Positions 1 through 34,285 of a DNA stretch of 34,285 bases are shown here, in pieces; the stretch's first letter is position 1; each line of letters begins with the position of its first letter. Made by a program: the position numbers and the translations under genes. The stretch is from NCBI GenBank assembly GCA_902619495.1, contig CACNEM010000008.1:1-34285 (forward strand). Reading direction: 5' to 3'. Under the pieces are notes generated by a model that saw only the letters and a list, made by a program, of their open reading frames with translations, did no database searches and had not been told where the DNA came from. This DNA is from an uncultured Pelagibacteraceae bacterium. Its GTDB lineage: Bacteria; Pseudomonadota; Alphaproteobacteria; Pelagibacterales; Pelagibacteraceae.

Positions 1-1
1 G

Positions 2-769
2 ACTAAAGGATTGTTAGAGAGTTTACCTAAACTAAAATATATTATGACATCAGGAATGAGAAATAAAGCGATTGATTTAGAAACAACTAAAAAAAAAAAT
101 ATAATTGTTTGTGGCACAGAAATTAATTCTAATCCTGCAGCCGAAATTACTTGGGCTTTAATTTTAGGACTTTATCGAAATATGAAACAAGAAATTGATA
201 ATATGTTTCAAGGATATTGGCAAACATCTATTGGCTTTGAGTTAAAGGGCAAAATGTTAGGTTTAATTGGTCTCGGTAAAATTGGAACTCAAATAGCTAA
301 AGTTGCAAAAGCTTTTGGCATGGAGGTTTGTGCATGGAGTGAAAACTTAAATTTATCTCATGCAAATGAAATAGGTGTGCTACCAATGAGTAAAGAGGAT
401 TTACTAAAAAATTCGGATATTGTCTCAATTCATTTAGTTTTAGGCGATAGGTATAAAAATCTTATCACAAAGAAAGAAATAGGGATGATGAAAAAATCTG
501 CTTTCCTTATAAATACCTCAAGAGGAGCAATAATTAATGAAAATGATTTAGTACAAGCTTTGAAAGATGAAATAATTGCTGGTGCAGGCTTGGACGTTTA
601 TGATAAAGAACCTCTGCCAGCTGACCATAAATTAAGATTTTTACCAAATGCTTTATTAATGCCCCATATTGGATATGTAACTGTTGAGAATTTTGCTAAA
701 TTTTATACTCAAATGGTCGAAAATTTAGAGAGTTGTCTTAATAATAAGCCCCTAAGGGTAATTTCATAA
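2..769 (+). CDS. D-2-hydroxyacid dehydrogenase, 5' end outside window
   Basis: NAD(P)-dependent D-isomer 2-hydroxyacid dehydrogenase (cytosolic oxidoreductase acting on 2-keto/2-hydroxy acids). The frame is open to the first bases of the window with no stop, so the N-terminal part is cut off; the TTG at 11 is not a credible start. Visible family marks are the Rossmann loop GLIGLGKIGTQIAK, the catalytic-Arg segment NTSRGAIINENDLVQAL, the acidic segment GLDVYDKEPLP, and the catalytic-His segment MPHIGYVT near the C-terminus. The substrate (phosphoglycerate, glyoxylate/hydroxypyruvate or other) cannot be told from this part. No terminator is visible before the lipoprotein genes. Family call is firm; specificity is unknown. 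Confidence 0.88.
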   Translation, partial: TKGLLESLPKLKYIMTSGMRNKAIDLETTKKKNIIVCGTEINSNPAAEITWALILGLYRNMKQEIDNMFQGYWQTSIGFELKGKMLGLIGLGKIGTQIAKVAKAFGMEVCAWSENLNLSHANEIGVLPMSKEDLLKNSDIVSIHLVLGDRYKNLITKKEIGMMKKSAFLINTSRGAIINENDLVQALKDEIIAGAGLDVYDKEPLPADHKLRFLPNALLMPHIGYVTVENFAKFYTQMVENLESCLNNKPLRVIS

Positions 770-876
770 AATATATACTTCCATCACAGGTTGTATTTGA
801 TATACTCATAATGAACGGATTTATTGTATTTATGTTTACATAAATTCAATAACCTAAAAGAAAAATATGAGGGAGT

Positions 877-1200
877 ATGCGTAAAATTTTTGTTTTATTA
901 ACAGCCCTATTATTACTAAACGGTTGTGCAGAATCCGTCGCTCTTCTTGGAACTTCAATTGGCGGAGCTTCGAATGGCAAAATACTTCAATCTTCTCTAA
1001 ATTCAGGGTTAAGCTATGCAATTAAAAAGCAAACAGGCAAAGGTCCGATAGAGCATGCTAAAACATTTGCTGAAAAAAAGAATTCTGAGAGAAAAAAAGA
1101 ACCATGCGTCGCTTTTCTTGAAAAGACCAATTCAGAAATTTGCGCAATTGTAAAAAAAAGACTAATATTGACAAAATCTAAAATAAAATTCTTAGATTAA
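877..1200 (+). CDS. Small lipoprotein, copy 1 of a tandem pair
   Basis: 107-residue predicted lipoprotein. The N-terminus (MRKIFVLLTALLLLNGC) is a short signal peptide ending in a lipobox with acylated Cys17. The mature part has a Gly/Ser-rich segment (ALLGTSIGGASNGK) and two further cysteines (in EPCVAF and SEICAI) conserved in the next gene. The start has a good ribosome site, GAGGGAG, right upstream. It is clearly paralogous to the gene at 1342 over about 95 residues, but ends soon after the second Cys and lacks that gene's Lys-rich tail. No enzymatic motif is seen and the function is unknown. An inverted repeat, ATTTATG-TTTA-CATAAAT, lies at 828-845 in its upstream region. Confidence 0.75.
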   Translation: MRKIFVLLTALLLLNGCAESVALLGTSIGGASNGKILQSSLNSGLSYAIKKQTGKGPIEHAKTFAEKKNSERKKEPCVAFLEKTNSEICAIVKKRLILTKSKIKFLD

Positions 1201-1341
1201 ACAATTCAAAAATAAAATAAAATCCACAAAGTTTAAATTTTAACTACTACAAGTTGTGTGAATAAGAATCATTCACTACATAATAAACTTTAATTTAAGA
1301 AAGAAGCAGGTATATGGAGCATCAAAGTCAATCAAACAATT

Positions 1342-1839
1342 ATGAAAAAAGTTTTTTTGTTATTAATGTCTCTTGTTTTGCTAAATGGATGTGCAGAGTC
1401 CGTTGCCTTACTTGGAGGTTCAGTCGGTGGAGCTTCTAGTGGAAGAGTTCTTCAATCCTCATTAACCTCAACACTAAGTTATGGAGTAAAACATAAAACA
1501 GGAAAAACACCTTTAGGTCACGTAATTGAGTACGCAGAAAAAATAAATCCTGAAAAAAAAAAAGATACATGCATTTCTTTTATTGAAAGCACAAGATCAG
1601 AATTTTGTACGATTGCTAAAAAACAAATATCTCTAACTAATATTGCATTAAAAAAGAAAGTATTAAAAGTTGACCAACTGCAACCAAAAACTAATAAGAT
1701 TAAGGATGAAATTTTAGAAAAAGAAAACAATTTGAAAAATGTTTATTTAACAAGAAAATCTCCCAGAAAACTCGCTATAACTTTTCAATCAGAAATGAGG
1801 AAAAAAAAAAATAGCTATGGCCCCAATTTAATAAATTGA
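1342..1839 (+). CDS. Small lipoprotein, copy 2 with Lys-rich C-terminal extension
   Basis: 165-residue paralogue of the preceding gene. It shares the lipobox signal (LNGC), the ESVALLGGSVGGASSGR segment and the two spaced cysteines (DTCISF, SEFCTI), then adds about 60 hydrophilic Lys/Asn-rich residues that look disordered or coiled. The start at 1342 is set by the lipobox and paralogue alignment, yet no Shine-Dalgarno lies just before it; the nearest purine-rich patches (GCAGG, GGAG) are 20-35 bases upstream and serve an out-of-frame ATG at 1314. Its 3' end overlaps an inverted repeat that may terminate metY from the other strand. Function unknown; the pair looks like a tandem duplication followed by divergence. 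Confidence 0.7.
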   Translation: MKKVFLLLMSLVLLNGCAESVALLGGSVGGASSGRVLQSSLTSTLSYGVKHKTGKTPLGHVIEYAEKINPEKKKDTCISFIESTRSEFCTIAKKQISLTNIALKKKVLKVDQLQPKTNKIKDEILEKENNLKNVYLTRKSPRKLAITFQSEMRKKKNSYGPNLIN

Positions 1840-1843
1840 GGCC
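1801..1843 (-). terminator. Possible terminator for bhmT-metY
   Basis: Imperfect inverted repeat at 1819-1843 (GGCC-c-CAATT / AATTG-a-GGCC) with an 11-base A run at 1801-1811. Read on the minus strand this is a hairpin just after the metY stop, followed after about 7 bases by a U run. The offset of the U run makes it a weak intrinsic terminator. It overlaps the last codons of the convergent lipoprotein gene. Confidence 0.4.
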
Positions 1844-1853
1844 ACAATAATTC

Positions 1854-3146
1854 TTAAGCCGCTAAAGCTTGCTTAATATCTGCAACAATATCGTCTGGAT
1901 GTTCTATACCAATCGATAATCTTACGTAACCTGGTGTAACACCTGCAGCTAACATTTCTTGCTCAGTTAATTGACTGTGAGTTGTTGTAGCTGGATGAAT
2001 TGCTAAACTTCTAGCATCACCAATATTTGCTACGTGGTAAAGCATTTTTAAGTTGTCAATGAACTTAGCTCCTGCTTCTTTTGTACCTAGATCCATACCT
2101 ATTAAAGATCCATAACCACCTTGCATATATTTTTTAGCTCTATCTCTAATTTCACCTTGATAATTAGTTGGATAGATAACCTTTTTTACTTTTTTGTGAC
2201 CATCTAAGAAATTCACAACTTTCTCTGCATTACTACAATGTTGTTTCATTCTTAAAGCTACAGTTTCCAAACCTTGAATGATTTGAAAAGCATTGAATGG
2301 ACTTAAAGGAGCGCCTAAGTCTCTCAATAAAACCACTCTTGCTCTGATAACAAATGGAATATTAGCACCAGTTAATTGTGGAACTGCATCTGCCCAAACT
2401 GCACCGTGATAACTTTGATCTGGTTCATTTAATAGAGGTTGTCTTTTTCTATCTTTTATCCAATCAAAATTTCCTCCATCTACAATTATTCCTCCAATTG
2501 AAGTACCATGACCACCGATATACTTTGTCAAAGAGTGCATTACAATTGCAGCTCCATGAGCTAAAGGTTTACATATTACTGGCGAAGCTGTGTTATCGAT
2601 AATTAAAGGAATACCTTTTTTTCTACCAATATCAGAAACTTCTTTAATTGGAAAAACACGAAGATAAGGATTTGGAAGAGTCTCACCATAGTAAGCTCTT
2701 GTTTTATCATCAGTCACTTTTTCGAAGTTTTTTGGATCTGCAGGATCTGCAAATCTAACTTCAATACCTTGCTGTCTTAAGGTATTTTTGAATAAGTTAA
2801 CTGTACCTCCGTATAAATCAGTTGAAGCAACAATGTTATCTCCAGCTTGTGCTAAGTTTTGAATACACATTGCTGATGCTGCTTGGCCTGATCCCACTGC
2901 ACATGCTGCTACACCGCCCTCAAGCGCTGCAACTCTTTTTTCTAGTACATCTACAGTTGGGTTCATTATACGTGTATAAATATTACCGAACTCCTTTAGA
3001 CCAAATAAATTTGCAGCATGTTCTGCGTTTTTAAATTGGTAAGAAGTTGTTTGGTAAATAGGAACTGCTACAGCCGTTGTAGTAGGATCAGCTCTATAAT
3101 CACTACCATGTAAGCCAATAGTTTCCGGATGTTTAAAATCAGACAT
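1854..3146 (-). CDS. metY: O-acetylhomoserine sulfhydrylase (PLP-dependent)
   Basis: Makes homocysteine from O-acetyl-L-homoserine and sulfide (or another reduced sulfur donor) in the cytosol, giving direct sulfhydrylation into methionine. 430 residues, the usual MetY length, as the Cys/Met-metabolism PLP enzyme fold. Visible marks are the N-terminal PIYQTTSYQF, YTRIMNPT, the cofactor-loop GSGQAASAM, IIDNTASP with the PLP-binding Asp, and the Schiff-base Lys208 in SLTKYIGGHGTSIGG. The ribosome site GGGGG sits 7 bases before ATG. It follows bhmT by 58 bases on the same strand with no terminator, so it is probably on the riboswitch-controlled transcript; I see no separate SAM aptamer in the gap. 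Neighbouring bhmT remethylates the product homocysteine. A cystathionine gamma-synthase role is less likely given length and motifs. Confidence 0.93.
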   Translation of the reverse strand: MSDFKHPETIGLHGSDYRADPTTTAVAVPIYQTTSYQFKNAEHAANLFGLKEFGNIYTRIMNPTVDVLEKRVAALEGGVAACAVGSGQAASAMCIQNLAQAGDNIVASTDLYGGTVNLFKNTLRQQGIEVRFADPADPKNFEKVTDDKTRAYYGETLPNPYLRVFPIKEVSDIGRKKGIPLIIDNTASPVICKPLAHGAAIVMHSLTKYIGGHGTSIGGIIVDGGNFDWIKDRKRQPLLNEPDQSYHGAVWADAVPQLTGANIPFVIRARVVLLRDLGAPLSPFNAFQIIQGLETVALRMKQHCSNAEKVVNFLDGHKKVKKVIYPTNYQGEIRDRAKKYMQGGYGSLIGMDLGTKEAGAKFIDNLKMLYHVANIGDARSLAIHPATTTHSQLTEQEMLAAGVTPGYVRLSIGIEHPDDIVADIKQALAA

Positions 3147-3189
3147 TGATTTTCCCCCTTATTGTTTCTCTTGTTGTTTCTTTTTTCAT
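3139..3189 (-). CDS. Possible 16-codon ORF overlapping the metY start
   Basis: A short frame, MKKETTRETIRGKINV, begins 10 bases after a strong GGAGG at 3200-3204, which itself directly follows the bhmT stop codon, and ends on a TGA formed inside metY codons 2-3. metY has its own ribosome site inside this frame. The layout would allow translational coupling from bhmT to metY. The peptide has no recognisable features, and an AT-rich gap can produce such a frame by chance. Evidence is position only. Confidence 0.25.
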   Translation of the reverse strand: MKKETTRETIRGKINV

Positions 3190-3204
3190 ATTATTATAGC
3201 CTCC

Positions 3205-4263
3205 TTACGCTACTTTTCCATACTCTTTCATGTGCCTAGGTATACGTTTATTGTTACCGTACATGAAATGGTTGGACATATTTTCCCTAAATCTGCTTGC
3301 CGGAACCCTTAATCCAATAGCTTCAGCCACCTCTCTGATATGCATTGGACTTGCTCCACAGCAAACACCTATGTACTTGACGCCTAAATCAAATACCTCT
3401 TTTGCAAAATTTCCAATCTCATATCTATTGCATTGCAATGGATCCAAAGCAGTAGGGAAAGTTCTACCATGAGGAGATGGACAATTACATCCATTATTAT
3501 CTGGAAGATTAAAAAATGTTGGATGCTTTTTAGTTGTTCTGTAAGGAACAGGTAAAGCAGCAACATGACATTTTAATTCTTTTCTTATTTCTTTAATATA
3601 AGGAAGCATTGTAGCCGGACCTCTAAAACAATTTAAACCAACAACATCGGCTCCAAGTTCCTCCAACTTTTTGCACGTTTCTAGAATAGTGTAACCATCT
3701 CTCATTTTATTTTCACCCATCGGGGAAATTGTAATTACAGATGGAAGACCAGATTTTTTTATTTCTTCAAGTGCCGCAAATGCCTCTTCTGCATAATAAA
3801 AAGTTTCACCAATAATAAAATCAGCTTTTTCTTCTTTTGCCCATTTTACCATTTCTGCAAACATATTTTTTACTTGAGTTTGAATTTTAGGATTATTTAC
3901 TTCCCAAATATTACTGTTAGAAATATTACCGGCCATCAAACTTACACCTAAACCCTTAGGTGGATTATCAGCACATTTTCTAGCAATTCTTAAAGCAGCT
4001 CTATTCAAAGGCTCAAGCAAATGCTCCTTATTGATCACTCTCATTTTTTCTCTATGACCATTATAAGTAAATGCTTGAACAATGTTAGAACCTGCGTGTT
4101 GAAATTCTTTATGAAGGTTTTCCAATACTTCAGGATGTTCTAGTGCTACTTCAGGAACAAATTCACCAGAAGTTAAATAACCTCTTCGTTCCATTTCAAA
4201 TAAATAACCTTCTGCACAAATTAAAGGTTTTTTCTTTAACGTGTCTAATAAAATATTACTCAT
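3205..4263 (-). CDS. bhmT: Betaine-homocysteine S-methyltransferase
   Basis: Zinc-dependent methyltransferase that moves a methyl group from glycine betaine (or a similar donor) to homocysteine, giving methionine and dimethylglycine. 352 residues. The homocysteine-methyltransferase barrel has the three zinc-binding cysteines: Cys212 in GLNCFRGP and Cys301-Cys302 in GVCCGASPMHIRE. The N-terminal segment AEGYLFEMERRGYL and the QAFTYNGHREKM segment are BHMT-like rather than MetH-like. The start ATG overlaps the end of a 21-codon leader ORF, and its ribosome site (GGAGAG, 5 bases before ATG) lies in a 7-bp hairpin. Upstream are a SAM-V element, an intrinsic terminator and a SAM-II aptamer, so high SAM should shut it down. 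The donor could also be another methylated onium compound; the sequence cannot decide. Confidence 0.92.
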   Translation of the reverse strand: MSNILLDTLKKKPLICAEGYLFEMERRGYLTSGEFVPEVALEHPEVLENLHKEFQHAGSNIVQAFTYNGHREKMRVINKEHLLEPLNRAALRIARKCADNPPKGLGVSLMAGNISNSNIWEVNNPKIQTQVKNMFAEMVKWAKEEKADFIIGETFYYAEEAFAALEEIKKSGLPSVITISPMGENKMRDGYTILETCKKLEELGADVVGLNCFRGPATMLPYIKEIRKELKCHVAALPVPYRTTKKHPTFFNLPDNNGCNCPSPHGRTFPTALDPLQCNRYEIGNFAKEVFDLGVKYIGVCCGASPMHIREVAEAIGLRVPASRFRENMSNHFMYGNNKRIPRHMKEYGKVA

Positions 4264-4321
4264 GTTCTCTCCAATTAACCGGAGAGAGATGAAATCTGTC
4301 GAGGGGGTTTATTGATTTCAT
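4256..4321 (-). CDS. 21-codon leader ORF between SAM-V and bhmT
   Basis: Short frame starting MKSINPLDRFHL, ending WREHE and stopping at a TAA inside bhmT codons 2-3 (the sequence CATGAGTAA holds both the bhmT start and this stop). Its ATG lies 6 bases after GGAG of the CUAAAAAGGAG tail of the SAM-V element, so this frame, not bhmT, is what SAM-V masking would control directly. Codons 12-14 and 17-19 form the two arms of a hairpin that hides the bhmT ribosome site. A ribosome crossing this ORF would open that hairpin and end at the bhmT start. I infer a translational-coupling leader; a functional peptide is also possible. Confidence 0.55.
   Translation of the reverse strand: MKSINPLDRFHLSPVNWREHE
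4266..4287 (-). promoter_or_regulatory. Hairpin sequestering the bhmT ribosome binding site
   Basis: On the minus strand TCTCTCC (4281-4287) pairs perfectly with GGAGAGA (4266-4272) across an 8-base loop. The 3' arm contains the GGAGAG ribosome site that lies 5 bases before the bhmT ATG. Both arms are inside the 21-codon leader ORF, so its translation would disrupt the stem. Confidence 0.6.
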
Positions 4322-4327
4322 CTACTT

Positions 4328-4385
4328 CTCCTTTTTAGTACTTCGGCATATGCCAGGTGTACAATATGGTTCAAATACCCGGTTT
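4328..4385 (-). promoter_or_regulatory. SAM-V riboswitch aptamer
   Basis: Second SAM-sensing element of the leader. On the minus strand it begins near GGGTATTTGAACC, contains the self-complementary GGCATATGCC (4345-4354) and ends GAAGTACTAAAAAGGAG. The CUAAAAAGGAG tail carrying the Shine-Dalgarno is the hallmark of SAM-V elements of marine Alphaproteobacteria, where SAM binding folds the ribosome site into a pseudoknot and blocks translation. Here the masked site belongs to the 21-codon leader ORF. Boundaries are approximate, and the call rests on consensus memory rather than a covariance search. Confidence 0.75.
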
Positions 4386-4401
4386 CGTTTTAGATTGTTC
4401 C

Positions 4402-4430
4402 AAAAAAAAACCACCGGCTAAAGCGGTGGT
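4402..4430 (-). terminator. Intrinsic terminator of the SAM-II attenuator
   Basis: On the minus strand ACCACCG (4424-4430) pairs with CGGTGGT (4410-4416) around loop CTTTAGC, followed by a run of nine U. The 5' arm and loop hold CGCTTTAGC, an exact 9-base complement of GCTAAAGCG at the 3' end of the SAM-II aptamer (4445-4453). The two pairings are mutually exclusive, giving a terminator/antiterminator switch. Confidence 0.85.
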
Positions 4431-4444
4431 AATTTGATTTACGA

Positions 4445-4500
4445 CGCTTTAGCTGGATTTATAAAGCGCCCGCAAGTTGCCTTAACTCGGCGCTGACGGG
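4445..4500 (-). promoter_or_regulatory. SAM-II riboswitch aptamer
   Basis: On the minus strand the element has stem GCGCC/GGCGC (4489-4493 with 4466-4470), a loop with GAGTTAAGG...CTTGC, then TTATAAAT and the conserved AGCTAAA tail. This matches the SAM-II pattern of a short stem, a long loop and a downstream strand forming an H-type pseudoknot. The tail GCTAAAGCG doubles as an antiterminator strand against the next hairpin. With SAM bound the tail is held in the aptamer and the terminator forms, so high SAM should stop transcription before bhmT-metY. Confidence 0.85.
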
Positions 4501-4530
4501 TTTATAGCAAAAATTCTATATCTCTGTCAA
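4501..4530 (-). promoter_or_regulatory. Sigma-70 promoter for the SAM-II/SAM-V-bhmT-metY transcript
   Basis: On the minus strand a perfect -35 TTGACA (4525-4530) and a -10 TATAAA (4501-4506) are separated by 18 bases. The expected start is around 4494-4500, exactly at the 5' edge of the SAM-II aptamer. The promoter lies just after the gshB stop codon, so bhmT-metY form a unit separate from gshAB. Confidence 0.7.
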
Positions 4531-4537
4531 CATGTAA

Positions 4538-5455
4538 TTAAATATTATTCCAGAACACCTTTGCAAGGTTTATTCCAGACAAATCTTTATATGCAGCCAG
4601 TCCAGTAGGGCTAGTTACATTTATATCACCTATTAATCTTTCTTGAATAAAATCAATTCCAGCAAAATATATTTTATTTTTAAAGAGTAATTTACCAATT
4701 ACTTTACTTGCTTTAACCTCTTTTTTTGTAAGTTTTGTTAATTTAGCCTGAGCTCCCTTGCTCATGTTCGATAAAATACTCCCTTTTTTAGGCACTCTAG
4801 ATATTGCGCCTACAATCTTTCCTTTAATTATAAATACTCTTTTATCTCCTCTAGAAACCCCAGGTAAAAACTTTTGAAAAAATACATGATTATGCGTTTT
4901 TATTAATTTTTTTATTTTACTAGCATTAAAAGATTTTAATAAAATAACGTTATTTCCACTAAAACTATTAATAGGTTTAGCTACAACAGCTTTATATCTT
5001 TTAAAAAAAATCCTTATCTCATTAAGATTTTCACTGATTAGAGTAGGAGGCATATACCTCATAAAATTAATAGAAAAAAGCTTTTCAGAAACATTTCTTA
5101 CTGCTGATGGGTTATTGATTATTTTTACTTTTTTGGAAATATGATTGAGCAAAAACGTTGTATATAAATAACGATTATCAAAAGGAGGATCATTTCTAAT
5201 TAGAATTACCTTTGATTTTTCAAGGTTAAAATTAATTGTCTTTAACAATGAGTAGAATTTTTTTTTGTTATTGTGGATCTTTATATGCTTACATGAAGCT
5301 ATAACTTTACCATTTAAAAAACTTAAATTTTCTGGCTCAAAATAATATATTTTAAATCCCCTTTTTTGTGCTTCCGTGGCTAGGAGTATAGTCGTATCTG
5401 TTTTAAGATTTACTCTTTGAAGATCAGAACCCTGAATAGCTAAAATTTTCGTCAT
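4538..5455 (-). CDS. gshB: Glutathione synthetase
   Basis: ATP-grasp ligase that joins gamma-glutamylcysteine and glycine, the second step of glutathione synthesis, in the cytosol. 305 residues, close to bacterial GshB. Recognisable segments are KILAIQGSDLQRVNLKTDTT at the N-terminus (compare the NIETDTT motif of GshB), YYFEPENLSF, the nucleotide-binding KPINSFSGNNV, GDKRVFIIKGKIVGAISRVPKKG, the NMSKGAQAK glycine-rich loop, and INVTSPTG near the end. The start at 5455 fits the first beta strand and overlaps the end of gshA by 32 bases, implying translational coupling. The sequence is diverged and Lys-rich, as are its neighbours. Confidence 0.88.
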   Translation of the reverse strand: MTKILAIQGSDLQRVNLKTDTTILLATEAQKRGFKIYYFEPENLSFLNGKVIASCKHIKIHNNKKKFYSLLKTINFNLEKSKVILIRNDPPFDNRYLYTTFLLNHISKKVKIINNPSAVRNVSEKLFSINFMRYMPPTLISENLNEIRIFFKRYKAVVAKPINSFSGNNVILLKSFNASKIKKLIKTHNHVFFQKFLPGVSRGDKRVFIIKGKIVGAISRVPKKGSILSNMSKGAQAKLTKLTKKEVKASKVIGKLLFKNKIYFAGIDFIQERLIGDINVTSPTGLAAYKDLSGINLAKVFWNNI

Positions 5456-6767
5456 GATTAACTAAAAAGTTTAAGTTTTTTGTTTTATTAAATTGTTCAA
5501 TCAACATTTCTGCTCTGGTTTTTTTATTCTTAATTATTTCCTTTATATGTTTTAAGTAGATTGTCTCATTTTTTCCACTTTTATTAAGCTCATTTCTTTT
5601 ATCTAAGCCTTTTTGAGACAAATCTAAAAATATTTTTGCCCAATCAATTAATTTTTTATTTTTTAGCACAGTGTTTAATCCTTGTTTGGGTGCGTTTAAA
5701 TACGCTTCCATTACCTCTTCTTTTTTCCAATTTTTGATTATTTCATAAGTCTCATCTAAAGATCCATAAATTAATCCTGTAAAGAAGGAAGGACCATTGC
5801 AAATACAGCCAAAATTACATGTATCTAAAGATCTAAACTCTATAACTTGTTTCAATCTTATCTCAGTAAAAATAGTACCTAAATGATTTTCAAAATCTTC
5901 TAAAGTTGGTTTTTCTCCTTTTAAAAAATTTAAATTACCATTTAAAAAATCTTTGAAGGTTTGACCGTTTGGCGAGTAGTATTTTCCGTTTTTTTTAAGA
6001 AATAAAATTGGGTAATTTATTGTATGATCAATATATTTTTCAAAATTAACATTTTCAAAAGTAATCGGCATTATTCCACCTCTATTTGTTTCTTGCCAAA
6101 CTTTTCCTCTATAAGATAAAAAACCTGAAAGTTTATTTTCATTAAAAGGAGAGTTTGCAAAAAGAGCAATAGTTAATGGAGCTAAATAGTTACCGATTTT
6201 AAATTTTTTTTCAAAATCTTCTTCAGAAGTGTAATCATAATTAATTTGAATACCGGCAGTTTTGTACATCATATCTAAACTTAATTTGCCACCTTTTGGC
6301 ATTTCAGCTGTCATAATTTTGTAACGTTCTTTAGGACTTTTAGGGATTTCAATTAATTTATTGAAGGGATCGTATGCAATAGATGAAGTTGTTATTGAGG
6401 CAGAGCTAAATACTTCTTTCAACTCATTGAAATGAAAACTATTTTCTGAACAAACTAAATGTATATTTTTAAAAGGTGCACCTGATAATTCATATTGAAA
6501 CCCTGGCTCAGTAGTAATCTTTTGATTTTCCCTTTTTAAACCAATTATTTTATCTTTTTCATATTGAAGCTCCCAACTATTATTTTGCAGATGTTCAAAT
6601 ACTTTTTTTATCTTTTCATGATCAATTCTTTTAAGATCTTTTTTATTAAAAAGAAATTTTTCGTGCTCAACACCAATTCTAAGATCAGTATCCTTTTTTA
6701 TCCCATCCTTAAAATATTGGATCAACTGAGTTTTATTTTCAATGAATGAATTTGATTTTTTAGTCAA
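5424..6767 (-). CDS. gshA: Glutamate-cysteine ligase, GCS2/plant type
   Basis: ATP-dependent ligase forming gamma-glutamylcysteine, the first step of glutathione synthesis. 447 residues, the length of alphaproteobacterial GCS2 enzymes. Segments typical of the family are RIGVEHEKFLF near residue 32, TTEPGFQYELSGAPF, MTAEMPKGGKLSLDMMYKTAGIQINYDY in the middle, and EFRSLDTCNFGCICNGPSFFTGLIYG towards the C-terminus. It sits between a VOC protein (8-base overlap upstream) and gshB (32-base overlap downstream), so the three are one tight operon. The family's disulfide redox control cannot be judged from this sequence. Confidence 0.9.
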   Translation of the reverse strand: MTKKSNSFIENKTQLIQYFKDGIKKDTDLRIGVEHEKFLFNKKDLKRIDHEKIKKVFEHLQNNSWELQYEKDKIIGLKRENQKITTEPGFQYELSGAPFKNIHLVCSENSFHFNELKEVFSSASITTSSIAYDPFNKLIEIPKSPKERYKIMTAEMPKGGKLSLDMMYKTAGIQINYDYTSEEDFEKKFKIGNYLAPLTIALFANSPFNENKLSGFLSYRGKVWQETNRGGIMPITFENVNFEKYIDHTINYPILFLKKNGKYYSPNGQTFKDFLNGNLNFLKGEKPTLEDFENHLGTIFTEIRLKQVIEFRSLDTCNFGCICNGPSFFTGLIYGSLDETYEIIKNWKKEEVMEAYLNAPKQGLNTVLKNKKLIDWAKIFLDLSQKGLDKRNELNKSGKNETIYLKHIKEIIKNKKTRAEMLIEQFNKTKNLNFLVNHDENFSYSGF

Positions 6768-7152
6768 ACGTTTTTAACTCTAATACATTTCCGTTTGGAT
6801 CTTCAATAAAAAATGTATTTTGCTCAAATTCAGTTCCTTCAAATCTAGTGTAAGGTTGGTCGATGTATTTAATTTTATTTGCTTCAATATTTGCTTTAAT
6901 TTTATTAAAAACATCTTTTTTTAGATGCACTCCAAAATGTGGAACTGGAACTTGACCCATATCTACGTCGTGTCTTTCTCTTGGAAGCTTCATGGATGTT
7001 TGGTGCAAAGTAAGTTCATTACCCCAAAAATCTATGTCGACCCATTTACCGTCTTCACGATTTCCAGTTTTACATCCTAAAATATTGGTATAAAAAGCTT
7101 CCGCTTTTTTTAAATCCCCAGCTGGGATCGCTAAATGAAATGAACTACTCAT
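6760..7152 (-). CDS. VOC/glyoxalase-family protein
   Basis: 130 residues from the preferred start [14 protein letters not shown]; an ATG two codons upstream (7158) is also possible. The vicinal-oxygen-chelate fold shows as two beta-alpha-beta-beta-beta halves, with [23 protein letters not shown], then [13 protein letters not shown] and the C-terminal [15 protein letters not shown]. Candidate metal ligands are the His in FHLAIP, the His in HFGVH and the Glu in LELK. It overlaps gshA by 8 bases, suggesting a thiol-linked or glutathione-linked detoxification role, but VOC proteins vary widely and the substrate is unknown. A TATATATAAATG box immediately upstream could be a -10, which would leave almost no leader. 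Confidence 0.8.
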
Positions 7153-7207
7153 GCGCATTTATATATATTCTTCTTTAAATTTATCAAGTAGTCATTATAT
7201 ACATCTT

Positions 7208-7783
7208 ATGAACGATTATTTAGAATCTATAAAAAAGAGAGATCCTGCGGCAAAATCTATAATAAGTATCATTCTTACATACCCTGGTGTAAAGGCAGTT
7301 TTTTTTCATCAAATATCAAACTTTTTTTACAAAGCAGGATTTGACTTAATAGCTAGAATTATTTCACAAACAATTAGATTTTTTACAGGTATTGAAATTC
7401 ATCCTGGAGCTACGATAGGTAAAAATTTATTTATTGATCATGGTATGGGTGTAGTAATTGGCGAAACTTCTGAAATTGGGAACAATGTTACTATATATCA
7501 CAACGTCACTTTAGGTGGGAGTTCTCCAAGTATAGATAGCGAAAGACAACGACATGAAAAAAGACATCCAACGATTGGCAATGATGTAGTGATCGGCTCG
7601 GGTGCACAAATAATTGGGCCAGTCAAAGTTGGTAACAATGCGAGAATAGCAGCTAACGCAGTTGTGGTAAAAAATGTTCCGGAAAACGCAACGATGGTTG
7701 GTATCCCTGCTAGAGCAGTCAAGATGGAAAATAAAGGTAGCTTCAGACCTTATGGTGTAGACGATAAAGTAAAAGATGAGTAA
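7208..7783 (+). CDS. cysE: Serine O-acetyltransferase
   Basis: Transfers acetyl from acetyl-CoA to L-serine, giving O-acetylserine, the carbon acceptor for sulfide in cysteine synthesis. 191 residues from [17 protein letters not shown], which matches the usual CysE N-terminus; the open frame runs upstream to 7151 but those 19 residues look non-coding. A helical N-terminal domain with [15 protein letters not shown] is followed by a left-handed beta-helix of hexapeptide repeats with the catalytic [23 protein letters not shown] and [20 protein letters not shown]. The short form lacks the long N-terminal extension of E. coli CysE. It overlaps msrB by 8 bases and diverges from the gshAB operon, keeping thiol genes together. 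Confidence 0.93.
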
Positions 7784-8153
7784 AGACTGGGATCCAAATT
7801 TAACTCCAGAACAAAATTATGTTTTAAAACAAGAGGGTACTGAAACCCCTGGCAGCAGTCCATTGAACCAGGAAAAAAGAGAGGGTTCTTATCATTGCGT
7901 TGGATGTGGAACAAAATTATTTGAGTCTTCTACTAAATACGAAAGCGGTTCTGGTTGGCCTTCTTTTTTTGAGTCTATTCCTGGTGTATTTGAGGAAAAA
8001 AAAGATATGCACATTGGTTATCCGAGGACCGAATATCATTGCAAAAAATGTGGAGGTCATCACGGTCATGTATTTGATGACGGTCCAAAACCTACTGGAA
8101 AACGTTATTGTAATAACGGTATCTGTTTAGTCTTTAAACCAAAAGGCGAGTAG
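7776..8153 (+). CDS. msrB: Peptide-methionine (R)-S-oxide reductase
   Basis: Repairs the R epimer of oxidised methionine in proteins, using thioredoxin-type reductant. 125 residues. Two zinc CxxC pairs are present (Cys41/Cys44 in CVGCG and Cys89/Cys92 in CKKCGG), along with [10 protein letters not shown], the [19 protein letters not shown] block and the catalytic Cys112 in RYCNNG. An additional Cys117 lies close by. The substrate-side NGICLVF replaces the more usual N-S-x-S-L-x-F. It is translationally coupled to cysE through an ATGAGTAA overlap. No methionine sulfoxide reductase A is seen here. Confidence 0.95.
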
Positions 8154-8199
8154 TTATACACAAACCAATTAAGTGTTTTAATACAACTTATCAAAAAAT

Positions 8200-8205
8200 T
8201 ATAAT
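8200..8205 (+). promoter_or_regulatory. Putative -10 box ahead of the phosphatase gene
   Basis: A perfect TATAAT occurs in the msrB-phosphatase gap; the matching -35 region (TTTAAT at 8177-8182) is poor. The predicted start near 8212 would give only a few leader bases before an 18-codon frame at 8216. Confidence 0.35.
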
Positions 8206-8215
8206 CTGATTTGCC

Positions 8216-8272
8216 ATGTCCTCTAGACCAAGGCGACACAAATTTGTAAGATTATCATTTCATCCACCATGA
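8216..8272 (+). CDS. Possible 18-codon ORF overlapping the phosphatase start
   Basis: Arg-rich frame MSSRPRRHKFVRLSFHPP, ending in an ATGA overlap with the following phosphatase start. It begins about 11 bases after a TATAAT box and has no Shine-Dalgarno, so it would be near-leaderless if translated. The phosphatase itself also lacks an obvious ribosome site, so coupling from this frame would explain its translation. Support is positional only. Confidence 0.3.
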   Translation: MSSRPRRHKFVRLSFHPP

Positions 8273-8826
8273 AGAAGCAAATTATTTCCCTACTTATAAT
8301 CATATTCTCGTTAATTTCATTTCTTACTCACGCATCAGAACAAAATTGGAAACCAGCTCAGGATGGAGATAAAATTATTTTAATCAGACATGCTAAAGCT
8401 CCTGGAGGCGGAGATCCAGAAGGATTTAAAATTGAAGATTGTAAAACTCAAAGAAATTTAGACATGATGGGAATTAATCAAGCAAAAAAAATTGGTAAAC
8501 TTTTAAGAGAAAAAAAAGTTAAAATTGATAAAGTTTTATCAAGCCAGTGGTGTAGATGTAAAGATACCGCAAAATATGCTTTTGGCAATTTCAAAGAATT
8601 TTCCGCGTTAAATTCTACTTATACTCCACCATATGACCAAAATGAAAAACAGCAGATTAAGGACTTAAAAAAATATGTAAATAATTGGAATGGTAAAGGG
8701 GGAAACCTAGTTTTAGTTACGCATTATGTAATTATCTTGGCAATAACTGGAGAAACAACCCGATCCGGTGAACTAGTCATCACTGATAAAAATTTTAAAG
8801 TTTTATCTACAGTTAATACTTTTTAA
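8269..8826 (+). CDS. Exported histidine-phosphatase-superfamily protein
   Basis: 185 residues. An N-terminal hydrophobic stretch (residues 4-21, ending LTHA) is a signal peptide or anchor, so the domain likely acts in the periplasm. The catalytic centre is readable: the phospho-acceptor His41 in LIRHAKAPGGGDP, the second Arg in SSQWCRCKDTA (about residue 96) and the second catalytic His152 in VTHYV. RHA replaces the more common RHG, as in SixA-like and some periplasmic members. The substrate is unknown. The stop overlaps the stop of the convergent gene by four bases. No good ribosome site precedes the start. Confidence 0.82.
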   Translation: MKKQIISLLIIIFSLISFLTHASEQNWKPAQDGDKIILIRHAKAPGGGDPEGFKIEDCKTQRNLDMMGINQAKKIGKLLREKKVKIDKVLSSQWCRCKDTAKYAFGNFKEFSALNSTYTPPYDQNEKQQIKDLKKYVNNWNGKGGNLVLVTHYVIILAITGETTRSGELVITDKNFKVLSTVNTF

Positions 8827-9167
8827 AAAAATATAAAATATCCAACTGCTATTAAAATTAAATATTCAATCAATGTTTTAATTTTTAAAAGAGTGTTCTT
8901 ATCCTGAAATTTGTTATTGATGAATAAAGTTAATCTAGAAAAAGCCAAGTGAACCAAAATAATACTCAAAGCTATACCAATTAAAGCATGGTAGAAGCTA
9001 AAATTTTTAAGGCCATAAAAGCAAGCTGCGATAAACGTGAACCAGGATATATTGGTTACAAATAAAGTAATTAAAATACCTGATCCTTTTTTAAAAATAC
9101 TTTGAGACTTAATGAAAGTATATGACCACAAAAGAGTGAATAAAAAACCTGCGTATTTTATTATCAT
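8823..9167 (-). CDS. Small integral membrane protein, unknown
   Basis: 114 residues that are mostly hydrophobic, with about four predicted membrane segments (near 1-20, 30-50, 56-76 and 96-114). No charged active-site motif is visible and I do not recognise a family. It is convergent with the phosphatase, sharing the TTAA at 8823-8826 as reciprocal stop codons, and divergent from ccdA with a 50-base gap. Confidence 0.6.
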   Translation of the reverse strand: MIIKYAGFLFTLLWSYTFIKSQSIFKKGSGILITLFVTNISWFTFIAACFYGLKNFSFYHALIGIALSIILVHLAFSRLTLFINNKFQDKNTLLKIKTLIEYLILIAVGYFIFF

Positions 9168-9217
9168 GAGCCAATATTGTAATTGCGGTAAAGTTCAAAG
9201 GCAAATATAAACGTAAT

Positions 9218-9934
9218 ATGATCATTAAACTTGTGTTTGCTTTTGGGGCTGGATTTATTAGTTTTCTTACCCCTTGCGTACTTCCAATTATCCCTGGTTA
9301 TATTTCTTATATTACTGGAAAAGATTTAGGGGAAATAGATAAAGACAAATCAATAGTTATAACTAAAACTATTCTTTTTTCACTTGGTTTCTCCTTTGTT
9401 TTTATAACACTTGGAGCTGCTGCCTCTGCAATAGGAAACGTGCTTCTTTTCTTTTCAAATGAATTACGAATTGTTGCAGGATTAATAATTATTATTTTTT
9501 CATTACAAATGTTAGGTTTTCTAAATTTTTCTTTTTTAAATACTGAGAAAAGAATTCAAACTAATTCAAATTATAAGGATAATTATGCATTTCCTTTTAT
9601 AGTTGGCGCGGCTTTTGCTTTTGGTTGGACACCTTGCATTGGTCCGGTTTTAGGATCTATAATTGCTTTGTCTGCTACTGAGGCTACAATTAGTAAAGGA
9701 ATTTTATTATTATCATTTTATTCTTTAGGATTAGCTATCCCATTTATATTATCCGGATACTATATGAGTAGATTTTTAAATTCTAAAAAAGGTTTTGGAA
9801 AATATTATGGAACTATTACAAAATCTGGCGGAGCTATTCTTTTAATTACGGGCATCTTGATTACTACAAATTATATTCAAGTTATAAGTTATTATATTTT
9901 GACGACCTTTCCAATTCTCGCTAAAGTTGGTTAA
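9218..9934 (+). CDS. ccdA: CcdA/DsbD-type thiol-disulfide electron transporter
   Basis: Inner-membrane protein that carries reducing equivalents from cytoplasmic thioredoxin to periplasmic thiol proteins, for example apocytochrome c maturation factors. 238 residues with about six membrane helices. The two redox cysteines are in the expected family motifs, Cys20 in FLTPCVLPIIPGY and Cys140 in GWTPCIGPVLGS. No thioredoxin-like periplasmic partner is adjacent. Two c-type or thiol-rich periplasmic proteins appear near 32 kb. The stop overlaps the next start by one base (TAATG). Confidence 0.9.
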   Translation: MIIKLVFAFGAGFISFLTPCVLPIIPGYISYITGKDLGEIDKDKSIVITKTILFSLGFSFVFITLGAAASAIGNVLLFFSNELRIVAGLIIIIFSLQMLGFLNFSFLNTEKRIQTNSNYKDNYAFPFIVGAAFAFGWTPCIGPVLGSIIALSATEATISKGILLLSFYSLGLAIPFILSGYYMSRFLNSKKGFGKYYGTITKSGGAILLITGILITTNYIQVISYYILTTFPILAKVG

Positions 9935-10836
9935 TGAGCGAAATTACAGTCTTAGGAATTTTTGTTGCTGACATAAGTTTTTCAGGACCTAAAATCCCAT
10001 CAATAGGTGAAACTATTTTGGGCAAAAAATATAATGTGGGTCCAGGAGGAAAAGGTTGCAATCAAGCCATAGCAATTTCAAGACTGGGTGGAAATACAAA
10101 CTTTATAAGTAAAATTGGTAAAGACGCATATGGAGAGTTAGCTCTTAAAACTCTTGAAAAAAATAAAATTTCTACACAAAATATAATTCAAGATGGCAAT
10201 CAACAAACTGGCGTAGCAGGAATTTTAGTAGATCAAAATACTGGAAAAAATGCAATCAATGTAATTGTAGGCGCCCCAAGTTCTTTAAAGAAAAATGAAA
10301 TCGAAAAACAAATTAATTTAATAAAAAGATCAAAAATTTTTTTAACTCAATTAGAGGTTCCAAAAGATGTAACCTTACATTGTTTGAAAACTGCTAAAGA
10401 AAATGGATGCATTACTATTTTAAACCCTGCACCAGCATCTGAAATTTCAAAAGAGTTTTATAATAATATCGATTTTTTTACGCCTAATGAAACTGAGGCC
10501 GAATTTTATACTGGAATAAAGATTACTAGCGAGAAAGATGCAAAGAAGGCTGCAGATAAACTTTTAAATTTAGGAATTAAAAAAGTAATAATAACTCTTG
10601 GAGAAAAAGGACTCTTTTATTCTGATGGAAAAGAAGAAACTTACTTAAAAGCCAGTGCAGTAAAAGCTATTGATACTACTGGCGCAGGAGATGCTTTTAA
10701 TGGGGGTTTAGCTTTTGGGTTATCTAAAGAAAAACCAATAAAAGAGTGTTTAGAAATAGCAAATAAAGTTGCTGGGATTTCTACGACAAAACTTGGCGCC
10801 GGTGATGCTATGCCTTTTTTAAAAGATATTAATTAG
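9934..10836 (+). CDS. rbsK: Ribokinase / PfkB-family carbohydrate kinase
   Basis: 300 residues, typical for ribokinase. The first PfkB signature is GGKGCNQA (38-45) after the substrate-loop GETILGKKYNVGPGG. The anion-hole and catalytic signature is DTTGAGDAFNGG (247-258) with catalytic Asp253. NPAPASEI and TPNETEAEFYTG are ribokinase-like. It phosphorylates a sugar or nucleoside-type substrate with ATP; ribose is the best guess, but no sugar transporter or ribose gene is nearby. It starts one base inside the ccdA stop and its TAG stop interlocks with the convergent grxC stop. Confidence 0.85.
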   Translation: MSEITVLGIFVADISFSGPKIPSIGETILGKKYNVGPGGKGCNQAIAISRLGGNTNFISKIGKDAYGELALKTLEKNKISTQNIIQDGNQQTGVAGILVDQNTGKNAINVIVGAPSSLKKNEIEKQINLIKRSKIFLTQLEVPKDVTLHCLKTAKENGCITILNPAPASEISKEFYNNIDFFTPNETEAEFYTGIKITSEKDAKKAADKLLNLGIKKVIITLGEKGLFYSDGKEETYLKASAVKAIDTTGAGDAFNGGLAFGLSKEKPIKECLEIANKVAGISTTKLGAGDAMPFLKDIN

Positions 10837-11087
10837 GTTAAAAGCTTATCTAATTCTCCACTTCGATTAGCTTCTTGAAGTTTATCATTTCCACCAATGT
10901 AATGATCACCTATAAAAATTTGAGGAATAGTTCTTACGCCATTGGTTCTTTGTAACATTTCTTTAGCGTTAGCTGGATCTGCCCAAATATCAATTTCCTC
11001 TATCTCAACATTTTTTGTTTTTAATAAAGCTTTTGCTGCCGCGCAAAATGAGCAAGGGTTGCCAGTATACATTGTGACTTTTTTCAT
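10833..11087 (-). CDS. grxC: Glutaredoxin 3-type
   Basis: 84-residue cytosolic glutathione-dependent disulfide reductase. The active site is Cys12-Ser-Phe-Cys15 in GNPCSFCAAAK, differing from the common CPYC. The glutathione-binding segments RTIPQIFIGDHYIGGNDKL (cis-Pro after Thr-Ile) are intact. It depends on glutathione from the gshAB operon in this window. It lies two bases downstream of the DUF2805 gene on the same strand. Confidence 0.92.
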   Translation of the reverse strand: MKKVTMYTGNPCSFCAAAKALLKTKNVEIEEIDIWADPANAKEMLQRTNGVRTIPQIFIGDHYIGGNDKLQEANRSGELDKLLT

Positions 11088-11089
11088 AA

Positions 11090-11386
11090 TTAATATATAT
11101 CAGTTATTTTTATTTTTTCTCTAAGTTTTTTTCTACCTAACTGAAACTTTTTTCTATGCTTGATGCTAGTATTATGCACTCTTTTTCTCCATAGCCTAAA
11201 AGAACCTGGTTTTAAATTTTTTCTCATTATTTTAATGACTTGAGACTCATTCTTTCCAGTTTTTTCTTTTATTTCTTCAAATGTAATCCTATCGGCCCAC
11301 GCAGCCCAAATAATCCAATTATCATCCTTTTCTTTTGGCTCAGAGTTTTTAACTCTTGTTTGAGGGATAAAACTTTTTTTCTTCAT
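11090..11386 (-). CDS. DUF2805 / TIGR03643-type conserved protein
   Basis: 98-residue basic protein. The core WIIWAAWADRITFEEIKEKTG, ESQVIKIMRKNLKPGSFRLW and RKRVHNTSIKHRKK matches a small bacterial family known mainly as DUF2805 (recognised from memory). The order of helices suggests a helix-turn-helix-like fold with a basic C-terminal tail, so nucleic-acid binding is possible but unproven. It is followed at once by grxC, and the two appear to be an operon divergent from the LysE gene with a gap of only 13 to 25 bases. Confidence 0.75.
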   Translation of the reverse strand: MKKKSFIPQTRVKNSEPKEKDDNWIIWAAWADRITFEEIKEKTGKNESQVIKIMRKNLKPGSFRLWRKRVHNTSIKHRKKFQLGRKKLREKIKITDIY

Positions 11387-11399
11387 AAATTTATATATA

Positions 11400-12026
11400 G
11401 TGACTAATCAAATGTTTCCAACAGACTATATAATATTTTTACAAATCATTTTATTTTTATTTATTTCTCCAGGTCCGCCCAGAGTTGTAATAGTTTCACA
11501 CACATTAAACTATGGATTAAATAGATCTGTTTGGACTGCTTTGGGAGATATATCTGCAAATACTATTCAAGCTATTTTAGTAGTTTTTTTAATCGGTTCT
11601 TTTTTAAGCGATAACCCACAAGTCCTTTACTATTTAAAATGGGCAGGGATATTTTATATAGTTTATTTAGCCTATGATACTTTTACTTCTAAAATTAGAA
11701 GTTTTAATTCTAAAGACCAAAATTTAAAATCACCGCTCTCATTTTATAAAGACGGATTGTTAGTAGCAGGTTTAAGCCCAAAAGCACTTTTATTCTTTGG
11801 AACAATATTTCCTACTTTTATAAATTTTGGATCAAATATAATTTCACAGTTTTTAATATTATTGATTACATACGTGATTTTAGATTTTTTAACGTTAATG
11901 ATATACGGATTAGCAGCTGAAAAAATTTCAGTATGGTTAAGAGGCAAACCAAAGCTATTAAATACAATCTCCGCGTGTGTTCTCTTAATATTAGCGGTTT
12001 ACATTGCTGCGACACAGAATTTTTAA
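11400..12026 (+). CDS. LysE-family (RhtB-type) amino acid exporter
   Basis: 208 residues if begun at GTG 11400; the ATG at 11412 gives 204 residues and is equally plausible, since a TATATA box lies just upstream and neither has a clear ribosome site. About six membrane helices. The family motif near the N-terminus reads LFISPGPPRVVIVSHTLNYG, where the usual PGPN has become PGPP. The second half has GLLVAGLSPKALLFFGTIFP, the typical NPK-like position (here SPK). It probably exports an amino acid or small metabolite; the substrate is not predictable. Confidence 0.82.
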   Translation: MTNQMFPTDYIIFLQIILFLFISPGPPRVVIVSHTLNYGLNRSVWTALGDISANTIQAILVVFLIGSFLSDNPQVLYYLKWAGIFYIVYLAYDTFTSKIRSFNSKDQNLKSPLSFYKDGLLVAGLSPKALLFFGTIFPTFINFGSNIISQFLILLITYVILDFLTLMIYGLAAEKISVWLRGKPKLLNTISACVLLILAVYIAATQNF

Positions 12027-12039
12027 TCAATTCTAACTG

Positions 12040-12068
12040 TTGTCAAAAACTCTATTTCTTGTTTTAAT
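12040..12068 (+). promoter_or_regulatory. Promoter and leader of the first liv-type binding protein
   Basis: TTGTCA (12040-12045) and TTTAAT (12063-12068) with a 17-base spacer. The leader continues with a TTAATTAATTAATTAA run and the ribosome site AAGGGAAATAATG, which closely resembles the leaders of the two other binding-protein genes in this window. Confidence 0.5.
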
Positions 12069-12106
12069 TATTTAATTTAATTAATTAATTAACAAGAAGG
12101 GAAATA

Positions 12107-13348
12107 ATGAATAAAATAGCAAAACTATTTGTTACATTTTTTTCAGCATTAACTTTAGCACTTGTTTCTTTCACTTCTTCTTTTGCAAAAGTTGAAGGTG
12201 ATTACATTGTGTTAGGTTCTGCAATATCTCTTACAGGTAAATACTCTTCTAATGGAGTTCATACTCAAAACGGTTACAATATGGCCGTTGACAGAATAAA
12301 CAAAATGGGTGGAGTTGAAGTACAAGGTAAGAAATATAAGTTTGAAATTATCTATTATGATGATGAGTCAAACCCAAAAAGAGCCGCTCAGTTAGCTGAA
12401 AGACTAATTAAACAAGATGGCGTTCATTACATGCTTGGACCATACAGTTCAGGTTTAACGAAAGCCATTGCACCTGTAACCGAGAAATATAAAATTCCTA
12501 TGGTTGAGGCAAATGGTGCATCTAGATCTTTATTTACTAAAGGATACAAATATTTGTTCGCGGTGTTATCACCAGCTAACCAATACCTTGAAGTAGCTAT
12601 TGATTTAGCGGTAGAGAAAAACGGTGGTAAAGGAGTAAGAATTGCTCAAGCATTTGAACAAGATGCTTTCTCTCAAGACGTGAGACTTGGTATTTTAGAT
12701 GCAGCAAAAAGAACTGGATCTGAAATCATCATCGATGACAAACTACCAAAAGAACTTAATGATATGGCAGCGACATTGGCAAAAGTAAAAGCTACTAAGC
12801 CAGATGTGCTTGTTGTATCTGGTCACACAAAAGGTGCATTAACTGCAATCAGACAAATTTCTGAAATGAAAGTTGATGTTCCAATGTTAGCGATGACACA
12901 CTGCGATGCCGCAAAACTTTCTAAACAACACGGAAAGAAATCTGAGTATGCATTATGCGCTTCTCAATGGCACAAAAATTTATCTTACAAAGATAAGTTT
13001 TTTGGTGGTGGTAAAAAATACGCTAGAGACTTCCAAAAAGAATTTGGATATGACCCGCCATATCAATCAGCAGAGTCTTCTGCAGCATTGTTAGTATTTA
13101 AAGATGCGTTCGAAAGAGCAAATTCTTTTGATAGAGATGCAGTTAGAGATGCGCTAGTTGATACAGAAATGCAAACTTTCTATGGAAACATTAAATTTGG
13201 ACCTGGTGGCCAAAACGTTGCTAAGCCAATGATCTTGTTCCAAGTAAGATGTAAAGGCGATGATTGTGAGAATAGAGTAGTAGCTCCTACAAAATGGGCT
13301 TCTGACAAATTCTATCATCCAATCCCGAAATGGTCTGAAAGAAGCTAA
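12107..13348 (+). CDS. Amino-acid/amide-type ABC transporter substrate-binding protein
   Basis: Periplasmic type I binding protein of the HAAT (Liv) family, 413 residues. The signal peptide ends at about residue 27 (SFTSSFA|K). The mature domain has GSAISLTGKYSSNGVHTQNG, the FEIIYYDDESNPKRAAQLAERLI segment and GPYSSGLTKAIAPV, all Liv-family landmarks. The C-terminal part has a Cys pair (VRCKGDDCENR). It is longer than LivJ/LivK (about 370) and could bind an amino acid, amide or other small amine-type ligand. A strong terminator follows, so the permease genes downstream are made at a lower level or from another start. Confidence 0.88.
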   Translation: MNKIAKLFVTFFSALTLALVSFTSSFAKVEGDYIVLGSAISLTGKYSSNGVHTQNGYNMAVDRINKMGGVEVQGKKYKFEIIYYDDESNPKRAAQLAERLIKQDGVHYMLGPYSSGLTKAIAPVTEKYKIPMVEANGASRSLFTKGYKYLFAVLSPANQYLEVAIDLAVEKNGGKGVRIAQAFEQDAFSQDVRLGILDAAKRTGSEIIIDDKLPKELNDMAATLAKVKATKPDVLVVSGHTKGALTAIRQISEMKVDVPMLAMTHCDAAKLSKQHGKKSEYALCASQWHKNLSYKDKFFGGGKKYARDFQKEFGYDPPYQSAESSAALLVFKDAFERANSFDRDAVRDALVDTEMQTFYGNIKFGPGGQNVAKPMILFQVRCKGDDCENRVVAPTKWASDKFYHPIPKWSERS

Positions 13349-13365
13349 TAACTTCTGAATAATTT

Positions 13366-13399
13366 GAAAAGCCCCTAGTTTTCTAGGGGCTTTTCTTTT
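13366..13399 (+). terminator. Strong intrinsic terminator after the binding-protein gene
   Basis: Perfect 13-bp stem GAAAAGCCCCTAG / CTAGGGGCTTTTC with a TTTT loop and a short T-rich tail. It separates the binding-protein gene from livH. Confidence 0.85.
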
Positions 13400-13416
13400 A
13401 TAAGTTTTGAAATTTT

Positions 13417-14310
13417 ATGGACTTTCTTATTTTTAAAGCTCCAATGTTAATGGTCCAGGCTTCACTGGACGGAATTCTTTTAGGTATATTATTTGCATTA
13501 ATAGCATACGGCATGGCTCTTCAATGGGGTGTAATGAATATAATTAATATTGCGCAAGGTGACTTAGTTATTCTTGGAGGTTACATTGCATACACTATTT
13601 ATCTTTGGGGAATTCATCCTGCTTGGGGAGTTATTATCTCTCCAATTATAATGTTTTTTGTGGGATGGGGACTTTACAAACTTGTGATAAATAAAGTTGT
13701 GGATCGAGATTTGTTTATTTCAATATTAGCAACTTTCGGTATCGCTATTGTATTCCAACAGTTAATGAATTTTATTTTTGGTGCTGACGTAGTTGTTGCA
13801 CAGTCTGAATACGGAACAACAATGTTATTTGATAATTCAGTAACTCTGCCAAATTCAAAAATATTCTCAGCTTTTATAAGTGTTTTATATGCAGTAGCCT
13901 TGGTTATTTATATGAAAAAATCCAGACTAGGACGGGCTATTAGAGCAACAGCTCAAAATGCAAGAGCTGCAAAAATTTTAGGTGTAGATACAGAAAAAGT
14001 TTATGCTGCAACTTTTGGAATTAACGCTGCATTATGTGGAATTGCAGGAGCTTTAATTTCAATAACTCTTACACTTCACCCTTATGTAGGACTTCCATAT
14101 ACAGTAAGATCTTTCATGATAGTTATTGTTGCAGGTCTTGGTAATTTACCAGCTGTAGCAGTCTCAGGAATGGGGCTAGGTCTTTTTGAGGAATTCGCCG
14201 ATTATATTTTAGGAACAGAATTTAGAATTGGCGCAGTATTTTTACTCCTAGTCTTAATCTTAGTTTACAGAAGATTTAAACTTTCGAAAAAAAGGGAATA
14301 TTTAAAATGA
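13417..14310 (+). CDS. livH: Branched-chain amino acid-type ABC permease, LivH-like
   Basis: 297-residue inner-membrane permease of the LivH family, about eight helices. Landmarks are DGILLGILFALIAYGMALQWGVMNIINIAQGD near the N-terminus, RATAQNARAAKILGVD in the cytoplasmic coupling loop and IVIVAGLGNLPAVAVSGMGLG. No clear ribosome site precedes the ATG; the Met at 13444 (MLMVQASLDG) is an alternative start nearer the conserved core. It ends in an ATGA overlap with the secreted zincin-like gene. It pairs with LivM at 15179. Confidence 0.9.
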   Translation: MDFLIFKAPMLMVQASLDGILLGILFALIAYGMALQWGVMNIINIAQGDLVILGGYIAYTIYLWGIHPAWGVIISPIIMFFVGWGLYKLVINKVVDRDLFISILATFGIAIVFQQLMNFIFGADVVVAQSEYGTTMLFDNSVTLPNSKIFSAFISVLYAVALVIYMKKSRLGRAIRATAQNARAAKILGVDTEKVYAATFGINAALCGIAGALISITLTLHPYVGLPYTVRSFMIVIVAGLGNLPAVAVSGMGLGLFEEFADYILGTEFRIGAVFLLLVLILVYRRFKLSKKREYLK

Positions 14311-15176
14311 GAAAAATTATTTTATTTCTAGCTTTGTTGATGGTTTCATCTGCGTTTGCTGATGAAAAACCAGGCAGATTTTTTAAAGATCAGCCAGATG
14401 TAACAAATGATCCACAAGTTCATTTCATATACTTGTTAAATAAAGATAGCAAAGACAGGGAGTGGGATATTAATGGTAAAATGGAATCTGAACTCATGGA
14501 AGTAAATGAAAAATTTTTTGAAATGACAAAGGGAAAACAAAAATTTAGATATGATATGAGAAAAGATGGAAAACTAGATATCTCGTTTGTTCGTTTTGAT
14601 AAAAAATACAAAGGAAATTATGGAATGAACTATCCAGATGCTTTTCTTACAAAAAATGGATTTAATGATCCAAATAAACTTTATTTTTCATGGGTTGATG
14701 TTGGTCATCGAGATGGTGGTCAAGGATCCGTTCATCATGGATACATATTTTTAAAAAGTAAATACATTGGTAATAAAGCAAAAAGAAGTATTATGACACT
14801 GCATGAATTAGCTCACGTGGCTGGTTTTGCCTGGACGTGTAACAAAGGAAATTATGGAGGCAGTCATATTAGAAATACAATCGTTGGAGGACCCGAGAGT
14901 GGTGATAAATACAGATTAGGTAGTATATATGATCACGGAGATCCTGCCTGCCCAGATATGAAAGACTTAGTTTTTTTAACACCAACCTCAGATAAACCTT
15001 TCAATCCAGTGGAATTAAAATGTGCTATGGCCGCAGAAGTTGGAAGAGGTATCGCGCCTAACCCTGATTATAAATGGAGAGATAGATATTCTCATAAAAA
15101 ATTACAAAAAGTATCCAAGAAAAGAACTTGGTGCACTTATAACCGTTATAAAAACTTTAAAGAGGGTCAACATTAA
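14307..15176 (+). CDS. Secreted zincin-like (HExxH) protein inside the liv operon
   Basis: 289 residues. A clean signal peptide (1-18, cut after SSAFA) predicts a periplasmic or exported protein. A zinc-protease helix motif, IMTLHELAHVAGFAW, places HELAH at residues 166-170. It resembles the metzincin HExxHxxGxxH except that Trp occupies the third-ligand position, so the third ligand would lie elsewhere, for example His210 or Asp211 in SIYDHGDP. Four cysteines (178, 215, 239, 276) follow the motif and could form two disulfides. I do not recognise the family. The start overlaps livH by four bases and livM starts two bases after the stop, so it is genuinely co-translated with the transporter. 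A peptidase or amidase feeding the importer is an inference. Confidence 0.75.
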   Translation: MRKIILFLALLMVSSAFADEKPGRFFKDQPDVTNDPQVHFIYLLNKDSKDREWDINGKMESELMEVNEKFFEMTKGKQKFRYDMRKDGKLDISFVRFDKKYKGNYGMNYPDAFLTKNGFNDPNKLYFSWVDVGHRDGGQGSVHHGYIFLKSKYIGNKAKRSIMTLHELAHVAGFAWTCNKGNYGGSHIRNTIVGGPESGDKYRLGSIYDHGDPACPDMKDLVFLTPTSDKPFNPVELKCAMAAEVGRGIAPNPDYKWRDRYSHKKLQKVSKKRTWCTYNRYKNFKEGQH

Positions 15177-15178
15177 AA

Positions 15179-16234
15179 ATGAAACAAAAAGATTTAATTT
15201 TATACTCTAGTTTAATTATCTTAGGTTTAGTGGCACCTTATTTGTTTTCTGCTTTTAAAGTTCAGCTTACATATCTTTGTGTTTTGATTGTTCTAGCAAT
15301 GACTTGGAATCTACAAGGCGGAGAGATGGGCTACAATACTTTTGGAAATATACTTTTCTATGGGTTAGGAATGTATCTTACTGCCTCAGTTCAAGTAGGA
15401 ATGTTTTTCCCGTTAGCTGAGTGGACTGAAAGCGGCGGTGAAAAAACTTTTGTTCATACTACTGCACAATATTTTCAAGGAATAGGTGTCGGATTATTAG
15501 TTTCAGCAATTGTTCCTGCTGTTATTGCTGGCGCTATAGGTTACGCTATTTTAGGATTGAGAGGACATTACTTTGCCATTTGCACTTTAGGTTTAGGTAT
15601 CGCTGCAGGTGAAATTGCTGGAGGAATAGAAATCATTGGAGCTGGTCAAGGATTTACTACACCACCTTTTCCTGCCGAAATAGTCGATACTGAAGCTAGA
15701 GGAAAGTTTTTCTACTTTTTAAGTTTTGCATTATTAGTCGGTACATTTATTTTTGTTAAATATATTTATGGTTCTAGATTTAGATTAATTTTAAATGCAA
15801 TAAGAGATAATGAAGATAAAGCAGAGGCAATGGGTATTCAAACTATGAAATATAAAATTGTGGGTTGGATGTGTTCAGCCTTCTTCTGTGGTCTTGCTGG
15901 TGGAATTATGGGCGGACTAATTGGGTATATAGACTCCACTGATGTTGCTTTTGACGGAAGAGAGATGGGAGTATTCATGGTTCTTATGGCAATTCTTGGT
16001 GGAAAAGGAACTTTGTGGGGCCCAGTGATTGGTGCAACTTTATTCCATTTCTTTAAAGAAGGTCTTTGGACTTTAATATTAGGCTGGCAGTATGTAGCGT
16101 TAGGAGTTTTAATTGTTGTAATCGTAGTTTATTTCCCAGAGGGATTAATGGGTTGGTTAAGAGAAAAATATCCTGAAAGATTTGGTGAAGTGATAGATGA
16201 AAAGGATCGTAAAGCACAGGTGGAATTAAAATGA
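15179..16234 (+). CDS. livM: Branched-chain amino acid-type ABC permease, LivM-like
   Basis: 351-residue partner permease, about ten membrane helices. Landmarks are LAMTWNLQGGEMGYNTFGNILFYGLGMY, where the family usually has GLAGQLSLGH, then GLRGHYFAICTLGLGIAAGEI, NAIRDNEDKAEAMGIQTMKYKI (coupling loop) and AILGGKGTLWGPVIGA. It ends in a four-base ATGA overlap with livG. The altered GGEMGYNTFGN motif and the large LivM-specific loop suggest a ligand other than plain leucine, but this is a guess. Confidence 0.9.
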   Translation: MKQKDLILYSSLIILGLVAPYLFSAFKVQLTYLCVLIVLAMTWNLQGGEMGYNTFGNILFYGLGMYLTASVQVGMFFPLAEWTESGGEKTFVHTTAQYFQGIGVGLLVSAIVPAVIAGAIGYAILGLRGHYFAICTLGLGIAAGEIAGGIEIIGAGQGFTTPPFPAEIVDTEARGKFFYFLSFALLVGTFIFVKYIYGSRFRLILNAIRDNEDKAEAMGIQTMKYKIVGWMCSAFFCGLAGGIMGGLIGYIDSTDVAFDGREMGVFMVLMAILGGKGTLWGPVIGATLFHFFKEGLWTLILGWQYVALGVLIVVIVVYFPEGLMGWLREKYPERFGEVIDEKDRKAQVELK

Positions 16235-16965
16235 GTATCTTACAAGTTAAAAATGTAAGTAAATCTTTTGGCGGTGTTCAAGCTAACGTAGATATTTCAG
16301 TTTCGGTAGAACAGGGATCTATAGTTGGTTTAATAGGACCTAACGGTTCAGGTAAAACTACTTTATTTAATTCTATTGTTGGAACTCATCCGATTGATAA
16401 AGGATCAATTGTTTTTGATAATACAGAAGTTTCCGAAATGCCAGTGCCAGCAGTAGCTAAACTTGGTTTGTTAAGAACCTTTCAACAAACAAGAATTTAT
16501 TCAAAACTTAATTGTGTAGAAAATATGCTAATAAGTCACAAAGCTAGTGACTCAGGGTTTATTTTTGCAAAAGTACCTGCTGAACTTACTGAGAAAGCAG
16601 AAAATATTTTAAACTTTGTAGGTCTTTATCAAAAAAGAAATTTGAGAGCAGGGGATTTATCATTTGGACAACAAAAATTACTCGAATTAGCAATGGCTTT
16701 GATGAATGAACCTAAAATGCTTTTATTAGATGAGCCTACAGCTGGAATTAATCCAACTTTAATTAATGGAATTATAGATAGATTAATTAAAATAAATAAA
16801 GATTATGGAATTACTTTATTAGTCATAGAGCACAATATGAAAGTAATTATGAGTTTAGCACAAAAAATTTTCTGCTTAGCGCACGGTAAAATGCTAGCAG
16901 AGGGTTCACCAGACCAAATTAAAAATGATAAGCGGGTTGTTGACGCTTATTTAGGAGCGCAGTAA
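16231..16965 (+). CDS. livG: ABC transporter ATP-binding protein, LivG-like
   Basis: 244-residue cytosolic ATPase of the HAAT importer. Walker A GPNGSGKT (36-43), the Q-loop region LRTFQQTRIYSKL, signature LSFGQQKLLELA (Gly-Gly replaced by Phe-Gly, common in LivG), Walker B MLLLDEPTAGINP, and the switch His in VIEHNMKVI. It overlaps livM by four bases and shares the last base of its stop with the livF start. Confidence 0.93.
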   Translation: MSILQVKNVSKSFGGVQANVDISVSVEQGSIVGLIGPNGSGKTTLFNSIVGTHPIDKGSIVFDNTEVSEMPVPAVAKLGLLRTFQQTRIYSKLNCVENMLISHKASDSGFIFAKVPAELTEKAENILNFVGLYQKRNLRAGDLSFGQQKLLELAMALMNEPKMLLLDEPTAGINPTLINGIIDRLIKINKDYGITLLVIEHNMKVIMSLAQKIFCLAHGKMLAEGSPDQIKNDKRVVDAYLGAQ

Positions 16966-17750
16966 TGGCAAATCAATACGATGTTCTAGGTAAAGCACCT
17001 GGTTTAGAAGATTTAAACAAATTATCTCCTAACGACGTTCATCTAACCATAAGAGGCTTAAATGCTGGCTACGGAAAAATGGAGATACTACATAATTTTG
17101 ACTTAACAGTCAGTAAGGCTCAATCGTTATGTTTAATAGGACCTAACGGTGCAGGAAAATCTACAATTCTTCACTCCATATACGGATTTACGAATATTTT
17201 TGATGGAAAAATTGAATTAGAAGGAAATGAAATTACTACATTAACTCCTGCTCAGAAACTAAGTAAAGTAGGTATAGCTTATATCTTACAAGATAATTCA
17301 GTATTTCCTGATATGACAGTCGAGGAAAATCTTTTAATGGGCGGATACATTAAAGATAAACAGGACGAGGCTTATGAGGAAGCTGAAAGAATTTTTCAAA
17401 AATATGAGAGATTAAGAAATAGAAGAAATCAACCTGCAAAAGTTTTATCAGGCGGTGAGAGAAGATTATTAGAAATTTCAAGAGCATTAGTTATGAAGCC
17501 ATCAGTTTTACTAGTAGATGAACCATCAATTGGTTTGGAGCCAAAATATATAAATATGGTTTTTGAAATTTTAGAAGATCTTCAAAAAGCAGAGAAGAAA
17601 ACAATAATACTTGTAGAACAAAATGCAAAAAAAGGTTTAGAGTTTGCAGATATAGGATACGTTTTAGTATCTGGTCAAACAGCTATTGCAGGAAAAGGGG
17701 ATGATCTTTTAAAAAATCCAGACGTAGGAAGATTATTCCTTGGTGGATGA
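16965..17750 (+). CDS. livF: ABC transporter ATP-binding protein, LivF-like
   Basis: 261-residue second ATPase. It carries an N-terminal extension of about 25 residues (MANQYDVLGKAPGLEDLNKL) before the ABC core, which the second LivF of this window lacks. Walker A GPNGAGKS (59-66), signature LSGGERRLLEIS, Walker B VLLVDEPSIGLEP and EQNAKKGLEFAD near the end, typical of LivF. It overlaps azlC by four bases (ATGA). Confidence 0.92.
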   Translation: MANQYDVLGKAPGLEDLNKLSPNDVHLTIRGLNAGYGKMEILHNFDLTVSKAQSLCLIGPNGAGKSTILHSIYGFTNIFDGKIELEGNEITTLTPAQKLSKVGIAYILQDNSVFPDMTVEENLLMGGYIKDKQDEAYEEAERIFQKYERLRNRRNQPAKVLSGGERRLLEISRALVMKPSVLLVDEPSIGLEPKYINMVFEILEDLQKAEKKTIILVEQNAKKGLEFADIGYVLVSGQTAIAGKGDDLLKNPDVGRLFLGG

Positions 17751-18451
17751 TTAATTCACAAGCTTTCTTTACAGGTTTAAAATCTTTAAAAGGTGCAAGA
17801 AGTCCGGCGTTACCTTTAGCAGCGTGTTTTGTTGCTTTAGGCGCTTTACTTAAAGATGCTGGATTTAATATTCAACAGAGTGCAGCTTCAAGTTTTTTTA
17901 CATATGCATTACCTGGACAATTAGTAATGGCAGAGTCATTATTACTAGGTGCATCTATCGTAAATATTTTTTTAGCAGTTTGGTTAGTGAACTTTAGACT
18001 TTATCCAATGACAGTGTCTTTATTTCCTTTACTTGAGCATAAATCCCAACCTAAGTGGAAATATTATTTATCTTGTCATTTTCTTGCAGTTTCATCCTGG
18101 TTAATTGCTAAAGAAGCTTATAAAAAAATTAATCCAAAATATCGAATAGATTTTTGGATAGGCATTGGTACTGGAACTTGGTTAACAGCTGTACTTATGA
18201 CAGTTATTGGGTACTTAGCAGCAGATCTTTTAAATAAAGAAATGTTAATTGGATTAGCAATTGTAAATCCAATTTATTTTTTTTGTATGATGATAGGCGC
18301 TATGAAAAACATAGCCATATCTATTTCGGTAATTTTAGGAACAGCTTTAGGACCAGTAATTTATTTATTTTCTACTGAGTGGTCATTATTATTTGCTGGA
18401 TTAATAGCAGGGACTGTTGCTTATTTATTTGGAGAAAAAGATGGCAAGTAG
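17747..18451 (+). CDS. azlC: AzlC-family branched-chain amino acid exporter, large subunit
   Basis: 234-residue membrane protein, first of an AzlCD (BrnFE-type) two-component exporter. Visible landmarks are the FVALGALLKDAGFN and FFTYALPGQLVMAESLLLGAS segments and VNFRLYPMTVSLFPLL, matching the AzlC core. It is translationally coupled to livF by ATGA and followed by azlD. Placing an amino acid exporter within an importer operon suggests overflow control or an exchange role; that is inference. Confidence 0.85.
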   Translation: MINSQAFFTGLKSLKGARSPALPLAACFVALGALLKDAGFNIQQSAASSFFTYALPGQLVMAESLLLGASIVNIFLAVWLVNFRLYPMTVSLFPLLEHKSQPKWKYYLSCHFLAVSSWLIAKEAYKKINPKYRIDFWIGIGTGTWLTAVLMTVIGYLAADLLNKEMLIGLAIVNPIYFFCMMIGAMKNIAISISVILGTALGPVIYLFSTEWSLLFAGLIAGTVAYLFGEKDGK

Positions 18452-18767
18452 TCAACTTATAATTTTTGCAATTATAGCAACATCAATAGCTACATACATT
18501 TCTAGATTTATGGGAGCATTAACTTCAGAAAAAGTAAGCATTAATTCAAAAATATTCAAATGGTTTAACTGTGTCGCCTATTCAACTTTAGCAGCTTTAC
18601 TTGGAAGAATGATAATATTTCCTGCAGGAGTTTTAGCAGACTCAGAACTTATAATGAGACTAATAGTATTCTTTACTTGCATTGCAATATTTATAATATC
18701 TAAAAAAAACTTAGTAATACCTACGGTTACTTCTGCAATTTTACTAAGCTTTTTGACTAACATTTGA
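18441..18767 (+). CDS. azlD: AzlD-family small exporter subunit
   Basis: 108 residues from MASSQLIIF, preceded by GGAGAAAA; the frame is open upstream to 18417 but that start has no ribosome site. It has about four membrane helices and the AzlD mark TYISRFMGA near residue 20. It overlaps the azlC end by 11 bases, the usual AzlC-AzlD arrangement. Its last codons contain the -35 of the next promoter. Confidence 0.82.
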   Translation: MASSQLIIFAIIATSIATYISRFMGALTSEKVSINSKIFKWFNCVAYSTLAALLGRMIIFPAGVLADSELIMRLIVFFTCIAIFIISKKNLVIPTVTSAILLSFLTNI

Positions 18768-18780
18768 TTTATGGTAAAAT
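18753..18780 (+). promoter_or_regulatory. Promoter for the micro-ORF and glutarate hydroxylase
   Basis: TTGACT (18753-18758) and TAAAAT (18775-18780) with a 16-base spacer. The expected start, 6-7 bases downstream, falls on or next to the ATG at 18787, implying a leaderless or nearly leaderless transcript. Confidence 0.5.
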
Positions 18781-18786
18781 TACAAA

Positions 18787-18843
18787 ATGGAACCAATACT
18801 AGCAATTTTTATTGTTTTGTGGATTATGGGTACTATTGAGTAA
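18787..18843 (+). CDS. 18-residue hydrophobic micro-ORF before glaH
   Basis: Frame MEPILAIFIVLWIMGTIE, a single hydrophobic helix with acidic ends, ending in TAA directly abutting the next ATG (TAAATG). It begins about six bases after a good -10 box, so it would be translated from a leaderless message. The following gene has no good ribosome site of its own, which fits translational coupling. It could be a membrane micropeptide or only a coupling device. No homologue is known to me. Confidence 0.4.
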   Translation: MEPILAIFIVLWIMGTIE

Positions 18844-19740
18844 ATGAGCTTTTCATTATCACATCATAATAATTCAAAGAGAGTTCGTGTAATAAAATTA
18901 AATGAAAGCGACCTTGATAGATTGATTTTTCCTTTTAAAAAACATTCAATTTTATCTTTAGAATATAAACCATTTTCGAGATTTAGCCTTGCCAAAAGCT
19001 TGGATGAAGTATTTCAAAATAAGTTAGGTAAAACTTTAAATGATATTCTTAATGACCGTAATACAGGAACTGCGATTGTTGAACCCGATATAAAGAATAA
19101 AAAATTTGATAAAGATTTTTTAGTTAAGCTTTCAACGGGTCTTGCTTATCTAGTTGGAAATCCCAACTTTGACTCCATGACAGGGAAATACTATGCAAGA
19201 TTTCATGTAAAGCACCAAGATAGTAGCGACTCCTATCTTAGAAAAGCTTATACAAATTTAGATCTTCATACAGACGGAACTTACGTTAAAGAGAAAACCG
19301 ATTGGATTATAATGACAAAAATGGAAGAACAGAATGTCGGTGGAGGAGAAAGTGTAATTTTACATTTAGACGATTGGGAACATTTGGAAGATCTAAGTAA
19401 TGATCCTGTCGGTCAAGAAGATTTCGTATGGGGATCTCCAAAAAGCAAGAATGTTGATTATAAAGTTGAACATCCTGTATTTACAAAAGATAAAAATGGC
19501 AAGCCAGTTATTTCTTATATTGATCAATTTCCTGAACCAAAAAATATGAAACAAGGTTTATTTTTGCAAAAATTATCAGATGCTTTAGAGCAAAGTAAAA
19601 ATAAAATAAGCTTTCCACTACCTGTGGGGTCGACAATTTTCTCAAATAACTATTTTTGGTTGCATGGAAGAAAAGCTTTTAAAGAGCATTCTGGGTTATC
19701 AAGAGAATTACTTAGAATTAGAGGAACTTTTTTTCATTAA
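18844..19740 (+). CDS. glaH: Glutarate 2-hydroxylase, CsiD/GlaH family
   Basis: Fe(II)/2-oxoglutarate-dependent dioxygenase that hydroxylates glutarate to L-2-hydroxyglutarate, linked to lysine/glutarate catabolism. 298 residues. It resembles E. coli CsiD throughout: ALxYKxFxRF-like SLEYKPFSRF, NFDSMTGKYYARFHVK, DSSDSYLRKAY, the Fe-binding HTD (His142, Asp144) in DLHTDGTYV, MEEQNVGGGES, LHLDDWEHL, YIDQFPEPK, the distal His274 in WLHGR and the closing SRELLRIRGTF. No L-2-hydroxyglutarate oxidase (lhgO) is next to it; instead the tctCBA transporter follows. The TauD-like fold could act on another acid, but the family-specific motifs favour glutarate. Confidence 0.87.
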   Translation: MSFSLSHHNNSKRVRVIKLNESDLDRLIFPFKKHSILSLEYKPFSRFSLAKSLDEVFQNKLGKTLNDILNDRNTGTAIVEPDIKNKKFDKDFLVKLSTGLAYLVGNPNFDSMTGKYYARFHVKHQDSSDSYLRKAYTNLDLHTDGTYVKEKTDWIIMTKMEEQNVGGGESVILHLDDWEHLEDLSNDPVGQEDFVWGSPKSKNVDYKVEHPVFTKDKNGKPVISYIDQFPEPKNMKQGLFLQKLSDALEQSKNKISFPLPVGSTIFSNNYFWLHGRKAFKEHSGLSRELLRIRGTFFH

Positions 19741-19747
19741 TACCTAG

Positions 19748-19776
19748 TTGACTCTAGATTAGTTATTTATTTTAAT
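19748..19776 (+). promoter_or_regulatory. Promoter and leader of tctC
   Basis: TTGACT (19748-19753) and TTTAAT (19771-19776) with a 17-base spacer, starting eight bases after the glaH stop. The leader ends AGGGGGAAATAATG, matching the ribosome-site pattern of the two other binding-protein genes. Confidence 0.5.
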
Positions 19777-19806
19777 ATGAATAATTAATAAACACAGGGG
19801 GAAATA

Positions 19807-20799
19807 ATGTTCAATAAGTTCAAAAAACTTATCAGCCTAGTTTTCGCAACTGTTCTTTTAACTTCAGTTTCAAACACATCTTTCGCTGCAGACAAATTAC
19901 ACTTTGTAATTGGTGGTGGTGCTGGTGGTGGTTGGGATGGAACTGCTAGAGGAACTGGTGAAGCTTTAACTAAAGCTGGTTTTTTAAATAGTGCATCATT
20001 TGAAAATATGTCAGGTGGTGGTGGAGGAAAAGCTTTATCATACATGATAAATACTAAACCTTCAGATACGATTTTAGTTCAATCTACTCCATTAGTTCTT
20101 AGATCAATAACTAGACACTCTGGTTATGTAGATAAAAAGAATGCAGCCAAGGTTACATCTTATAAAGATGTTGTGCCAATAGCTGGTGTAATAGGTGATT
20201 ACGGTGCAATTGTTGCAGCAAAAAACTCACCTTATAATTCTTGGAAAGATGTAGTAGCTGCTTACAAAGCAAATCCAAAATCAGTTAAAATGGCTGGTGG
20301 ATCTGTTAGAGGAAGTATGGACCATTTAATTGGTGCATTAGCATTTAAAGAAGCTGGTGCCAATCCAAATGATGTTGTTTACATTCCTTACGATGCAGGA
20401 GGAAAAGCATTAGCTGGACTTTTATCAGGTGAAACTCAAATTCTTTCAACTGGTTTAGGAGAAGTAATGGGTGCTAGAGATCAAGTTAAAATTCTTGGTA
20501 TTACAGCGCCTAAAAGAGTTGCTGACGCTCCAGATGTTCCAACTTTAAAAGAGCAAGGTACTAACGCTATCTTCGTAAATTGGAGAGGTTTCTTTGGCCC
20601 TCCAGGTATGAGTGATGGTGAGAGAAAGAAAATTGCAAAAATGTTGGGCGATGTTCAAAAAACACCTGAATGGGAAGCAGTCAGAAAAAGAAATGCTTGG
20701 GTAAATATTTACAACCCAGACAAAAAATTCGTTAAATTTTTAGAAAAACAAACAGTTGAGATGACTGGATTGTTAAAAAATTTAGGCGTAATTAAATAA
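19807..20799 (+). CDS. tctC: TctC/Bug-family periplasmic binding protein
   Basis: 330-residue substrate-binding protein of a tripartite tricarboxylate transporter. The signal peptide ends near residue 27 (NTSFA|A). It then shows KLHFVIGGGAGGGWDGTARG, the Bug-family glycine-rich ligand loop, followed by FENMSGGGGGKAL, VPIAGVIGDYGAIVA and the second-domain GSVRGSMDHLIG and IPYDAGGKALAGLLSGE. Bug proteins bind carboxylates and similar anions. Glycine-rich stretches are unusually long. The gene has its own promoter and is followed by a hairpin lying over the tctB start. Confidence 0.9.
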   Translation: MFNKFKKLISLVFATVLLTSVSNTSFAADKLHFVIGGGAGGGWDGTARGTGEALTKAGFLNSASFENMSGGGGGKALSYMINTKPSDTILVQSTPLVLRSITRHSGYVDKKNAAKVTSYKDVVPIAGVIGDYGAIVAAKNSPYNSWKDVVAAYKANPKSVKMAGGSVRGSMDHLIGALAFKEAGANPNDVVYIPYDAGGKALAGLLSGETQILSTGLGEVMGARDQVKILGITAPKRVADAPDVPTLKEQGTNAIFVNWRGFFGPPGMSDGERKKIAKMLGDVQKTPEWEAVRKRNAWVNIYNPDKKFVKFLEKQTVEMTGLLKNLGVIK

Positions 20800-20809
20800 A
20801 TAGTTAAGG

Positions 20810-20859
20810 AAAGAGCAGTGAAAATTAGTCCTTCAAAGATTATTTCACTGCTCTTTTTT
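20810..20859 (+). terminator. Terminator-like hairpin overlapping the tctB start
   Basis: Perfect 14-bp inverted repeat: AAAGAGCAGTGAAA (20810-20823) and TTTCACTGCTCTTT (20843-20856), with a 19-base loop and a T tail to 20859. The tctB GTG start (20818-20820) lies inside the 5' arm and the ribosome site just before it. It has the form of an intrinsic terminator or attenuator between tctC and tctBA, and could also limit tctB initiation. Confidence 0.7.
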
Positions 20860-21288
20860 ATTTTTTCAGGATTTTATCTTTATACTGCACATCAGATTCA
20901 AGTTTTTACTTTTGATGAAAATGCAGCATTCAACGCAAAAACTTTTCCAATTTATTTAGGCTATGCAGGTTTAATATTTTCTGCACTTTATGTTCTTTTG
21001 CCAGAAACTAGACCTTCAAATGTAGATTTGTCAGTTTTAGATTATAAAAAAACAATCACGTTGGTTTTACTTATGATTTTGTATGGAATAACAATTTTAA
21101 GAGCAGGCTATTTTCTATCAACCTCAATTTTTTTAGTTTTATCTTATATTGTTTTAGGTGAGAGAAAATGGTTATGGATATTTCTTTTATCATTTCCTTT
21201 CGTAGCAATATTTATGTATCTCCTACACGGACTATTAAATATTTATCTTCGTGATCCATTTCTACAATTTATTGGAGTTATGGGATGA
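20818..21288 (+). CDS. tctB: TctB-family small membrane subunit
   Basis: 156 residues, four predicted membrane helices, the small subunit of a TctABC transporter. The start is GTG, with AAGGA seven bases upstream and a protein beginning MKISPSKIISLLFFIFSGFYLYTA, as expected for TctB. The C-terminal half has the typical LREGYFLSTSIFL-like segment (here ILRAGYFLSTSIFL) and FLYLLHGLLNIYL-like end. The first 13 codons lie within a 14-bp hairpin. It overlaps tctA by four bases. Confidence 0.85.
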   Translation: MKISPSKIISLLFFIFSGFYLYTAHQIQVFTFDENAAFNAKTFPIYLGYAGLIFSALYVLLPETRPSNVDLSVLDYKKTITLVLLMILYGITILRAGYFLSTSIFLVLSYIVLGERKWLWIFLLSFPFVAIFMYLLHGLLNIYLRDPFLQFIGVMG

Positions 21289-22787
21289 TCGAAGGAATAC
21301 TCATTGGATTAGAAACAGCTTTTTCATTAAAAAATTTAATGATGGTTATGATTGGTTGTTTTGCTGGAACCATAATCGGAATGTTACCAGGTTTAGGACC
21401 AATGACTGCAATAGCATTAATGATACCTATTACTTATGGCTTTGAACCTTCAACAGGTTTAATTTTAATGGCAGGCGTTTATTATGGCGCAGTTTTTGGT
21501 GGATCTACATCCTCAATTTTAATAAATGCACCAGGAATACCTGGAACTGTTGCAACATCATTTGATGGATATCCAATGGCGCAACAGGGAAAAGCCGGTA
21601 AGGCTTTGGCAATTGCAGCTTATAGTTCATTTGCAGGTGGAACGATTGCAGCAATATTTCTTTTGATTGCAGCACCGAGTTTGTCAAAAGTTAGTTTAGC
21701 ATTTAGATCCCCAGATTATTTTGGTTTAATGATTTTAGGTTTGACAGCTGTATCCGCTTTTTCAGCTAAAGGACATTTTTTGAAAGCTATGATGATGGTA
21801 GTCCTTGGATTAATGCTAGCAAGTGTTGGCCAAGATACTCTCTCAGATATTCCAAGATTTACATTTCAAAATATGAATTTATCAGATGGTATAAGTTTTG
21901 TCTTAGTAGTAATGGCAACTTTTGCGATGAGTGAGGCGTTAACAATAATTTTTAAGGCAAACGATCCTACAAGAGTGGCCAAACAAATTTCATTATCACA
22001 ATTAGGATCAATCAAATTAGATAAAACCGAGACAAAAAAGATGGTGACTACTATTCCTCGTTCATCAGTCTTGGGATTCATAATAGGAGTTCTACCAGGG
22101 GCTGGATCAACAATAGCGTCTTTTTTAGCTTATGGAATGGAGAGAAATTTTGTTAATGATGAAGAAAAGCAAAAATTTGGAAAAGGTAGTGTAAATGGAT
22201 TAGCTGCTCCGGAAACCGCAAACAACGCAGCCTGTTCAGGATCTTTTGTCCCCTTACTCACTCTGGGTATACCTGGTAGCGGAACAACAGCAGTGATGCT
22301 TGGAGCTTTACTTGGCTTTGGAATTCAACCGGGACCGAGACTTTACCAAACAAACCCTGAAATTTTTTGGTCAGTCATAATGTCGATGTATATTGGAATG
22401 GTAATACTCTTAATTCTTAATCTTCCTTTGATTCCCTACATAGCGAGAGTTTTGGCAACACCAAGAACTTTTTTAATTCCTTTAATTTTGTTTTTTTCTG
22501 TTACTGGAATCTACTTAATGTCGTTCAATAATTTTGATATTTATTTAATGATAGGTATTGCAGTATTTGCAACTGTTCTGCGTTTATATGATTTTCCAAT
22601 GCCACCTTTAATTTTAGCATTTGTTCTAGGTGGACTTATGGAGGAAAATCTAAGAAGATCTCTTTTGATTAGTGACGGCTCTTGGTCTTTTCTTTGGAAT
22701 AGGCCTTTAACCTTGTGTATTATGATATGCATTTGTTTGATAATAGGCTGGCAAAGCTATCAAAGTTTTAAAACTAAAACTAGGTAG
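21285..22787 (+). CDS. tctA: TctA-family large membrane subunit
   Basis: 500-residue permease of the tripartite tricarboxylate transporter, about 11-12 helices, driven by an ion gradient. Family motifs are GTIIGMLPGLGPMTAIALMIPITYG near residue 30, GAVFGGSTSSILINAPGIPG near 70, and the repeat-related GVLPGAGSTIASFLAYGMER and ETANNAACSGSFVPLLTLGIPGSGTTAVM in the middle. It is translationally coupled to tctB. Adjacent glaH suggests that a C5 dicarboxylate is among its substrates. Confidence 0.93.
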   Translation: MIEGILIGLETAFSLKNLMMVMIGCFAGTIIGMLPGLGPMTAIALMIPITYGFEPSTGLILMAGVYYGAVFGGSTSSILINAPGIPGTVATSFDGYPMAQQGKAGKALAIAAYSSFAGGTIAAIFLLIAAPSLSKVSLAFRSPDYFGLMILGLTAVSAFSAKGHFLKAMMMVVLGLMLASVGQDTLSDIPRFTFQNMNLSDGISFVLVVMATFAMSEALTIIFKANDPTRVAKQISLSQLGSIKLDKTETKKMVTTIPRSSVLGFIIGVLPGAGSTIASFLAYGMERNFVNDEEKQKFGKGSVNGLAAPETANNAACSGSFVPLLTLGIPGSGTTAVMLGALLGFGIQPGPRLYQTNPEIFWSVIMSMYIGMVILLILNLPLIPYIARVLATPRTFLIPLILFFSVTGIYLMSFNNFDIYLMIGIAVFATVLRLYDFPMPPLILAFVLGGLMEENLRRSLLISDGSWSFLWNRPLTLCIMICICLIIGWQSYQSFKTKTR

Positions 22788-22851
22788 GTGTTACATAAAT
22801 ATCACAAAAAAAACTAGCAAAATCAAGCTTTTTTTAACATTTTGATGATTT

Positions 22852-22881
22852 TTTAAATTTGACTCTTTAAGTCGGTATGAT
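22852..22881 (+). promoter_or_regulatory. Promoter region of the outer-membrane protein, with palindromes
   Basis: TTGATG (22852-22857) and TATGAT (22876-22881) with an 18-base spacer form a plausible promoter. Overlapping and following it are GACT-ctttA-AGTC (22861-22873), GGTATgATACC (22874-22884) and TTAACGTTAA (22891-22900), which could be operator half-sites. Confidence 0.35.
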
Positions 22882-22923
22882 ACCTAATCTTTAACGTTAA
22901 TTTATAAATTAAGGAAAATACTT

Positions 22924-23565
22924 ATGAAGAACTTTATTAGATGTTTAGCTGCATCGCTGATGTTAGTATCGCTAACAACTGCGAAAGCTGAAATTCAATA
23001 TGGTTTAGCTTTAATAGCTGGTCAAACAGGTGCTAGTGGTACTGAGAACGAAGGTACTGCTTCAGATACTTCAGATAGATCTAAAAATATTGAAGAAGTA
23101 TTTGCTGGTGGTGACATTTTCGTAGAACATGTTGGTGATAATTTCACCTTCGGTGTTTCTTATGTTCCACTTGAAATAGACCTTGGTGACGGTAAAAGAA
23201 CTGATACCAATGCTGGTGCAGATATTGCTGCAGAAGCAGATACAGGTGATCGTTCTGCTGCAGCTAAGTTAGAGGATTTATTTACGTTCTATGTAAACTA
23301 TCCATTGGGTAATGAAGGTTGGTATGGTTTAGCTGGAATGCATATGGCTACTTTGACTACACAGGAAACTTTAAATACTTCATCATACGGAAATGAAGAT
23401 TTATTAGGTTTAATGTTAGGCGCTGGTGTAAGAGCTGGAAATTTAAAATATGAAGTTGCATATTCTAAATTTGAAGATATCGAGTTAACAGCTTCTGGCG
23501 GAGGCACAAATACAATTGATGCTGAAGCAGATGCTTTAACTTTAAGAGTATCTATCGGTTTCTAA
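22924..23565 (+). CDS. Outer-membrane beta-barrel protein
   Basis: 213 residues. The signal peptide ends at about residue 21 (TTAKA|E). The mature chain alternates short hydrophobic/aromatic strands with Gly/Asp/Thr-rich turns (IQYGLALIAGQTG, FTFGVSYVPLEIDLG, LFTFYVNYPLG) and ends in the aromatic terminus LRVSIGF typical of BAM-inserted barrels; about eight strands fit. The acidic turns are usual for marine porins. A ribosome site AAGGAAAA precedes the ATG. A bidirectional terminator follows. The exact role is unknown (OmpA-like/OmpW-like small barrel). Confidence 0.78.
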   Translation: MKNFIRCLAASLMLVSLTTAKAEIQYGLALIAGQTGASGTENEGTASDTSDRSKNIEEVFAGGDIFVEHVGDNFTFGVSYVPLEIDLGDGKRTDTNAGADIAAEADTGDRSAAAKLEDLFTFYVNYPLGNEGWYGLAGMHMATLTTQETLNTSSYGNEDLLGLMLGAGVRAGNLKYEVAYSKFEDIELTASGGGTNTIDAEADALTLRVSIGF

Positions 23566-23579
23566 AGCTACAAACCTTA

Positions 23580-23618
23580 AAAAAATTTAAAACCCACCTA
23601 AATTTAGGTGGGTTTTTT
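23580..23618. terminator. Bidirectional intrinsic terminator
   Basis: Nearly perfect palindromic stem AAAACCCACCTAA/TTAGGTGGGTTTT centred between 23602 and 23603, with a T run to 23618 on the plus side and an A run (23580-23585) on the other. It closes the barrel gene (+) and the DoxX gene (-). Confidence 0.85.
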
Positions 23619-23620
23619 AT

Positions 23621-24007
23621 TTATAGTCTTACGTATTTTTTCTCTCTATCTACTGCCCAATCTCTTGTCCCATTAGCTACTATAAATAAAAATCCGCCAG
23701 CTAATCCAATATTTTTTAAAAATGCTATTTTTTGCATCGGATCTGAAAAGTCAAAATGAAAAATAAAAGCTGTAGCTATACAAAAAATTGCTAGTAAACC
23801 TGCTGAAATTTTTGCGTTGTAACCAACTATTACAAATAAAGGTAATATAATTTCTAGCGCAATTACAGGAAAAAGTAAAAAACCAGGAACCCCGTAACCC
23901 TCCATCCAACTTGTAGTTCCGTCGATACTTAGTATTTTATTATAAGCTGAAATTAAGAATAAAGCTGATATAAATATTCTACCAAGTAAGTCAAAAATAT
24001 TAGCCAT
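23621..24007 (-). CDS. DoxX-family membrane protein
   Basis: 128 residues, four predicted helices. The FDLLGRIFISALFLISAYNKI start and the EIILPLFVIVGYNAKISAGLLAIFCIATAFIFHFDF core with LKNIGLAGGFLFI are classic DoxX-family segments. The function of such proteins is poorly defined (quinone-linked or oxidative-stress roles have been proposed for some). It stands alone between a terminator and a 51-base gap to the AbrB-type gene on the same strand. Confidence 0.85.
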   Translation of the reverse strand: MANIFDLLGRIFISALFLISAYNKILSIDGTTSWMEGYGVPGFLLFPVIALEIILPLFVIVGYNAKISAGLLAIFCIATAFIFHFDFSDPMQKIAFLKNIGLAGGFLFIVANGTRDWAVDREKKYVRL

Positions 24008-24058
24008 GTGAAAAAGTTAATGACATTTAATCATAATGTCAAAAATTTATTGTTTAAT

Positions 24059-25135
24059 TCAGGTTTTTTTTAAAAACCTCAGTATTAAAGGCACTATAAA
24101 TAATATCATTAATAATCGGATGATATGATGAAAAGAAACAAACTCTGGATCAAGGTCGAAAAAGATTGCAATCACGGCTACCTCATAAATTCCTCCAGGG
24201 CAGTACGATAGCAATAATGTAAAGAAGTTTTTATCAATTATTAATCCCGCAACGACTGCTGCGGCAACACCTAATGCTACTAATAAAAAAGTTGCTACAA
24301 AACTATGTAATGCGTTTCTTCCTATTTCACTAAAAGTTTTATCTGCAAATCTACATCCCACTGAGGAACCTAAAATTAATAGGCAATAATCGATAATGTC
24401 TGGAGATATTTGATAACTTGCAACTTCTGAGATTTGTAATAGACCGCTTGCTACTAAAGTTCCTGTTAACAAAGAAGCAGGAATTTTTATTTTTTCAAAG
24501 AACAAAATCAAAATTACTGATGATAAAATCAAAATTATTAAGTGATATAAATTTTGATTTGTGATTACTTTTTCAGAAATATTTACGCTATCTACATTGT
24601 AAAAACTATTCACAATGAAAGGAAAAACTGTAATTATAATAATTAATCTTATTAGATGAGATGTAGCTACTTGACTTAAATCAGTTTTTGCATCTTCAGC
24701 CAATATCATTAATGGACCTAATGCACCTGGTGCAGCTGAAAAAATAGAAGTTTTTTTCTCATATTTAGAAAATTTTTCTAAATATCTTGAAACGATTAGA
24801 ACACTTAAAATTATGTAAATTAACATTATAAAAGAGGTCCAGATCCAATCTTGCATTTGACTAAATAAATCTTTGTCTATGTAGTTTCCTATATACAGGC
24901 CAAGAATGATTAGTATGGAGGATAATACTAACTTTGGCATTTTAGTTTTAAGACCCATCAATGAAGCCAAAGAAGTAATTAGCATTGGCCCTAAGAACCA
25001 TGCTAAAGGAATCTTAAAATATTCAGCAATTACAGCACTTGGTATTGATATTATGATGACAGATATAAACGGTATTGAAAATATCTGCTTAAAATTTTCT
25101 TTATTAAAAGGAATAGCTTGGTTATTCTGCATCAT
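24059..25135 (-). CDS. AbrB-family (PF05145-type) membrane protein
   Basis: 358-residue polytopic membrane protein, about ten helices in two repeats. The duplicated family segments are visible: IPLAWFLGPMLITSLASLMG and LGLYIGNYIDKD in the first half; IPASLLTGTLVASGLLQIS, LLILGSSVGCRFADKTF, and ALGVAAAVVAGLIIDKNFFTLLLSYCPGGIYEVAVIAIFFDLDPEFV in the second. Homologues are often mislabelled ammonia monooxygenase; a transport or regulatory role is likely but unknown. The start (MMQNNQ) is two bases from the start of the divergent ProC-like gene, with no ribosome site. Confidence 0.82.
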   Translation of the reverse strand: MMQNNQAIPFNKENFKQIFSIPFISVIIISIPSAVIAEYFKIPLAWFLGPMLITSLASLMGLKTKMPKLVLSSILIILGLYIGNYIDKDLFSQMQDWIWTSFIMLIYIILSVLIVSRYLEKFSKYEKKTSIFSAAPGALGPLMILAEDAKTDLSQVATSHLIRLIIIITVFPFIVNSFYNVDSVNISEKVITNQNLYHLIILILSSVILILFFEKIKIPASLLTGTLVASGLLQISEVASYQISPDIIDYCLLILGSSVGCRFADKTFSEIGRNALHSFVATFLLVALGVAAAVVAGLIIDKNFFTLLLSYCPGGIYEVAVIAIFFDLDPEFVSFHHIIRLLMILFIVPLILRFLKKT

Positions 25136-25137
25136 TC

Positions 25138-25902
25138 ATGATTTTAGGATTTATAGGAACTGGTAAAATTTCATCATCAATTATTTTTGGTATTTTCAAA
25201 TCAAAGTTAAAAATTAAGAGAATTTATATATCTTCAAGAAATAGAAACCTAGCTAAAAAACTATCTAAAAGTTACGGAAAAATAAAAATATTAAACAATA
25301 ATCAAGAAATAATAGATAAATCCTCAGTAATATTTTTGGGTGTAACACCTAATGTTGGAAACAAAATATTACCTAAATTAAGATTTTCAAAAAATAAAAA
25401 AATTATAAGTCTTATTTCGACTATTAATTTGAATGAACTAAAAAAAATTACAAAAAACAATAATATCGTTAGAGCAATACCTTTACCTCCAATTGAAATC
25501 AAAAAGGGACCAATCATTGTTTGTCCTCCATCTAAATTTGCTAAGAACATTTTTAAACATTTAGGGCAAATTCTAGAACTTAGAAATGAAAAACTTAGCT
25601 ATAAGTTTTGGTCTACAGCTTCTTTAATGGCAACATACTATGAGGTACTTAATACGAGTTCTAAATGGTTGAGCAAGAAAGGTATTAACAAAAAACTAGC
25701 TGATACATATATAGCTGAATTATTTTTAGCATTAAGTCAGGATGCTCTAAATAAATCATCTCAAGGGTTTAAAAAACTCGTAGCGGACTCACAGACACCA
25801 AAAGGCCTTAATATGCAGGTTCTTAATGAATTGAAAAAAGGAAAATTCTTCACTAAATTCAGCAAAGCTCTCGATAATGTGAATAAAAGAGTAAGTAAGT
25901 AA
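25138..25902 (+). CDS. Pyrroline-5-carboxylate reductase-like protein
   Basis: 254-residue NAD(P)-dependent reductase of the ProC family, slightly short. The Rossmann start MILGFIGTGKISSSIIFGI, IYISSRNRNLAKKL, IFLGVTPN and IISLISTINLNEL follow the ProC order, as does a C-terminal helical dimer domain with TYYEVLNTSSKWLSKKG and SQTPKGLNMQVLNELKKG (compare the SPGGTT region of ProC). The canonical RAMPN-T-P is altered to RAIPLPPIEI, so it may act on a different imine or serve another role. It lies just ahead of livH2 (three-base gap) and is probably in that operon. Confidence 0.75.
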   Translation: MILGFIGTGKISSSIIFGIFKSKLKIKRIYISSRNRNLAKKLSKSYGKIKILNNNQEIIDKSSVIFLGVTPNVGNKILPKLRFSKNKKIISLISTINLNELKKITKNNNIVRAIPLPPIEIKKGPIIVCPPSKFAKNIFKHLGQILELRNEKLSYKFWSTASLMATYYEVLNTSSKWLSKKGINKKLADTYIAELFLALSQDALNKSSQGFKKLVADSQTPKGLNMQVLNELKKGKFFTKFSKALDNVNKRVSK

Positions 25903-25905
25903 ATC

Positions 25906-26817
25906 ATGGAATATTTTATACAACAATTGGTTAACGGGATTACTTTAGGTTCAATTTACGGACTTATCGCCATTGGTTACACCATGGTCTATGGAATTAT
26001 TGGAATGATTAACTTTGCGCATGGAGATATTTTTATGATTGGAGCTTTTGTTGCTTTGATATCATTTATTATCTTCGGTTTAACCGGGGTGGCATTACCA
26101 ATTATTTTACTTTTAGTTTTATTAATAGCTATGCTTTTTACAGCTTGCTATGGATGGACAGTTGAAAAATTAGCCTACAAACCCTTAAGAGGATCTTTTA
26201 GATTAGCTCCGCTTATATCTGCTTTAGGTATGTCGATTGTATTACAAAATTATGTCCAAGTTTCACAAGGCGCAAGAGTAAAACCAATGCAGCCGTTATT
26301 TTCAGGAGGATTAGAGTTTTTTAAGAATTCAGAATTTATTGTTACGGTTAGCTATCTCCAAATTTTTATTGTTGTATTAACAATTATTTTAATGGGAATT
26401 TTTACATATTTAATCACAAAAACTGATTTAGGAAGAGCACAAAGAGCCTGTGAACAAGATAGAACAATGACCGCTTTACTTGGAATTAATGTCGATAGAA
26501 CAATTTCAATTACATTTATAATCGGATCTTCTTTAGCATCAGTAGCAGGAATGATGTTTGTACTTTATTACGGCGTGATTGATTTTTACATAGGATTTTT
26601 AGCTGGCATAAAAGCTTTTACTGCAGCAGTATTAGGCGGAATAGGATCGTTGCCTGGAGCAATGTTAGGCGGCTTGTTAATCGGACTTATAGAAACCTTC
26701 TGGGCTGGATATGTTTCACTTGAATATAAAGATGTTGCAGCATTCAGTGTTTTAATTGTTGTTTTAATATTCTTCCCTACAGGTTTTCTTGGCAAACCAG
26801 ATATTGAAAAAGTTTAA
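25906..26817 (+). CDS. livH: Branched-chain amino acid ABC permease LivH (second system)
   Basis: 303 residues, about eight helices. NGITLGSIYGLIAIGYTMVYGIIGMINFAHGDIFMIGAF is almost the textbook LivH N-terminus, closer to E. coli LivH than the copy at 13417. RACEQDRTMTALLGINVDRTISITF is the ATPase-coupling loop, and AAVLGGIGSLPGAMLGGLLIGLIE follows. Its stop overlaps livM2 by one base. The operon has the order (proC-like)-livHMGF then binding protein. Confidence 0.94.
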   Translation: MEYFIQQLVNGITLGSIYGLIAIGYTMVYGIIGMINFAHGDIFMIGAFVALISFIIFGLTGVALPIILLLVLLIAMLFTACYGWTVEKLAYKPLRGSFRLAPLISALGMSIVLQNYVQVSQGARVKPMQPLFSGGLEFFKNSEFIVTVSYLQIFIVVLTIILMGIFTYLITKTDLGRAQRACEQDRTMTALLGINVDRTISITFIIGSSLASVAGMMFVLYYGVIDFYIGFLAGIKAFTAAVLGGIGSLPGAMLGGLLIGLIETFWAGYVSLEYKDVAAFSVLIVVLIFFPTGFLGKPDIEKV

Positions 26818-28085
26818 TGCAAAAACAAGATATAATTAAATCGTTTAAAGATAGTTTGTTTACTGGCTTGATAGCTTTAGCTTTATTTGGCCCTATTGTT
26901 GGACTTAGAACTGCATCAAAAGGTGAAGGGCTATTCATAACACCGCAATGGGGAGTAGTTTTTTTACTTGTTGGATTATGTATTTTAGGAAGATTCTTAA
27001 TTAATATTAATTCTGCAAGAAGAACAGAATTTAAAATTTTTTCAACACTGTCATCTAAGTTTTCTAGTATTACCGAGGATAAAGCAAAACATTTTGCAAT
27101 TACAGGTATTTTGTTTGCAGTAGTATTTCCGTTTCTTCCATTTACCGACAGATACTTTATGGATGTAGCGATAATGATTTTAACTTATATCATGTTAGGG
27201 TGGGGTTTAAACATTGTGGTTGGTTTAGCCGGTCTTCTTGATTTAGGTTATGTAGCCTTTTATGCTGTTGGAGCTTATTCGTATGCACTTATTGCAACGA
27301 CTTTTGGTTGGTCTTTTTGGATTTGTTTACCATTAGCCGGGCTTTTTGCTGCGTTCTTTGGAATTTTGCTAGGCTTTCCAGTTTTAAGATTGAGAGGAGA
27401 TTATCTAGCTATTGTAACATTAGGTTTTGGGGAAATTATTAGAATTATTTTAATCAATTGGTATGAAGTTACAAATGGTCCAGACGGTATAACAGGGATT
27501 CCTAGACCATCATTCTTTGGTTTACCTTTTAAAAGATCGCCAGATGAAGGTGAAATGAGTTTTCATACTTTTTTTGGATTAGAATATTCCACTATGCATA
27601 GAATAATTTTCTTGTATTACCTAATTTTAGTTTTAGCCTTAATCACTAATTATTTCACATTAAAGATAAGAAAACTTCCAGTTGGTAGAGCATGGGAAGC
27701 TCTAAGAGAAGATGAAATTGCTTGCAAGTCTTTAGGTGTTAATCCCACTAATACTAAGTTAACAGCATTTGCAATAGGAGCAATGTTTGGAGGGTTTGCA
27801 GGATCATTTTTTGCTACAAGACAAGCTTTTATAAGTCCAGAAAGTTTTACATTTATTGAGTCAGCGATCATAGTTGCAATTGTTGTCCTTGGAGGGATGG
27901 GCTCTCAAACTGGTGTAGTGCTCGCTTCAATTTTTTTAATTGGTATAACAGAAATTTTTAGAGATCTAGAACAATATCGAATGATCGCATTTGGAGGAGC
28001 CATGGTGCTTATCATGGTATTCAAACCTAAAGGAATTCTAGCTAATAGAAAACCAACTATTCTAATGCATGGAGACAAAAAGTGA
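26817..28085 (+). CDS. livM: Branched-chain amino acid ABC permease LivM (second system)
   Basis: 422 residues, long like E. coli LivM, with an extra hydrophobic N-terminal region (about residues 15-115) before the conserved core MLGWGLNIVVGLAGLLDLGYVAFYAVGAYSYAL. FPVLRLRGDYLAIVTLGFGEIIRI, NGPDGITGIPRP and REDEIACKSLGVNPTNTKL are strong LivM marks. It ends in a four-base overlap with livG2. Confidence 0.94.
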   Translation: MQKQDIIKSFKDSLFTGLIALALFGPIVGLRTASKGEGLFITPQWGVVFLLVGLCILGRFLININSARRTEFKIFSTLSSKFSSITEDKAKHFAITGILFAVVFPFLPFTDRYFMDVAIMILTYIMLGWGLNIVVGLAGLLDLGYVAFYAVGAYSYALIATTFGWSFWICLPLAGLFAAFFGILLGFPVLRLRGDYLAIVTLGFGEIIRIILINWYEVTNGPDGITGIPRPSFFGLPFKRSPDEGEMSFHTFFGLEYSTMHRIIFLYYLILVLALITNYFTLKIRKLPVGRAWEALREDEIACKSLGVNPTNTKLTAFAIGAMFGGFAGSFFATRQAFISPESFTFIESAIIVAIVVLGGMGSQTGVVLASIFLIGITEIFRDLEQYRMIAFGGAMVLIMVFKPKGILANRKPTILMHGDKK

Positions 28086-28873
28086 GTAATTTATTATCAG
28101 TTGAAAAATTGACAATGAAATTTGGCGGTCTAGTAGCAATAGACGATTTAAGTTTTGATACAAAAAACAATCAAATCACTTCTATTATTGGTCCAAATGG
28201 AGCTGGAAAAACTACAGTCTTTAATTGTTTAACAGGTTTTTATAAACCAACAACCGGCCAGATGTATTTACATCAGGCTGACAATAAAGTTTCTTTAAGA
28301 AAGTACACTGATTTTAAAATTGCTCATGTTGCAAAAGTGGCTAGAACTTTTCAAAATATAAGATTATTTCCAGCAATGTCCGTATTAGAAAATCTTTTAG
28401 TTGCTCAACACAATGAGTTGATGATTGCTTCAGGATACTCACTTTATGGCTTACTTAATTTAAAATCTTATAGAGATAAAGAACAACTAGCAGTGAACAA
28501 AGCAAAGTATTGGTTAGATATTATAGGATTGACGCATAGAGCAGACGATAATGCAGGAGATCTACCATATGGGGATCAACGTAAACTGGAAATAGTTAGA
28601 GCAATGTGTATTGAACCTAAACTCTTATGTTTAGATGAACCAGCAGCTGGACTAAATCCAAAGGAGTCCGCAGAGTTAAATAAACTTTTGAAGTTTATTA
28701 AAACTGAAAAAAAAACAGGTATTTTATTAATTGAACATGACATGAGTGTTGTGATGGGTATTTCCGACCACGTTGTAGTATTGAATTATGGAAAAAAAAT
28801 ATTTGAAGGAACTGCTGAGCAAACAAAAAAAAGTAAAGAAGTAATTGAGGCATACCTAGGAGTAGATGAATAA
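28082..28873 (+). CDS. livG: Branched-chain amino acid ABC ATPase LivG (second system)
   Basis: 263 residues. Walker A GPNGAGKT (37-44), VARTFQNIRLFPAMSVLENLLVAQH (Q-loop region), signature LPYGDQRKLEIVRAM, Walker B LLCLDEPAAGLNP, and switch His in LIEHDMSVVMGI. The LPYGDQR form is typical of LivG, where the LSGGQ Gly-Gly is replaced. It shares the last base of its stop with the livF2 start. Confidence 0.95.
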   Translation: MSNLLSVEKLTMKFGGLVAIDDLSFDTKNNQITSIIGPNGAGKTTVFNCLTGFYKPTTGQMYLHQADNKVSLRKYTDFKIAHVAKVARTFQNIRLFPAMSVLENLLVAQHNELMIASGYSLYGLLNLKSYRDKEQLAVNKAKYWLDIIGLTHRADDNAGDLPYGDQRKLEIVRAMCIEPKLLCLDEPAAGLNPKESAELNKLLKFIKTEKKTGILLIEHDMSVVMGISDHVVVLNYGKKIFEGTAEQTKKSKEVIEAYLGVDE

Positions 28874-29592
28874 TGCTTAAAATTTCAAACGTTGAAACAT
28901 TCTATGGAAAAATACAAGCCCTGAGAGGAGTTGACATAGACGTTAACGATGGGGAAATAGTTTCTCTAATAGGTTCAAATGGCGCCGGTAAGTCTACTTT
29001 ATTAATGACAATAAGCGGTGTTAACAAAGCTAGAAATGGAAATATAACTTTTAACGGTGAGAGAATTGAAAACAGAGATCCACATAAAATAGTTGATCTA
29101 GGGATATGCCAAGTCCCTGAAGGAAGAAGAATATTTTCAAGATTAACTGTTGAAGAAAATTTAAGATTAGGTGCTTACACAAATGAACTAGGCAAACATT
29201 TTGAGACAGATATCAAAGAAGTGTATGACTTATTTCCAGTATTAAGTGACAGAAAAACACAAAGAGGGGGAACATTATCTGGAGGAGAGCAACAAATGCT
29301 GGCAATAGGTAGAGCGTTAATGAGTAAACCAAAAGTATTACTCTTAGATGAACCTTCTTTAGGGATAGCCCCAAAACTAGTAAATCAAATATTTGCCTCA
29401 ATAAAAAATATTAATAGAGATAAAAATGTTACTATTTTTCTAGTTGAGCAAAATGCAAAAAAAGCACTAGAGTTAGCAGATCGTGCGTATGTTTTAGTAA
29501 ATGGTAAAGTTACCATTATGGGTTCTGGTCAAGACCTACTCAAAAACAAAGATATTCAAGCAGCCTACCTCGAGGGTGGTACAAAAAATTAA
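28873..29592 (+). CDS. livF: Branched-chain amino acid ABC ATPase LivF (second system)
   Basis: 239 residues, standard LivF length without the N-terminal extension found in the first system. Walker A GSNGAGKS (34-41), CQVPEGRRIFSRLTVEENLRLG, signature LSGGEQQMLAIGRAL, Walker B VLLLDEPSLGIAP and VEQNAKKALELADRAYVL. A 78-base gap with a leader for the binding-protein gene follows. Confidence 0.95.
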   Translation: MLKISNVETFYGKIQALRGVDIDVNDGEIVSLIGSNGAGKSTLLMTISGVNKARNGNITFNGERIENRDPHKIVDLGICQVPEGRRIFSRLTVEENLRLGAYTNELGKHFETDIKEVYDLFPVLSDRKTQRGGTLSGGEQQMLAIGRALMSKPKVLLLDEPSLGIAPKLVNQIFASIKNINRDKNVTIFLVEQNAKKALELADRAYVLVNGKVTIMGSGQDLLKNKDIQAAYLEGGTKN

Positions 29593-29604
29593 GTTTTTTT
29601 CATA

Positions 29605-29670
29605 TTTACAAGTTCATATTTAAGGTGTTCAATATCAATAATTAATTAATTAATAACAAAGGGAAATAAT
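29605..29670 (+). promoter_or_regulatory. Leader of the second liv binding protein
   Basis: A weak promoter candidate (TTTACA at 29605-29610, TTCAAT at 29628-29633, 17-base spacer) precedes an ATTAATTAATTAATAA run and AAGGGAAATAAT before the ATG. The run and ribosome site are nearly the same as in the leader of the binding protein at 12107. Confidence 0.35.
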
Positions 29671-30774
29671 ATGTTTAGAATGTTTAATAAACTTCTTTCA
29701 TTAATTGCCGGAACATTAATGCTTGCAACAGTATCAGCTAAAGCTGACGTTGTTGTTGCTTCTGCTGGACCTATGTCTGGTCAGTACGCTTCATTTGGTT
29801 CTCAGTTAAAAGCTGGAGCTGAAATGTGGTTAAAGCACGTTAATAAAAAAGGCGGAATTAATGGTGAGAAAGTTAAATTAGAAATTGGAGACGATGCTTG
29901 TGATCCTAAACAAGCTGTAGCTGTAGCCAACAAATTTGCTGGTCAAGGTGTAGCTTATGTTGCAGGTCACTTCTGCTCTGGTTCTTCAATTCCAGCTTCT
30001 GCGGTTTACAATGAAGAAGGAATTATTCAAGTTTCACCAGCTTCAACAAATCCAGCGTTAACGGATAAAGGTGGTAAATATACTTTTAGAGTTTGTGGTC
30101 GAGACGACCAGCAAGGTGAAGTAGCTGGTAAATTCTTAGCTGATAACTATAAAGGTAAAAAAGTAGCTATCCTTCATGACAAAACTGCTTACGGAAAAGG
30201 TTTAGCAGATGCGACTAGAAAAAATATGAAGAAAGCTGGCCTTAAAGAAGCTATGTACGAAGCTTATACAGCAGGTGAAAAAGATTACTCTGCTTTAGTT
30301 TCGAAACTAAAATCTAATAACATCGATGCAGTTTATCTTGGTGGTTACCACACAGAAGGTGGTTTGATCGTTAGACAAATGAGAGACCAAGGTATGAAAA
30401 CTAAATTAATCAGTGGTGACGCTTTAGTTACAGCTGAATATTGGGATATTACAGGTGATGCAGGTGAAGGTACTTTAATGACTTTCTCTCCAGATCCGAG
30501 AAATAATCCTGCAGCTGCAGATGTTGTAAAAGAATTTAAAGCTGCTGGTATTGAGCCAGAAGGTTATGTTCTTTACTCATACGCTGCTTTACAAGTATTT
30601 GAACAAGCTGCTAACCAAGCTGGATCAAACGACCCTGCTAAAGTTCTTAAAGTAATGAGAAAAGGTAAGTTTGATACTGTAATTGGTTCATTAAGCTTTG
30701 ATAAAAAAGGTGACGTGAGCTTACCAGGTTACGTATTTTATGAGTGGAGCAAAGGTAATTACAAAGAACTGTAA
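29671..30774 (+). CDS. Branched-chain amino acid-binding protein LivJ/LivK-like
   Basis: Periplasmic type I binding protein, 367 residues, the normal LivJ/LivK length. The signal peptide ends around residue 25 (VSAKA|D). The mature chain shows VVVASAGPMSGQYASFGSQLKAGAEMWLKHVN, LEIGDDACDPKQAVAVANKF, the disulfide pair expected in LivJ (Cys in DDACDP and in HFCSGSS), and SPASTNPALTD with the ligand-binding Ser/Thr. It sits downstream of livHMGF rather than first and has its own leader and a strong terminator. The ligand is probably an aliphatic amino acid. Confidence 0.93.
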   Translation: MFRMFNKLLSLIAGTLMLATVSAKADVVVASAGPMSGQYASFGSQLKAGAEMWLKHVNKKGGINGEKVKLEIGDDACDPKQAVAVANKFAGQGVAYVAGHFCSGSSIPASAVYNEEGIIQVSPASTNPALTDKGGKYTFRVCGRDDQQGEVAGKFLADNYKGKKVAILHDKTAYGKGLADATRKNMKKAGLKEAMYEAYTAGEKDYSALVSKLKSNNIDAVYLGGYHTEGGLIVRQMRDQGMKTKLISGDALVTAEYWDITGDAGEGTLMTFSPDPRNNPAAADVVKEFKAAGIEPEGYVLYSYAALQVFEQAANQAGSNDPAKVLKVMRKGKFDTVIGSLSFDKKGDVSLPGYVFYEWSKGNYKEL

Positions 30775-30794
30775 TTCAATTGCTTAACTATTTT

Positions 30795-30820
30795 AAAAGG
30801 GGGCTTAGGCCCCCTTTTTT
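30795..30820 (+). terminator. Strong intrinsic terminator
   Basis: Perfect 10-bp stem AAAAGGGGGC/GCCCCCTTTT with a TTAG loop and T tail, closing the second liv locus. Confidence 0.9.
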
Positions 30821-30838
30821 ATTTATAGAAAGGAATTT

Positions 30839-31174
30839 ATGGAAATAACTTATGATGATTTTAAAAAAGTACAAATTAAAGTCGGTACTGTCTTAGAAGT
30901 AAAAGTAAATGAAAAAGCAAGAAAACCTTCATTAGTAGTTAAGGTAGATTTTGGAAAAGACATAGGGATTAAGCAATCCTCAGCTCAGATTACTCACTAT
31001 TACACCCCGGAAAATTTAGTTGGTAAACAAGTTATCGGGGTTTGTAATTTTCCAACAAAAAATATAGCTGGTGTTGTATCAGAAGTTTTAGTACTTGGAG
31101 CTATTGAAAAAGACGGAAAAGTTGTCCTAGTGCACCCATCTCAGAAAACTGATAATGGTTTAGATATTGCATAA
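30839..31174 (+). CDS. csaA: CsaA-type tRNA-binding-domain protein
   Basis: 111-residue OB-fold protein of the EMAP-II/tRNA-binding-domain group, the size of stand-alone CsaA. Matching segments are ITYDDFKKVQIKVGTVLEVKVNEKARKP, LVVKVDFGKDIGIKQSSAQITHYYTPENLVGKQVIGVCNFP and VLVLGA. Such proteins dimerise and bind tRNA or act as export chaperones. The ribosome site AAGGAA lies just before the ATG. It shares one base with the next start (TAATG). Confidence 0.88.
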   Translation: MEITYDDFKKVQIKVGTVLEVKVNEKARKPSLVVKVDFGKDIGIKQSSAQITHYYTPENLVGKQVIGVCNFPTKNIAGVVSEVLVLGAIEKDGKVVLVHPSQKTDNGLDIA

Positions 31175-31611
31175 TGAGTTCTGAAACATTTAATTGGAGC
31201 TGTAAACACACTTGGTCTAGAAGTGCAAAAAATACATTTTGGTGTTTATTAGGTTGTTCAATAGGTGATTTTGGAACAATTTTATTTTTTCAATTAACTC
31301 AAATTCCTTTTCCTGTTCTAGCTATTATGACTTTAGCAATTATAAACGGGATAATTACAAGTATAATTTTAGAAACTATTATCTTATTAAGACAAAATTT
31401 TTCTTTTAAGTTAGCTTTTAAAACAGCTGTTGGAATGAGTTTAATCTCAATGGTAAGTATGGAAATTGCTATGAATGCTACTGATTATTTTCTTACAGGA
31501 GGAGCTATTTTAACTTGGTGGGTAGTGCCGATAATGTTAGCTGTCGGTTTTGTTACACCTTGGCCATATAATTATTGGAGACTTAAAAAATTCAACGAAG
31601 CTTGCCATTAA
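31174..31611 (+). CDS. DUF4396-like membrane protein
   Basis: 145 residues with about four helices. After a hydrophilic start (ETFNWSCKHTWSRSAKNTFWCLLGCSIGDFGTILFFQ) there are conserved-looking segments NGIITSIILETIILLRQNF, GMSLISMVSMEIAMNATDYFLTGG and the end WVVPIMLAVGFVTPWPYNYWRLKKF. This matches my recollection of DUF4396. His, Cys and Met residues in or near the membrane could bind a metal, but no function is established. Its stop interlocks with the convergent cytochrome b561 stop. Confidence 0.7.
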   Translation: MSSETFNWSCKHTWSRSAKNTFWCLLGCSIGDFGTILFFQLTQIPFPVLAIMTLAIINGIITSIILETIILLRQNFSFKLAFKTAVGMSLISMVSMEIAMNATDYFLTGGAILTWWVVPIMLAVGFVTPWPYNYWRLKKFNEACH

Positions 31612-32138
31612 GTAATCCTTTTTAAGATTTTATCCTTAAAAACAAAATGATGAACAATTACCGCAAGTATATGCAGACTTACAAGTGCTAATAATAAGTA
31701 ATTAGCGTAAATGTGAACTTGGTAATAAGCATCAGCTAAAACAAAATTATCTTTTTCAAATCCATATTTAAAAAATATAAAATTAAGTGTTTCTCCCATA
31801 TAAAGTTTCTTAAGAATTCCAGAGATAGTTATAGAAAAAATACTTAAATAAAGTAAGAAATGATTAACCTTCCCAATAAAGACTTGGCCTTTAAAAAAAC
31901 TTCTAGTTTCAGATGGACTTGGGTTAAAAAATTTCCAAATTAGTCTAAACAAAGTAAGATAGAAAACGGTTATTCCAATTAGGATATGTATATTTTCAAG
32001 TTCAATTCTTTCATCAGAAAATTCAAGCCCTACTAAATAAAATCCAAAAGGAACTTGGGCTATTAAGACAATAAAAGTAACCCAGTGGAACAATTTGGCC
32101 AATAGGCCATATTCATTTGGACTGTTAAGAATTCGCAT
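31608..32138 (-). CDS. Cytochrome b561-family protein
   Basis: 176-residue inner-membrane di-heme b-type cytochrome, four helices. Candidate haem-ligand histidines are His18 (AKLFHWVTF), His51 (IHILIG), His142 (YQVHIYANY) and His156 (SLHILAV), the spacing expected for bacterial b561. The family transfers electrons from quinol or oxidises superoxide (CybB-type). It is convergent with DUF4396 and divergent from the DUF411 gene with an 18-base gap. Confidence 0.88.
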   Translation of the reverse strand: MRILNSPNEYGLLAKLFHWVTFIVLIAQVPFGFYLVGLEFSDERIELENIHILIGITVFYLTLFRLIWKFFNPSPSETRSFFKGQVFIGKVNHFLLYLSIFSITISGILKKLYMGETLNFIFFKYGFEKDNFVLADAYYQVHIYANYLLLALVSLHILAVIVHHFVFKDKILKRIT

Positions 32139-32156
32139 TATTAATTATAATTAACT

Positions 32157-32639
32157 ATGTTATTTAAAAGCACCACATCTAAATTCATTATTTTTACAGT
32201 AGTGCTATTCTCTGTTTTTTATATCTTTAATTTTGTCACAGATAAAAAAGACGCTTTAGCCAATATTAACAATAAACAAATTGTTGAAGTTTTTAAGACA
32301 CCCTCATGCGGATGTTGTTATGGGTATGTTTTATTTTTAGAAGAAGAAAAATTCAAAGTAAAACAAACAGATATGAGAAGCCTTCATACAATAAAACAAA
32401 AATATAATATCCCAGTAGAAATGCAGTCTTGTCATACTACTATTATGGGCAAATACTTTATTGAAGGACATGTCCCGTTTGAGGCAGTTGACAAATTATT
32501 AAAAGAGCAACCTGATATTGATGGTATAGCTTTACCTGGAATGCCTATTGGCACACCAGGAATGCCAGGTGATAAAGATGAGCCCTATGTCATTTATCAA
32601 CTTAAAGATGGGAAATCTTCAGTATTCATGACAATATAA
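32157..32639 (+). CDS. DUF411-family periplasmic metal-binding-like protein
   Basis: 160 residues. An N-terminal membrane anchor or signal (9-27) leads to the DUF411 domain, with FKTPSCGCCYGYVLFLEE (Cys51, Cys53, Cys54), EMQSCHTTIMGKYFIEGHVPFEAVDKLL (Cys92, His93, His105) and the Met/Gly/Pro-rich segment GIALPGMPIGTPGMPG. Members such as CopG-like proteins are tied to copper or other thiophilic-metal handling. It is followed after five bases by a c-type cytochrome, so the two probably form an operon. Metal identity is an inference. Confidence 0.87.
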   Translation: MLFKSTTSKFIIFTVVLFSVFYIFNFVTDKKDALANINNKQIVEVFKTPSCGCCYGYVLFLEEEKFKVKQTDMRSLHTIKQKYNIPVEMQSCHTTIMGKYFIEGHVPFEAVDKLLKEQPDIDGIALPGMPIGTPGMPGDKDEPYVIYQLKDGKSSVFMTI

Positions 32640-32644
32640 ATTTT

Positions 32645-33094
32645 ATGATACAAAAGATAAAAATAATAAAAACACTTATTATTATTTTTTCTTTTACCCT
32701 TTCTTTTTCTGCTAATGCTCAGACTGTGGAAGAAATTATTAAAGGTAGAAAAGCAATGTTTAGCGAAAACTATCAAAACGCTAAAAAAATATCCATATTA
32801 TTGAAATCTAAAAAAATCGAGGAGGCTAAACCTTTAATGAAACAAATTTCAGATAATTATATAAAATTATTAGATTATTTTCCTGAAAATGCAAAAGAAG
32901 GGTTTAAAACAGGGGCACTACCGAGCATTTGGGAAAATAAAGATGAATTCAATGCTTTAATGAAAAAAGCATCAGATGATATGATAAAACTTGCCAAAGC
33001 CATTGAGACTGCTGAAGATCTAAGAGCAGCGCAGAAAGAATTAATGTGGAGTAATTGTTCGGCTTGTCATAGTAAGTTTAGAGCGCCTCATTAA
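32645..33094 (+). CDS. Cytochrome c'/c556-like protein
   Basis: 149 residues. The signal peptide ends near residue 25 (SFSANA|Q). The four-helix-bundle cytochrome c' pattern is clear: an N-terminal RKAMF helix, a middle helix with KEGFKTGALPSIWENKDEFN, and the C-terminal haem motif Cys138-Ser-Ala-Cys141-His142, followed by KFR as in that family. A Met in KAMFSENY may be the sixth ligand. It is a periplasmic electron carrier or gas-binding protein. It probably partners with the DUF411 protein and needs the CcdA-linked maturation system. Confidence 0.88.
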   Translation: MIQKIKIIKTLIIIFSFTLSFSANAQTVEEIIKGRKAMFSENYQNAKKISILLKSKKIEEAKPLMKQISDNYIKLLDYFPENAKEGFKTGALPSIWENKDEFNALMKKASDDMIKLAKAIETAEDLRAAQKELMWSNCSACHSKFRAPH

Positions 33095-33100
33095 ATTAAA

Positions 33101-33688
33101 ATGCAACTTTTTCCATTAATATTATTCGGTATTGCAACCGCGTTTTCTCCTGGTCCAAATAATATTATGACATCTTATACGGCTTTTAATTTTGGTTTTA
33201 GAAAAGCCATTCCCACTATGCTTGGAGTAATTATCGGATGGACGCTTTTAATTATTCTTTTGCAACTTACATCTGGAGCTATTTTTCAAAAGTATGCATT
33301 TATTCAAACTACAATAAAAATATTAGGATCAATCTACTTATTATATATGGCATACAAATTATCTTTTGCAGGACAAACAAAAGATAAAAAAATTGATCCA
33401 AAGCCAGTAACTTTTTTAAACACTTTTTGGTTTCAATTCGTAAATCCCAAAAGTATTATTGTTGGATTAACTTCAATTTCTTTATTTATTGATACACAAA
33501 ATAACTATTTAAGAGACTCGATTGTTTTAACATTTGTATGGTTTTTGATGGCTGTTGGAAGTCAAACAGCCTGGTGTTTAATGGGTAAATACATGAGAAA
33601 ATTCGCCACAAGTGATAAATTTATTAAGAATTTTAATTATACAATGTCTTTTTTACTTATCGTTTGTGTGATTTTGTTCTATGTATAG
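33101..33688 (+). CDS. LysE-family amino acid exporter (second copy)
   Basis: 195 residues with about six helices. It carries the canonical family motif AFSPGPNNIMTSYTAFNFGFRKAIPTMLGVIIG near the N-terminus and FWFQFVNPKSIIVGLTSIS, with NPK intact, in the second half. Compared with the copy at 11400, which has PGPP and SPK, this looks the more typical member. The substrate is unknown. It is six bases after the cytochrome stop and three bases before aconitase. Confidence 0.87.
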   Translation: MQLFPLILFGIATAFSPGPNNIMTSYTAFNFGFRKAIPTMLGVIIGWTLLIILLQLTSGAIFQKYAFIQTTIKILGSIYLLYMAYKLSFAGQTKDKKIDPKPVTFLNTFWFQFVNPKSIIVGLTSISLFIDTQNNYLRDSIVLTFVWFLMAVGSQTAWCLMGKYMRKFATSDKFIKNFNYTMSFLLIVCVILFYV

Positions 33689-33691
33689 CGC

Positions 33692-34285
33692 ATGAAATTT
33701 AATAGTAAAAATTCCTTTAAATCATTAGATAATATTTCATCATTAGGTAAAGATTATAAGATCTTCAATTTAAAAAAAGCCGAAAAGAATGGCTTAGACG
33801 GAATTTCAAAACTACCAAAATCTCTCAAAGTTTTATTAGAAAATTTACTTAGATACGAAGACGATATAACTGTAGATAAAAAACAGATTTTAGCAATAAA
33901 AGAATGGTTAAAAAATAAAAAATCTAATACTGAAATAGCTTACAGACCTGCACGTACTTTATTACAAGATTATACTGGAATTCCTGCAATTGCTGACCTT
34001 GCAGCTATGAGAGATGCGGTAAAAGATAAAAATAAAAACCCAGATAAAATTAATCCATTATCTACAGTTGATTTAGTTATAGATCATTCTGTGATGGTCG
34101 ACGAGTATGCATCAGGAAAATCATTTAATCAAAATGTTGAGAGAGAATTTTCAAGAAATGGTGAAAGGTACTCTTTTTTAAAATGGGGGCAAAAAGCATT
34201 TGATAATTTTAGAGTTGTTCCGCCTGGTACAGGAATTTGTCATCAAGTAAATTTAGAATATTTGTCTAAAGTTGTTTGGTCATCA
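33692..34285 (+). CDS. acnA: Aconitate hydratase A, N-terminal part, cut by window end
   Basis: TCA-cycle enzyme that isomerises citrate to isocitrate with a [4Fe-4S] cluster. Only the first 198 codons are present; full enzymes have about 890 residues. The start MKFNSKNSFKSLDNISSLGKDYKIFNLKKAEKNG and KLPKSLKVLLENLLRYEDD are typical of AcnA. RPARTLLQDYTGIPAIADLAAMRDA, PLSTVDLVIDHSVMVDEYA and PPGTGICHQVNLEYLSKVV follow, bearing active-site residues (Asp-His-Ser in IDHSV). The cluster-binding cysteines lie beyond the window. The frame is open to the last base. Confidence 0.95.
   Translation, partial: MKFNSKNSFKSLDNISSLGKDYKIFNLKKAEKNGLDGISKLPKSLKVLLENLLRYEDDITVDKKQILAIKEWLKNKKSNTEIAYRPARTLLQDYTGIPAIADLAAMRDAVKDKNKNPDKINPLSTVDLVIDHSVMVDEYASGKSFNQNVEREFSRNGERYSFLKWGQKAFDNFRVVPPGTGICHQVNLEYLSKVVWSS

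Follow-up and report, generated by a model that had tools for sequence, protein, structure and literature searches.

In translational expression platforms of the anti-RBS/anti-anti-RBS kind, alternative pairing decides whether a ribosome-binding site (RBS) is covered. The term 'anti-RBS regions' appears in PMC9481103, a review of tandem riboswitches. Work on the SAM-V riboswitch of bhmT has dealt with an aptamer of ∼52 nt, and in the published model it directly occludes its own Shine-Dalgarno sequence (SD; PMC6061858). A 2024 study also includes a full-length construct (PMC11508383). Upon SAM binding, the SD bases pair with aptamer bases 14-15 in helix P2a, which has only 2 bp in the published structure (PMC6061858). 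SAM binding has been published for both bhmT and metY aptamers (PMC5069961, PMC6061858), on sequences other than the one analysed here. Direct occlusion is typical of the SAM-V class and does not define the aptamer. Two further leaders are relevant. In the SAM-II leader of Sinorhizobium meliloti metA (PMC9373788), the SD of the riboswitch is needed, AUG1 is unused and the start lies 74 nt downstream, and at the B12 riboswitch of ppe2 in M. tuberculosis (PMC11260477) a short ORF precedes the gene, as it does in the locus described below.

The window, by which we mean the whole 34,285-nt stretch from an uncultured Pelagibacteraceae bacterium that was analysed (contig CACNEM010000008.1), carries the same aptamer as the published SAM-V elements of metY and bhmT in 'Ca. 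Pelagibacter ubique' (PMC6061858, PMC2704228, PMC9481103). All the features named below lie on its minus strand. SAM-V (RF01826; 68.2 bits, above the gathering score of 41) occupies 4389-4325 and, as in the published examples, its SD (GGAG, SD1; 4331-4328) is located at the 3' end of the aptamer and would be partly in P2a when SAM binds. Downstream are bhmT (homocysteine S-methyltransferase family, PF02574, 352 aa; 4263-3205, ATG at 4263-4261) and a MetY-like gene (3146-1854). The gap from the GGAG of SD1 to the bhmT ATG is, however, 64 nt in the window and 69 nt in HTCC1062 (genome G299, matched by its coordinates in Table 1 of PMC2704228). A riboswitch SD that acts by direct occlusion lies at most ∼10 nt from the regulated start, and neither of these two loci has such a spacing. 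The ribosome site of bhmT is a second SD (SD2; GGAGAG, 4272-4267). In the ORF list, a 21-codon ORF (MKSINPLDRFHLSPVNWREHE; 4321-4256) follows SD1 and its TAA (4258-4256) spans codons 2-3 of bhmT. The original prediction had assigned SD1 to this ORF rather than to bhmT, and had placed a hairpin over SD2; the ORF, its stop inside bhmT codons 2-3 and the hairpin were all found at the positions it gave.

Upstream of SAM-V, another element (4503-4429) scored 22.9 bits with SAM_alpha, below the gathering score of 36 for RF00521 (SAM-II), and is therefore called SAM-II-like only. A terminator-like hairpin with a T run, read directly from the sequence, lies between this element and SAM-V (4430-4402). 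Using one text pattern, such a hairpin was found upstream of SAM-V in 126 of the 134 loci of L001-L143 (18/18 bhmT spacer, 66/69 metY spacer and 42/47 direct or other loci). A scan of 12 loci at gathering level returned SAM-V only. A published statement concerns P. ubique among sequenced organisms, and the tandem review PMC9481103 counts 149.

We compared this locus with those of the relatives. Of 297 relatives, 140 carry SAM-V, and a search of 397 genomes from the order gave a match in 190; in the order-level search, 30 loci were among the matches listed and 20 regions were read. Full-length bhmT at 87-100% identity occurred in 18 of 169 genus genomes, the window's included (any match in 28), and the spacers read in all the 18 gave 15 distinct sequences, hereafter window-type. 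In named records, the bhmT sequences nearest to that of the window come from single-cell Pelagibacteraceae (≤98%) and from 'Ca. Pelagibacter ubique' HIMB058 (92%). More distant SAR11 records added 29 further distinct bhmT spacers among the matches listed, which makes 44 in total. In these 44 spacers, HTCC1062 included, SD1 is 60-75 nt away from the gene. The genus also has 69 metY loci with a SAM-V spacer of ∼90 nt (62 distinct), and in its remaining metY loci SD1 stands directly before the start. The latter, direct arrangement was also seen at nine distinct bhmT loci among the matches listed and, outside the genus, in the metY loci read, in mmuM-like loci and in a presumed osmC locus, the last two names resting on papers and appearance. 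The 157 spacer-class loci were reduced to 108 distinct sequences and, after L139 and L208 were dropped as direct-type, to 44 bhmT and 62 metY spacers. The MetE-like loci L125 and L126 were kept apart, and only L125 entered the 'all types' permutations described below. The SAM-V text pattern missed 9 of 143 loci (L001-L143); in eight that were read later the SD adjoins the gene, and L143 was left out.

In predicted folds, three strands of the window's spacer can pair in alternative ways. Strand X comprises SD1 (GGAGAAGUAG) and the bases that follow it (AUGAAAUC; 4331-4314), Y (GAUUUCAUCUCUCUCC; 4296-4281) is the complement of X, and Z (4273-4266) includes SD2, with its first bases repeating those of X. 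Y can pair with X (4331-4327 with 4285-4281; 4323-4314 with 4296-4287) or, via its end, with Z (4287-4280 with 4273-4266). The latter pairing is the hairpin over GGAGAG (4287-4266) that was claimed earlier to be perfect over 7 bp with both arms inside the ORF span of 4321-4256, and it was indeed obtained on folding; RNAfold extends it by a G-U pair (−10.7 kcal/mol, z −3.45) and none of 200 shuffles was equally good. That the real SD of bhmT can be covered by a hairpin thus stands as a prediction. Two pairings had been overlooked. The leader AUG region (GAUGAAAUC) is joined to GAUUUCAUC in a 9-10-bp stem (4323-4314 with 4296-4287), to which the SD2 hairpin is an adjacent second stem. Moreover, the 5' arm of the SD2 hairpin, UCUCC, can instead be taken up by SD1 (GGAGA), which would free SD2. 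The SD1-UCUCC fold is the MFE structure of the 140-nt stretch and the SD2 hairpin belongs to the centroid structure, and the two are mutually exclusive. The predicted folds therefore contain two exclusive helices with one common strand, one of them covering an RBS, which is the arrangement of an anti-sequestor.

We propose that the stretch separating SAM-V from bhmT works as a translational expression platform of three strands, in which SD1 and SD2 exchange on Y, and we put the probability of this reading at about two in three. Without SAM, X would be free and would pair with Y once Y is transcribed; SD2 would then emerge unpaired and bhmT would be translated. With SAM, the aptamer would hold the GG of SD1 in helix P2a, the end of Y would pair with SD2 and bhmT would be off. 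The inner X-Y stem, with the 'leader' AUG in it, would in the window's group be paired in both states, and only UCUCC would swap between SD1 and SD2. Among the mechanisms considered, this SD1-Y-SD2 exchange is the best supported, most strongly for the HTCC1062-like spacers and with less certainty for the window's group.

The X-Y pairing recurs throughout the relatives. The whole GGAG of SD1 was paired downstream in the MFE structure of the stretch before Z in 44/44 bhmT and 61/62 metY-type spacers, and the bhmT stems have ∼12 or more pairs, bulges counted. In direct-type SAM-V loci, where the SD stands just before the gene, SD1 was fully paired downstream in 4 of 76. Among shuffled spacers, SD1 was paired somewhere in 1914 of 5350 and SD2 as well in 1625, and a stability at the real level was reached in 2 of 5350. 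Beyond the SD, the sequences differ from group to group and yet match each other: X reads GGAGAAAAGGGCUU and Y AAGCUCUUUUCUCC in L176, while in the window GGAGAAGUAGAUGAAAUC of X pairs with GAUUUCAUCUCUCUCC of Y.

We tested the covariation of this part by comparing the X-Y duplex energy beyond the SD for own and permuted partners (20,000 permutations), with relatedness handled only by thinning to representatives. We observed the following. For all types, at 7, 11, 16, 25 and 33 representatives, 14, 2, 0, 0 and 0 of the 20,000 permutations were as good as the real pairing. For bhmT, none was at 12, 19 and 22 representatives, and 848 were with only 4 representatives. The more divergent bhmT spacers alone gave 4 and 0 at 16 and 18 representatives, respectively. 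The X-Y helix, the candidate anti-sequestor, thus covaries outside the SD. In the larger sets, only a minority of the X strands had their own Y as the best partner (e.g. 4/16); in the smallest set 4/7 did. Positions 12, 13 and 14 of X each show all four Watson-Crick pair types among the 44 bhmT spacers, as read from each sequence's own fold, a procedure that favours pairs. Two alignments were set aside for these counts. In a MAFFT alignment of the 44 spacers, X was displaced by 3 nt from one group to another, and in an alignment of 10 sequences the bulge register varied.

The loop closed by the X-Y stem contains a CCCUC-like motif (4301-4307 in the window) in 39 of the 44 bhmT spacers, 29 of which have strict CCCTC, and in 1 of 62 metY spacers. 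Its complement was present upstream in 0/44 and downstream in 5/44 bhmT spacers, and no partner was found.

The predicted hairpin over SD2 recurs in the relatives as well: at least 3 of the 4 SD2 bases are paired upstream in the local fold in 44/44 bhmT and 62/62 metY spacers. The distance from the end of Y to SD2 is 7-13 nt in the former and 5-9 nt in the latter. The pair flanking the hairpin loop (Y+1 with Z-1) is AU, UA, GU or GC in 42/44 bhmT spacers and complementary in 13/62 metY spacers. Outside the SD, Y-Z permutations gave no covariation signal for bhmT (15,354 to 19,502 of 20,000 in five sets); for all types, 448 of 20,000 were as good at 33 representatives and the smaller sets had no signal. 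Any strand complementary to SD1 fits SD2 as well, and the case for selection on the SD2 hairpin is weaker than that for X-Y.

This promiscuity of an anti-SD strand is what one would expect if the SD2 hairpin alone damped bhmT constitutively, X-Y being a by-product of the identical SDs and SAM-V acting otherwise, e.g. on mRNA stability. The closed state of SD2 modelled below for the window's group, even with X free, would suit that explanation too. We regard it as quite improbable, for X-Y runs well past the shared SD and covaries there.

We then turned to the energetics of the SD1-Y-SD2 exchange, using nearest-neighbour equilibrium models of the spacer that exclude the SAM-V pseudoknot. The modelled probability of SD2 being open, with X free and with the GG of SD1 held, respectively, was 0.96 and 0.16 for HTCC1062, 0.72 and 0.0004 for the metY-type spacer L023, and 0.064 and 0.00014 for the window at 37 C (0.22 and 0.00003 at 20 C). 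Freeing X raised the opening of SD2 by >0.1 in 25/44 bhmT and 53/62 metY spacers (37 C). With X free, SD2 was open at >0.5 in 18 of the 29 other bhmT spacers and 35 of the 62 metY spacers and in none of the 15 window-type spacers, where the median was 0.063; in L161, L010 and L014 it remains closed (0.005, 0.006 and 0.032). SD1 itself was open in the window-type spacers under this condition (median 0.81, >0.5 in 14/15; 0.92 in the window). The equilibrium model thus fits HTCC1062 well, and in the window's group it predicts a strong relative response with SD2 still mostly covered. Since SD2 is mostly closed there even when X is free, the timing of folding must matter in that group if the exchange operates. 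Before Z is made, the unpaired probability of SD1 was ≤0.001 at all six loci tried, the window among them; X-Y would thus be complete before Z is transcribed, and a co-transcriptional choice could favour X-Y. We infer that such timing lets X win in the window's group.

An SD1 that is open at equilibrium, as modelled for the window, could also serve as a standby site, on which the 30S subunit would bind at low SAM before moving to the bhmT start 60-75 nt downstream. The geometry resembles that of the S. meliloti metA leader, for which the authors propose a standby-like mechanism and no three-strand switch is seen in the accessible part of the report (PMC9373788); by analogy, the mutant results obtained there could also fit the three-strand model. 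At the present locus, standby binding appears rather unlikely. bhmT owns a well-spaced SD2, SD1 is predicted to be paired as soon as Y is made at six of the six loci tried, and standby binding does not predict X-Y covariation outside the SD.

The original prediction was of another kind. Without SAM, SD1 would load ribosomes on the 21-codon ORF, their translation would melt the SD2 hairpin and bhmT would be translated by coupling. The AUG is indeed well placed after SD1, and with X free the window model, in which SD1 is open (0.92) and SD2 closed, would allow SD2 to be opened by some other means. In window-type spacers, the leader frame is open through the hairpin and reaches the bhmT start in 14 of 15, the remaining one having a stop in the hairpin loop. 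This conservation does not, however, extend to other relatives. Among the 29 more divergent bhmT spacers, 20 lack an AUG 3-13 nt after GGAG, and GUG and UUG are absent there too. In metY-type spacers, the AUG is missing in 1/62 (GUG instead), a stop follows after 2-4 codons in 5/62, and the other leader frames end in several frames. Neither the start nor the frame is thus conserved across relatives. In the window, moreover, the unpaired probability of the leader AUG in the model was 0.001 whether SD1 was held or not. The synonymous bias expected of a translated leader was not seen in codons 1-15 of 10 distinct ORFs (3 synonymous and 11 non-synonymous changes, p = 0.63; L092 and L119 omitted for indels), in a test of low power.

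The leader-ORF gate was rejected as the main mechanism because the ORF is not conserved and its AUG is, in the window, predicted to be paired in both states. We consider the leader-translation step unlikely and the chain as a whole the least probable of the explanations weighed here; the 21-codon ORF is probably incidental rather than a required leader. The observation that SD1 is badly placed for bhmT survives from the original prediction; that it serves the ORF instead finds no support in the relatives. The coupling step had also been thought possibly undescribed. Coupling of a riboswitch with an uORF has already been reported at ppe2 (PMC11260477), which lends the chain a precedent; uORF translation is reported to be essential there, whereas the ORF here is not conserved. 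The direct bhmT locus L218 begins GGAGAAGTAGATGAAA, like the window's spacer, so that, speculatively, bhmT may once have started at what is now the leader AUG.

The link of the SD1-Y-SD2 exchange to SAM runs through helix P2a. By our own position counting, the SD bases of P2a are the GG of SD1, and we infer that SAM binding displaces X from Y and so affects translation of bhmT. At aptamer bases 14-15, 72 of 73 distinct spacer-type sequences have CC and 67 of 69 direct-type sequences have CT, the latter class being mostly metY in this count. The difference would make sense if the aptamer had to hold SD1 more tightly against a competing Y. The nine direct bhmT loci are mixed, with CC in L139, L141, L200, L208 and L218 (of which only L200 and L218 are within the above count) and CT in L006, L137, L140 and L142, and shared ancestry therefore explains part of the split; L177 is ambiguous.

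We found no prior description of the SD1-Y-SD2 arrangement in the literature searched, which does not prove its absence and did not cover Poiata et al. 2009 (RNA), said to be the original characterisation of SAM-V. SAM-V goes unmentioned in the accessible part of a study on the covariation of whole riboswitches (PMC13273304). The published SAM-V model is direct occlusion (PMC6061858), whereas the 44 bhmT spacers have SD1 60-75 nt off, a second SD and three strands. The kind of platform is known; the class in which it would occur here has been described as acting by direct occlusion. In contrast to the usual anti-RBS/anti-anti-RBS platforms, the switching strand here is itself an SD and competes with the controlled SD for one strand.

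With somewhat less assurance than for the bhmT spacer itself, we lean towards a wider reading. Across SAR11, the SD of bhmT-type SAM-V may have been converted from a translation signal into a switching strand that imitates the real SD and vies with it. By branch migration, SAM binding would transfer a toehold from the one SD to its rival, and metY and a MetE-like gene would be preceded by the same device, so that this translational decision would be taken in very large numbers in the surface ocean. If the three-strand model is true, constructs of the short aptamer lack the expression platform, and the way in which methionine synthesis responds to SAM in these abundant marine bacteria must be redrawn. 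The spacer would also be a strand-exchange design from nature, with two near-identical ribosome sites in competition, and the S. meliloti metA result could be read differently.

Several further observations concern the genes around these spacers. L125 and L126 have SAM-V and a three-strand spacer before a MetE-type methionine synthase-like gene, as judged by eye. L286 retains SAM-V, X and Y without SD2 and with no bhmT match behind them, and is possibly a remnant after loss of bhmT. In an HTCC1062-like genome, a further SAM-V (L283 464-528; 57.6 bits) lies downstream of bhmT and directly before another gene, probably osmC, to go by PMC5069961.

Another small ORF, of 16 codons (MKKETTRETIRGKINV; 3189-3139, minus strand), is found in the window directly upstream of metY, and its stop overlaps the metY start. 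All 62 distinct metY-type spacers contain a similar ORF, often reading MNETxRETxRGKING, that ends 5 nt beyond the ATG of metY, and so do 17 of 18 bhmT-metY operon loci. Its synonymous excess was not significant (11 synonymous and 27 non-synonymous changes, p = 0.15). If the operon uses a leader ORF, this one is the better candidate. The metY-type spacers (e.g. L023) resemble a bhmT leader fused to the small ORF upstream of metY, as a bhmT-metY operon would look after deletion of bhmT.
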